This document shows positions 1-64,000 of a stretch of 64,000 bases of DNA, one piece after another. Position 1 is the stretch's first letter, and each line of letters starts with the position of its first letter. The notes under the pieces were generated by a model. That model had not been told where the DNA came from. It was given only the letters and a program-made list of their open reading frames with translations, and did not search any database. The stretch comes from Branchiostoma floridae. Taxonomy: Eukaryota > Chordata > Leptocardii > Amphioxiformes > Branchiostomatidae. The position numbers and the translations under genes were made by a program. The stretch lies in contig NC_049980.1 in assembly GCF_000003815.2 (NCBI RefSeq), forward strand, positions 23,261,249-23,325,248, given 5' to 3'.

Positions 1-375
1 TTACATAATTATTATCAAATTGTGTTAAGCATTACTTAAGCTATAAGCATACCAAAAATCATGATGATCCTTTCATCCCTTCTTAACTTATTCTCTTTCA
101 AAGTCTGAAACTAAACCGGCTCCTGCAGTTCCAAACAAGACGCTAGGGGGCCCAAACATACACCTCTTACTCTCTGCCCTCTTTATCAGTTACATACGTG
201 ACAACTTTGAACGTCCTATCACGGAATGCAGTGGATTTATGAACTTTTCTTATCAATTACGCAAATTAGCTGTTAATTTATGTAATTAGTATCTCATAAT
301 GTAAGTTTCACTTAGGCTATCTACATACAAAAAATCATGAAGATCCGTCAACACGTTAATATTTTCTCATTTATT

Positions 376-400
376 ATGCAAATAATGTCGCCATTTGCAT
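376..400. other. Inverted octamer pair, 9-bp spacer (copy 1)
   Basis: ATGCAAAT at 376-383 and its reverse complement ATTTGCAT at 393-400 are separated by exactly 9 bp. ATGCAAAT is the classical octamer bound by POU-domain factors. Binding here is inference. Confidence 0.5.
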
Positions 401-503
401 AAGTGATATCTATCGACATTTCTCTCCTTCCCAGCTACATATGTGACAAGTTTGAAAGTCCTATCATGGAATGCAGTGGATTTATAAAATTTTCTTATCA
501 AGT

Positions 504-528
504 ATGCAAATTAGCTGCTGATTTGCAT
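504..528. other. Inverted octamer pair, 9-bp spacer (copy 2)
   Basis: ATGCAAAT at 504-511 and ATTTGCAT at 521-528, again with a 9-bp spacer. The equivalent place one 242-bp repeat unit earlier (259-283) carries a mutated version of the pair. Confidence 0.5.
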
Positions 529-945
529 AATTAGTATTTTCTTATGTCAGTCATCACTCATTCTATCTGCATACCGAAAATCATGATGATCCGTCAACAC
601 GTAGTCGAGTTATTCTCGTCCAAAGTTTGAAAGGAAACCGGCGCCTTCAGTTCTAAGCCGCTAGGTGCACAGCACTCACTCTCTGTCCCAAGGGCTATCT
701 ACCCCTCAGATATTATGACCACAGCATGTCCAGAACATGAGATATCAAAAATTGAGGTTCCGCTGCAGCGGGATGATTAAATTGCGCACGCGCGGACGAA
801 TTGCTGTAGAATTCCTGTAATTTTTGCGTACCCGACATATACTATACAGTTAGGCTACTATTTTTCTCTGTTACAGTTACATATGTTACATCTTTGAGTA
901 TCCTATTATGAAATGCAGTGGACTGATAACCTATCCTTATTGATT

Positions 946-970
946 ATGCAAATCAGCCACCGATTTGCAT
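946..970. other. Inverted octamer pair, 9-bp spacer (copy 3)
   Basis: ATGCAAAT at 946-953 and ATTTGCAT at 963-970, spacer 9 bp. The flanks extend the symmetry slightly (GAT before, ATC after). Confidence 0.5.
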
Positions 971-975
971 GATCA

Positions 976-3900
976 GTATTTAATTATGTAAGGCATCTCC
1001 GAAGCTATCATGCCCCGAACGATGCCCCTGAGGCGTCGCCAGAAAAGAACAGACATAAAGACAACTTCTCACGGCAGCTGGAAACTGTGCCAAAATCTTG
1101 CTCACGTGGACAATGATCCCCAAGGCCTGATGCATAGAGAGACCTGATGTGGAGTAATCCCAGCTCACAAGGGGAATGGAAACCCAAGCCCTCTAGATAT
1201 TAAGGCTGCAGTTGGCTCCCCATTCGGCAAGGATTCAGTTCTTGGCAACAACGTCATCTCAGATTTGCGAATAGACCATAGAGCATTAAACTCCTCTCCA
1301 AGGCTACCATCTTATTCAAACATTCGAAGGTACTGATGTACCGCATCCCATTTGAAGCCATAAAACCCCGAGTGACCTTAGGACGTTAGATATATTTCCC
1401 CGATTCAATCGCTATTTGACTACTTCGATGCTTTCTTTACACTCGTCTTCCCCGTCCCTGAGTCATTCAAAGGTCATTTATTCTTTCCAACTTCAAGGAA
1501 AACTTAACCTGAGGGTCCCTTTGAAGAACATCGTATAAAATGACATGCAGCGGTGCAGAATAATCACCGATGCCAAAAGGTGAATATCATACATTATGTG
1601 AAACAATCAGAAGCAGACCTTGATGATCACTCACGTTTTGATGCTGTGTGGAGATAATGAGGTGCGTACTGTGGGTCAGGGCACAGTGTCACAATAGACA
1701 GGATCTGCTCATCGCTTGACCTGGCAAAAGAACTGTCGTTCAACCTATAACCTCAGTGGGAACACAGAATAACAAGAGGCGCCAGAACTCCGCTGAGTTG
1801 AAGCAAGGTGCAGACAGTGTTGGCGTCGTCGTGTCTGAATAAATACATCAATAGTGCACCAGTATAGACGATGACAGATTCTGCTACCTTTGATGTTTAC
1901 ATCAACATCAGAATAACATATTGGGGGAAATGGAGCTCTTTTTTCACTAATGACATCCTCCGTTTTTTAAAGGTTGCGGCAATACTGTAAATCAAACAGA
2001 GAAGCTAAAAAATGAGCAAATGAATACCGTAAATAAATAGATACTGATGAGAAAATGTATTGTTTGGTATAGCCATGTTCTGGGTGTTGAGGCATTTGTT
2101 TAACTTTCCTAACCATTCAGATTTCATAATGAATGCACCTTTTTTTCCAATTTCACACGCTCGTATTAGTTTTGAAGTGCTCAGAGAATGTCATTAATAC
2201 ATTCAAATCAGTATGGCCTAATGTCATTGATTTTTGTAAATTCTTTTTCCGCAACTCTTTGTTGCACAACGTACATACCCCCATTGTTGTTATTTTTCCT
2301 ACATAATCTATCAAACTCATCGAAAGCAGATTATTTTGTTCTAGCAAAGTCAGTCAACCCAACTCAATATACAGTGCCACAAGCAGCTAAGAGACACGAA
2401 GCCAAAGCGACCAAAGCAAACGGACTCGAATCTTGCAGCAGCTATCATTATGTATGTTGCACCATGTCTATACAAAATATGTGTATAAACTTAGAACTTT
2501 GAATAATGTAAACTGTTATACCTCTGTTATATATTTTGTACTAGGCAGATGGGTAATAGTGTGAGGAGGATGTTTGGCAAGGATGGGTAGCTCCAGGGTC
2601 ACACAAATACCTCAGGGGAACAACGTGGTATAGTATTGCAGTACATGTACCATAGTCCGCCAAACTATTGACTGGCAATATCCTCATGTTCTGTAGTTTG
2701 GTCCTTCCACCGGACAAGGTAATCAAGGAGACTGTCGGAGCGTGGAGGAACCCAGACCTGGGGGCTGCAGGGTCCTGGATCAGCAGGGTCCTGGATCACC
2801 ACACATTCTTAGTTAGAGGTCTTTAAAGTCACCACCCTTGGCAATATATTTGCGACCTTCGACTCTGTTCTGCCAGGAGCTATCAATCAACTCGCCACTC
2901 GCCGAAAAAATGCAATTTTACCACATTGTGAGGTTACATGTAACCACAGCCAACGAGAAGTTTAAGGCTTAAGGTAATTGCATTGCCATTGGAAACATTT
3001 CAGATATCGACTATACAAGAAAGACCTAAAGGCATGTACAATTAGTATTTTCAGCTCCGTCATATGCTCCAAAATTATATTACGTTTGCGTCGTGCCTAA
3101 GTTGTCAAACTCAAAGTTTGGTTGTTGTCATCCTAGGACTAATAACTCTCTGCCCTATACTATGAGAAATATATAAACCCTAATAGCGCTAAAAAATGCG
3201 GCCAAAATGTGTATATTTTGAAATCCATATTTCTCTTGTCTCCGGTTGAATAGAGAGACACGAAAGAGAGACGGAAGCGTAAGAAAGTGGTAAAAACAAT
3301 TCCAGAGAAAAGCATACAAAAACGGAACCTCTGCTGCAGCATACTGTACCAACATACCATACATGTATATCATCACAATACAGCCATAGGTTATTAAGTT
3401 ATTCTGACCACAAAATCCGGAAACAACAACAGACCCACACGCGCAGAATGAATACAATATCGCTATTTTATGGAGGTAACAGTGTCCTTCACCATAAGGA
3501 GACCATGCTTGTATCAGATATCTCAAATCCGTAAATGTGGTGAGGCTGTACTATTTTGATAAACAGAACGCCTACATAAGTATGAACCAGATAGAAATCG
3601 CGGTCCAGAACAAGAATCCCTCAGCGATATCTTCAAAAGAGGTCGCAAATATGACAAATACACGACTAGCTAAACCCTCGCCGGAACTTCTTCCCTTGTC
3701 ACGAGAAGACCTATTGTCTGATCTCCCAAATCTGCATCAATTCCCAGCGTACGTCTGGGGAGTGCGGAACAGGCTGTGAATCTAAAATCTGGGAATATAC
3801 AAGAAGTCAGACAATTCTGACAGCTGTTCCAAATTGTACTGAAGTACTGTAGACCCAAGCTTCAATGATCTGTTTTAAAGTCATCTGTTTTAAGTTAATA

Positions 3901-6873
3901 TCGATTGGTATCTTAGAATACAACACGGGTAACACGGATAGATTGTATGAATGTTGATTTGTAATTTGACTGAGAAACCAGGAGTTGGCTTTAAGTAATG
4001 TCTGTGGTGTACTTTTCATAGTTGATCGTAGTGATAAAACTATTCATTATTTCCGTCCAGGTTCAAGGAAGAAACTTGAAAGGCTAGGGATATTGCAACA
4101 AATACTGACGGTGCTGATGAATATGTAACTATGTGGTAAACAATGCTATTGAAGAAGTAATATCATTTCGTCAAAGATCCCAGCAGTATGTATGAATATT
4201 TACATGTTTCCGTAACAGTAAAATATGCGATATGATATCTGGCCATCAGAAGGTAAATCTGCCACATGATTTCTTCATGGTGATACTGGACATAGTAACA
4301 GAACAATTGTACCACTCGTCAGTCTCTTGTACAAAGTAGATACATAAATCAGTAATGCCAGCAGAATTTTTTCAGACATTTTTTTTCGGCATAAAATCGG
4401 TATCAAATTCTAATAATGCTTGACTGCATAATTTACGGTCTGTTTTACTTCAGGCACAACAGCGGTTACTGCTGGCCTAACTAGACGTTGTACATCTAAT
4501 GGAGGTCTGCAACCCCAGGAGTAGCACATTTTTATGGCCACACCAAGGGACTAAACACTAGAAAGCTAAGTATCCATTCTTTATGTAACCTCCGACCTAA
4601 ACATAAACATTACAGGCAGAAATGACAAATCTTAAGCCCACTGCTTTATTCTCGGCGATAAGAATAGGCGCGGGCACTGTTATCTTTCCAGAGTGCACAT
4701 CATTTACAGCGCTGTATATCCGTGCCCACACGCGGGTGTCATCTACGGGACTTATGATCCGTTCCTGTAAGTGTTATGTAAATCTGCATCATTCACTTTG
4801 ACGAGTGATGGTGTTAGTTATATATATCCCATTGCCTTACAGACCTGTGGCTGAAATTGCATTTCTCCAGTCTCTATTAGATGTCCCTCCCGTCCCAAGC
4901 CACTGGAGGGCGGATATTTCACCACAGATCACTTTGACGAAATGGGCTTCAATGGACGAAATGAAGCACCGTACGTCACAACATAATGCTAAGCACATTA
5001 GGTGTATACTTCACGACCTGGCAACCATATCAAAACTTTGCCGTTATAAGATTCCCCAGTGTCGTGAAAAAGTTTACTCGGGCCATAAAGAGATACATAT
5101 CGATGCCCCTCGGCATGAGACCCAATTTAAGCGCCGATGCCAAATGATACATAATGTCTTCCGGGCCGTAGGACATCGATATTTTTCAGTCTTACTCCAG
5201 ACAAATGAAATCATAGGATTATACAGTTAGGTGAGATAACGCTGCATAACCACAGGGAGACGGACATACTTGCCTGATACGACGGTACGGGGTATACGCT
5301 TTGTGCCCATTACAGCTGAAATAGCCAGAGAAATGCTCTGCTATATCTCAGTGGCACAGATCTCAAAGGCGTTTCTTCTGGAAAGAGAACACTTGATGAG
5401 TGTAAGCATTCATCTAGCTTGCTTACCATTTAGACCGGTCCAAGACCGGATTGCGCTGCACAAAGGAGACCAAAAATAAAATTGTTTAATTGTTGTTTTG
5501 CAAATACATGCCCTCATTACAATACAAGCACGGTGATATTGGCAGATGCTACCTATACTAAGAAACTGATCAAATGAAATATGAAGAAAGATAAAACTCT
5601 GATTTGAATGTTCAAAGTTATCTTTCTGTGCTCATTTACTACTGTACTGCTGAAATAACCAGCGGTGTTTCGTGCTAACAAAGGGACAATGAACTCAGTG
5701 GCCTTTACCCATTACATGCCTGTATGATGAGTGTAAGCTATAGCTGACGTCACTGACTTGTGCTACCGCCGATGTGAGTCCGTGTAATAATTCTGGCGGT
5801 AAATGAGTTTACAGTTGTAGATACTATCTGACAAATCGTTCTTTTAAACGCAGACAGAGTCTCTGTCGCCAGCTTATCTGATCTTATTCGTTAACTTGGT
5901 CCTCGCACTAGTGACGTGCCAGAATCAAGCAGCATAGTGATATTTTGCTCACTTAATCGTGATGAAATGTTACAAACGTGTTGGAAAGCAACCTCAACAT
6001 AACTGCGAAATGTTAGATTTATTCTGCAATCCATCGTATTCGACGTTCTTGGCACAAAGCTGTGAATTAATCTCTTTGACCCAAAGGGCGTCTCAGAGAG
6101 CTCATCGCTACACACGAAACTGAAGCGATAACGCTTTCTTTATTTGAGATAAGGCTAACTTTGATGTAGAGCGACATCCTGGGGCAATAGAATCGGCTAT
6201 AGTGCCGTCCAGTCGTTAATCATTAGAATTGTACAAAGTTTTCCGTCCGGCAGGGGCATTTTAATCTATACATCTACAGCATGCCATGATGCTTGCAGAG
6301 TAGTACATCAGCACATAACAGTCAGAAATGTAGATATAAAACATTAAACTTAATACTTATCACATACATCTGGTTAGGATGTCCTTGACTTTTACAAACA
6401 TCCAATGCGACATTTCATGCCCACCATCAAGATATGTATTCTGATGCAACAAAGGACATGAAGGAAGACTTGTCGTGTTCTAGTCATGTCCATTAAGACT
6501 TTGCCAGGTTTGAATGAATAGACACATTTAGTTCGTAAGATCACGCGTGTTCTAAGTGACCTCACCAATCTAATATGAAGAAGACTGACGCCGAAAACTC
6601 GGGAACCCTTTCGGTGATGTACATATGATGAAGCACAGTTAAGCTTCCAACAATAGTAGCCACCAACAGGGATACTGTCTTATAGTGATAACATTAACAC
6701 GAGTACTCATAACAGATGAAGAAGGATCAGGTATCTTTACCACATCTGCTGATGCAACAGACATACTGCAAACGATGTATGGCGATCCCTATTGTTTGTT
6801 ATACTGGGTTATGCAGGACCTAGTGTCTAGTCTCTATTTTGAACAGCTTCTATTCTCAAAGAAAATGAGATAA
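976..6873. other. Intergenic, no gene recognised
   Basis: Read on both strands. Open frames here (for example 2188-2502 +, 3155-3526 - and 4805-5230 +) lack recognisable domains, are not flanked by a convincing exon chain and look like chance frames. A short direct duplication of 'agggtcctggatca' lies at about 2768-2797. No tRNA, rRNA or clear promoter was seen. Confidence 0.5.
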
Positions 6874-7014
6874 AGCGAAGAAAAGTGGGCGGACATCAAG
6901 AAATGGACCGAAAAGAACTTTGGAGAGACCCAGGCAATCTCACATAAGCCGTGGGAGTGGAGCCAGCTGGTGCAGCGCTCATCCATGCAGCACCCTTACG
7001 ACCCCGGAAAATAG
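6874..7014 (+). pseudogene. Possible C-terminal relic of a retroelement ORF
   Basis: After a stop at 6871-6873 the same frame stays open for 46 codons to a TAG at 7012-7014. It is rich in W, K and E and ends W-S-Q-L-V-Q-R-S-S-M-Q-H-P-Y-D-P-G-K. A tail with 'W..LV.RS..Q.P.DPG' resembles the ends of some LINE-encoded polyproteins, but there is no reverse transcriptase core to confirm it. It may be a chance frame. Confidence 0.25.
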
Positions 7015-8299
7015 GGTTCCAACACCGGGGGATGAGGTAACGGCTAATCTAATCTACAAACGCAAACCCCTCACACATACAACTTATTGAGATTATTCCC
7101 TGGCATTTCATGATATCTGTCGAAACATCGTCAGTTCAATGAAATTCTCTCGTCACCTTAACTACATCTGATACGGCTTCAACTCCAACCTTCCACAGTT
7201 CCTGGGGGAGTGAAGGCGGTGGAGTGAGTTCCAGTTTTTATCTGGCGAATCAGAGCTGCTTGCATGTCCATGTACACCTGCGGGAAAGTACAACCGTGTA
7301 GTATTGATTTGCCTCTTACTTGATGAATACTATAAAAGTCTTCGTGAGTGACAGTGACCAGCGATAAGCAGTGGTATTCGTTATTGCTGATTGAAAAGAT
7401 AAGGTTTGGAACATGGATTGCAGTGCATAAATGCCCAGTGTCAGTGAGCTATGTAGTAATTTGATTATTTCTTTACCAACTCAGGCATCAAGATGCCGAT
7501 TAGTGTTTTGCTACCCCCACCCCCGCACACACACAATAACCTCACCAGGTGTCCATTACCATATGTAGGACTGTTACAGATAGGTATTTTTATCACGATT
7601 GCAAGGCTATATGTTGCCATAAACTGTACATTCGTTTATTCAGCATTATATATGTCTGTCTATGCTACGGATATCAAACGCAGAATAGAGGAAGACGAAC
7701 ATGCATAGAGGTACGTACAAATACTGACGGTCATCTCATATCCCCCTGGGACCTCTTACTCACACTATCGACGTTACCATGTAGAGCCAAGTGTCTGTCG
7801 GATCTTGCAACAAGAGACATTTACCAATGTATTTTTAGTAAATCCAACAGCAAACCTCAGTGCTTTCTTAACAACACAAAGTTCATCAAAAATTTGCAGC
7901 CTGCTTGTTGGTAAAGACATATTATTTCGCATTTTTACAAGGCATGTTCCGGGTTAAGTATATATTGATATTCCTTAAAGGCTTCAAAGACGATCGTGCA
8001 AAATGAAATAATTCCAGCTCTGGTAGTGTTATACTCCTACCTAACCGAAGAACTCTACTCTATGTGAGATTCCGCGTATCAAACAACCCATGGCCATTTC
8101 TCTGGAGAAACTCAATGTATTGCCTGGTGCTCAATGTACGACAGTGAAATGGTTCTGATGATGGGGATTACAATGTCTGTTTGTCCAAAGCCTATCAATG
8201 AATGTTTGTGCAATGACCCTTATCGTACATATCTTCAATGATGCAAATCTTCTCTAAGCACTACGAGGTATATGAGATTCTGGGGAGATTCCTCATGAG
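7015..8299. other. Intergenic, no gene recognised
   Basis: Overlapping open frames at 7493-7914 have no recognisable domain. A short C/CA-rich simple stretch lies at about 7507-7533. Nothing else supported. Confidence 0.45.
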
Positions 8300-9243
8300 T
8301 CATGACTATCTACCAATCAGACACACAACTGTCTTCGTATTCTTCTCTTCTTCATGAACTTGGCTGGGAAAAGTTAACTTATCGACGTTATGTTCATTCT
8401 TTTGTTCTATTCCATAAAATTGTTAATGGCCAAACACGGAAGTATCTAACCGATTTATTACCGCCAGAGGTTTCTGCAACAACGGCATACAATCTTCGCA
8501 GCAAACGCAATCTCCAAGTACCAGTGTGTAATACCACTTGTTTTCAAAAATCTTTTTTACCGCACTCAACTCAGTTATGGAACTCTCTTGATTCTAGTGT
8601 TCGTTTGTTGAGCGCTGCTCGTTTTAAAAGGGATTTGGTCAAATCTGTTCGCCCTGTTGCTGTACCATATTTTAATTCAGGACCGAGATACGCCTGCGCT
8701 TTACTCACACGTCTTCGCATCGGCACCTGCAGCTTAAACCACAGTCTGTTCATTCGTAACTTAGTTACGAGTCCTGCTTGCAGCTGCGGATGCCGATGCG
8801 AAAGCATTCCTCATTATCTGCTTCACTGTTCTAATTATGTTCAACAACGTACTCTCCTCTTAGACAGACTTGAAAACCTGAATATTCCTATGTTAGATTT
8901 AAATTCGTTATCTGATAGTTCTTTTGTTTATCTGCTACTTAAAGGATCGGCTTTACTGACATCTGATATAAATTCTCAAATTCTCTCCATAACTCAATCA
9001 TATTTATCCGAAACAAAACGATTTTAAAATTGCTTTTTGACTATCCTTATCATTTACTATTGGTAACATAAGTTTATCCGTCTGTTTCTTTTTAGAATTA
9101 GGCGTTCCCGTACCCGTTTCATCTTTTTTGTCCTATGTTGTGTTGTTATTTTGTCCAGTGGTATCTTTAACATAAGCCTGTGTGCTTGAGTGGGGGCACC
9201 ATTATGTTTTGTACTGTATTAATGTTGCAATTAAAAAAAAAAA
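8300..9243 (+). mobile_element. 5'-truncated non-LTR retrotransposon (LINE)
   Basis: The element consists of the C-terminal part of a LINE ORF2 (8302-9027), a 3' UTR of about 205 bp, and an 11-base A run at 9233-9243 marking the 3' end. The 5' boundary is near 8300 because homology-like sequence starts abruptly there, as expected for truncated target-primed reverse transcription. I could not find a convincing target-site duplication. Family placement (Jockey/CR1-like) is only a guess from the C-terminal motif style. Confidence 0.75.
8302..9027 (+). pseudogene. LINE reverse transcriptase ORF2, C-terminal 241 codons
   Basis: The translated frame carries motifs typical of the region downstream of the reverse transcriptase domain in Jockey/CR1-like LINEs. 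They are an L-L-H-E-L-G-W-E-K-L start, 'LLPPEVS.TTAYNLRS', 'SFLPHSTQLWNSL' and 'ARFKRDL', followed by 'LLTRLRIGTCSLN' and a Cys-rich segment ending in H-Y-L-L-H-C. The catalytic reverse transcriptase and endonuclease parts are missing, so this copy cannot mobilise itself. There is no stop or frameshift across 241 codons, which suggests a fairly recent insertion. The initial Met is just the first in-frame ATG of the remnant, not a real start. Confidence 0.75.
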
Positions 9244-12200
9244 CTGTACCAACAACCTCTTTCTTGAAAGCAATTATGTCTGCAAGACGAACGAATGTGT
9301 TCGTTACAACAATGCCACCTATCTGTAAAACGCCACAGCTTAAACTGTCTGCTTGCCGGTGTGTGGACAATTAAGATTAATAGAACTGCGTCTTTCACAA
9401 GTTGAAGGACGAAGAACTATCCAAACATGTTAGTTATAAGGTAAGACATACATTTTTTTCACAAAACTCCTCCATGGTGATGGTGTCGTTCCGTAGGGAT
9501 GTATTAACTGTGGGGTGTATATATACTATACGTGCGCCGCCGGTTGTAGCATTTAATCGTGCTGTGATTTCAGTTGCATTGTATTTTTGCCGCTCAATTT
9601 ATTTGGGAAAGATTATTTCAACTCTACTTGCCGGAACGGTGGTCAGGAATGTGTACCAAAGCACCAACTATTTACATTTAGAAACGGTGTTGTTAATTTA
9701 TGTTTTCGTGTCGACTAAAGACCGTCATTGAGGGTAGAGCAGAAGGGTGGGTGCCAAGAAAATTTGGGGCCGGACAAAGAGGAACGGCAGGGGCCAAGCA
9801 GATTTGTACAGTGGAAGGATTTAGGTGGGATATAGCGTTATTTCAATACACCACGACGTATGGTTTTCATTCAAATCATCCAATCTTCCAACCATTATGA
9901 GCAAATACACGCAAGACTGGTAACATTCTTCACGTCACATGGTATAACAAAACATTACATCAAAATATCGAACATGGCCCATTTCCTGCTTACAGCACGA
10001 CCGCAGGTTTTAATACACTCTGGGTTTATTTAACTTCATGCTATTCAACATTGATCCATTCCGTTTCTAACGGCGTTTCTCCCAAATGGTGTTCATTGGG
10101 CAACAGAGTTACAAACATCCCACTCACAAGGACAATAAATCATTTCACACCTAATTTCTGATATGGTGTGTCTGAACATCCCCCGGGGAAATCACGGGAA
10201 ACCATCCCGCTCAAGTCCATTACCCGTCCGTGATGGAGGGGCGACACATGTTTGTCGCCAGCCACAACATGTTCACTGATTCGTCAAGTCACTTTATGTA
10301 ACGACACTGCAAATTACGTGGAAACGTTGCCGGTACGAAGGATTAGATTGGCATTGCAAGTTTATCCCGATGATGAAGTGGTTTCCCTACAGACGCTCTC
10401 ATTTGCACCAACATCAATCATATTCTGGATGCTTCAAAATGCAACTCAATCAAAACTGATGTAAAGGAACCTTATTTCTCCCATAAGCACTAACGTCACG
10501 AGTCAAAAGGTCATCTGACAATGTTGCAGTAAAATACGGGATATGAAATAAGATTCTGGGGTCATGGATGATACAGCAGACTGACATAGCTTTTACAACC
10601 CCTCCGTGACTTAAACAGGAATTCCGGGAGCAAAATTTGATTGATTGTGCGCCCCACCTCCGTCTTGACATTTCGATGTTCTTGGGCCAAGAGCTAAAGA
10701 GACTATAAACCAGGATGTGTTTATGGAAGACCCTGTACCCTTTGCTTTTATGGCGTCTTCAATCAAACCTAAGCACCAGGGAAGAGAGCCACCTCCATTT
10801 TTATACTTTTTGGCGAGTCGTATACAGTGGACCACTCTTACATTTATAGCAGAAATGTGATTTTCGTCCATAGGATGAAACTTACTATAGCACTGATCTA
10901 CAGTTTGTACTCTAGTTTCAGTACAAATGCACTTCAACAACATTTTCTTGGCTGCTTTTTTCTCATTCTCTTGTCCACGCACACTAAAAGGGAAATAGAA
11001 TAGTCATTAGGATGCAACTGTTGCGGAAATACCCGTTAAAAAATCAAACCAGAATGGCCCAAGAGTTTGATTATGCTGAGTGCTCTGAGGTGCTCCGCGT
11101 TAATGTAAATCCCGATGGAGATCTACACCTGGCCTGGGAGAAGGCTAACAACTTACAAAAGTACCAACATCAATCATAAGATAGTCTTTACTAGCTAACT
11201 TGCCCGAAACCAGACGTCCAACCAGGTTGTCGAGTACAAACACACACACACCAAAAATGGCGGATTCGTGTGGTCATTGGACTACTCTATTTGCTGTTTG
11301 TAATCTGGTACTTGTTGTGTTACATGTTCAACAGCAAATGTTCATCTAAATGATTTCACTTTTATCTTTCTATGTTCCATTGACACGATATTGCCTCTAC
11401 GTCGACGAGAAGCCAAAGTTGCGCTCGCTATCTATTTCAGCAATGGTCCAGCCTATTCCTCTGTTTCAGAGGTCAAATGTATAGAAAACGAAAGTCATGA
11501 ATAAATGAATTACTAGTAACCTTAATAAGCGACCTTCAAATTTTAGGTGATGCTGAACCGTCAAAGTAATGTTAACCTTCGCTGTTCTGATTTCTTAAGT
11601 AGCCAGGAACCGTTAATACCGGTGTTCCAGGGTGGGTGATCCTGTTTGATGTTGCACATAATTACACCAACTCGACAATGGCCACGGAAGGGGTTAAGGG
11701 ACCCTTTCAGTGAGCTACATCAGCATACGCCGAGCAAATTGGATTGGGTGGCCCCAGGATGACCTCGATCCTGTAACGAAACAGGATACACAAAGCCATG
11801 CTTAGTAAACCATGTAATCATCCGAAATTCAAACTCAGCGGAAAGTACAAGAGGGATATTGTCCCTCCAGTATTCAAGGAATACTGAAGAGGTGGAATAA
11901 TGTTGATGGTAGCAGCTTCACCTCATGCATTCCATTAATTCAGAATGATGCGCTCATAAAAGAGCAGTTTTTCAGTGAGTCCTGGGAGCATACTATTTAC
12001 TAAGTGCATTGAGCACTTTTAACTATAAAAACAGCACTCTTTATCGTTACCATACCACAGCTTACATGTTAACAACACTCTGCATCGTATCATCATCACA
12101 TCGTGCGTTCTATCTTTGAACGTGTTTTACGTTGTTCGTGTTTAGTGCCATGTACAGAGGACATAAGACAACCTTACGATATCACGGAAGGCAGATTGCA

Positions 12201-15200
12201 CATGAGCACTTTGTTCAAAACATGTTTGTTTCATATTAACTAACCTAAGACACCTAAATACGATATCAAACAGGGTGTGTAGGACGGGGGAGTTCGATAA
12301 TAGTCGACTTCATAATATATAAAGAGTAATCAATTCCTTCATTGTGGGCGACTAAGTTTGCCCAAGCTAAGGGTTGACTTTGCCGTAAGCTTTGATATCG
12401 AACTAATTTAAAATAAGGTGAGGATTTGCACTCAGCCTCAGGGATGGTGCAAGGGAAAGAGGCTATTCGACACACTCTCGGAAACACTTATGTAGCAGCA
12501 GAGACCTAGTAACTGCGGCTACCCTTCATACACTTATGAGCAGGAGCTAGAGTAAGTTGCAGTTTAGTTACAACGTTGATTACAACATTCCAAACTTTGT
12601 AAAGTTTGGTGAGACTAGCACTTTCGACAAGTCATATATGATGAACTTCTGATTAGGACAAGATTACCAAGTAAAACTATTCATCAAATACGACGTTGCC
12701 TCTGTCCTAACACACACTCGATCGATCCCTTCTGAAAGCTCTAAATTAAGTCGCGCGTCTATGATGTATGTGATTACTCAGTTGCATTACCATCTTATCT
12801 GGGCAATATATCACAGAACTCTCATTTCTTGCAGTACTTTAAGACTGTTTGAAACTAACTTTAGCTTCACCGCCTTCAAGACACTACTCTGAAATCACGA
12901 GAGCAGTTACTAAACCCATGAGCCTGCAAGGTTTCCCCTTGCAGCATCCTTACACCGCGGACCGGAATTAGCTGTTTGATGTTTCCAGATCCCCAAGCCA
13001 ATACCACCGTAGGCGGGATCTTGTGTCACTCCATGGTGAATTCCTAAATATGCAAATACATGTTTCAAAGACCCGAGATTTCTAAGGTCTTCTCACACGG
13101 CTTAAACCTTCAGGAGAATTAAACAGTATCAGTTTCCTTAAGGCACAGCGGGGAGGTATTGGCAGTAAACCAAACAGACATGCACACCCTTTAACCATGT
13201 CAGCAGAGATACTATCTTCAGACTCCTTTGGGAACTTTGCAGATGCATACGAAACGGTGCCGTGGGCATACACATGTATCTTGTCAATCTATAAGGACAG
13301 ATTTTTAAAAGATCATTAAAAAAATCCATAAAAAGAGCAAACAAATGATGATGCCTAGCCCGATAACTTAACATGTAACTAGCAGTGTCCTCCATAAAAA
13401 AGGCAATTGACAACGACAAGACTGTAACGTTTCCCTTCGCACGACTGCTGTATGTTGTAACTTGACACATCCACGACCGTCTAAGAATGTCCCCGATTGA
13501 TGTCGCAATGCAGTCGTACACCTGTTGTAGTCAAATGTAACCTGGTCCTATCTTGAACAGTACATATTGAACTCCAGTGCATTCTGAGACTGTGACATGC
13601 ACCATGGCCTTAGAATATCACGGATGTATGTATATATCATATTGGTAAGCACTGGCATTACACATAAATCGAAAACAGTTCAAGAACAACATAGGCACCA
13701 GTGCGTATACAGGGGTCGTTATGCAGGTCACAACATCGAAACAGCCCCCAGCAAAATTGTGCTCGACAATGCATAAGTCCATTATGAGGATGACATGCGG
13801 GTCAGTGGCAAAGTCAGCGCAAAGGCGATTCAATCTGATATTGCACATGTGTACGCTATCTGCATTCCTCATTGTCAAATATGACCCATAAACAAACAGC
13901 ACACGGAAAATGAAAACCACCACCAACGGGCATCATCTTTGAAATAACGTTGGTAAGATGATATTCTAAACATCTTGCAATCAATCTGGTAGAATATGCT
14001 ACGCCGAGGAGAGGACCCAAAATACTCGGAGACCGTCAATGTTCACCAAGTACCATATAGGTAGTGTCAGATTTGCAAGGGTTTCCGGCCTCATGACGGT
14101 TGAAGCGCTGCAGTCTTAAATCCTGATGGGTAGCTGATCTACAGTGCCTGTACAGTGTTACACTTCACAAGTAACTTCTTCCTCGTGTCAAAGTGTCAAC
14201 TGAACATCGATCGAAAGTCATAAAAATCCACTCATAACATCGTATCCTACTAACGAGCAAACCGACGTAAACGAATGCAATTTCTTACTTGGCAGGAGTA
14301 CCGGAATTGAAATCGGAATGGTACTACACGTCAGGCACGTGTCGATCACGTACATCCTCCAAACTTACAAGGGGAGGAAGAGCTCTCTATATATCTAGCG
14401 ACAACGTTCTAAACTGCATGTCTGCGCTGAATTTGCACTCTTTAAAACAGTATGTAGTTCGTGAAGCTGCTCAAGGTTTTTTTGGAAACTAATGAGCACG
14501 TATGCGGATGCGTCAACGTATTCTAGACAAGAGACATAGCCTATCGGCAATATCGCGGTCAGGACTTCACAATCCGATAATCGTGCTAATGAGAGTGGTT
14601 CGATTTAGGATGTTGGCCACCATGTTGTATTATCTTCATAGACATTGTTCATACAAAGACTCTGGCAACAAAAGCAAAAAACACGTACACGCTCGATCTA
14701 AAAAAAAATACAAATATTCTGGCATTAACATCCAGCGAACTCATCTAACTAAACTGAAGCAGCCACCACTGTGCAAAACACAGTCCCCGAAGTCTGGGTT
14801 TCCAAGAGGCTGAGCAGCTGAAAGAATTTTCCTGACTAACAGACATTCACCTTGGGTAAGCTGGATGTTCTGCCGCAATAATATTGGTAAACACAGAAGC
14901 GGTCTTTGCTCTGTCACCACTACTCCTATTGAATAGAACAAATTCAGCAAACCAGTAAGGTGAAAAAAAATCAGCAAACTACTATTAAACTAAGGTCAGC
15001 CCCATGCAAGCGAACCGCCGTCTCAAAATATAAAAAGCAAGGAGAATCATTTTTGCGATCCGTTGCCCGGTCAATAAATTAACACGCTGAAGCACGCCGT
15101 TCGTGACTGAATAGAGCTGAGAGACATCCGCTCACATACTATGATAGCCATGATAAACATAGACAAAAATTGGCGGGAAATGTGGGAGGGGGGCAACTCA

Positions 15201-15919
15201 ATAAAATATCGAACTATAAAACACTTGAAATAAACCAAAACCCTCGAGAAAACAATCTATGCACCTCTGCGTCACCTGTGCCTCTGCGTGAAGTCACCGG
15301 TGGCAATACAAAAGTAACATATCGCTACGAGCCCTACGACGGTCTGAGAGAACAGTTATCCTGGCAGTTGCATGTGAACCCTCGCTTTCAGAATATGAAC
15401 AGAGAGCCATGTGGTGACACAACTTCTCCGAGCGACGCCTGATCTGCCCTGTGGCGCGAAATTCCGCATCTGACGGCGTTGTATCTATCCGCAGATGTCT
15501 GACAGCCATCAATGATCAACGTTAAAACAACATAAACAAATGGGAATTTAAGCTTGATATGCTCAACGTAGGATGTAAATTGTTATTGACATTCTTAGAG
15601 ACTAGTCTGTAATATGATGGCTAAGTTGAGTACTATTTTCTTTCTCTTCAAGCAGAGGTTTAGACCCGGCTTTCTGGATGTTTTTATGCGTTTTTGTCGG
15701 GCTTTCTATTTTTCAGTTTTTCTTTTTGTTCATCACCCAAACAAAGCACATTTTAAAGAAGCCGGAGCTTAACTTCTGTTTGCAAAGCAAATTTTCTATA
15801 GGTATTAAGTGAAAATAAACCACCGATTGAATCCCCCTCGGCCATAATGGTTTGGCCAGATGTTAAAGGTTATAGGTTATAGGCCCCACGGTGCGGTGGT
15901 GGTCGGTAAGAGTGCACCT
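9244..15919. other. Intergenic, no gene recognised
   Basis: Scanned on both strands. Frames up to about 127 codons (for example 10611-10982 - and 13138-13521 -) show no domain, repeat or exon chain that I can recognise. No tRNA B-box or RNA gene was seen. The promoter and any 5' UTR exon of GTDC1 should lie in the last part of this stretch, but no TATA box or other element stands out. Confidence 0.45.
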
Positions 15920-16101
15920 ATGGGTGAAATTTTGCTAATCGAGCCATTTTACGGAGGTTCCCACAAACAGCTGATAGATCTGCTGTGTGCAGAAATCCCA
16001 GGATGTGTCAAGGTTGTTCTTCCAGCCAAAAAATGGCACTGGCGGGCCCGAACATCTGCCCTGTACATCTCACAACAGATCCCGCACCAACACAACTTCA
16101 G
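15920..16101 (+). CDS. GTDC1: GTDC1 exon 1 (start codon)
   Basis: Starts [13 protein letters not shown] and runs through [10 protein letters not shown] to H-N-F. The donor CAG|gtactc at 16102 splits an Arg codon (AG|G). The ATG has G at +4 but C at -3, so it is only a fair Kozak context. Confidence 0.88.
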
Positions 16102-19100
16102 GTACTCGTATAATACGGTTTATATTACAACGTAGAGCTAGACTAGTCGACAGGCCTGCGGCCGCCGGTAATAAAACCGTATGCATAGGAAAACACACAT
16201 AATTCAACTATAGCTAACTTACCTGCTTGTACGTTATTCCTTATCCTGTTGCTATTTTTGATCATCATAAGCCATATTTTTTTTCGCCACAGGGTCCTGT
16301 TTGCCAGCTCGGTACTCAACCTGGCAGAGCTACTCGCCCTCCGACCAGACCTGACCCAGCTGAGGAAACTCCTGTACTTCCACGAGAACCAGCTAGTATA
16401 TCCTATTAGGAAGCACCAAGACAGAGACTTTCAGTATGGCTATAACCAAGTCTTATCTTGGTGAGTACAGCTACAAGCTGGTGCTTTCTTTGTGCTGTAG
16501 GACTGTGCGGGTTTTCCGTAAACCCGGACTGTGCTGGTACATTGGGGTACATCAAACTTTGCATTAGCCCAGGAGACTCATTTCTGCTTTTATTTGTTAC
16601 CTGTGTAGATGGACATGTTAAGATAGAAACGTCCATCCATACAGAGTCTCCAGGGATTACCTACAGTAGGGTATGGACAGCAGCAGCCAGACCTTAAGTT
16701 TAACTAATAGTATCAAACTGGCTACAACTTTGGTAAATCTGTTTTGTTGTTCAGCCAAATGTTGTTGAATCTAATACGATGAAGAATAGATCACACCTAC
16801 ACGGTCACATCTGTGACGTTAAGTGTGTTGACAGATTCAGCTGCACATTAGCAGGTCAAAAGAGAAGGCCCCTGTGACATAAAGACAACATGTCTGGACA
16901 TTGTTATGCAAACCAACAGATGGAGGCCATTATGTGAACCTGTTTTAACCATGGTCGATAAAAGTCTAGGGCCATGACTTCTGACCTGTGCATGCACAGC
17001 TGTATCTGTGAACTTGTTTATAATGTATTAATTATTTCATTATCCAGCCTGGTAGCTGATGCCGTCCTCTTCAACTCAAAGTACAACCTGGACACCTTCC
17101 TATCGTCCATCAAAACACACTTCAACAGCATGCCAGACTGCAGGCCCAAGGGTCTGGCTGAACAGATCAGACCAAAATGTCAGGTTCTCTATTTTCCCAT
17201 CAACTTCCCAGCTCATCGGAAAGACTGTCACAGAATTGATGTCAAAACAAGCACTATTTCTTCGGATCATGGGCTCCCATGTGCAGGGCAACTCAAAACC
17301 ATGGATGATACAGGAACCACTTCTCTGGACTGTACAGACACCAATTGTTTAGGACAGCTCTCAACTGCAGAAAAGTCAACACATGACATGAGAAATTGTT
17401 TTGTTTTGTATGCAAAGAGGAGTGATGAAGAAGATGCACAGCTCACTGCTACATCTAGTCTAGATAACACATCAAAGAAAAGCAATGACTTCAAGATGTT
17501 AACTGCAGTATCATCAGAAAATGGTGAGAAGTTGAACAAACATAGAATGAACATACAGGCAGAAATGCCTTCAAGTGTTGGAAACTGTGCTAAAAATGAC
17601 CAGGACCTTTCTGAGGAGATAGGGAAACCTCCTAGCAGTGACCACAAGACTGCCACACCAGAACCATATGATGACCAGCAGGGTGACTTGATGAAAAGAA
17701 AAGATGGACCTCTGCACATTGTGTGGCCACATCGCTGGTAGGGCCATGCAGCTCATGATATCTATCAATGTATGGAATCTGTTGTATATAATGCAAAATG
17801 CATATTCAAACTTTACAAGTGAGTCTAGATAGACAGACATTGAATTTTGATAATGATGCCATTGTGTTTGTTATCCCCACATAACAGGGAACATGACAAG
17901 AACCCAGACTTGTTTTTCCACACACTGTACCAGCTGGAGGAGGAAGGCTGCAGCTTCGCTGTGTCTGTACTTGGACAGGAGTACACTGATGTGCCTGGTA
18001 AGGAAGTATCATGAAGCATGAGTCCATATAGCTAATCAAAACTTATCAAAGCAATGGTAAGTTAACTAATGTATGAGCAGTGAAAATCATTGTTGGATAC
18101 CATGTGATATACAATCATGCAATATAGAGCTAACCCCAAAGAGAATGATGCTGTCGTGCTTGTATTCCATTTGTTTTATTTTGTTCTCTGTAGAAATATT
18201 TGCTGAGGCAGCAGGAAGGCTGAAGGGAAAAATTCATCAATGGGGACACCTGGCAGCTAAAGAGGATTACTACAGGCTGTTGAATCAGGCTGATGTGGTG
18301 GTTTCTACTGCAGACCACGAGTTCTATGGAGTCTCTATGTAGGTGTACATGTAGTCCTGCTTTTAATTATAACTCATGCATTTGTGTAGCCTTGCTTAGT
18401 GTCTAGGTAACTAGGTCTAGCACTTGTTCTTTTGTGTGCTAGACCTACATTTTGTACCACACTGCATATTGGATACCTCATTTCCTATTAAATTTCAAGT
18501 TCTTCATACTGGAACCTACACTTTGAAGTCAGAACTTTACATATATTTTTGGCAGGTTAGAAGCTGTTTACTGTGGATGTTACCCTCTCTGTCCTAACAG
18601 ACTGGTCTATCCTGAGATCTTCCCCAGTAAGTAGAGACATCTCTATTGGAATTGCTATGGAAACATTGTGATTTAGCTCTTTGTATTTTTACCTGTGTGT
18701 GCACTTGTGTAATTATGCAATTGAAGTATGTCTTTTTAGTTAGTGACAGATTAGTAGCATTCCATATACATGTGGAAGGGCAGCGAGTGCAAGAAGCCCC
18801 AGTAGGAATAGGATGATACCCAAACTAGTGGAAGGGTAGTGTGTATTTGAAAAAGCATTGCACTTTGTCTCATCAAGCATTACACTTAGATGTTAACCTG
18901 CTTTACTCTTACCTATGGTGTCATCTCTATGGGCCTGTGGACCATTGTTTAGAATGATCATCTGTAGAGTAACATGGCAACCCTCACACTTGTACTGTCG
19001 CTTCAATCTGTACCCAGAGGAGTGCCTGTATAACACACCACAACAACTGAAGAAAAGGTTGAGGGATTTTTGCAGAAGACCACAGCTGGCAAGGAAACAC

Positions 19101-19538
19101 ACAATAAATGTAAGTGTTCATTAGTTTTGGAGATGTCATACATGTAGCTGATGATGGAAAGGTGTCTACTGTTGTTGCAATTCCAGTATGTTTTTCTGCT
19201 CTGTCTTAAAATTTGCGGGCTCAAATTTTGTTAAACTCCATTTCAGCCAAAAAAGGCTGAAAGTAATAAGTATTGATTCATAAAAGCGCCTCCCAAGTAA
19301 TGCAAAGGCTGCTTGAAAGACTGGCATGGATCTTGAAGAAAAACTATCCGCATCTGACTCCAGTACTAGTTGGGTTCCAAATACTAGTACTTATTCTGAT
19401 TTTTATCATGATGACTTTATAATTATTATGGTATTATAGACATTATCAAATGTCTTCTATAATCTGTTTTGACAGCTTACAATACATCAGTACAGTTGGG
19501 AGGGCCTTGCAGAGGAGTATAGGAGGCTATTGCAATGA
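15920..19538 (+). CDS. GTDC1: GTDC1 orthologue (QTMAN), tRNA-queuosine mannosyltransferase, 8 exons
   Basis: Joining 15920-16101, 16293-16460, 17048-17737, 17888-17997, 18194-18338, 18556-18626, 19018-19109 and 19476-19538 gives 1,521 bp, 506 residues plus stop. Every junction has GT-AG and keeps frame. The N-terminal half shows the family hallmarks [21 protein letters not shown], '[10 protein letters not shown]' and '[12 protein letters not shown]'. Then come V-W-P-H-R-W-E-H-D-K-N-P and a GT4-type C-terminal half with the E-x7-E motif (E-F-Y-G-V-S-M-L-E), followed by [11 protein letters not shown]. The family is known to add mannose to queuosine in the tRNA-Asp anticodon using an activated mannose donor; that role is carried over from the vertebrate enzyme. 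At 506 residues it is longer than human GTDC1 (about 460) because of a polar insertion in exon 3. An in-frame ATG also exists at 15860, but 15920 gives the N-terminus usual for the family. Confidence 0.93.
16113..16182. repeat. Hairpin with rare-cutter restriction sites in the loop, GTDC1 intron 1
   Basis: The arms ATACGGTTTATATTAC (16113-16128) and GTAATAAAACCGTAT (16168-16182) are complementary apart from one unpaired base. Between them lie the palindromes ACTAGT (16142-16147), GTCGAC (16146-16151), AGGCCT (16152-16157) and GCGGCCGC (16158-16165), packed end to end. This looks like a cloning linker or an unusual natural palindrome cluster. Confidence 0.6.
16293..16460 (+). CDS. GTDC1: GTDC1 exon 2
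   Basis: Acceptor ttcgccacag| at 16292. It encodes [13 protein letters not shown] through Y-G-Y-N-Q-V-L-S. The donor TTG|gtgagt splits a Cys codon that is completed in exon 3. Confidence 0.92.
16461..17047 (+). other. GTDC1 intron 2
   Basis: A 587-bp intron bounded by gtgagt and a pyrimidine-poor tatccag. I see no repeat, RNA gene or other feature in it. Introns 5, 6 and 7 of this gene (18339-18555, 18627-19017, 19110-19475) likewise hold nothing I recognise. Confidence 0.6.
17048..17737 (+). CDS. GTDC1: GTDC1 exon 3, with long polar insertion
   Basis: Begins [13 protein letters not shown] and reaches Y-F-P-I-N-F-P. About 150 hydrophilic residues follow, rich in S, T, D, K, N and Q with scattered Cys and no recognised motif. 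The conserved core then resumes at H-I-V-W-P-H-R-W. The insertion sits between the two Rossmann-like halves and is probably a disordered linker. Confidence 0.92.
17888..17997 (+). CDS. GTDC1: GTDC1 exon 4
   Basis: Encodes [16 protein letters not shown] and [11 protein letters not shown]. Acceptor taacag|, donor CTG|gtaagg. Confidence 0.92.
18194..18338 (+). CDS. GTDC1: GTDC1 exon 5 (first half of E-x7-E)
   Basis: Encodes [10 protein letters not shown], then H-Q-W-G-H-L and [18 protein letters not shown]. The donor splits the Met codon of the E-x7-E motif. Confidence 0.92.
18556..18626 (+). CDS. GTDC1: GTDC1 exon 6 (second half of E-x7-E)
   Basis: Encodes [19 protein letters not shown] and ends with A of a Lys codon at CCCCA|gtaagt. 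Confidence 0.92.
19018..19109 (+). CDS. GTDC1: GTDC1 exon 7
   Basis: Acceptor tacccag| restores the Lys codon, giving [15 protein letters not shown]. Ends A-R-K-H-T-I-N at AAT|gtaagt. Confidence 0.9.
19476..19538 (+). CDS. GTDC1: GTDC1 exon 8 (stop)
   Basis: Encodes [20 protein letters not shown] and stops at TGA 19536-19538. The 'YSW..L...Y..LL' ending is the normal C-terminus for this family. Confidence 0.92.
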   Translation, partial: LTIHQYSWEGLAEEYRRLLQ

Positions 19539-19603
19539 TAGAACAGTACTGTTGAAAGAATCTGGAAAGTGGAAGGAGCACCAAAGATTCCTTATATTGA
19601 ACT

Positions 19604-19609
19604 AATAAA
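19604..19609 (+). terminator. GTDC1: GTDC1 poly(A) signal AATAAA
   Basis: Canonical hexamer 65 bp after the TGA. Cleavage is expected 10-30 bp further on, giving a very short 3' UTR. Confidence 0.75.
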
Positions 19610-19711
19610 AACTGTGCCACGTACATAATTGTAGATGTGCTCTCTTACATGTCCATTGAACTGTTTCTTCTATGTAATGATAAGAAGACAGTAGCTTTAA
19701 GAAAGAAATAA

Positions 19712-19717
19712 TTTATT
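19712..19717 (-). terminator. ADGRV1: ADGRV1 poly(A) signal AATAAA (reads tttatt on +)
   Basis: Nearest canonical hexamer downstream of the ADGRV1 stop that I found. It implies a 3' UTR of roughly 0.9 kb (about 19,690-20,623), in which nothing else is recognisable. It lies about 100 bp from the GTDC1 signal on the opposite strand. Confidence 0.6.
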
Positions 19718-20623
19718 CACACTCATTGAACACTATAAAATTTTCACACAATTTTCATCACACATTACATAAAATTAGAAAAACATTTGTTTACAGTATC
19801 ACCCATTTCAGCTCATAAAAGCCTAGCTAACACAAGGTAACGTTAGTGCAATATAATTCAAATGCATTTTATGCACTTGAGAATAAACCTTCCTAATACC
19901 TACATAAATGGTAAATGAAATTGTTTGGCCAATGGACGGACATGTTGAATCAATGTATGTACAGTATATATTGAACGTCTTACATGCATAGATACTACTG
20001 GAAAATAGTTTCAGCCAGACCACTCTCCATTTTTTTTTGCATTTTGGAGTTTGACCGGCTGGTGGCAAGAAAAGAGCTGTGCATAATGTCAGGCATGATG
20101 TGTTTTGTGTGAAGTACTTGTAGTCCTTGAAGCTAATACAGCATAAATCTGCTTGCAATTAGTCCATACTGACAATGTCATGTTCAGGTAGGTGTTTTGT
20201 GATCACACAATGTAGCCATTTTATAGTACACTAATTGCATAGTTATACTCTTATTGCATAGTGATACAGCAACACTAAATCATCTTTGCCTCTAACAGTA
20301 ATGGCACCTTTTTACATCAAAGATAATAGAATACACTTTACAACAAACAACAAACAAAACCAGCAAGTCCAGACTCGTAGCACTCTAAATTAGCAAAATA
20401 CTGATGATTCCACTCAATCCTAGTATCAAAATTTCAAAAAAATATCAATCTTTACAAAACCTTTAGGGGCCTTGCATCTATAAAACTTAATTTTCCACTA
20501 AGTATTATCTGCAACTTGTTATTAAAATTGTGTAGAAAAGTCTTCCTTGTTTTGCTGTTATATCTGTTTAAAATCCCTGCTCTTCTTCAAAAAGTCACCC
20601 AGCTGTGGGCTGAGCTGAGGTCA

Positions 20624-20941
20624 TCAAAGATGTGTGTCAGCAATATTAATCCTTCTCATTTCGTAGTGTTCGTTAGAATCCCCGCTATAATCCAGGTCGT
20701 TTGTTAGCTGACTCTGGTTCCTGGACTGTGGGCGCTCCTCCTCCCCGCTGGAGTCGAACGGTGCGCCTGTCTTCAGGGCGAAGATCAGATCATCAAACTC
20801 CTGCTCCTCCTGTAGTTCCTCCTCGTCTACCGGTGAGCGGGTCGGCGTGGTGATGTAGATGTTGCCGGGTGTGGCTGGGGAGTATTTCTTCAGGTTGGAG
20901 GGAGTCAGGGATCCAACCCCGTCATGGCCCCAGTCGCTGGA
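20624..20941 (-). CDS. ADGRV1: ADGRV1 last exon: cytoplasmic tail with PDZ ligand
   Basis: Starts S-S-D-W-G-H-D-G-V-G-S at acceptor gttcag| and ends E-M-R-R-I-N-I-A-D-T-H-L with TGA at 20624-20626. The tail is acidic (E-E-E-L-Q-E-E-Q-E-F-D-D). The final T-H-L is a class I PDZ ligand. In vertebrates the same kind of ending binds whirlin and PDZD7 of the Usher 2 complex, so that partnership is predicted here. Confidence 0.95.
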   Translation of the reverse strand, partial: SSDWGHDGVGSLTPSNLKKYSPATPGNIYITTPTRSPVDEEELQEEQEFDDLIFALKTGAPFDSSGEEERPQSRNQSQLTNDLDYSGDSNEHYEMRRINIADTHL

Positions 20942-23900
20942 CTGAACACAAAATGATTGTCTTAGCTTTACAGCAGAAGTTGTGAACAAGGAAGGATTGA
21001 TGCACAATTTCAATGGAAAGGGCAAACAGAACACAACATAAGAAGAATGTTACAACAAGATGCTCTTAAGCAACAACTCTTCTGTAACAAGGCATTTTTT
21101 CTTACTTCTCCAATGTCATCCTGTCCCACCAGTTTCATGGTACTGCCAGCCAGCGACCCATCATGGCTGTACACAATCTGAGGCATCACACCATTCTCAG
21201 CTGGAGTCTGAAGCTCATAGCTGGCTTTCACAGGCCAGCATAGCTGGTTCCTCAGGAGCACATAAACCACCAGCATATACACACCCTGCACAAACAAGAA
21301 AGAAAGGTTGTAAAGTAACCGTAAACTTATTTACTTTGCATTGTCATGAATTTGCAGTGCATGGAGAGGTCACCATGAAACTAATATATATAAAACCAAT
21401 GTGAAAATTTGACAATTTACAGTCACAGTATTGCAATGTCTATGATATGTACAACTCTATTACTAATACACACATCTCCCCTCAGTCTCACTATATCTAA
21501 AAGATAGAATTCAACATTGTTGACAACAACTTTATGTTATAAATGATTGTCTAGCAAATACTGACCTGTAGCACATTGAAGATACAGAAGATGACCAGGA
21601 GCCACAGGTAGCCATAAGCCAGGTGTAGTCCCCCAAACACCCAGGTCAGAACCACAAACAGGTACATAAACAGGATCAGGGGCACCTCTGAGAAAAGGGA
21701 CATGGACTAATCAGAAAGCCATTTGCCACTGTGACAAATTTCTACTCAACCACTTTGTACCTTAGACAGTTCTTACTCATTAATCATCAATATCGTTTTT
21801 AGTCCAAAGTCATTGGCATAAGAACTCACCGTTTGCATTGTAGCGTCCCCTGTAGATGTCATCGTACATCTTCCACTGTTGAGTGACTTGGTAGGCCTGG
21901 AAACACACTCCAATGACAACCACCAGGCACAACAACGCAGGACCCACCACTCCAGCCAGGGCAGCATACCCGTTGGGAATCAGACACCTTGTAACAAACA
22001 TAAGCCAGAATTATATGTTACCCCAACCTTTCAAGTTATAACTTTCAAGTGTTCCAATTGCAATATAGTACAAATCTGTCACATCATGTTTTACATCCAT
22101 GGGTACAGTAGAAAAGTACATTGGACCTGCGACTATGGTAGGCAGTATGTTGTCTGATTTCTGCAAGTGTTTTAGTCAGATCTAATTTCAAACTTCAAAG
22201 GACTAGTATATGCCCAAATAAACCTTATACAATAATCCACACTTCTTACATGTCTCCATTCCCATGGACATCTCCATACAGTGTAGTAATGTCCCACTGC
22301 CACACAGCAAACACCACTATGATGAAGACTCCCACCACCAGAACAGGAAGGCCTGCAATATGAATTTGATGAAATACCTTTAATATCTGTTTCCTGAAGA
22401 AATCTAAATCAAGAAAGTCTACCAAACAGTAATCGAACAATAATATACAGTACACAGTAATAGACTGTGTGCCGTTCATGTACTAAGGAGAGCATAAGAC
22501 TTGGACTTACCCCAGCCCAGGACAAAGAACAGCATGTACTTGTTTTCTGTGTGCTCGTCATTCATCACTAGGATCCTGTAGAAGTTGATGGCCTGAAAAT
22601 ACAACAAAGGAACTGTAGTTATTTCAAGTGTGTCACTAGTGACATACTGTGATCAGTGAAACTTAGTGGTGGTTTTGTTTTTGCAGCTTCCATGGTGGTT
22701 GCTCTTCCGCAAATTTATTGTAACACAAATGGGTCTCTTTTGAATGACCACTGCACTAATAGATTTTTTTCAGCCACAAATTCATCACACAGCAAAAAGC
22801 TTTTTCCTTCTTCCACAAAATAAAGCCACAGAAAGTACATGAATTTACAGTATACAATGATTAATAATTAGAATGATGAATTAGTATAACGAAGCTCATC
22901 TCTAAGGTGCTGCATGTCGTACCTGTATGAACATCCAAGTAAACTGTGCCAGGAAGAAGTAGTGAAGAACAATGCCGAGTGCAGCACAGCTCCCCTGGTC
23001 TAAGGTACTGCTGATGTATGCTCCCACAGTAAAAGCAATCTGAAACAACGGAACAAATACTTGTAACATTACACATTCATTCAATGTGTAATAGATTTTC
23101 ATGGTTCAAATCAACTAGATTAGCTGATATCTCTGACCACAACTATGAAATTCTTGACAGGAATAAATATAGCAAATTGAATATTTAATTGACATTTGAC
23201 ACTTTACATCGGTATCTAGCAGCAACTTTTACTAGTGATATAAGAAGTGTCAAGTGTTAAAAGAAGTACTACATGTATTGAGACAAGGTAATCTTGAATG
23301 AATAGGTACTACTTAAATAGATAAGAAAACAAGGCATACCTGAGTGGCCATACATGCAAATGCCAGATGCATGTGCAACTTGTAAGAGAACATGGAGTAC
23401 ATGTTACACAGGTGGTGGGCCAGGATGGTCAGGGCCATTCCAATAATGGTGATAAAGCAGGCTGCATACACGTAGTTAGTGTACCCGGCTAGGTTGTCTG
23501 TCTTGGCTTGTGCTGCGTAGTCTGACATATGGGTGCACGCACACTCCACATAGTTGGACTGATCGTTCAGAACTCTACAGCCAGTTGTCTGCCAAGTAGA
23601 AGATGTGGGGTTCCATGTAACACAGCTTGCACCTTCTGGTGTGATCCGTTGGTCTATGGTGTGAATAAGGTACTTGACAGGGTCGTCTGGGTTCAGGTTT
23701 GTGAATTCTCTGTCCCTCATTGAGACAGAGATGATCTTCTGTCCAACAACAGGAGAGTCCACAGGGCTGAACCACTGCTGACTGGTGTACTCAATAAAGT
23801 ACAGGTCCTGGCAGGTGACATTTGGTGTTCCGGGGGAAGACAGAAGCGAATCTGGAAGTTTGAAGTAGTCCCCTCTCTTGCCTTCATATGTATAGCCATT

Positions 23901-26900
23901 GATTCTGTTTGGTACTTGGCGGATAGGAGACACTACAAGATTGGGACAGCTGTCTAAAATCAAGCTGGTTGGTTGGACCTGGTTGCAGGACACTCCTGTT
24001 AGTAACATCAAGGCAAACCGTTTCAGAAGCTCATTACACTTTGAGCAACCCCTGGTGTCCATCCTCTCTGAGTCCAGCAGCTTGCAGAAGAACTCGTACA
24101 TGATTGTCTTAGATCCGGAGCTTAACTCCCGAGACTCTCCCTCCTGGATGATTTGCTCCATGGTGTTCAGGGACACACCCAGCTGCTCTTGTGTCAGTTC
24201 TGGATCGCTGGCTGTCACCAGGCGCTCCAAGATCTGGTCAATGCTCCTGTCTGAACGATCTGTAAGAGCCTCTGCCCAGATCTCCCACAAGTCCTCTGTG
24301 GTCTCATCAACAGCAATTGTCACATCTGCGATGCCGTACTGAGTACTGATTGTAGCTTCCTGGGGATCTGCATCATACAGTTGGACTTGGAACCTTTTCG
24401 GGTAGAACTCAGACGATGCTGTGTCAGGGGTGAGTGTGATCTCCAGTGAAGCTCCACTCCTCCCAGCTACAAACTCTAGCTGTCCTTCAGCCCGCTCATA
24501 GTCCTTCCCTTCCACAGCTGGGTACATGGTGACCCCGGCGACCGTCTGCGTGCCTGACTGTTGGGTCCGGTACTTCACTGTCGCATGCTCGGTCAAGCCA
24601 AACTCCCTGCTGACCATCAGACGAACTATCCTGGATGCTGCATTGAGAACAACTGAGCGGGACTCCAGGCTGAACTGAAGCAGACCATAGGGATAGTCGC
24701 TGTTCTCCATGGTGACCTCTGCAAAGCTTGCTGCAGGGTTGATCTGTGCACCAGGTCCAACCTGGTACAGCTGCACGTAGAACATCACAGGGAACTCCGG
24801 CTTCTGTTGGGGGGCATTAATAGGTAGGATGTATGTCAGGATTTGTCATAAAGATGATTTAACAGTTTTGTGACTAAAGCTTCTATATATTTGCCACTTT
24901 TGTAAACTATACACTTAAAGTTAGTTGGCAATAAAGATGTAAGTCTGATGGCTTGAAACTGATTTGACTTTCTTTGCATAAAGGAATACAATACAATCTG
25001 GAGCACCAGGCAGATGATGAACTAGATGGCAGTGAAAAGTACCTCAAATCATTTTTTTGTTACTCTCTCTATTGATCAGACGTACTACTAAGTACCTAAC
25101 TCTACTGTCACAGTGATGCACTTGTTTTGAAAAATCCCACATACCAGATCATTGACCAGCTGGACAGTGATGGTGCATGTGGCCATGCCAGCCACACACA
25201 GCACATCCCCCTGCACAGCCTCCAGCTCAGACAGCAGAGACACCCCATCCTTGATGAGCATCACAGATGATTTGTCGAATGTTGCTCGCCAGTAAACCTG
25301 ACAAGGAAACATACAAGAAATGTTTCAATTACCATAATCTAAGAGTCTGTTTCATTGTCTCTCATGACAAAGACCAGATCTACAGATCTGAATTTTTTTT
25401 AAATCTCAGTCTATTTACATTGAAGAACCTCAAAAATGAACACAGTAAAAAGTTAAGTCAAAACAAACAACTTCATTTCAAGACATAACCAGTAATTTGT
25501 TGCAGCCATGATTGAACTATTGAATTTAGTTTGCAATTCTTTTGACTTTGCACACTTACCCTCACATCCTCAAAGAAGTTACTTCCCCTGTCAATGACAA
25601 GGTCCACCGAGCCTGTATCATCTTCATACACCTCCTCGTACAGACTCCTGGTGATGAAACCTATCTCTCCATTTTGTCCATCATTGCCAGCAATGACTAC
25701 CGTAAGATAACCCTGTAAAGGAAAAATGCAGCATTTTTATAATTCTAAATCCTGTCTGGTTTGTACATGTACATGTACCAGCATTGCATTTTGTTTACCA
25801 CCAACTTCCCAATGAAACAGATTGAAATAAAAAAAGTAGTTTTAAAAACAGCATCATACTTTATGTTAAGAATATGGCGGACGAATGGTTTTTCAATATA
25901 AATGATACTCATTTGCATATTAATGCTCTCAGTATAATGTTCGGTATTTCTAGTGAACGTTGCCCGGTTCTGTCGAATCTTATCCTCCTTTTAGGCAACA
26001 TATTTGTTTGTAAAAATTGTAAGCATTCTTTGAATTTGTCTGCCTTCATATCCTTTGTTTCATACTTTTATAAATTAGAAAAAAACATAGCAATTCGGCA
26101 AAGCAAACTGCTTAAACACAGGGGGAAGTGGGGAAACTTAAATAACTTATTTTCTGTCAGCACCATATCTTAAACAAATGTATAGTGATATTGTTGAAGG
26201 AATATGGGCAAAGGGGTTTAGGACTAACGTTAACTGTTGTTACTGGTTTTTGCTTTTATTTTGTGGTTTTTACATGTGCTTTGTTTAACGTATTTGTAGC
26301 TGCCATGCTTTCTTTTTGTTGTTTGTTTTGCAAAAAGTAATAAAGAATGATTGGGAAAAAAAAAGAATATGGCAATGACTGGGTTATAGTTACTATCCTC
26401 ACCTGTTCTCCATTGTCAGCGTTGGGATTTGCTACTCTGGCCCCTCCTGTTGGGTTAGTGAGGTACAGAAACAGCACCTCTGTTGGCTCAGGTAGGCTGT
26501 CATCAGTGATGCTGAATGGTACAGTGCTTTCCCTCTCACCCTCCTATGGGTTAGGAATTGAAGTTAGATACAGCGGGAAGAAGACATTTCTGGAAAGAGT
26601 TTAGTGCTAATAGATATCTGGTGAACGTATCTCAATATCATGGTCAATAGTTACCCATACAACTTCTTGTGGAGTTACTGTAATTCCTCTGCTCTCAGAA
26701 TTTACAAGATGGTAAATATACACAGTAGTTGAGTACTTTGCATGACTGAATATTTGATTCTGACCTGGAAACTCAGAGTGACGTCTAAGGCTGAGCTGTA
26801 GTCCTGACCCACAGTAACTCTGTCCCTCATGTCTGCTGCCATGGCAGCTTGTAGCCCAGGTGCATCAGGGTTCTGTGCCCAGACTTCTCCCCCTCCGGTG

Positions 26901-29900
26901 GAACGTACTGACACACTTACAGCACCAAATGTACCACCTGGTAGTCATACAGAGTTATACTATCATTAGAGATCCATTGATAGAGAGCACATAGAGAGCA
27001 CATTGGGAAAACTAGAAACAATAGGCATATATGCTCTTTACCTCCCAACCAAAAAACAAGAATACTTGTCCTGTACCCAACAGACAGTGATTCCAAACTG
27101 CAATATTTCCAAAATATTGCAGTTTGATATCACCATCCATCGACTTGATATCCAAATACCCAATTTTCAATACAATGAATATAGGTTATCCTTCAGATAA
27201 AGGTGAACTAGCATTAGATAGCACTGTGTTCTTTTTCCTGTGGGCTTACTATGGAAGTACATGTACATGGTAAGCCCATAATCATGAGCTTTACATTAGG
27301 GTACAGAGAGGCTTAAAGTTACTAGTGCTAAGTAGCCAGTTACCATGCATATGAAACAGACATAGAAAACCTTAAATTTTTACAACATACAATACTTGTT
27401 CACTTAAACTGTAAGCTCCTATAAGTATCAAGGAATGTAGTGCAGACCTGTTCTCATGACTGTGATGTAGATGATCTTGGTGCCTGTGCCATCCGTACTG
27501 TCCTCTGTAGTCATGACCTCAGTCTGTGTGAAGCTAAACACACCGTGAGGGTTGTCGTTCTGTTGGATGGTGATCTTAGCCACAGAGAACTCTGGGTTCA
27601 GTCTGGGGGACACGCCTGGAGTAGAAGTCAACATGGTCAGCTGACATCAAACTTAGCATGCATCTGATAACAGTCACAAAACTTCAGTACATTGGAGGAA
27701 ATCCAGATCCTTTTAAAGGATACTAATTGCCACATTTATTCTTTTCCAACAGAATAAACATACAGGTCTCAACTAAACTCTATCCTTTTCTTCATAATCA
27801 TACTTCACTAATCATCATCTTACTTCACAAATGGTCGAAAATTTTCTCCAACCTGTTTCCCTTGTGCTGGGCAGCACCTCCACTGAGGTGATGTTTACAT
27901 AGAAGACCTCGTCCAGTTCAGGGATATTCAGACTGTCCTGCAGCAGAGGCACCAGAATCTGCACTGTCCTCTCTCCTGACTCCAGAATGATGGACCCACT
28001 GGTGACAGGCTCAAAGTCCTGTCCTGCCACAGCTGTCCCAGATGATGTCATGTAGATGATGCGAGTGTTGTTCAGAACTCCCAACTGTCGCTCTACAGTC
28101 AAGGAGACCTGAAACAAACCAAATTGACTTTTAGAACACATCTTCCTTTGAGACTTTTCACCCAAAATGTTATGTAGTCTATCTACAATAACTGTTCAAA
28201 ATGAAATGATTACAATATTTGATCATATTGCAGTTGATGACTGAATCCCATTTAGCATTTTTTTAAATAAATTATTAAACTTTTGACAAATTGTGGCATG
28301 CAAATCATACTGACTTGTGCCTATTCAAGGGGCAAATGGAGGATTATCTTTTACCTGTTGTTGGTTTTCTGTGACAGTTACGTCCCTTGAGTCCACTGCA
28401 AACTGTATGACTCCATTTGGCTCAATCTCAGCAACAAGACGCCCATCAGTAAGCAGCGCCTCCCCTCCAGCGGGGGTGACAGCAGTAAGTCGCACAGCAA
28501 ACAGTTCTCTGGTACCAGGACTTGGTGAAAGCTGGAGAAATGAAATGATAAATCATGTTGAGTTAAACTGCATGATTTTACTTACCTGGTTATTACGCTC
28601 TGATTAAGTTAAGTGTTCTTTGTGCTTTAAAAATATCACCCAGAGAAATTTTCTGGAATGTTGAAACTGTATGTGATATGCATATACACTCTCATATCAA
28701 AACTAGCAAAAGACTGGCTTTACAGTAAGCTACAATAGACCAGGAATAGCACAATTTGTTCATCTAAGAAGAAAGATATTTCTCCTTGGTGCTGAATTAC
28801 TGGTTGCGCTGATATCACCTTCTCTGTCCTTGGTGCTGAACACAACTTTCACTACATTACAAGCATCTCTGCAACAAAGTCTGAATTACAGTGGTAAAAG
28901 GACAAAAGAGTCCAGTTTGTTCCCAATGCTTATCAAGACAAGCTTCAACATACAATTGATTTTGTTCTTAAAGGCTTAGGTCACATTTCCAAACCGCGGC
29001 CCGGCCGGGATGTTATAAGAAATGAGAAAATCAAAATGTATGCCTAGAGATACACACATATCATGGCCATGGATCTAATTTTGACATTTTGTGTATTTTG
29101 ATATCTTTCATATCATTCTTTTCGCTCCTGAAAGCTGCCCATCCGGGCCCTGGTTTGGAAATGTGACCTAAGCCTAACTTGACAGTCTAATGACTACGTA
29201 TCAGGGTGACTGACTGTCCACAAGATAGTGTACCTTATTAGGAATCTGTCATAGTGACCACAAACTCACCTGTACAATAAAGCTGCGAGTTGACACACCG
29301 TTAGGCATGGTGAGGGTGGACTCTACAGGACTGATGATGCCTGGGACGAAGCCTTCCGGAAGGTTCTCCTGACTCTCAGCCTGCCAGTGCACTGTCACCT
29401 GCTTGAAAGCTCCTACCCTGGTCACTGTCAGCTCAGCCTGTAGGGTGGCTGTGGCAAGGAATGAAGAACAACTGATAAATGACTGGGGATAAATTTAAAG
29501 GGGAAGATTTTCACAATGCCATCTATATGGAACAAGGTGTTTCTATCTCTTTTATAATTTTTTTCATAAGCTGGAAATTTTGAACTACCAAACCATCAAA
29601 CATGATTGATTTGATTGAGAAAAAGATCACTGTATTAGATGACTATTTTGAGCAAACTAGCATCAAAGCTTCCTTACCTTCATTCACATTGACCACCAGG
29701 GACTCAAAGCCTATATGAGAATTGCCAGCAGCCTGTGGTACAACTGCCATGGCAGTTCTGTGGTCTGGATCAATCCTTGGCAGCAAACCTGACTCTGTAA
29801 AGTGTATAGAAAGTTTGTGTAACAACTGGAAAAGTATGCCATGTTAAGGTGAACTGATAAGACCTTTCAGAAACTCAATTTTTTTCTCAAAGATCCATGC

Positions 29901-32900
29901 TTTGAACCAATGTCACAATCCATTTAACAGTTAGCAAGTAAAGGAATCCAATACTGACCGAGTGTTCCCTGAGGCACCACATCTGTGAGGGTCACAACAA
30001 AGGTTGAGCCAACAGGAAGGAACACCCCTTCTGTGACAGGAACATCTTCTATGGCCTGTTTGGGCAAAAGACAGAGATTGACCTTTATATCAATTGATAA
30101 ATGGCTGTGAGTATTCACTCAAAAGTTGAGTTGAACAGTCCAGAAATGCATTATGATATCAGATCAGAAAGGTGATTTTGATATACATCCATGCCACTGT
30201 TAACTAGGAAATCCGCAACTTTAGGAACTAGATGTCACATAGTGTTAAAACTTACATAAGTGTCTCCATCTCCAAACCTGACTGACCCACTGGGAACAGT
30301 AGTGTAGGACCTTCCCACAGCAGCCTACAGGAGCACAGAATGAAAAGAGACTTACTTAAGATAATCTGCCAGGCTACATCTTATAGTAAGAAGACATGCA
30401 GTTCTTATTTTGTGTTCTTTTCATGCAACATCTTGCCAATGTGTTGGCATGATAGGTCGGGTGTTTAGCCCAGAACCCAAAGGTCCTTGGTTTGAATCCC
30501 CTGAGATGTCATTAACGTTGTGACCAGTTGTGGGCAAAAGGCAGTGGAAGGTAAGAGTTAAGCTCTGCCTTTCAATACAACTCATCTAGTTACACTAGAT
30601 GACAACTCACTGCCCCTAAAGCCTCAAAAAGGCTATGAGACTACATTTTAGAACATAACAAATTGATACTTTTCACATTACTAACAGTAGCCTTAAAATC
30701 TGATTATGTCACTGTGGTGACTTACTTGAGAGTATGATATATCAAAGTCCACCCTGATGGTGCCAGATGTTCCTTGCTGTCTGGTCACATTCACACGGAC
30801 TGCCCGGGACTGGGCGGTGGTCACTATAACTGTCTGGTACTCCTCAAATACTGCAAACACTCCATGCGGGTCATCATTGGCACTGAAATCATGAATCAAA
30901 ACATAGTGAATTCAAAGAAAATCTCATTGTCAAAGTAGGTAATAGAGTAACTTTTAACATGAGAGACTGTGTGCAATGGAGAGTTAATGTAAAGAGTATT
31001 GGAAGAATTTTCCTACTCAATCTACATTCTACATTGCTCTAAGCAATGCTAGGACATTTTGCTACTTGTTATATCAGTTGCTTTACCTTTGAAACAAATA
31101 AGGAAATATGATATGTCAGTTGGAACATAACTTATCTTTACCATTAACCTAAATAAACATAGTTACCTCACAAAAAACCTTGTGGTGTTCTTGTTGTTTG
31201 CTATTTCCGCGCCTCCCTGCACTCCCACCAGTGCTACAAAGAAGGTCTCCTGCAGCTCAGGTACGTTGTCAGGCAGCAGGGTGAAGGTAACGGCTGAAGT
31301 AGCCACACCATCACTGAAACTGGCAACTCCACTGGAGGGACTGACGTCTGCTGAGGCGGGCATGCTGCCACCTCCGCCGGTCTGCTGTCGGACCTCCCAC
31401 ATAACCTGTTTGCAAACAGATCAGATCATAATTGATAAGTTTATTTGACAATTTGGAGGCTACAATATTATATGAACATATCTTATGTTTTGAATAGTTG
31501 TAGAATAAGGATATACGTAAGCTATTTCTTTTCAGTTTGGTCATCTTTGTGCTTGATCCAGCACCTTCATTTAAATATGATACATACATGTAACGAACCC
31601 ATGCAAATCTGCACAACAAGTGTTTGGACAAGGATCATAATTTCAAAATACTTTCTATAACTAAGGACATCAGAATGGAAAATATGCTACTGAATGTTCA
31701 AAATGAAGAAAATACCACAAACATTGTCAAAAACAAATACAGCTGATCATGACTCGCCTGTATGTCTCCCATTGTTCCCAGAGTTCTCATGATAGGGAGA
31801 GTGATAGATCTGCCAGCATCAGTGGTGGGCTCAGTGTACTGTTGGTCATCCACATCCACAAACTCTACTACACCATTGGGGTCACCATGTTTCCGGATCT
31901 GCACAATGAAAACGCCCATATCAAGCTTATTGGCATGCCCTTACCATTAAGGTTAAGTCCAGGGTAAGGAAGAAAATCCAAGCATCCAACACATACTGTG
32001 ACAGTCTGTATCTGTAAAGCCAGTATAACTGCCCATCATCATAACATGGCCAGGTTTACAGGCATGCAGCACCACTGCAGCTGGTTGTACAGTCTGCAAT
32101 TATTGTATTACAGTTGTTGCACACAGCACAACCGTGTCACACCTAAGCTTTGCACATCTACACATGTATAGCTGCAAGTGTTGTTTAAAGTGATATAATA
32201 AGGATGCTCCTACAGGATATCAATAACTCTATGATCTTTAGGGATTTTCTAACTTACAGTGAGTGTAACGTTGTCCTTTGCTTGGTCAATGTCAGCCCCA
32301 CCAACCACCTCATAGATCACAATGTTGAAGACCTCCTGTACTTCTGGCCCAGGATAAGGCTGGACTGTAATCTGAAACGTCTTCCTGGAGGAGGGGCCTC
32401 CTTCATTGGCATTGAAGTTGAACATCCCTTCCAGGACTTGTGCTGTCGGGTTGTCTGTCAGCATCAGATCATTGGTGACCTGGACTGGTGTGTCTGAATT
32501 TGGTCCAAGGATTCTCCACTTCACCTAAAGAAACATGCAATGGCATACTTCACTTAAAAGATCTTTCAGCTCGACAAGGTCCTTCAGCTTAAGTTCAAAG
32601 TATTTGGTTAAATATTTACTGAAGGAAAATCTTACTTGAACATAGTGTTTTGAACTTGAAACATGTCAGTTTCTAAGTTTCCAGCTACTCATGCTTGAAT
32701 ATAACGTGTTATTCCTGAAGTTTAAGAGAAACAACTTTATCATCATAAAAAGCCTCACCTGAATTGATCCTAGCAGCCCTTCTGACCTCTCTATACTGAA
32801 AGTCAGAGTCTCCTGCCGAGATGGGTTGTCCATGATGATGTCTGTCTCCCCAACAAACCCGACCAGGCCGCTGGGAGAGTCACTCCTGGATATGGTGACC

Positions 32901-35900
32901 TGTGATGTCAGAGCCGTGCCCAGCTGCGCCCCACCCGTGGCTTCCGTGATGGTCAGCTCAAACTTCTCATCATACTCTCTGATCAGGTCATCGTAGATCC
33001 TGACCTCGATGTTGGCCCGATCCTGCCCGTCCATGAAGACCACTTCAGATCCCAGGACATCGTAGTCAGCTCCAGGTGTTGCACCAATGTTCCTAGAAGT
33101 GTACTTGGCTGTGACCTGACCAAAGGTGCCAAAGTTACGGACCACTGGCACTCGAGCAGTGTGGACATCTTCTTGCACTGAAAATACCAATGAAAATCAT
33201 CAACATCAGTGAAATGTTTTACACACAAACTGAACACAAGTCGTATTGGAAGCAACATTTAGGATATTACAGTCACCTGCAAAGTCCAAAGCTTCTGCTG
33301 CAAATTGGATGACACCCTCTGCATTGTCATTTTTCAGAATGGTGACTTCTACTATTGAGACGGACCCAATGATTGGTGGGAGGTCCAGCTGAAGTCCACC
33401 TTCTTGGATACTGAAGTCAGGATTCCTGGAATTAAAAAAAAAACAATGCATCAACAACCTTGTTTAATACAAAGCTAGATTGACCAACCAATATGTATCC
33501 CTTGTAGATTTTTTATATCAACATCACACCCTGGCTCATGTGATGTGAACATGCAGTACTTACATTGGTGCTAACAGTTGCACACTGGTGAGGTTGACGT
33601 AGAAAGTTTCTGGTCCTTCTGGTAGGGCATCTGGTTGTATCTGTACAGTTATGCTTTTGAACTCCTCTTGGTCATTGAAGATCAATTCTGTTGAAAGGGA
33701 ACAGAATTAAAAGAGCTGATTTAATATCTAAACATTAAACACATTCAAAATACTATCAACATGTATCTTCAACAAAGTCATGTATGTTCTACAAGACAAA
33801 AAAATGAATCAGTATTGTAGCAGAACTACATGTTACCTCCATTCCTGGTCCTGTAGTCCAGTCCAGGTGTAGCAGTCCCAGGGGTTGTGCTGTATGTGAT
33901 GCGTACCTGCCCTAGGGGTCCATCTCTCCTCAGCACCAGGATAACCACCTGACAACAACACACTTGCTTAATCATCTGGCAATGTAGACATATAATTTTG
34001 CTATCAGACTATAATTTTGCTATCAGATACTTTCTTGATATATAGTCTTAGCAGTACGTCTTACTATGATCTATCTGATCTTCTTGATGTTTTGGTTTGA
34101 TGAAAAGTAAAGTAGTACACTCAGTGCATTAAAGCCAATGACTGAAAAGAAGAGCTTGTTTGTATAGTCCATATTCAGCAACTGTGTTAGGTTGTGTACT
34201 TTAAACCATCCTGGCCTGGTCATACCTCTTGTAAGTCCTCTGACACTGTCACCCTCTCATGTTGGAACTCAAATCTTCCATATGGATAGTCGCTGGCTAC
34301 AACTGTGACGGTCGCTGTGTCTGAGGCCTGGTTGATCTGTGCCCCTCCTGTCACACCTGCCAGCTGCAGGGTGTACCTTTTCGACACCTCTGGGACGTTG
34401 TCGTCTCGGGTCTGTGAGCAGGACAGACAGGTGATCTTAGTAAAGCACTAAAGCAGACCACAGACACCATTTATCAAATCTTTTTGAGGGCAATCAAGCT
34501 GTTGACATGAAGCAAGCTGACATCTACACATTATATCATTAAAAAAGCTACATCTGTTCTATTTTTGAGAAAACTACACTACATTGCTGCAACACATACT
34601 GTTTAATATAATTTCAGGATTCCAACAGTGCAGAAACTAGATAAAATTGTTTACCAGTCACTGTGTTGAATGTGTTTTTTAACCAAAGGAAGGATGTACA
34701 ACATCATCCTGATTGTTATCTCTTGCCCTTCAGTGTCATCTTTCAAATGATACTGGTCGTACCTGTATGTCAAAGGTTACATTTTGCTGCCTGTCCTGGA
34801 AAACCACTAATCCAGATGTCTGTTGGAAAGTGTCAGCCTCCGAAGGTGTCAGCAGCCAGGTGACCTGCACAGTCCCATAGATCCCTACTCCTCTGGTCAA
34901 ACTAGAGAAAAAAAGCAGTTTAGATTTTTGCTGTGGCTGGCTAAAGCTTTACATTTTCAGAGAAAACAGAGGAAAATGAACTTACTGGTAATGCTTATTT
35001 CATTTTCAAAGATCAGAAAAATGTAGCAGGGAAAAGAAGTTGTACATGTACCTGATACTTGCTGAGCCATCATAGTTGTCATCTGGTTCTCCCACAAACA
35101 CATTTCTGGATACAGGAACAATAGACACATTCCCAGCTGCCCCTGTGTTAGGCTGGATGATCACAGTAGCACTCCCTGTGGAAACAGAAGAGAAAATTAC
35201 TTAGAAAGCAAAGCAACATTTTACGAGGATGTCTCTTCCAACACATAATGAGATGAACACTCTTTATTGTAAGGAGGAGATATCATAATTATAGTTGTTT
35301 TCTTTTGGACTGGAAATTCAAGGCATATAGTATAATTATGGCAATTCATACAGTGTTTTGTCACAAGATCTTAACATATAGCAATTAGCATAAATTACAA
35401 AAAATTTTTCACAGAAACTTTTAAGACAAATTGTGAGTTCTAGTTACCTCTGACAGGGGAGACCTCAGCACCATTGTTGGCATTTGTGAGAGACAGAGTG
35501 AATCTTTCCTCTCCCTCCAGGATGTCATCTGGGTATGTTCGAAGGGTAATTGTACTGGTCATCTGGCCCTGGAACGCAAGAGAAATAATTGTACTTCTTT
35601 TACAAAACATAATTATGTTCACCTGCAAACTTGGCCCTGCATACAAAATGTTCATAACACTAATGTCCGCACTAAAAGGATATGACTCTTTATCATTTAA
35701 TCATCTGATTTGAAATCTATAACATCAAAGGCTACATGTGTTAAAGCCTTTTGTATTGGAAAACAATGGTGATGGCATTCTGCAATACCTGTGAGATAGC
35801 AAACAGAAAACAGGAGAAAGAACCGAAAAATGCGTTAAATGCATAATTCTTACTGGTGAGAATGTCAGGCTCCCGAACATGGGTGTCAGGTCATACTGTG

Positions 35901-38900
35901 CAGCACTTTCCAACCTCCAGTCCACCTGTACTGTTCCCAGCAGGCCTTGCACCCTCTCCACGGTAAACACCACCACACCAGCAGGGTCATCGTTGCTTTG
36001 GGATTCTGACACACTCTTCTACAGTGAAGAAATGCAATAGAATTTACATTAAGTATGAGCACATAAAGGAACCCACCACAAATCAACAAAAGTACACATG
36101 TAGGAGACCGTCTTTGTGTGGTGGATCAAATAAATCTGTCCAGGTATGCAGCTTGTGTGTTGTACCATAAGGCAGATTAACTGGTATGCAATACAGTGAA
36201 AGAAATACAAACAAAGATGAAATAATATAATGTCCCTCTGCCAAAGGACCAAAATATACCATCAGCTGGTGACAATTATCAAAACTGGCCATAGACAGGG
36301 TTTGTAAATCTTTCTTTCATAGGGAAGGATGAATCTTGAGTCTTGATTTACCGCCAGATCTGTGTCAGGGAACTGGAAGAGGCCGTATGGAGAGTCGTTC
36401 TGCAGGATGACTGCAGTGACACTGATCTCCACCCCGAGTTGGGCGCCACCAGTTGGGTTCCGCAGCTGCACACTAAAGGTCTGTAGTACATATTAAAAAA
36501 AAGTGTCACTCACAAAGAATGCAACTTCAAAGATTTAGTGATGAATTCATGGAAGAAATCCCCCCCCCCAAAAAAAAAACTAATTTGAGAAAGGAAAAAT
36601 AAAGTTGAACTTCACAATGCACATTGGTCATACCTCTGGAAACTCAGGAATATCATCATCCACAATGACAATGTCTATGTACTGTGACGTGCTGAGATCT
36701 GGGAAGCTGACGGTGCCAGAAGCAGGCCTGTAGTCCTCGTTCAGTCGTGCTGTTCCGGGTGAGGCCACCCAGTCCACACTGACAGGGCCGAACATCCCCA
36801 CCACTCGGATCACCTCCAGTCGCAGCATGCTGGCAGTTCCCGCTCCTTCATACGTCTCCACATGCCCATCTGCATTCTGTCATCAGGATCAGCAAAACAG
36901 GTAGAAATTCTCAGATTGAACTTGGTGTTACACTTATAGGACAACATTTTTTTTACAAATCATGTGATTTAGCCCATTATCAGCATGTACATGTGTATTA
37001 CCGCATCCCCAAAATTCATACAGTCAACTATTCTTCAATAATACAGAAAACTCTAACAGAAGACCACAATGTTTTCTTGTCACAGTACTTGGTCTCACTC
37101 AATAGCTAATGAAAATAAAATATTTAGAACATACTTTTGTAACATTGAACTGAAGGTACCCCTGGGCATCATCATTCTCATCAATGATGATTTCAGCAAA
37201 CTCCAGACCAGGCCTGCGGATGCCAGGTCCATAGTTGAAGGGGCTGGAGCCCAACAGCTGCACGGATGTGATGTTCATCAGGAACGTCTCATCGCCCTCA
37301 GGGGCATTGTCCTACAGGAGAAAACATATAACAATTATAGCAATTCCTTCTGCTAAAGATGTTTATGAGTACATATTACCTGCAGACTTTTCCTTTAGTA
37401 CCATACTATGCAGGATGGTCTTCTCCAATGCTGTGATACTCAGTTTCAAGAAGCAAATTGCAGTTCTTGATATGTGCATTAAGATGTCCACAGCACAAGG
37501 TAATGCCCAAACCCATCTCTTAAAAAAACTGATGTGTTCAGTGCCTTGTGTTTATGATGTATTGTGTTCATATTAACGTACAGTTTTGCACAAAAATGAT
37601 GACACATGTACATTTATAATTATTGTTGTCACAAAGGTGAACATGCCGTTACCCAGTGCTGGACACGTGCATGTATACAGAACTTGCCTTACCTGTCCAT
37701 ATTCCTAATAGATACATTCCATGGAACAGATGTTGGTACAAGAAAAAAGCCATGAAATGTGTGAGAGAAAACATTTGTAGCAATCTAACAAGATTTTCTT
37801 AATATTCTACACAGAGACGTTATAGCTGGTTACTTGTCTAGTCTAATTATGCATTTTAGGGCCTTTGGCTACAAGGTTTACTGAAGAGGTATTGGCATTC
37901 CAGTGCATTGAAGGAGATAAAAGAATTCTGCAAGCATGGGACAACCAGTTCATGGTTACCAGTATTTTGCACTACATCTGTTAATAGAAAATCAATAGCT
38001 AATAGTGCCATTTTCTTTCACATTGACATAAGTTTGACATAAGTGACATTTTGTAGAGATTAAGGTCAAGAGTAATTATTGGTTTGATGTACATACCGGC
38101 AGGATGTCCACAGTAACTGTAGCCTGTGTGATGTTCTCTCTCATGATTACTGATCCACTCTTATACACATAGTCCTGTCCTGGTGTGGCCAGGTTGGACA
38201 CAGGCAGGTTCAGACCACTGGCACTTGCAGTGCTAGGGAGGATGATATTCATGAAAGATCATCTATTCAATGAAGTTTAAAGGTTTAGATCTCAAGTTCT
38301 CTTAATTCAGTAAGCCTCTCTTCTCTAAATTCTGAAGCTTCCCACAAGAACTTTGCACAACTTGAAAACCCTCTAGTTGAACTTTTGCATCAAAGCTGGT
38401 GATTTTTAAAAGCACAAGCAGGATGTGATAGAATAGTTTATATTGCGGGATATGATACATTTAGTTTAGAGAAAAAAATTAATAAAAGACTGTATAAGTA
38501 CTAACAGAAGATAGTTTTCCTAGGGAGATGCTGGGTCCTCATTCCTCAGAACTTTAGCAATAGTCTTTGAGTCATATTTCCAAAGACCCAACCAAAGAAA
38601 CAGATGATATCTATAATTTCTAAAAGATTTAAAGATTTCTTTAAGATACCTGTAGGAAATCTGGAGATCCCCCAATGTGCCTTGTTCTCTTCCTATTGTC
38701 AGAGTGACTGTTGACTGCCTTTCTGTCTCAGGAACAATCACCCTGAGGGAATCTGATGTCCAGCCCACCACTCCATGTGGGGAATCATTAGGAAGGATGG
38801 TCAGCAGCACTGAGGACCTCTGGGGATTCAGCTGGGAGCCCCGATCTAGCAGGTAAGGAAAAAATAATTAACATGTCAGGAACAACTTTGCTGCAAAAAT

Positions 38901-41900
38901 GCTGCAATCATATTTTATCTTATCATTTTTAATGGATACTTTGTAATTACCTGGTCTTTGGCTTCCAGATTCAGTGATGTTTGTGAGGGTGATGATATAA
39001 GTCTCTGCTAGCTCTGGCAAGGAGTCGGCCAAGATTGACAGGGTCAGCACACTGTATCGCTCTCCATCCAGGAATACAACCTGCAATGCGCACATACAAC
39101 ATTTTAAACATACTTAGGCTGTCATAGCAGGTAAAATTTCTCCTTTGGTCCTGTAAATACAGTATCAACATAGCCAGACGACAAAAATAAGACTACCCAG
39201 CTGTTTGAAGATTCAAGAATTTGAACAAATGATTAAACTTATCACTGTCGAAGGGGATACACACTTCTGTAATGTAAGAAAATACAAACTTTAAGTGACA
39301 CACATAATTTGAGATTGCTAGTACAGATACTGGCAAACACACCTGTCCTGACACTGGGCTGATATCAGCTGCAGCATCCCGTGAGGCCTCCCAGTTGACG
39401 ATTACCTGCCCCACAGTTCCCTGGAGACGTTCCACAGTCAGACTCACAGTGTTGTCACTGACAGTTTCCTCTGCCTCAGTCTGCAACTGATCCTGTAACA
39501 AAATCATGTCATGGCATTTATAATCATGAATACATGTATTGTCCATATTGGCTTGACCATATAAAAACGTCCTTTTTAAATCTAGAAAGAGCAATTCTGT
39601 GGAGTAGAAAGCACCAAAATACCTCCACAAATCCTATTATTCCATGTGCATTGTCATTGGACAGGATGGTGACAGTCACTTCCCCATAGCTGCCAATCTC
39701 AGCTCCACCAGTCGGATCAGACAAAGTGACGGTGAAGGATTCGTCGCTTTCAGGGATCTCATCGTTGACAATGGGCACGATGACAGTCAGGGTTCTCATG
39801 TCAGGTTCAAAAGTCAGCTCTCCTGACCTGTTAAGTTTATAGATGACAAGACAATAATTTTAGTCATTTTGGCATGTAGCAAACTAAAAAATATTTGAAG
39901 CTAATATATACTTGTAGGCTGATCAGTATTATTACATACAACTCTTGTTTCTTTTTGCACAATCTCATCTTACAAACATCACATATCATGACATTCTCAC
40001 CTTGCTATGAAGTCAGACCCATCTCCTGTAGTTGTCACCTCAAAGACAGACGATGTGAGTGACATGGACCCATCGCCATAGTTAGCACAGGCCAGTAGAC
40101 TTGTACTCCCTCCATTGTAGGTGGGGACAATGGCAGGGTACAGACTGTAGCAGCTTGGACCATCCAAGAGCTGTGAAAATGTAGAATATTCATTACTCTC
40201 TGAGCAGTAGTTGTAAATCATAGAACAAATTTTAGTAATACTCTTTTCATCATTTTGATGCAATGAATGTAGCCATTATAGAGACAAGAAAACACATGAT
40301 TTAAAGAAAAAAATTGAATTGCTTTCATTTTATGATAAGGTTTATACATAAAGCAAATTAAGATGGGTGTAGACGTGCGGACAATATGTAGACTCTTGTG
40401 AATGAAAAAGAACATCAAACATACCTTTGTGAACAGGTTATCAATGCTGTTCCAAACAAGGACTTCAGAGGCACTGTCTGTGTTGGCAATAACCAAGTGT
40501 TCTGCAAATAAAAAGACAGTTTTCATTGAAACATTCCTCATTTTTCAAGACTTCAAAGCAGAAATTGTAAGCTTATAGGAAAGAAAAATGGACATTTGCT
40601 AAAGAAAATGGACCCTTACCCAGTCCACTAGGTGCAGCATACACCTGGGCCGTACGAGCATTGTTGGTGTCGATGTTCTGGTGGACTAGAAACCTGGATG
40701 ACTGAGAGTCAAACTTGTACACAATAGAAGTCACTGTAGTTGTGCCACCTGCAAAACAATAATACAATAAGTCTATGAAACCCCATTTCTATCTATTCCC
40801 TAGTGCCATTATTTACTGATATATATATTCTGATATACATTTTTTCTCAGCCAGAAAAACTTTTCCTGAAGTGAAGACTTCATTATCTAAACTGAGCCAG
40901 TGCATGTATCGTAACTCATAAAGGTTCTGACACAGTACATATGCAAGATTTTCAGCACCAAGGAGAGAGCCGTTTATGATCTTGGACACCTACTGTTGTC
41001 TCTGCTGTTGGTGAACACCACATAGGTGTCACTGTTGATCTGGAAGGACTCCACATCTGTTGCTCCCAGTGTGTTGATTGTCTGGGGGTTACTCGTGTCA
41101 AATCCACTACCTTCCCAACGATATATTGCAGACCTAGAAAGATACAGACAATGAAGTAAAACAAGTCTTAACAAAGACTTTTCACTTTAGTTTTTTAAAA
41201 AGATTTTGGCAGTATGATTTTGGCAGTATATTGTTAACTGTTGGTTTCTGGGTGAAATGGGAACATATTCTTATCTACCTGCTAATATCCACATTAACTT
41301 ACAACAAGCCTTACCATCTAAAACCTAAAAACGGTCCAAACGTAATGAAATGGAACTTACGTGATCTGGAAATTCTGTTGTGATGAGTCGTAGTGGTTGG
41401 CAATAGCCAGGTATTGTTGGTTTCCAATCTGGAAAATTTCTAGTGCAGATGCTCCAAATGTTGGGATACCTTGAACACCTACAAACTGGCCAGCTCTCCA
41501 TTGTAACACCTGTCGATAAATAAAGTCAGAAGTTCACACCAGACCAGGCTGGCAAAAATATTCATCATGCTTGGATGTTTAACTATGGAAAGGCAGTAAA
41601 CTGTAAAGTAACCATTAAGAGCTACATGTAAAACCATTTTCTCACCTGATTCACAGGGAATTAATCAAAATGCAAGCCATTGAAATTACCTGTGAGTTGA
41701 TGTTGGTCTGCTGCGCATTGTCCATGTAGTTTGCCACAACGAGGTAGTGGGCTCCAGCTGAACTGAAGTACGCAATGTTTCGTGCACCAAGAGTATTCAT
41801 GTTTTGCACCTAACATAAAAACAAGAACATCTCTGAGTATCATTTTGAAATCAAACACTTTTTGAAGAACTTCAACTCATGAGATGAACTACGTTTCATC

Positions 41901-44900
41901 TAAGGGATTATAAAACATATATTAGACAAACTTGCTCACATGTTGTTACTTCATATGAGCAATGCTTGGGTTACTTGAAATTCATCCATTTATGACTTGA
42001 AATTTAGCATATCCACATATACTTGGAAGGCATATCATACCACAAGCAGTGTTCCATTAGAAGTGACACGGTATATTCTGGACATGGCCTGGAAGCGACC
42101 AGCGCTGCCGTAGTTAGCTACAGCCAGGTATGTGCTCCCATCCATGGTGAACGATGTGCAGCTACTGCCACCATCAGTCTCTATGGTCTGGAAGAAAATG
42201 TAAAAACCATGTCATACATGAAATATAAGTTGCTACTGATGGAACATTTAAGAACATGACTGAAGCAACTGTAATATCCATGCAAGTATACACGTATGGC
42301 CCTGATTAAGCGCTCTTCCTTTGTCTTTTTGCTTGGTTTGTTCAACTTTTGAGAAACAAGGATGGCCAGGCATCTAATAAAGGAATTGTACCAAAATTAT
42401 CTAGAAGTCAAACAACCTCCAGACATCCCCTTACCTGAACAGGTACAAAGGCTCCTTGCCACTTGTATAGTGTAGTAAGAGTAAACCGTGTCTCATCTGA
42501 TGAACCATCACTCCCAACTGGACTGGACAGGGCTCCCTTCTGGTCATCACTGACCACCACGAAATAAGTGTCACCCTGAAAGGTGAAGGTATGGAAGTCT
42601 CTGATTCCCCTTCCTTCAATGGTCTGGGCAAGGGCCAGGACCGTGTCACTTCCAGCTGAAACAGAAGAATGGGTAACATTTAAGGTGTGGTAAGGAACAA
42701 AAACATGATGACATTCTAATCATAGGAAAAATATGTCATCAGTCAAATCAAGCCATACATTGTACATGTAAAATGGTCGTAATGCTTTGTTAGATGTAGA
42801 CTTAGACTTCACTGCAACAGTCCATTGTACCAACTTGGAACTCAAGTTGTAACTCCATTTTGGCTTGAATAGTCATAGTCTAAAGAATAGAGTATAAGGC
42901 ATACTGTAAGTATCAAACTTGTATAGAGGAAATCACAAGATATGTATCCACCATCAATGAATATCTCACCTGTACTGACAGCAGATACACCCCTGGTCTG
43001 CCACCTCACAGACACTGTTCCCAGCATGCCTTTGGACCGTTCCACTTGCAGACTCACAGTTCCAACATCTTCCTCCACTTCCAACACGGATGTCCTGTCA
43101 AGACATGATCAATGTTGTAAATATCTTGTCTATGATGCCAGATTACAGTTGGACAGGCATATCACAATAGTTTTTAACTTCATAAACATAAAGCGCTATC
43201 TGGACCGCTTTAACATTGCTTTGTACTAAAACATTAAACTTAATTCATTTTCACAAACAATTGGTAAACTAATTAATTATTAAATGTTTTGTTCTTATTG
43301 GCAGCCACAGGCCATAGATTACAATGTGCATATAAAAAGTACAGGCATCCATTACCTATTTGGCAGATTTGAGGGATAGATATCAATCCTTCCATAGGGA
43401 TAGTCATTTGCCTCAACAGTGATGTAGACTGTTGTCATGTCTGACAGCTTGGCTCCTCCACTGGGATCCAGCAGAGTCACCACAAACATCTCTGCAAACT
43501 CAGGCAGATTGTCCATCACAGCTGAGATCTCTAGGATCTGTAGAGATAAAGGAAAGTAATTAGTAGGTACTATTTCAACCCTGAAAATGAGGTCATGTAA
43601 TGAAAATGAGGTCGAGTAATGATGCACATGTTACATGTCTCTTACTAAGTCACCTCTTCCACCTATCAAAAACTGATCTGATACAGTCCATATTAAAGCT
43701 TACAAATTTTACACCATACTAATTTTGATCATCAACATGTTTGTCTAGTGTGCAGTATTGGGCAGAATTCAATCTTTCCATAAGCAATTGTGAAATTATT
43801 ACAATCTGAATAAAGTCTATATCTCTAATGAATATTGTGTTGACAGATAAGTCTATGCTAAGATCAACAAGAGCAATCACTATTGTTGGATGATGACAAT
43901 GATGTATACTTACTGCCACATCCTCCATAGGCAGGAATCTGACAAATCCATCAGTGGGCAGAAGGTCCATGACTCCTGCGGACCCGTCCAAGTGTCTGAC
44001 GGTGTACTGCACGGTGACCTCTCCAAAGGTTCCTGGTCCTCGGATGATGCGCAACTCAGCAACGCTGTTGGCCGTGGACTCCAAGGTGGGCTCATTCAGT
44101 GAAACGTTGGCAGATGTCTCAAATGATATGATACCCTGGGCATCGTCATTGGCCAAAATGGTGATGATGGCTGTGGGGGTGGTAAAATTGATGTGAATGT
44201 TAGTTTGCAATACTCAGGAGCTGATATACGGATTGCATGTTCCATCTACGGCAGCAAAAATGTCTCTAAAATAGGTGCCACTGTTGGTGCATGGGGTCTC
44301 TATTTCTTTGTAACTGCACATTGGTCTCCAAGGCATATATCAATTGCAATGGAGCCATTTACAAATGTAGACTAAATAACTAACCCTTGCTTGGTTGTCC
44401 CAGCTCCAGACCTGGGGAAGGCAGGCTCAGGACAACCTCAAACACCTCGTCACCCTCAGGGATGTCATCATCAAAGATGGAGACTGTGATGTTATGCAAG
44501 TTTTCACCATCTGCATAGAACAGGGTCTGTAAAGACAAGAGCCAGGTCAGTCAGTGTTTTGTATACAGTATATATTAGGCTTTATGATAAAGTAGGAGAA
44601 GATTGAGTATCAGTGCAGTGCACTTCATCATTATCATCTACTGGTTTCTGAATCTGAAGTTTCTAACTTCAAGCTGGTATTGAATGAAAAAAATGCAGCA
44701 AATGCCCAAAATGTGACATCAATAGGAAGCAGATCAAACCAGCAAAAACTCACTTCAGTATCCAGGAAGTAGTCGTCTCCTAAAGATGCCTGCCTGTTCT
44801 GAGGATAGTAGATGACAGACACGTCCCCATATGTGCCTCTGTCTCTCAGCACCATCAGGGTGAGGTTCTGGTCACGTTCCTCCACAAAAATACTGCAAAT

Positions 44901-47900
44901 AAGAACAGTTTAGATATTTAAGCTTTCAATAACCACAATCTCTTCAGATACAATGAATATTGCCCAAGAAATATATTCAAAATGTTGCAACAATATTGAG
45001 AAGTACTTAATGGGGTAGCTAAATATACATACAAAGCAAAGAAAGAGAAATTAGTCAAAGGTACTTCTACTTGGTATGTTACAGATAACCTCAGTAACTG
45101 TAAAGATTTTGTGTTGGTCCTATCTAATATCATACCTTGCACTGCCTGATGGGAAAATCATGACACCCTTTGTCCCATCATTGGCATCAATAGACACTGT
45201 GGCTAAGGTACTCCCTGCATCTGGAAGAGATACATATGAATTTGCGATTGTTCCTTTCGTCACATATCCACGACTCAGCGCCAAGCATTAGATGACTGCA
45301 ACTATCAAATTTGAATGTATTCAATTTTCCATGTGATTTTGTAATTGAAAACACAAATTCTCCAGTACAATGATGTGAGATAAGAGGGAGGTCAAAAGAA
45401 ATTTGTTCATTATAAAGAAAATTCATCAGAGGTTCATCTCTAAGGGATGGCATGAAACCTTACCAAGTTGAGGAGGGTATGTTGAGGTGTTTGGGTGGAT
45501 GAGCTGGACCTCTGTGATGTTCACCAGGAAGACCTCCACTAGCTCAGGAATGTCATCCTACAAGACACAACAAAGTAGTAATGAAACAAAACAATTTTAT
45601 GAAATATGATTAGAAGCATCTTCAATTGACTTTCGGTCTTAACTTATCATTCTACATTCAACATAAAGCTCATGGATTTACAATATAATATAACACCACT
45701 ACAAATGGAAAGAACTACAATTCAGAATGAATGGTTACCTCCAGTATATCTATGCCTATAGTGGTGGATGTCATTCCATCAGTCATATCAACATATCCCA
45801 TTTCTGCAGTGAAGTCCTCCATTGGGGTGGCCAGGGCTACTTCAGAATTCAGGACAACCGTGCTGCCATTCATGATCTCATAATATACACGAATAGTACC
45901 TGTAGAAGAAAATTTCAATGAACACACATAAACAAATCGAATTATCAAATCAATTATTAGAGCTTGAGGCTCAGTAATATTGCAAAGTAATTTTTTCCAG
46001 TATTTCAAGTTTGGAACAATATGTTTTACAGTTACTGTAGTAGTGCATTGAAGACACAAGTTTGTGATGCAATGAACTTGTGTTGGTAATGTGACTAAGA
46101 AAACTTCAGAAATAAAACCAGCATGAATGGTTCAAGATTTACGGTAAGAATCAGAAATGAAAATAAAAGGAGGAAAGGTAAACATTGTCTTACCAATGGC
46201 TCCAAACTTCCTGTCCAGAAACAGCTGTATGGTCTTGTTGCCCTCTGATGTGGAGACCAGTCTGGAGGAGGATGCCAGCCCGACCACTCCATGTGGCTCA
46301 TTACTGGCCAGGATGGAGATGACAGCTGTGGAACCCACAGGGTCCAGCACAGCACTGCCCCCTACTGTCACACCTGGGATTTGCACAAATTTGTGTTATG
46401 AAATCTTTAAAGTTCATGTCACTTTAACTTCATGAATATGTCAACATCTAGAACAATTTCAAACTGTGTACATTTCAGTCATGACTTCAAGGACATTATC
46501 CTGTCCATATTCCTGTTGCACTCAATTAACACTGGACTACTTCATGCATCACAATGATATTCCATGCTACCATAGAATTTACATAAAAATCATTCATTCA
46601 TATTATTAAAGGTAACTTACAGAAACAATGCTGAAAGCATATCTATCTGTTAAACACTTTTCTACCTTCTGTTTGTGGTTCACTCAGTACAATCTGGTAC
46701 TCCTCACTCGTCTCTGGGACTTGGTCATCCAGGACATGAAGGGTAATGTTCTCTGAGAAAATGCCCTAGAAATAAAAATTTGTACAAGTTATAACATTTA
46801 ATCTAAACATATTAGTGGCATACTGTGATATCAAATGTTTTACACAGCCCTGAAAGCATCCAATAAGATTACTTGAAAGCCAATCTCTCTGTAGCAGTGA
46901 CTAAATGAACTATTTTTCATTTAGCACACATCCAGTCAATTACTATTTACTAAGCATGACATTTTACTTACATCTTCAAAAACAACTGTTCCATTGACTT
47001 CAGCGAATCCCTGTTCTCTGATATTCCTCTGCCTTTCCTCAATGTGCCAGGGTACAGTCACCCTGCCTGCTGCAGAGTTCCTCACCACCTCCAGCTGTAG
47101 GGCTTGGCCTGTGTAACAGACAGTAACTTCAGAATGCAGCCTTTTTAGATTTTAATGTGTTTTGATTATGTACCTTAAGCAGTCCTTAATACATATAACA
47201 TAGTCTAAAGCTGGCTGCATGAGCTATTATAGTGGAAACACCTATTCAAAAAACGCAACCGAGAAGGTAGGTTTGGCAGCTCTGTAGAAAAACAGCATTT
47301 ATCTTTTATCTGTTACATAGCAGACCATTTGGAATTCCTACAAACATAGCCTTTTACAATTAGATATGTATAATAAAAAGTATAAGAAGGAATGCTTGCC
47401 TTCTTGCCCAAGGATAGACCTGGAGTTGGTACTGAACCCTACTCGCCCTGCAACATTGTCATTGGCAAGGATGGAGATGGTGAATGAAGACTGATCAGGA
47501 TCAATGGTGGCTCCACCCAGAGGATTTTGCAGCTGGATAACAATTGTCTCGGTGACCTCTGGGATAACATCATCAACAATTCCAACAACGACATCTGAAA
47601 TAAAAGAAAATAGATTTTACCTAAAGAATCTGGTCTCTTAGATGTATGATAAAATTCTGTACTGTTTTGTATCTTGATAAACATTGGCAGGATGCTGAAT
47701 AACATTCACAATGACACAGGGAGCTGTCCCTGGTGCTGAATGACATTTACACTGACACACGCGTTTGTCCCTGGTGCTGAATAACATTCACAATGACACA
47801 GGGAGCTGTCCCTGGTGCTGAATGGCATTCCCACTGACACAAGTGTTTGTCCCTGGTGCTGAATGACATTCACACTGACACACGTGTTTGTCCCTGGTGC

Positions 47901-50900
47901 TGAATAACATTCACAATGACACGGAGCTGTCCCTGGTGCTGAATGGCATTCCCACTGACACAAGTGTTTGTCCCTGGTGCTGAATGACATTCACACTGAC
48001 ACAAGTGTTTGTCCCTGATGCTGAATGTCATTCACACTGACACAGGGGGCTGTCCCTAGTGCTGAATGATATTCAAACTGACACAGGAGGCTGTCCCTGG
48101 TGCTGAATGATATTCACACTGACACAAGTGTTTGTCCCTGGTGCTGAATGGCATTCACACTGACACAAGTGTTTGTCCCTGATGCTGAATGTCATTCACA
48201 CTGACACAGGGGGCTGTCCCTAGTGCTGAATGATATTCAAACTGACACAGGGGGCTGTCCCTGGTGCTGAATGATATTCAAACTGACACAGGGGGCTGTT
48301 CCTGGTGCTGAATGCCATTCAAACTGACACAGGGGACTGTCCCTGGTGTTGAATGACATTCACACTGACACAAGTGTTTGTCCCTGGTGCTGAATGACAT
48401 TCACACTGACACAAGTGTTTGTCCCTGGTGCTGAATGACATTCACATTGTTACAAGGGACTGTCCCTGGTGCTTCATTGTTGCTACTGAAGAAATATCAG
48501 AGTCCTTACATTTCTTTGTTTCCCCCTCCAGAAATGTGAATGCACCACCGCTTGACCTGTAGTCATCAGTATTGGCTGTTCCACCAGTAACAGCCCAGTT
48601 CACCCTCACTTCCCCAATGGTGCCACCTGTAGACAGTATGAAATGTTGGTGACAATGCATACACATACAACATGTACCAATCAGATTATGACAACCATTG
48701 AGCCCTTCCAGTCTGACATATTAAGTGACTTCTACATTATACATGAATTAAGATCCCTCGTGGGGCATCACAACCTGGGATAACCCCTTAAAACAACAGC
48801 AAACGATGCTTAATGATGCAATTTGATACAGTATATACCATTGTGCTATCAATCAACTGATGTGCTGTTGACCTTTCTACCTTTGTAACACCTTAAGTAC
48901 AATATAAATACAACACCTATAGTGCATTTCACATATAGGAAGTAACACCACGAGTGCAATCCAAATAAAGGATATAATTAGCTTCCCTTGTTTTTTATAA
49001 CACCTCAAGTGCAATCCAAATACAGGAAGTAATAGCTTCCCTTAGGCCCCAATATATAATCATTATAAAAGAATGTTACATCAAAGAAAGATGCTATAGT
49101 ATAGTACAGTACTGTTTGGGCTGTGTTTACCTATTCTTTCCACCACCAGCTCCACAGACTGAGAAGTCTCCTCCACTTCAATACTTTGTGCACCTTGCCC
49201 CAGACGACTACTGTAGATGGCAAACATCCCATTGGCTGCATCGTTGGTCTCTATGGTAACCGTTGTCACCGTAACATCTCCCAGACGTGGGTTATTCTCT
49301 GGGACGGCGGAGGCACCACCAGCCAGTTCCACTCGCAGAAGTTGTACCAGGAAGGACTCGTCAAGCTCAGGAACTGTGTCATTTATGATTTGGATGGGGA
49401 TGTCGAAGAATGGCAGACCACCAGGGAAGGTGATAACATCACTCTGGTGTGACACAAAGTCCACACCTGGCTGTGCTTGGCTGGCATACAGTTCGTTGGC
49501 CTGGAGAAAATAGGACTCAATACTGTAACTGTTTCTGTCAAAATACAATAATTCCTGATTGTCCTGTTGCAATACAGACATAATATTCACACACCTATAC
49601 AACATTCAACATCGCGTAGTTTGTCATAGTCTGACTGGCAGGCTGACTGACAGAGAGAAAGAGATACAAAATTCAACATCTAGACAAAACATGGAGGATA
49701 TACTCAATATAGCTTGCAGGATAATCAATGTTACATTGCATAGATTATTTCATCTGAAATGGTAATACAGTAATACAGGCAGATCTTACATCAACAGTAT
49801 CCTTTTGATAGTAGTCTGTTCCAGTGACAGTCGTGTCTACTTGACTGCCGTCCACAGCAACCATCCAGGAGCAGTTCCTGTCAGCAGAGCTGTACTGGAA
49901 GGATGAGCAGGCCCTCTCCAGCAGACAGACTCTTGCACATGCCTCCAGAGGGTTACTCTCTCCAGAGACATCCACAAAGGTGGTGGGAGCTGTCAAAATA
50001 TAAAATTGAAATGATAAGCAATTACACTACTCTGTGTCCTATTCTTAGTTTTCAGTGGCTATTGCTCACCATTGCACCTTATGGAAAAATATATGCCACA
50101 CCTTTTAATACCGTAAGAAATGAGTATTCGAAGCAATGAAAAGTACAGTACACAATGTATATCAGTGAATTCATGAATTAATATCAAAACTATAGGGCAT
50201 ACAACACAAATGACTCCATCTTAACCATTGGTAATGCTTCCTTGGACTGCAGAGGAGAAGTAGCTCATCACAGTACGGCCCATCTGACCAGCCAGCTCTA
50301 TCAGGTCAGTCATCCCAGTGCTGTAGTACAAGCTGAGGTCCCCAAATGTGCCAAAGCTGGAATAGAAAAGTTTCTCAGTAAGTTAAGATTATTCTTGTAT
50401 TTTTTATAGAAATATTCCTCGAACTCCAAAATAGCACATGGCATACATCTTTTATAACCATCATTTATTTTGTACTATGCGTATGTCATCAGTACTACTT
50501 TAATTTAATTTATTGTTATGGTAAAATGTTGATATGCATGACTGTGTACCTTCTGTTGACTCTTATCAAAGCTGTATTTTCTCCAACAAGGCTTTCCTGA
50601 ACACGGTAGCCAGAGGAGGCAAACTGCACCACACCATGGGGGTTGTCATTTGCTGGGATGGTGATTCTTGAGACACCCTGACTGGGGTCAATGTTGGCCT
50701 CCTGGTCTTGCTCTGTGGTTACTGTGGCCTTGACTAAGGTAATTTCCACCACCTGGAAAAGAATGTTACAAAGACATTAGTCTGGATTTCTGACATGTAC
50801 GTTCACCTGCATTGGTCCATGAGGTACTAGATCATTAAACTTCAACAACAACAACTGTACAACAAAAAAATTAGTAAGCATATCTCAGAGTAATCAATTG

Positions 50901-53900
50901 GCCTTCTTTATGATCGACTGAATGCTGTAAACCTTATGATTACAGACATAGAATTTCAATAGTAGGTTGAATGTGCCTGCAAGTCTGCACCACAAAGGTA
51001 GGATCTTGGTCACTGTTCTGGATACTCTGATTTATTGTAATAGAGGCCATCTATACATTAATGCCAATCAGCCATCAATGGGATATTTGTACAATGATTT
51101 GTACATTTGTAATTCCTTGAAATTCATGTGTCTGTCTACTAGAGGAATTACAAAGTTTAACATCTTAAAACATAATGCTGATAAATATCGCATGTTGGGG
51201 TTAGACTGAATTTCCTTACCTCATCATCTTCTGGTACATTGTCAGACAGAATTTCAACCATAAAGGATTCCTCCCTGTCATTGCTGACAAAGTTTAGTAC
51301 CCCAGTCACTGGCTGTATGTCAGCAGAGGCAGCAATACCTGAAATATCATCATCTTGTCATTACATCGTGCTTACATTTCCAGGCACAGCATGAAAACAA
51401 GTAAAGACTTCCAAGTCCAAGACTGTGGTGTGCAACTAATTAGAGTGAAGTAAAAGTTCCCACAACGCTGTTTAGGTCCCTATTTTTCTTGACATAATAT
51501 ACCTGAATTATGCATCTGAGAACAACTTACCATTGATGGTTCCTGTCCAGTCCACAGTCACTGTTCCCATTGCCCCACCAGATCTCAGTACAGTCAACCG
51601 CAGACTGGTTGTTCCAGATTCTGGCTCAGCTACAGTATGGCTGTTGACCTCAAAGCCTGAAAGAAGAGATGATATAGTTGCTTACAACACAGCGTAACAG
51701 TTTAGTAGGTAGACAACATGTTGAGTTGAAGATGTCTACATCCACATAGCAGTAAAGCCTTAGTAGATGTCTAGAACCTGGCCTGACAAGTCTGCAAAAG
51801 TCTGCATTGCTGATTCTACACCCTCCCATATATAAAAGGCATCTTTAAGATTAAATTAGCAGGTTATAGATATAACACAATTATCTCATTACATCATAAA
51901 TATTGCTTTTAACCTTACAGAAAACCCTTGTATGAATTTTTCTTAATATGACAACAGACACTTACTGAAGACACCGTGTGGGTCATCAGACTTGTCTATG
52001 GTGACCAGTGTTTGGGTGATGTTACCCAGGACAGCCCCTCCGGTTAGTCCTGTAGACAGCAGTTCCACAGTAAACATCTCCTGCAGCTCAGGGTCAAGGT
52101 CATCCACGATCTCTATGGGAACCATCTTGGTGACCTCTCCATCAGACAGGATGATGTCTGAGGCAATGATGTTGTAGTCATCAGGCCTGGCAGTGCCAGG
52201 TGTAGTCCTAAATCTCACTGACACCTGCAAAGTGAACACCAATAAATAACAATCAGCTCTATAAAATGAAAAGGGGGCCTTTCTGATTCTAATCTAATGT
52301 AAGAGGGCTCCTCAGCAGCAAATAATAACAAAAATAGCATCATCAAACATCTGACAAGTAGCAAGGTCTAATTGGCCTAATTCAGTTTGCAACAGTGTCA
52401 GCCAAACTTGCTTTTCTCTCTTATAATTATGTCTCTTAATCAAATGGCCATAAAAAATATGAGATCTTCCTTACCCGTCCAAATGCACCTGCAGTTCTTG
52501 TCACATTAAGGAAGGGTCCAGTTACGTCCTCATTGACCATGACACTGGTGGCGGACAGCTGCAGGATCCCGTTGGCATTGTCGTTCTGCTGGATGATGAC
52601 TTCTCCAATCGCCTCACCTAACACACCCACTCTAGGGGAACCTGGCACTGAAATTTTGGAACAATCGACTTTATTGCAATGACATTTGCATTGACTAACA
52701 ATTCAAAAGAAATTCAATGTAAAATAGCATTGGGAATCAAATATTGCCTCAAAAAACTACTCCTGCATGACTTAGCCTTCTTTAGGTGGAAGCCTTCAAC
52801 AATAGGTACTTGCTGTAGAACAAGATATTTCATGGGTAGATCAAAAGCTGCAAATAAAATGTGCATACTGACCTGGCCTCTGCTGGCCTCCACTTGTAAG
52901 TTCAGCTCTGAGTAACTGCACAAACACAGACTCGTCTCCCTCAGGGATGGTGTCATCGTAGATGTTGATGTGGACTTCCGTTGAGTTGGTGCCAGCAGGA
53001 AAGTCAACATATGACTCCTGGTACTGGAAATCTTCTGATTCTGTTGCACGGCTACAAAATGAAAGAAGATTGTATCAAACATTAGCCGGGTCTGATTATC
53101 AACTTTTACACACTTTTACACACTTATTTACAATTTTGGTTTACATTCATAAATTCAGTAAAGTTATGCCCATGGACTACGAAGTTAGATCATAAGTTAG
53201 TGTTTTCTAAAGTGCTTACTGGACATAACACTAAAGTCAACTGTAGCTATGGAACAACTCCACCATTCTTAATTCTTTAAGGATGCAAAACAACTTACCC
53301 AGTTACCACAGGGAGTCCAGGAGGGTTATCTCCATTCCTCAGTGTCCTGTAGAACACCCTTACATCTCCCATCTGTCCTCCATCTCGAACAACCTGACAC
53401 ACATTAGATAGGCAACCAATTAGGAACAATTTAAACATCACTTGTTCCAATCCCACACTCACACAAAGCACCACGGATAAAACAATAGGGGGAAATGGAA
53501 AAAATTTTCATCCATCAATATTTCTAAATTCAATACACTTAGAAAATAAGAATTCTCTGAAAGTGACAATCAAGCTCTCAAACAGTACCTCTATATACTA
53601 CATGTAAGTCTACAGATATTTACTCTTGCCTACCATCAGAGTGATTGTGGTGTTTCCTTCCTCCACATACACAGGCTGTGAGGTTGAATCAAACAGGAAA
53701 ACACCGTAGGGATCATCGTTGGCCAGAATGGTAACCACAGCAGACTGCTTATTGACATCTCCAGGTCGGCCGGCAGAAAAGTTGACCAGACGAACTACAA
53801 ATTCCTCGTCCAGCTCAGGGTCCTGTGGGTACATTTGAATGTTTACTTACAATCAAACTGCATTACAAAACATTCTGCAAAAAGCAACAAAAACACAAAG

Positions 53901-56900
53901 ACAGGATCTGCCTATTTCCATTTCAAAATAAAAAGTCAGTACAGGAAATCAAATTAAAGTCAGTATGGGTGAGTTGAATGTATCGAATGAGTGGGCCTCA
54001 ACTTTCTCAATGTGAGAGTATTAGACGTATAATCAAGACCATAGGATGATTGCACCTGTTGTCAAAATGAATACCATCCCACTTTACAAACAAATACAAA
54101 AATGTACGAGCGTGACCAGCTAGCTCTAAGGTTAGCTCACATCATCTGAGTTGATGGTGAGATTGAAGACTGCAGACATCTGTCCAGGTGGTATATACAC
54201 AATCCCATTGTTGTCAGCAAGATCCATGCCTGGGTATGACTCCACCTCCCAGAACACTGTAACTCCACCAAGGGCATCTCCTGTACGCACAACCTGAAGG
54301 GCACAGATTGATGTGAAATAAACTATCTTGGTAGGCCTACAATATCTTTGGCATGTGAGGACCTAGTGCATGCCTAGTTCTTTCAACTTTCCTTTCCAAA
54401 AGTTATTTTGCTGTTTTCTCTTTCACCATTTTCCATGACAAAAATCTCCATGTTCAAACAGTCACACATTTAAGTGCTAATACTGTAACAGCATATGCAA
54501 CAATCAATCTCTACATGAATTAAACCAATTGCTACTTTGGAAATTAAAGACATTTGTAAATTTTGCAAAAAGTTGAGCACATACTTAACAATTAATTCAT
54601 ACCTCAAGAGAGACAACTGAATCTCTTCCATCAGCCTCATTAGCCGTCACCACAAGTGAGTTATCAGCAAACTGGACTGTACCATAAGCACCATCAGATG
54701 CCTCAATAACCACTGTCATGAATCTTCCTGTGTCCAAAACTGCCCCTATTAGTAGAACAGATAACATCACTTAGAATATGTTGCTTTGGGTTAAGGAAAA
54801 ATAGACTATTCTGACACCAAACAGTTTAATCTTAAAGATTTGAATACACGTGTATATATACTACTTAGTTTCTTCAGTTTCTATGGATGAAGGTGAAGTC
54901 TTCTTGAATCTAACAGTTTAAAGCACATGATAGATTATACACAGCTCTAAACTACTGTGAATTTGTCAGGGATTATGGACAATAAATTGCTGCCAAATAA
55001 GGCAAAGCAAAGCATCATTAATAACATACAAACATCACATTACCTCCTCCAGTTGGGTTGGTGAGCTCTACTGTAAATATTTCATCCAACTCAGCAATGT
55101 TGTCATCAACGATTCCAATCTGGATAGTCTTGAATCTCTCTTGATCTCTGAACTGCAGCTCCCCAACAGCATTCTTCAAAACAATTCAAGACAGATTAAT
55201 GAACAAGGCAGGACTAAATGAAGAAAACTATTAATTTAGAATATACTATGCTTTAGTTACTGTATTCTTCTCTTCAACCTTTGCTTTTTTAAATATATGA
55301 AGTTCTTTCTTAGCTCTCTATAGTGCAAAAAAACTAATTAACATGTTGAAAGAAAGGAGATACTATGAACTTTTCTGATGCTATAGATAACTATAGAGGT
55401 TTGTTGATCATAATTATTACTCGAAAACTTTGGCATGATTAACTTTGAATCTTAAAGATGTAGATACTACAAAATTCTATGAAAATCAAGTAGAAATGAG
55501 CAAATTACAAGTTATATGTCAGATGATGACTCACCTGGAAGTCTGCAGATGTAGATGCTGTGTTGGAGATAGCGTTGTACTCCACAGACACATCCCCTAC
55601 AGACCCCTGTGCCCTCACCACCAGCAGTGTCACACTCCCAGACTCTTCAGCAACATACTGGGTCAGGTTTCTGGTAGCAGGAGGAATGACTGGGTCTCCA
55701 GATGCAGGTTGAGAGCTCAATGAAAACTGGAAAAAAAATACATTTGCTTTAATCATCTATATCTTCAAAAGATGTGTAGGATCTGTTTAAATTTGTGTAT
55801 CTGTGATAATTCAGCATGAAAGATAGTGGATGCTATCTGAGATATTTGACCCTGAGAATTTATACAACGGTTTGATTTGAAATTATCTGTATCATGTAAT
55901 GCTCTGTCTGGATGCCTTACTTTCCTCTATGCTTAATACACTGGAATTTGACAAAGTCAAAACTACACAATCTTCAGTACCATGGAAATGGTATGAGCAT
56001 TGACTTGTATCATGCTTGTTTATTCCTATAACTTTTCAACTGCAATAAGCCTGTTTCTGACCTGGAACAGCCCATATGGGTAGTCATTTTCCACCACTGT
56101 GATGTTGTTGACTGCTGCTACAGCACTGATGCTGGCACCACTGGTGGGAGTCGTCCCCTCCACACCATCACCTGACTCCACCCCGGACAACACCACCTCA
56201 AAACCCTCATCCAACTCTGGGATCATCTCATCATACACTTCCACTACAATATTCTGGGAAGAAAGAAGGTACAACCTTATGTAAGAAAGACTTTACAAAG
56301 GCCTTCTGTTGTTTAAGAGACAGCAAGAGGCAAAGCAAAATAGTTGTTAGCATCTCTCCTCTTTCTTCAAATGAAGTTAATGATGGAATGAAATGAAGTT
56401 GCATCAACTATATATACCGTACAGAACAGTACAGAAACTGACCATTTCAGTAACGTCCATGGGAAAGACAATGCTGTTATTAGAGTACACAAAGTCCTGG
56501 ACATCAGTTGAGACCATAGGAGACACTTGACGGATGACCCATGACACGGTGACAGAGTCAAAGGTCCCCCTGGATCTGGTGACAGGGCAGCTGACATTGG
56601 TGCCTTCTGATGTTGGGTTGGGAGTGCATGGTCCATAGAAACCAAACAGTCCATTGGCATTGTCACTCTTCAGAACTGTTGAAATATTGTGAAATAGGTC
56701 AATGCATAGTTACTTTAACATTCTGTTGGAGCACCTTGAAGGTGAAATCAAATCCAAAAGTATAAGAGAACAGATACGATTAGTTGCTACCTGTACAATC
56801 AATTCTGGATTTGTAGACCATTACTGGACTCAATCAGAATTAAGTACATTGATATAAGGAACGATGTAACAACCACAAATTGCGATGATGACAGTAGTAT

Positions 56901-59900
56901 TCCCCTCACCTGTGACTGTAGCATAGCCATACACTGGTGACACATTAGCTCCCCCTTTCCCAGAGATAATCACCATGGTGAAGACCTCATTTTGCTCAGG
57001 GATATCATCTTGTACAGACTGCAGACGTGCAGACTGGAGTCTTTCACCCTCTGGATAGGAGAAGTATCCAGACACAGGACCTAGGCTCTGAGCTGCCTCT
57101 GAATCAGCCAATGAACTGATCTCACTGAAAACAGATCAGATAAAGAACTTCTGAGTCAATACAATGTTACTTTCTGAAACAAGTGCAATATCAAGGGTTG
57201 AACTATCATCATAAATCTATTGTGTGTTACATCCTTTGAGAAAAAGTGAATGTTTCAAAGAATTTTTTCTTAACCTTAATGATTAATAACAATTAACGTT
57301 ACTGGCAGAAGCATAATATTTTATTTTCGAAAAATATTCTAAGGTTGCTATCAAGCTAGCAGATTTAGAAATAAATAGATAATATGCAACTATACCGTGA
57401 TGTGAGTTTTCTTGCATAGATCCTGACATCTTGCATGGAGCCTGTAAAGTTTCCACTTCCAGGAGAAACAGCACCCACAAACAGAGCCCCGGCTTCATCA
57501 TCAATCGTCTGAACTCCACCTTCCAGGGCTTGGCTGAAGAAGGGTAAAAACAAGTAAGACATCTTACAATATGTCTTCAAGACAAATGAACCGACAAATG
57601 ACTCTGAAATAAAGGAAATTCATTACTCCACCTGAAGGACATAATTTTTTCCTGTCACTTGGAACAAAAAGTGTTCAAAAGCAGCATGATTCTTTGTACA
57701 TTCAATTTGAGCAAATGCAATACTAAATGCATTGCTGCAAGCAACACCTAATGTGACTGCGACTTTGCACAACACATTGTACAGTATCAAGGCTTCAAGC
57801 AGGCTTCAACATCAGTAGAGCTGTAAGAAAACCCTTGAATATTTGCTCTTGGCACAGAAGCATCTACTGTGAGAAATGATTGACAAATTGTATGAAACAT
57901 CAGGCATAAATCAAATGCCAAGCTAGTTGACCGAAAACACATACGGTAATGTGGTACTGCCCAACCCTATGGAAGGAGATGAACTGTTCAGATGGAGACT
58001 GGAATATGGAAAATATATAAAATGACTTTTCATCTGAATAATTTAAAGCATGGTCTGATTTGTAACAGATATTATAATATCTGATTGATGGATTGATTGA
58101 TGGATTGATTGATGGATTGATTGATTAGTTGATGGATTCAGTGAATTGCATTTGATAATTTGGTTTGTTTACGTGTATTGGTCAATTTCTTGGTCAATAG
58201 ACCTATTGAATAATCAATGAATTAATTAATGGATTGGACAGATCACAGGAAGGTTACCAATGTCATAGTCAATGCTAGCATTGATCAATTTCATGCTGAA
58301 GGATGAAGTCATTCCCAGAGCTTGATAAAATACCTTGCTGTTCCACCAGTTTGTAATCCATCTATGTAGAAGTCCACCATGCCGTTCCCCACTGTCACAG
58401 CCATGTGGTGCCACCTGCCATCCTGGGTGACTTGATTAGTGGAATAGGACAGCACCTGATTTTCCTGAAGTAACAAAACACAGCATTCAGCAAAGACATC
58501 TTACAGCTAGCATCAAAACACTTTGTGACCAATCACAAATAGCAGTTTCTTACATCATATAGATATTAAGCATAACAAGTTAGACTTTTTTGGGTTTACA
58601 ACCATATTATAAAAAAAACACAGAACAGTAACAATAAAGCTTACAGGATTCCCAGGAACAGAGTATCTGAACCAGAGTGCAGTGTCATTCACAGTGGTCC
58701 TGAGTTTGAGGGAGTAGTAGTGCTTCTCTCCATCAGGGCTGGTTTTGGAGATGACCATCCCATCTGTGTCAGGGTCTGGCTGTACCCAGGTGGACATGGT
58801 GAAGCCAGACCTGATCTCGGCCCTTGTGGGGTGGTACTCATTGGACACTTGCAGGTAGGATCCTGTTTAAGAATAAAAGCATTAGATTTCATGTTTCATT
58901 AGATGTTCAATTTCTTTTATTTCTAACTGGCATGTCATTGATCCTATATACAGAAGACATCAAACACACCATCAGCATACTGTGGTGACATCATATCAAA
59001 TACACTGTACCTTGTAGATGTTCTTCTTACAGTGAAAAACTGACCAAAGATGATTTTTGATTCAACACCATGTAAAAGACAATCATGACACTTTGGTCTT
59101 CTACAATGCTATTCATAACAATTAGGGTAACATTATACAATCTTAGAAATGATTGTATATTCCACCTTTGACTTTGGGAGAATAGAAAACATTGTCCAGT
59201 AACTACTTACCATCAGAGCCTGTGAAGTACAAAGCCAGTGTTCCTGTCTTGTCCCGTCCAGGCCTCTGTTGTACAGCTGCCGTGTAGGTTCCCAGCATGA
59301 ACAAGTCATACACCTTAGGCAGCGCTGCAGCCAGGGAGGGAGGGAGGATTTCCCACACAAGCTAGAATCGATGCAGAAAAGACAAGAGTTATTTAGGTCT
59401 GCAAAAATGTTTACACTCAGCTGCATGATGACAAAATGAATACTTTCTGGTTGAAAGTTCACAAGTATTTCAGCACCAAGGACAGGAGACACTGCATGGA
59501 ACATTATCAAAAAGACTTTAGTTAAATGCATTGAAAATACGACTGGAAAAGAAGTATTTTGAATCATAAAGATATCTTTCAGCACCAAGGACAGGGACAC
59601 TTTTGAAGGTTTTTGATGCTATAGTTTTATGCAAAGATAATCATTTTCGAAAAGACTTTCAATTTTACTAATACAAAATGTAAGATCAACATCACCAACA
59701 AGCCTTTCAATTCAAAGTTCCTCTCCCCCATCCACTTTAGATGAGGAAAAATATCCATTGAGAAAATGAAACATTCTTATCTATAGGCTTGCATCATAAA
59801 ATGTGTGAAGTGGTTACCTCCACATCTCCTACAGCTCCTTGTGCTCTCTGGATGGTGAAGTTTGCCCCTGTGCTATCCACATTTCCTGGAAGAAAGTCCT

Positions 59901-62900
59901 CAGCAATGTCAACCATCCTGGAGTCATCTGGGAACATGAACCTGCCGTACGGGTCATCATTGGTCGGAATAGTCAAAACAGCCTCCAGATTTTCAGTAGC
60001 CAGTCTACCACCAGGACCAGGGCTGCCACCTGAAACAAATTACATGATTTTGTTAGATATTCCATATCTTTATTCATAGCTGCAGTGACAAAAATGCTGA
60101 TTTTAATAGCCACCATGCATAAACAGATTAACTAAAGTTAGTTTCACCGTGCTGAAGTTCACGTGAAAGTTTCACGTGAAAGTTTCACGTGAAAGTTCCG
60201 ATTGAACTTCAGCAAATCAGCAAAGTGTATAGGGAACAATCACTCAAACAATCATACCAGTTGCATTGACAAGCCTGAGTGTGTAGTTCTTGGGGAACTC
60301 AGGGATATTGTCAGCCATTACAAGAGCAGAGATGGGCTGTTCAATCTCTCCTTCTGCAAACGTGATGTAGCCTGAGGTGTTGTTAAACTCCTCTCCAACA
60401 GGAACTGGGGAACCTGACATGTCATAGAACTGGTACCAGATCTGTACTTCTCCCCAGAAGCCCCTTTCTCTTACAACCCTGTATGAAGATAAACAAGCAC
60501 AGAGTTTACAACAGTTTAAGATATCAATACAGAATATGTAATGACAGATACATTGGTGTGCATTAGACACCTACCCAAGAAATCACAATGTGATGAATAA
60601 TTACTGTCCTTATGCAGCTATATCTAGACTGTTTCTGTCTATAAACATGATGTCAAAGTTTCGCTGATTGAGAAGAAAAACCCAACATTTTTTATGAGTG
60701 CGGTTTACCGTTATCCTCATCACTTTTTGAAGCCTGCATTACATATGTGTGTCTCAACTATTGTCAACAAAGAGTAATCAACAATTTGTATCATCAGGAC
60801 TTACGTGAAGTTGACTACAACACCCTCCCCAGGTGCAACCTGGTCCAGCTCAGCGGGTGCAAAGCTGAAGACGCCATTAGGATCATCACTTGCTCTGATG
60901 TACACTCTGGCTTCAGTATTCCCATACACTACAGTGTCTCCTGCAAACAGAAACCAAAAGTACAATGACTGGATTATCCTCCATTAATCTTTGGAAATTG
61001 CCTGAATAATTTACCATATTGTGAAAATATGAATCTATTGTGAATAATGGCTTTTAAATTCTTTATTAACATTGATGTATCGGTAGTTTAATTAGTTAGC
61101 CATAAAAAGGGTAAGAAGCTTCAAATACCTGTAGCTGCAAAAAGCTCAACCCGGAACATTTCATTGGTCTCTGGTCTGTTATCGTCCAGGGAAGTAACCA
61201 CCAGCTGTTTCTCCCTCTCTCCTACTGCAAAAGTGATGGTCCCATTGGTGAACTGGAAGTCAAACTCATTTGCAGTGTCCTCAACTGTGCGGTACTGTAC
61301 ACTGGACACGTAGTTGGCTGACCCGTTTCTACGGACGGTTAGAGTGGCTGATCCTGGTTCATTAATGTATACTTCTGGGTCTGAAAGATGACAAAAGGAT
61401 TTTAAAGCATAAAGCATCAACCATCATATGAATTCCTGACTACACAATATGTTAAAGAGCTTTATTGAAATGTATGAAATGTCAAAAAATGATATGCAAC
61501 ACTTGGTAAGTCGACAAAAGGAACAGTTACTGTTGATAGTTGATCTAAATCCTAGTTACCCAGTTGCTGAACAATACAGAATGTATGATAACTCACTAAA
61601 TGAAATACCTAGTACCTAGTTTTTCACAATACAAAAGATAGAAATGCCTACTGACCTGAGAAGTACACTGCATCATCATTATGTGCTACTGTAACAGTGC
61701 TGGTGGAGGGTGCACCCAAGGAGGCACCATTGGTCGGTTCAGTCAGTATGATAGTGAAGGACTCATCATCTTCAGGAATCTGCGAATATTGAAGTCATCA
61801 GAGATATCAGTGCTGTCTTATTTTGTACTATCATACTGTTAAAGTCTTCAGCATCTGAAGTATCAGATAACAAGGACAATCTAGAGAGACAGTCAAATGA
61901 TTTTTCATCAGTGTAGTTTACTGCGTTAAGAATGAGGTTGAAAGAGAAGTATTTGAAATAATACGGCTGTCTTTCAGCACCAAGGACAGGGAACACTGCA
62001 TAGAAAATAATAAAAACAGGTACATTTTGTACATACCATATCAGGAAGAGACTGCAGTTCCAACATTTTATGTCCCTCTCCATCAGCAAACTGCAGTACT
62101 CCAGCTACTGGTGACAGATCTGCTGTGTTGTTTGGTGAGATGTACCAGGACACCCTGGCTGGGCCAAATACTCCCCTATTCCTGTCAACTCGTAAAGAGG
62201 CTGGGTACACATTACTGCTTGTGCTCTCACCTGTAAAAGGAAAGTTTTATCATTAACTCGGTGTATTGACTATATCTCAGGAAATTCATGCATAATATTC
62301 TTTGGATGATTATTTCAAAACCATTGAACGAAATAATACTTCATTTCAAACAAATGTCATTTCTTTATCTCAAAATTTATGACAGAGACAAAGGGAAAAT
62401 ATTCAAGTTCTCTATCTCTATATGAATGTCAACATGAAGTTTATTTTTCAATTTCACACCTCTATGATTATGATTTGATCAATCAATTCTATGTATTGCC
62501 TGATGGTTTCAAAATATTGACTTACTAATTGTGACGTCCGTATCAGCAAAAGAGAAGACTCCATAAGGGTCATCATTCTCCAGCACAGAGATGGAGATGG
62601 TACTGGGGCTGCCAATCACACTGGCTGCCTGGTCCTGTCCGCTGAAGCTCCTCAGCTCCAGGGTGTAAGTCTCATTCAACTGGATATTGAAGAGATACAT
62701 ACATGTAATATCATACAGATACAGGTCTCAATACATAGAGAGAGACTTGATATAGTTTAGTATTCAAACCAATAGTTTCTATGAATTGTTAACAGCCTCA
62801 CCCTCTTAACTGTATATGTTTGCTATACTTTTGTATGCCAACTTCTAAAAAGTGTCTAAGTTAGTTAAGACAGTAACTGTACAATCTTTAGAAGCAATGG

Positions 62901-63721
62901 TGAATGAAAATAACCCTTTTGGTAGAAGTGTATTTCCTCTCCTAGAGAAGAATACACAACAACAGAAAGCCAGGAAAGTTCACTGATATTTACTCTAAAC
63001 TGAGAGACTTAAAGTACAAGGGTATAACTACTGTCTGGTGGGACACATGTAATCAATGAAAATACATTTCTGATTTACCTCAGGAACACCATCCTGTAAT
63101 GCTTGAATTCTTACAGTATGACTGGTCTCTCCAACTTCAAACCGAGCCACTCCCACTCCACCCAGGAAGTTGGCTTCTCCATTAGGCTCTATGGTGTACT
63201 GAACCGTACGTGGCACCAGCGCACCTCCATCTCGAATTATGGTGGAGAGGATCAGCTCACCCTCCTGCAAATGATCATTCCCATTTTACAAACACAAATA
63301 ATACTACATGACATCCATTTTTATGCATTAGAAAAAGAAAAGAAGTTCACTTTTAATGCAAAATGCTGAAGGTGGAGGCAAGAGCAACAGAAGACATATG
63401 ATTACAGAACATCATGGAGATTGTTTAGCTCTTATAATGCCCATTTATGCCATTAGCAATATTTTTCTCCAAAAATGTTTCGACACTATACTTCAATGAC
63501 ACATACCTGCACCACAAAAGGTCCAACAGTGCTATCAGAAAAGGAGAATATTCCCCCTGCATCATCGTTCTCCTCTATCACCACGTTCACAGTTTCAAAC
63601 CCAGGTTTGAGTTTCTGTGTTGAGGACGGCACCACACTTTGGAGTTCTACTGTGAATGTCTCATCTGTCTCTGCGATATCATCAGGGAGAATCTCGATGC
63701 TGATGTTTTTCAAGCTCTCTC
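20624..63721 (-). CDS. ADGRV1: ADGRV1 (VLGR1/GPR98) orthologue, 92 exons seen, 5' end outside window
   Basis: Giant adhesion GPCR. In vertebrates it forms the ankle links of hair-cell stereocilia and the periciliary fibres of photoreceptors, bound through its tail to whirlin and other Usher 2 proteins. Here 92 exons run from 63507-63721 down to 20624-20941, with acceptors and donors set by frame continuity. Their sum is about 16.6 kb, or about 5,540 codons. Domain order is Calx-beta x5, LamG, Calx-beta, PAN-like insert, Calx-beta, EPTP propeller, Calx-beta, GAIN/GPS, 7TM, tail ending D-T-H-L. About 33 Calx-beta ends (N-D-D-P-x-G-V-x-x-F) are visible. Human ADGRV1 has about 6,300 residues, so some hundreds of N-terminal residues and the signal peptide are missing beyond base 64,000. 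All introns are under 1 kb. Two introns use GC donors. Introns not listed separately contain nothing I recognise. Small errors at individual splice sites are possible, but the summed frame is consistent. Confidence 0.95.
21106..23039 (-). CDS. ADGRV1: ADGRV1 exons: seven-transmembrane region TM2-TM7
   Basis: Exons: 22923-23039 (TM2 end, TM3), 22511-22592 (loop and TM4 start), 22250-22352 (TM4), 21830-21987 (ECL2 and TM5), 21566-21687 (TM6), 21106-21285 (TM7 and proximal tail). Helices are visible as I-V-L-H-Y-F-F-L-A-Q-F-T-W-M-F-I, L-P-V-L-V-V-G-V-F-I-I-V-V-F, G-P-A-L-L-C-L-V-V-V-I-G-V, F-M-Y-L-F-V-V-L-T-W-V-F-G and V-Y-M-L-V-V-Y-V-L-L. The class B2 disulfide pair is present: Cys before TM3 (G-S-C-A-A-L) and Cys at the start of ECL2 (C-L-I-P-N-G-Y). 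Each helix sits largely on its own exon. Confidence 0.94.
23340..24800 (-). CDS. ADGRV1: ADGRV1 large exon: last Calx-beta, GAIN domain, GPS, TM1 and part of TM2
   Basis: A single 1,461-bp exon, by far the longest of the gene. It begins P-E-F-P-V inside a Calx-beta repeat, continues with the last repeat (N-S-D-Y-P-Y-G-L-L-Q-F), then about 240 residues of GAIN domain. The GPS has its four Cys/Trp framework (C-V-T-W-N, T-T-G-C, C-A-C-T-H-M-S). After the cleavage point come the tethered-agonist region (S-D-Y-A-A-Q-A), TM1 (Y-A-A-C-F-I-T-I-I-G-M-A-L-T-I-L) and the start of TM2 (L-H-M-H-L-A-F-A-C-M-A-T-Q). The GAIN domain self-cleaves the receptor into extracellular and membrane subunits in this family. 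Confidence 0.95.
23523..23528 (-). other. ADGRV1: GPS autoproteolysis point (H-M|S)
   Basis: The Met codon is at 23526-23528 and the Ser codon at 23523-23525. The H-x-[S/T] triad required for GPS self-cleavage is intact, so the receptor is predicted to be cleaved as in vertebrate ADGRV1. Confidence 0.85.
25145..33948 (-). CDS. ADGRV1: ADGRV1 exons: membrane-proximal Calx-beta block
   Basis: Exons: 33837-33948, 33564-33687, 33277-33425, 32759-33177, 32258-32524, 31758-31898 (GC donor), 31167-31405, 30726-30882, 30256-30323, 29959-30055, 29678-29788, 29270-29448, 28355-28531, 27853-28108, 27448-27615, 26765-26937, 26403-26543, 25560-25712, 25145-25297. Repeat ends include K-N-D-N-A-E-G-V-I-Q-F, R-S-D-S-P-S-G-L-V-G-F, H-G-D-P-N-G-V-V-E-F, A-N-D-D-P-H-G-V-F-A-V, Q-N-D-N-P-H-G-V-F-S-F and G-N-D-G-Q-N-G-E-I-G-F. 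The repeat ending in 29678-29788 is degenerate (A-G-N-S-H-I-G-F). This block leads into the GAIN-encoding exon. Confidence 0.92.
25868..25878. repeat. Left target-site duplication of intronic LINE
   Basis: AAGAATATGGC, repeated exactly at 26363-26373 on the far side of the insertion. Confidence 0.85.
25874..26173 (+). pseudogene. LINE ORF2 C-terminal fragment (99 codons)
   Basis: Encodes the last hundred or so residues of a LINE ORF2. The ATG at 25874 belongs to the target-site duplication and became in-frame by chance, so it is not a true start. No catalytic residues are present. Confidence 0.75.
25879..26362 (+). mobile_element. 5'-truncated LINE inserted in an ADGRV1 intron
   Basis: A 484-bp insertion flanked by an 11-bp duplication and ending in an A run (26356-26364), the signature of target-primed reverse transcription. 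It lies antisense to ADGRV1. It opens within an ORF2 C-terminus: the frame to 26173 has L-I-L-L-L-G-N-I-F-V-C-K-N, then F-Y-K-L-E-K-N-I-A-I and H-R-G-K-W, a pattern common at the end of LINE reverse-transcriptase proteins. The last part is a 3' UTR. A different element from the one at 8.3 kb. Confidence 0.85.
26363..26373. repeat. Right target-site duplication of intronic LINE
   Basis: Exact copy of 25868-25878. It ends 29 bp short of the donor side of exon 26403-26543. Confidence 0.85.
27241..27278. repeat. Small hairpin in ADGRV1 intron
   Basis: TGGGCTTAC (27241-27249) and GTAAGCCCA (27270-27278) form a perfect 9-bp stem. The loop contains the palindrome GTACATGTAC. Confidence 0.5.
28820..28840 (-). 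promoter_or_regulatory. RE1/NRSE-like site, core perfect
   Basis: On the - strand it matches the vertebrate REST core CAGCACC-N2-GGACAG at every fixed base, preceded by TT. A weaker copy with a broken right half overlaps 28781-28796. It lies in the intron 28532-29269. Confidence 0.45.
28972..29175. mobile_element. Foldback MITE-like element, 204 bp
   Basis: Perfect 24-bp terminal inverted repeats lie at 28972-28995 and 29152-29175, beginning AGGCTTAGGTCAC. Further GC-rich inverted sequence (GGCCCGG type) lies just inside. No coding capacity. It sits in an ADGRV1 intron. A clear target-site duplication was not seen. Confidence 0.75.
30436..30560 (+). repeat. Possible tRNA-derived SINE relic
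   Basis: Contains GGTTTGAATCC at 30489-30499, one base off a pol III B-box (GGTTCGAATCC), about 45 bp after an A-box-like stretch near 30444-30459. It is followed by a 'gttgtg...gggcaaaaggcagt' segment of the kind found in animal tRNA-SINE bodies. Degenerate, in an ADGRV1 intron. Confidence 0.4.
33991..34027. repeat. Two-copy direct repeat
   Basis: 'tataattttgctatcaga' occurs twice at a 19-bp period inside an intron; probably replication slippage. Confidence 0.6.
34226..39827 (-). CDS. ADGRV1: ADGRV1 exons: Calx-beta block after EPTP
   Basis: Exons: 39623-39827, 39343-39492, 38951-39080, 38650-38845, 38097-38232, 37135-37311, 36634-36875, 36352-36480, 35854-36018, 35448-35568, 35052-35175, 34763-34901, 34226-34411. 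Repeat ends are S-N-D-N-A-H-G-I-I-G-F, P-N-D-S-P-H-G-V-V-G-W, E-N-D-D-A-Q-G-Y-L-Q-F, Q-N-D-S-P-Y-G-L-F-Q-F, a degenerate P-N-T-G-A-A-G-N-V-S-I, and A-S-D-Y-P-Y-G-R-F-E-F. Exon 35854-36018 holds a second N-D-D-P-A-G-V-V-V-F only about 20 residues after the previous one. I read it as a linker, not as a repeat. Confidence 0.92.
36560..36579. repeat. C10-A10 homopolymer tract
   Basis: Ten C followed directly by ten A in the intron next to exon 36352-36480; likely length-polymorphic. Confidence 0.8.
37312..38096 (-). other. ADGRV1 intron, 785 bp, nothing found
   Basis: One of the longest introns of the gene. It contains no repeat, open frame or motif that I can support, and the exons on both sides join in frame (V-D-I-L-P to D-N-A-P-E-G-D-E). 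Confidence 0.6.
40001..42655 (-). CDS. ADGRV1: ADGRV1 exons: EPTP/EAR repeats, seven-bladed propeller
   Basis: Exons: 42435-42655, 42041-42187, 41690-41809, 41361-41509, 40994-41133, 40620-40748, 40425-40501, 40001-40170. Blade signatures in order are T-Y-F-V-V-V-S-D-D, Y-L-A-V-A-N-Y-G, Y-L-V-V-A-N-Y-M-D, Y-L-A-I-A-N-H-Y-D, Y-V-V-F-T-N-S-R-D, H-L-V-I-A-N-T-D and L-L-A-C-A-N-Y-G-D, so seven repeats. Each is followed by a Y-[KR]-W-like strand. EPTP repeats also occur in LGI1 and TSPEAR and mediate protein contacts. The donor of 40994-41133 was set at AACA|gtaggt because only that keeps frame with good consensus. Confidence 0.92.
40951..40971 (+). promoter_or_regulatory. RE1/NRSE-like site, one core mismatch
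   Basis: TTCAGCACCAAGGA, then GAGAGCC. The left half is perfect and the right half reads GGAGAG instead of GGACAG. It is a weaker match than the other intronic sites. Confidence 0.3.
42970..49500 (-). CDS. ADGRV1: ADGRV1 exons: Calx-beta block between PAN-like exon and EPTP propeller
   Basis: Exons: 49131-49500, 48510-48626, 47400-47594 (GC donor), 46972-47108, 46666-46765, 46194-46373, 45739-45899, 45464-45557, 45136-45220, 44754-44892, 44385-44526, 43914-44170, 43356-43537, 42970-43094. Calx-beta ends seen are T-N-D-A-A-N-G-M-F-A-I, A-N-D-N-V-A-G-R-V-G-F, S-N-E-P-H-G-V-V-G-L, A-N-D-G-T-K-G-V-M-I-F, A-N-D-D-A-Q-G-I-I-S-F and A-N-D-Y-P-Y-G-R-I-D-I. The intron between 47594 and 48510 is mostly a 41-bp minisatellite. 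The junction 48510/47594 rebuilds E-T-K-K-Y-V-V-V-G-I-V-D-D, proving that this intron is spliced out cleanly at those sites. Confidence 0.92.
47693..48469. repeat. 19-copy 41-bp minisatellite with RE1-like junctions
   Basis: Nineteen head-to-tail units of 41 bp (one of 39) begin at 47693 with 'tgctgaat', and fill 777 of the 915 bp of the ADGRV1 intron 47595-48509. Units come in two classes, ending 'aagtgtttgtccctgg' or 'gggggctgtccctgg'. On the - strand, which is the transcript sense, second-class junctions read CAGCACC-N2-GGACAG. This is exact at 47720-47740, 47802-47822, 47923-47943, 48087-48107 and 48251-48271, and one base off at several others. Units 3-5 and 6-8 repeat as a trimer. The long open frames across it arise because the unit has few stops; it is not a gene. 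Confidence 0.95.
48886..49050. repeat. Degenerate tandem repeat in ADGRV1 intron
   Basis: Segments containing 'aacacc', 'agtgcaatccaaata', 'aggaagtaa' and 'agcttccctt' recur two to three times imperfectly between exons 49131-49500 and 48510-48626. Confidence 0.5.
49790..49989 (-). CDS. ADGRV1: ADGRV1 exon with cysteine-rich PAN/apple-like insert
   Basis: One exon of 200 bp inserted inside a Calx-beta domain. It contains A-C-A-R-V-C-L-L-E-R-A-C-S-S-F-Q-Y-S and then D-R-N-C-S-W-M, so the spacing is C-x3-C-x5-C-x11-C-x-W, followed by a Y-Y-Q-K end. The C..C.....C.SF.Y pattern is reminiscent of PAN/apple modules, which bind proteins or glycans. The domain call is a similarity judgement by eye. 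Acceptor tgacag|, donor GAT|gtaaga, and frame joins Q-K-D-T-V-D to A-N-E-L-Y. Confidence 0.85.
50226..57124 (-). CDS. ADGRV1: ADGRV1 exons: Calx-beta block between LamG and PAN-like exon
   Basis: Exons: 56910-57124, 56443-56675, 56062-56253, 55535-55726, 55044-55173, 54603-54745, 54141-54293, 53634-53822, 53299-53393, 52873-53051, 52475-52645, 51966-52224, 51531-51656, 51220-51338, 50550-50752, 50226-50356. Repeat ends include S-D-N-A-N-G-L-F-G-F, N-D-Y-P-Y-G-L-F-Q, S-D-G-A-Y-G-T-V-Q-F, N-D-D-P-Y-G-V-F-L-F, N-D-N-A-N-G-I-L-Q-L, S-D-D-P-H-G-V-F and N-D-N-P-H-G-V-V-Q-F. Exon 56443-56675 carries a Cys pair (C-T-P-N-P-T-S-E-G-T-N-V-S-C) unusual for Calx-beta, possibly a local disulfide loop. The last exon breaks off inside a Calx-beta domain, which resumes after the PAN-like exon. 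Confidence 0.92.
57396..59361 (-). CDS. ADGRV1: ADGRV1 exons: LamG/pentraxin-like domain
   Basis: Exons 59211-59361, 58645-58862, 58334-58464 and 57396-57532 read as one concanavalin-like jelly roll. Visible hallmarks are L-A-L-Y-F-T-G-S-D-G-S-Y-L-Q-V, 'RSGFTMSTWVQPD.D.DG..IS', 'YYSLKL', R-W-H-H-M-A-V-T-V-G-N-G-M-V-D-F-Y-I-D-G and G-S-M-Q-D-V-R-I-Y-A-R-K-L-T. Vertebrate ADGRV1 has the same single LamG-like domain in its N-terminal third. The last codon is split CG|T and joins exon 56910-57124. Confidence 0.92.
57533..58333 (-). repeat. ADGRV1 intron with GATT/GATG microsatellite
   Basis: An 801-bp intron inside the LamG region. At about 58083-58137 it carries a 12-bp-period GATTGATTGATG tract. 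Nothing else recognised. Confidence 0.75.
59469..59489 (+). promoter_or_regulatory. RE1/NRSE-like site, core perfect
   Basis: TTCAGCACCAAGGACAG, then GAGA. All 13 fixed core bases match. It is followed by 'cactgcatggaa', also seen after the site at 61973, so the sites may be copies of a short repeat. Confidence 0.45.
59578..59598 (+). promoter_or_regulatory. RE1/NRSE-like site, core perfect
   Basis: TTCAGCACCAAGGACAG, then GGAC, 109 bp from the previous site in the same intron. Upstream 'agaagtatttt' resembles the flank of the 61973 copy. Confidence 0.45.
59818..63721 (-). CDS. ADGRV1: ADGRV1 exons: Calx-beta repeats upstream of LamG
   Basis: Exons in transcript order: 63507-63721, 63079-63264, 62526-62679, 62037-62230, 61656-61779, 61129-61380, 60805-60940, 60258-60478, 59818-60029. 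They contain five Calx-beta ends: N-D-D-A-G-G-I-F-S-F, N-D-D-P-Y-G-V-F-S-F, N-D-D-A-V-Y-F, S-D-D-P-N-G-V-F-S-F and N-D-D-P-Y-G-R-F-M-F. Each repeat follows the usual order: R-x-x-G-x-x-G strand, F-x-x-G-E strand, D-D-x-x-P-E turn with E-x-F, then G-G-A. These Asp/Glu-rich loops are the Ca2+-binding type of the family. Each repeat is spread over about two exons. Confidence 0.92.
60151..60213. repeat. Hairpin enclosing three CACGTG boxes
   Basis: GCTGAAGTTCA (60151-60161) and TGAACTTCAGC (60203-60213) form a perfect 11-bp stem. Between and overlapping them are CACGTG hexamers at 60160-60165, 60173-60178 and 60186-60191, at an exact 13-bp period. CACGTG is the palindromic E-box of bHLH factors such as USF, MITF and CLOCK. 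Lies in the intron next to exon 60258-60478. Confidence 0.75.
61973..61993 (+). promoter_or_regulatory. RE1/NRSE-like site, core perfect
   Basis: TTCAGCACCAAGGACAG, then GGAA, in the intron 61780-62036. Shares short flanks with the two sites near 59.5 kb. Confidence 0.45.
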
Positions 63722-64000
63722 CTGAACATAGAAAAATTGTACAAATATGTATTAAATAACTGTAACTATACGATATTCTGTTGACTTCACTAATAGAAGT
63801 ATAATTATAGTTAATTCCTGACATGGGTATGCAAACTTCCAACCACATGTCCATTGGTTTAAATTCTAGAGTAGAGATCCATCTTAATTCTTACATTGTC
63901 TGGTAAAATACTTGACAAGCAAGGTTTACTTTGTTTAAAGTTTAGAATATTATCATGATCTAATTAATTAGAATAAATTGCATATTGTGAATAACCCTCA
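63722..64000 (-). other. Partial ADGRV1 intron at window edge
   Basis: The acceptor ttcag| of exon 63507-63721 lies at 63722. No further exon is visible before base 64,000, so the gene continues outside the window. Confidence 0.75.

Follow-up and report, generated by a model that had tools for sequence, protein, structure and literature searches.

REST is the vertebrate silencer of nerve genes, and RE1/NRSE is the site of REST/NRSF. In PMC8096226, the left CAGCAC of this site is assigned to fingers 7-8 of REST and its right half to fingers 3-5. In REST papers such as PMC10605157 and PMC4430910, RE1/NRSE is treated as a vertebrate motif, and among the matches listed we found no report of REST or RE1 sites in amphioxus at the level of titles and abstract openings. 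Several tandem systems have been described. The human MIR137 VNTR, a variable tandem repeat, is presented in PMC4393679 as containing a predicted REST site and being occupied by REST, and the first exon of CELSR3 is said in PMC8096226 to carry four REST half-sites in tandem. The mirage minisatellites of amphioxus are characterized in PMC3087553 and PMC3902484 as intragenic, imperfect tandem units adjoining splice sites.

The locus described here is a 19-unit minisatellite in a probable ADGRV1-like gene of the lancelet Branchiostoma floridae. The MIR137 VNTR is likewise a variable tandem repeat for which a REST site is predicted, REST occupancy being described for MIR137. However, the MIR137 repeat is a single human locus at an internal promoter, with 4-12 copies of a 15-bp unit, and is not a genome-wide family. 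With CELSR3 the amphioxus locus shares the placement of several REST-type sites in tandem within one stretch, which is regulatory in CELSR3, although four half-sites there stand against 19 units here. Its units are intragenic, imperfect and close to splice sites like those of the mirage minisatellites.

The intronic array and its match to RE1

The window analysed, a stretch of 64,000 nucleotides, contains a 41-bp minisatellite at 47693..48473 on the minus strand. TRF reported a period of 41, 19.1 copies and 86% matches over this interval, and the unit listing for the minus (transcript) strand gave 19 units, each opened by an RE1-like core that reads TTCAGCACC-N2-GGACA or a near form. Both results confirm the claim of an earlier note on this DNA that a 19-unit, 41-bp array with RE1-like junctions lies inside ADGRV1. 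The array makes up most of one intron of the probable ADGRV1-like gene (GT at 48509 to AG at 47595, minus strand; borders set by eye), starting 36 bp inside the intron and ending 98 bp ahead of the acceptor. Pfam matches to Calx-beta and GPS were found on the same strand elsewhere in the window, and the two ORFs flanking the array intron gave no match in the Pfam search. The mirage repeats are described as crossing the exon-intron border, whereas the array at 47693-48473 is wholly within the intron at 47595-48509, and we therefore did not assign it to the mirage minisatellites. RNA structure was also rejected as a function of the array: a three-unit stretch folded only mildly better than its shuffled versions (z = -1.95), 6 of 200 of which were as good.

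For scoring we used the 16-letter sequence TYAGMRCCNNRGMSAG, which we take to be the vertebrate RE1 consensus. It was matched by exactly five of the 19 junctions (48255, 48091, 47927, 47806 and 47724), the number of full-core junctions counted before; outside the array, five sites of the window matched as well. Four units scored best, with one mismatch in the 19 fixed positions, all on the minus strand: TTCAGCACCAGGGACAGCCCC at 48251..48271 and TTCAGCACCAGGGACAGCTCC at 47720..47740, 47802..47822 and 47923..47943. The first of these had been singled out as the best site; its only differences from TTCAGCACCACGGACAGCGCC are indeed those at positions 11 and 19, but the other three units are its equals.

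The right half-site reads GGACAG in nine units, GGACAA in nine and GAACAG in one, which means that about half of the units lack it. The earlier note had proposed that decay of the GGACAG junctions as fast as the rest of the unit in related species would refute its reading. Within the window array the outcome is divided: the units have preserved TTCAGCACC and GGACA well, but not the final G of GGACAG; at 47%, it belongs to the most variable columns of the unit. The loss of GGACAG from half of the units favours an explanation in which single RE1-type sites are functional and the array is their passive by-product, without any array-level function. This explanation concerns the array only and supposes that in minisatellite-rich amphioxus an intronic site was tandemly duplicated; it also agrees with the amphioxus genes that carry tandem repeats at intron-exon borders, as reported in PMC3087553 and PMC3902484. 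We regard it as a serious candidate whose probability falls a little short of even, and the other arrays considered below bear on it in both directions.

The core outside the array

The consensus and core scans revealed RE1-like sites in the window at a distance from the array. An isolated site, TTCAGCACCAAGGACAGAGAA, with 15 of 15 core bases is located at 28820..28840 on the minus strand, and near it there is a weaker copy with 13 of 15 core bases (28776-28796). Another isolated site, TTCAGCACCAAGGAGAGAGCC, has 14 of 15 core bases (40951..40971, plus strand). Three further plus-strand sites match at all 15 core bases: 59469..59489, 59578..59598 and 61973..61993. The list in the earlier note had omitted all five of these non-array cores (28824 on the minus strand; 40951, 59469, 59578 and 61973 on the plus strand). 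Under a first-order Markov model, 0.017 cores with at most one mismatch are expected per 64 kb. The sites at 59469, 59578 and 61973 are mutually related by duplication, and the five cores are therefore not independent events. In the 84-bp duplicate shared by the 59578 site and the 61973 region, the core had 0 changes in 17 positions and the flanks 18 in 66, the chance of an intact core being 0.0045. A chance origin of the RE1 resemblance is excluded even when the array is set aside.

The 513-Mb genome contains 543 exact matches to TTCAGCACCANGGACAGC; the reversed control gave none, and 0.026 were expected from composition. Nine of the 543 exact cores carry the vertebrate RE1 base at each of the 19 fixed positions, and two of these nine are perfect 21-mers. 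At positions 20-21, CC followed 56 of the 543 cores against 23 expected (binomial P = 1e-9; array copies, which are not independent, are included). Among 19 loci examined on C1, 12 were isolated, and the collinear similarity between these 12 sites was confined to 18-27 bp at the core, with the exception of one pair (L017/L018). Together, the non-array sites of the window and the genome-wide sites rule out that the match is a chance confined to the array, and they support the conclusion that the RE1 likeness of the window array is more than an accident of a single array.

The amphioxus sites are similar to vertebrate RE1/NRSE in the 15-base core, the 2-bp gap and the over-representation of CC at positions 20-21. 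They differ from it in being often arranged in tandem arrays and in residing in a non-vertebrate genome, and also in composition, since position 11 is usually A or G among the genome sites listed and 36 of the 56 CC-ending sites have A at position 19. The search for half-sites at other gaps returned 70 matches, 51 of which held a canonical or near-canonical core. The 19 non-canonical matches were distributed over gap 7 (three), gap 8 (three), gap 9 (none) and, for the remainder, gaps 4-6 and 11-14. Hence there was no clear peak at the non-canonical vertebrate gap of 7-9 bp, to which six of the 19 belong.

Related arrays and their origin

The window array gave 65 alignments in the genome, the window itself counted. 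The core is carried by eight array types with different spacers (L009, L046, L070 and L072-L076), and in 35 of 44 scored arrays its divergence was lower than that of the spacer (averages 0.058 and 0.092, respectively); in the other nine the core was no better conserved. One 15-base core common to eight array types and the lower average divergence of the core both argue against a purely passive by-product, but core loss in other arrays speaks for it: the related array L051 has no cores and L056 has two. In a small minisatellite sample (188,553 bases, 13 arrays), one array contained RE1 and eight were 84-bp repeats in finger-gene loci. The window array is one of dozens of RE1-core arrays, so nothing marks ADGRV1 as a sensory or neural target, and the special role given to this gene in the earlier note is not supported.

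The abundance of these arrays could also be explained by an ancient superfamily of dispersed minisatellites or selfish repeats whose identity with RE1 is coincidental. Besides the 65 alignments, a half-conserved stretch, AGTGTGAATGTCA, which precedes the core in many arrays, is consistent with such a superfamily. A trace of the common spacer is retained in some of the different-spacer arrays, and these may accordingly belong to one old superfamily. The core is also clustered: in the list of exact cores, the first 100 entries include nine neighbour gaps of 0.5-6 kb on C1 and C2, compared with 0.26 expected, some of them falling inside or beside array loci. However, the isolated sites have the core alone in common, apart from one pair, and the CC favoured at positions 20-21 is that of vertebrate RE1. 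Moreover, among 92 flanks of 47 array loci, homology longer than 100 bp was restricted to three pairs (L053/L054, L055/L059 and L044/L045). The flanks being otherwise unrelated, we rejected a single transposon as the carrier of the arrays; shorter flank matches of 21-98 bp were taken for array remnants. We consider a coincidental superfamily unlikely.

A putative reader and the possible age of the element

Using human REST finger sequences as queries, we did not recognize a REST orthologue in the genome in four finger searches, in which 150 of 4,000-7,300 candidates were scored; this result is in line with the coincidental superfamily as well. The ZF2-8, ZF2-3 and ZF7-8 queries matched multi-finger proteins, and those inspected were not REST-like. 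The recognition-helix patterns did not exceed their reversed controls, with four matches against four for ZF7 and seven against nine for ZF4; one of the seven, C16:16418335 (SKNNYVYH), lies outside any zinc finger and was discarded. The top ZF9 match was C4:20253606 (E = 1.7e-4). The gene containing it (C4:20250635-20253705) has a REST-ZF9-like finger at the protein end and tandem fingers unlike REST, and it was rejected for now as REST, three of about ten fingers having been scored and the others judged by eye.

The reader might instead be another multi-finger protein, not a REST orthologue, that acquired the same recognition word by convergence or kept an ancestral specificity. Multi-finger genes are numerous (486 matches to REST ZF2-8), and one seven-finger protein, at C19:10646259, is laid out like REST and has a tail containing Lys, although by our own count it shares only 7 of the 28 REST contact residues. 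It is unlikely that a protein would converge on 15-19 bases, the CC end among them, and we judge this possibility quite improbable.

The RE1 reading of the earlier note is supported for the DNA, and more widely than claimed, in view of the exact cores absent from the reversed control, the isolated sites and the CC excess; its protein side is unproven. We are evenly divided over the explanation that we prefer, namely that a widespread RE1-type binding element sometimes expands into minisatellites, with the following reader and array origin. The array unit carries the element TTCAGCACC-N2-GGACAG, often followed by C, and would be bound by a zinc-finger protein of REST-like specificity that represses neighbouring genes. 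The array in the ADGRV1 intron would have arisen by tandem duplication around one RE1-type site, and the nine units with an intact right half, together with the GAACAG unit, would provide several weak-to-good putative sites in one intron. A silencer or sponge role for the array itself is a guess; the array may instead be a functional site that was expanded passively, a possibility that does not conflict with the remainder of the explanation. Only tentatively do we extend this to a cephalochordate RE1 network in which a REST-like reader has diverged too far to be recognized with the human fingers, the REST/RE1 code is pre-vertebrate, and the element was repeatedly amplified into dozens of silencer or decoy arrays, including that of ADGRV1.

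If true, a strongly enriched set of RE1-identical sites in a lancelet would make this cis-regulatory code older than vertebrates and would point to a further reader protein. A tandem-amplified RE1 site would then constitute a natural test of how the number of sites relates to silencing or to titration of the repressor.

A minisatellite of RE1-like units

The array at 47693-48473 of the window has a period of 41 bp and 19.1 copies with 86% matches, in agreement with the earlier note, which had described a 41-bp minisatellite of 19 units inside ADGRV1. The host gene lies on the minus strand. When five minus-strand ORFs were scanned with Pfam, Calx-beta was detected in three of them and GPS too in one of these three, and the two ORFs bordering the array gave no Pfam match; from this domain pair we presume the gene to be ADGRV1. 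The intron holding the array, its borders placed by eye, opens on the minus strand with GT at 48509 and closes with AG at 47595, so that about 85% of it is array. A neighbouring plus-strand ORF at 15848 matched the tRNA-queuosine mannosyltransferase N-terminal domain in Pfam, and an ORF at 8299-9027, without a Pfam match, resembles by eye a retrotransposon reverse transcriptase in its C-terminal part.

Read on the minus (transcript) strand, the 19 units carry TTCAGCACC-N2-GGACA or a near form, and the core form TYAGMRCCNNRGMSAG is matched exactly in five of them; both the junction form and the five full-core junctions had been claimed before and were found again here. We scored the units at the 19 fixed positions of the RE1 21-mer TTCAGCACCACGGACAGCGCC, as printed in PMC3529185. 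One mismatch was found in four units, two in four, three in one, four in eight and five in two. The right half of the core was GGACAG in 9/19 units, GGACAA in 9/19 and GAACAG in 1/19. Thus, about one half of the array falls short of a good RE1.

Related arrays elsewhere in the genome

The window array aligned to 65 genome stretches, itself included, which fall, as judged by eye, into some 38 places. Among 49 loci picked as array-like (L001-L009 and L039-L078), at least two loose cores were present in 48, the exception being L051; at L071 and L078 the loose cores lay outside any tandem array reported by TRF. One large group of arrays has units of 37, 41 or 43 bp, with either AGTGTCAGTGTGAATGTCA or a relative as the spacer. 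Different spacers were found in L070 (30 bp), L072 (75 bp), L073 (about 117 bp), L074 (61-70 bp), L075 (43 bp), L076 (42 bp), L046 (40 bp) and L009 (40 bp), and a trace of the common spacer was retained in some of these, at least in L046 and L009. A further array at C2:21693345-21693754, with a spacing of about 43 bp, consists mostly of TTCAGCACCATGGACAGGGACAGC or TTCAGCACCACGGACAGGGACAGC.

Carriage of the arrays by a common transposon could be ruled out, because the flanks of 47 array loci were mostly unrelated, with homology of more than 100 bp in three pairs only; the shorter flank matches, of up to 98 bp, were taken as probable array remnants. When divergence was measured against each array's own consensus (5 of the 49 loci being dropped by filters), 35 of the remaining 44 arrays showed lower divergence in the core than in the spacer (0.058 vs 0.092; Wilcoxon P = 7.6e-7), namely 28/37 arrays found by whole-array similarity and 7/7 found through the core. 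For the window array, the core comes 5th among 41 windows in this measure. The contrast is modest support, since in some arrays the spacer looks too divergent owing to mixed unit lengths.

Abundance of intact cores

The searched genome comprised 513,431,437 bases in 431 contigs, the window included. The exact core TTCAGCACCANGGACAGC occurred 543 times, vs 0 for the reversed control and 0.026 expected from base composition (the window's 41% GC). Among the first 100 cores listed, 43 had another within 500 bp and 57 did not. With CC added at positions 20-21, 56 sites were seen vs 23 expected by composition (binomial P about 1e-9), four of them contributed by the window array; position 19 in these 56 was most often A (36 sites), with G and T at 9 each and C at 2. 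Removal of the 15 lying in arrays or close pairs left 41 CC-ending sites among about 310 isolated ones, a number extrapolated from the first 100 listed cores. All 19 fixed RE1 positions were matched by nine genomic sites, two of them perfect 21-mers. Adjacent cores lay 0.5-6 kb apart ten times among the first 100 listed, nine of these on C1 and C2 vs 0.26 expected; six of the ten gaps measured 3.5-4.4 kb, in mixed orientation, and at least one shorter gap fell inside one array locus.

Of 19 loci compared on contig C1 (L015-L033), 12 stood alone, with no other loose core inside 1.5 kb. In a plus-strand BLAST comparison (E up to 0.001), collinear similarity among these 12 covered about 18-27 bp at the core only, L017/L018 excepted, and the non-collinear matches among those listed for the C1 loci (24) were all between array loci. 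A core match between isolated loci is uninformative by itself because the search selected for the core; what is informative is that nothing is alike around the isolated cores, together with the genome-wide excess. The L017 and L018 cores lie 1.7 kb apart in opposite orientation within a 173-bp inverted duplicate (77% alike), which adjoins an ORF that is leucine-rich-repeat-like by eye. At L016, an ORF some 0.5 kb away from the isolated core resembles, by eye, a nuclear-receptor ligand-binding domain.

In the window, non-array cores with 15/15 bases were located at 28824 (minus strand), 59469, 59578 and 61973 (all plus), and one with 14/15 at 40951 (plus). These five sites with at most one mismatch compare with 0.017 expected per 64 kb under a first-order Markov model. 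Sites with exactly two mismatches numbered 1 vs about 0.1 expected, those with three 3 vs about 1.4 and those with four 23 vs about 13; the excess therefore peaks at cores that are intact or nearly so, and is mild at four mismatches. The sites at 59578 and 61973 lie in an 84-bp duplicate with changes at 0/17 core positions and 18/66 elsewhere (chance of an intact core 0.0045), and 59469 vs 61973 gave 0/17 and 7/31 (chance 0.013); the flank shared by 59469 and 59578 is too short to judge core against flank change. Because these comparisons show kinship, the three sites are related and not independent.

Candidate readers and the role of the element

A REST-like reader was sought with approximate queries for human REST fingers, and 150 of several thousand first-look candidates from the ZF2-8, ZF2-3, ZF7-8 and Pfam searches were scored, so that an orthologue of REST divided among several exons may have escaped. 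ZF2-8 gave 486 matches in multi-finger genes, the best at 45% over ZF3-8. No match stood out with ZF2-3 (best 3.2e-8) or with ZF7-8 (best 2.1e-11; the three best and two others inspected) among the 150 candidates scored. In 22 loci (L079-L100), 11 of 212 fingers, three counted twice in overlapping loci, agreed with some REST finger at three of four contact positions, in scattered places. A seven-finger ORF with a Lys-containing tail at C19:10646259, one of the two others inspected for ZF7-8, shares 7/28 contact positions of its helices with REST ZF2-8 by hand count. Pfam zf-C2H2_REST gave 21 matches over the cut-off among the 150 scored, in frames of 225-2043 aa, and 0 in 14 control genomes. 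When the recognition helices were searched for as degenerate DNA patterns, neither ZF7 (4 matches vs 4 in the control) nor ZF4 (7 vs 9) exceeded its control, and the one place examined was not a zinc finger.

The C-terminal finger of REST binds CoREST. ZF9 gave three matches, the best at C4:20253606 (E = 1.7e-4), where the finger is the C-terminus of the protein, a REST-like placement. The multi-finger gene that ends in it, at C4:20250635-20253705 (L087/L100), one finger of which zf-C2H2_REST also matches, was provisionally rejected as REST, since its other fingers do not look REST-like (3 of about ten scored, the rest judged by eye).

Among the matches listed, we found no report of RE1 sites in amphioxus in the open-access literature. 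The parts available of the related papers give 742 NRSEs in Xenopus tropicalis (PMC4430910), vertebrate NRSE motifs together with Chn, named as the REST-like gene in Drosophila (PMC10605157), and REST named for mouse miR-124 and among the abbreviations (PMC3145563); in the portions seen of PMC2206037 it appears only in a reference. A REST-like repressor would read the cores, to judge by their being the same word as RE1 and by the vertebrate assignments of REST fingers to RE1 halves (PMC8096226). That the array itself works, beyond single sites, is a guess, for which the human MIR137 VNTR, a tandem repeat with REST occupancy (PMC4393679), and the tandem half-sites of CELSR3 (PMC8096226) provide precedents. 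Passive expansion of a functional site into an array is nearly as likely in this minisatellite-rich genome (amphioxus minisatellites are treated in PMC3087553 and PMC3902484). As for the element as such, the evidence from DNA speaks for one of RE1 type that is under selection or in active use in the B. floridae genome.
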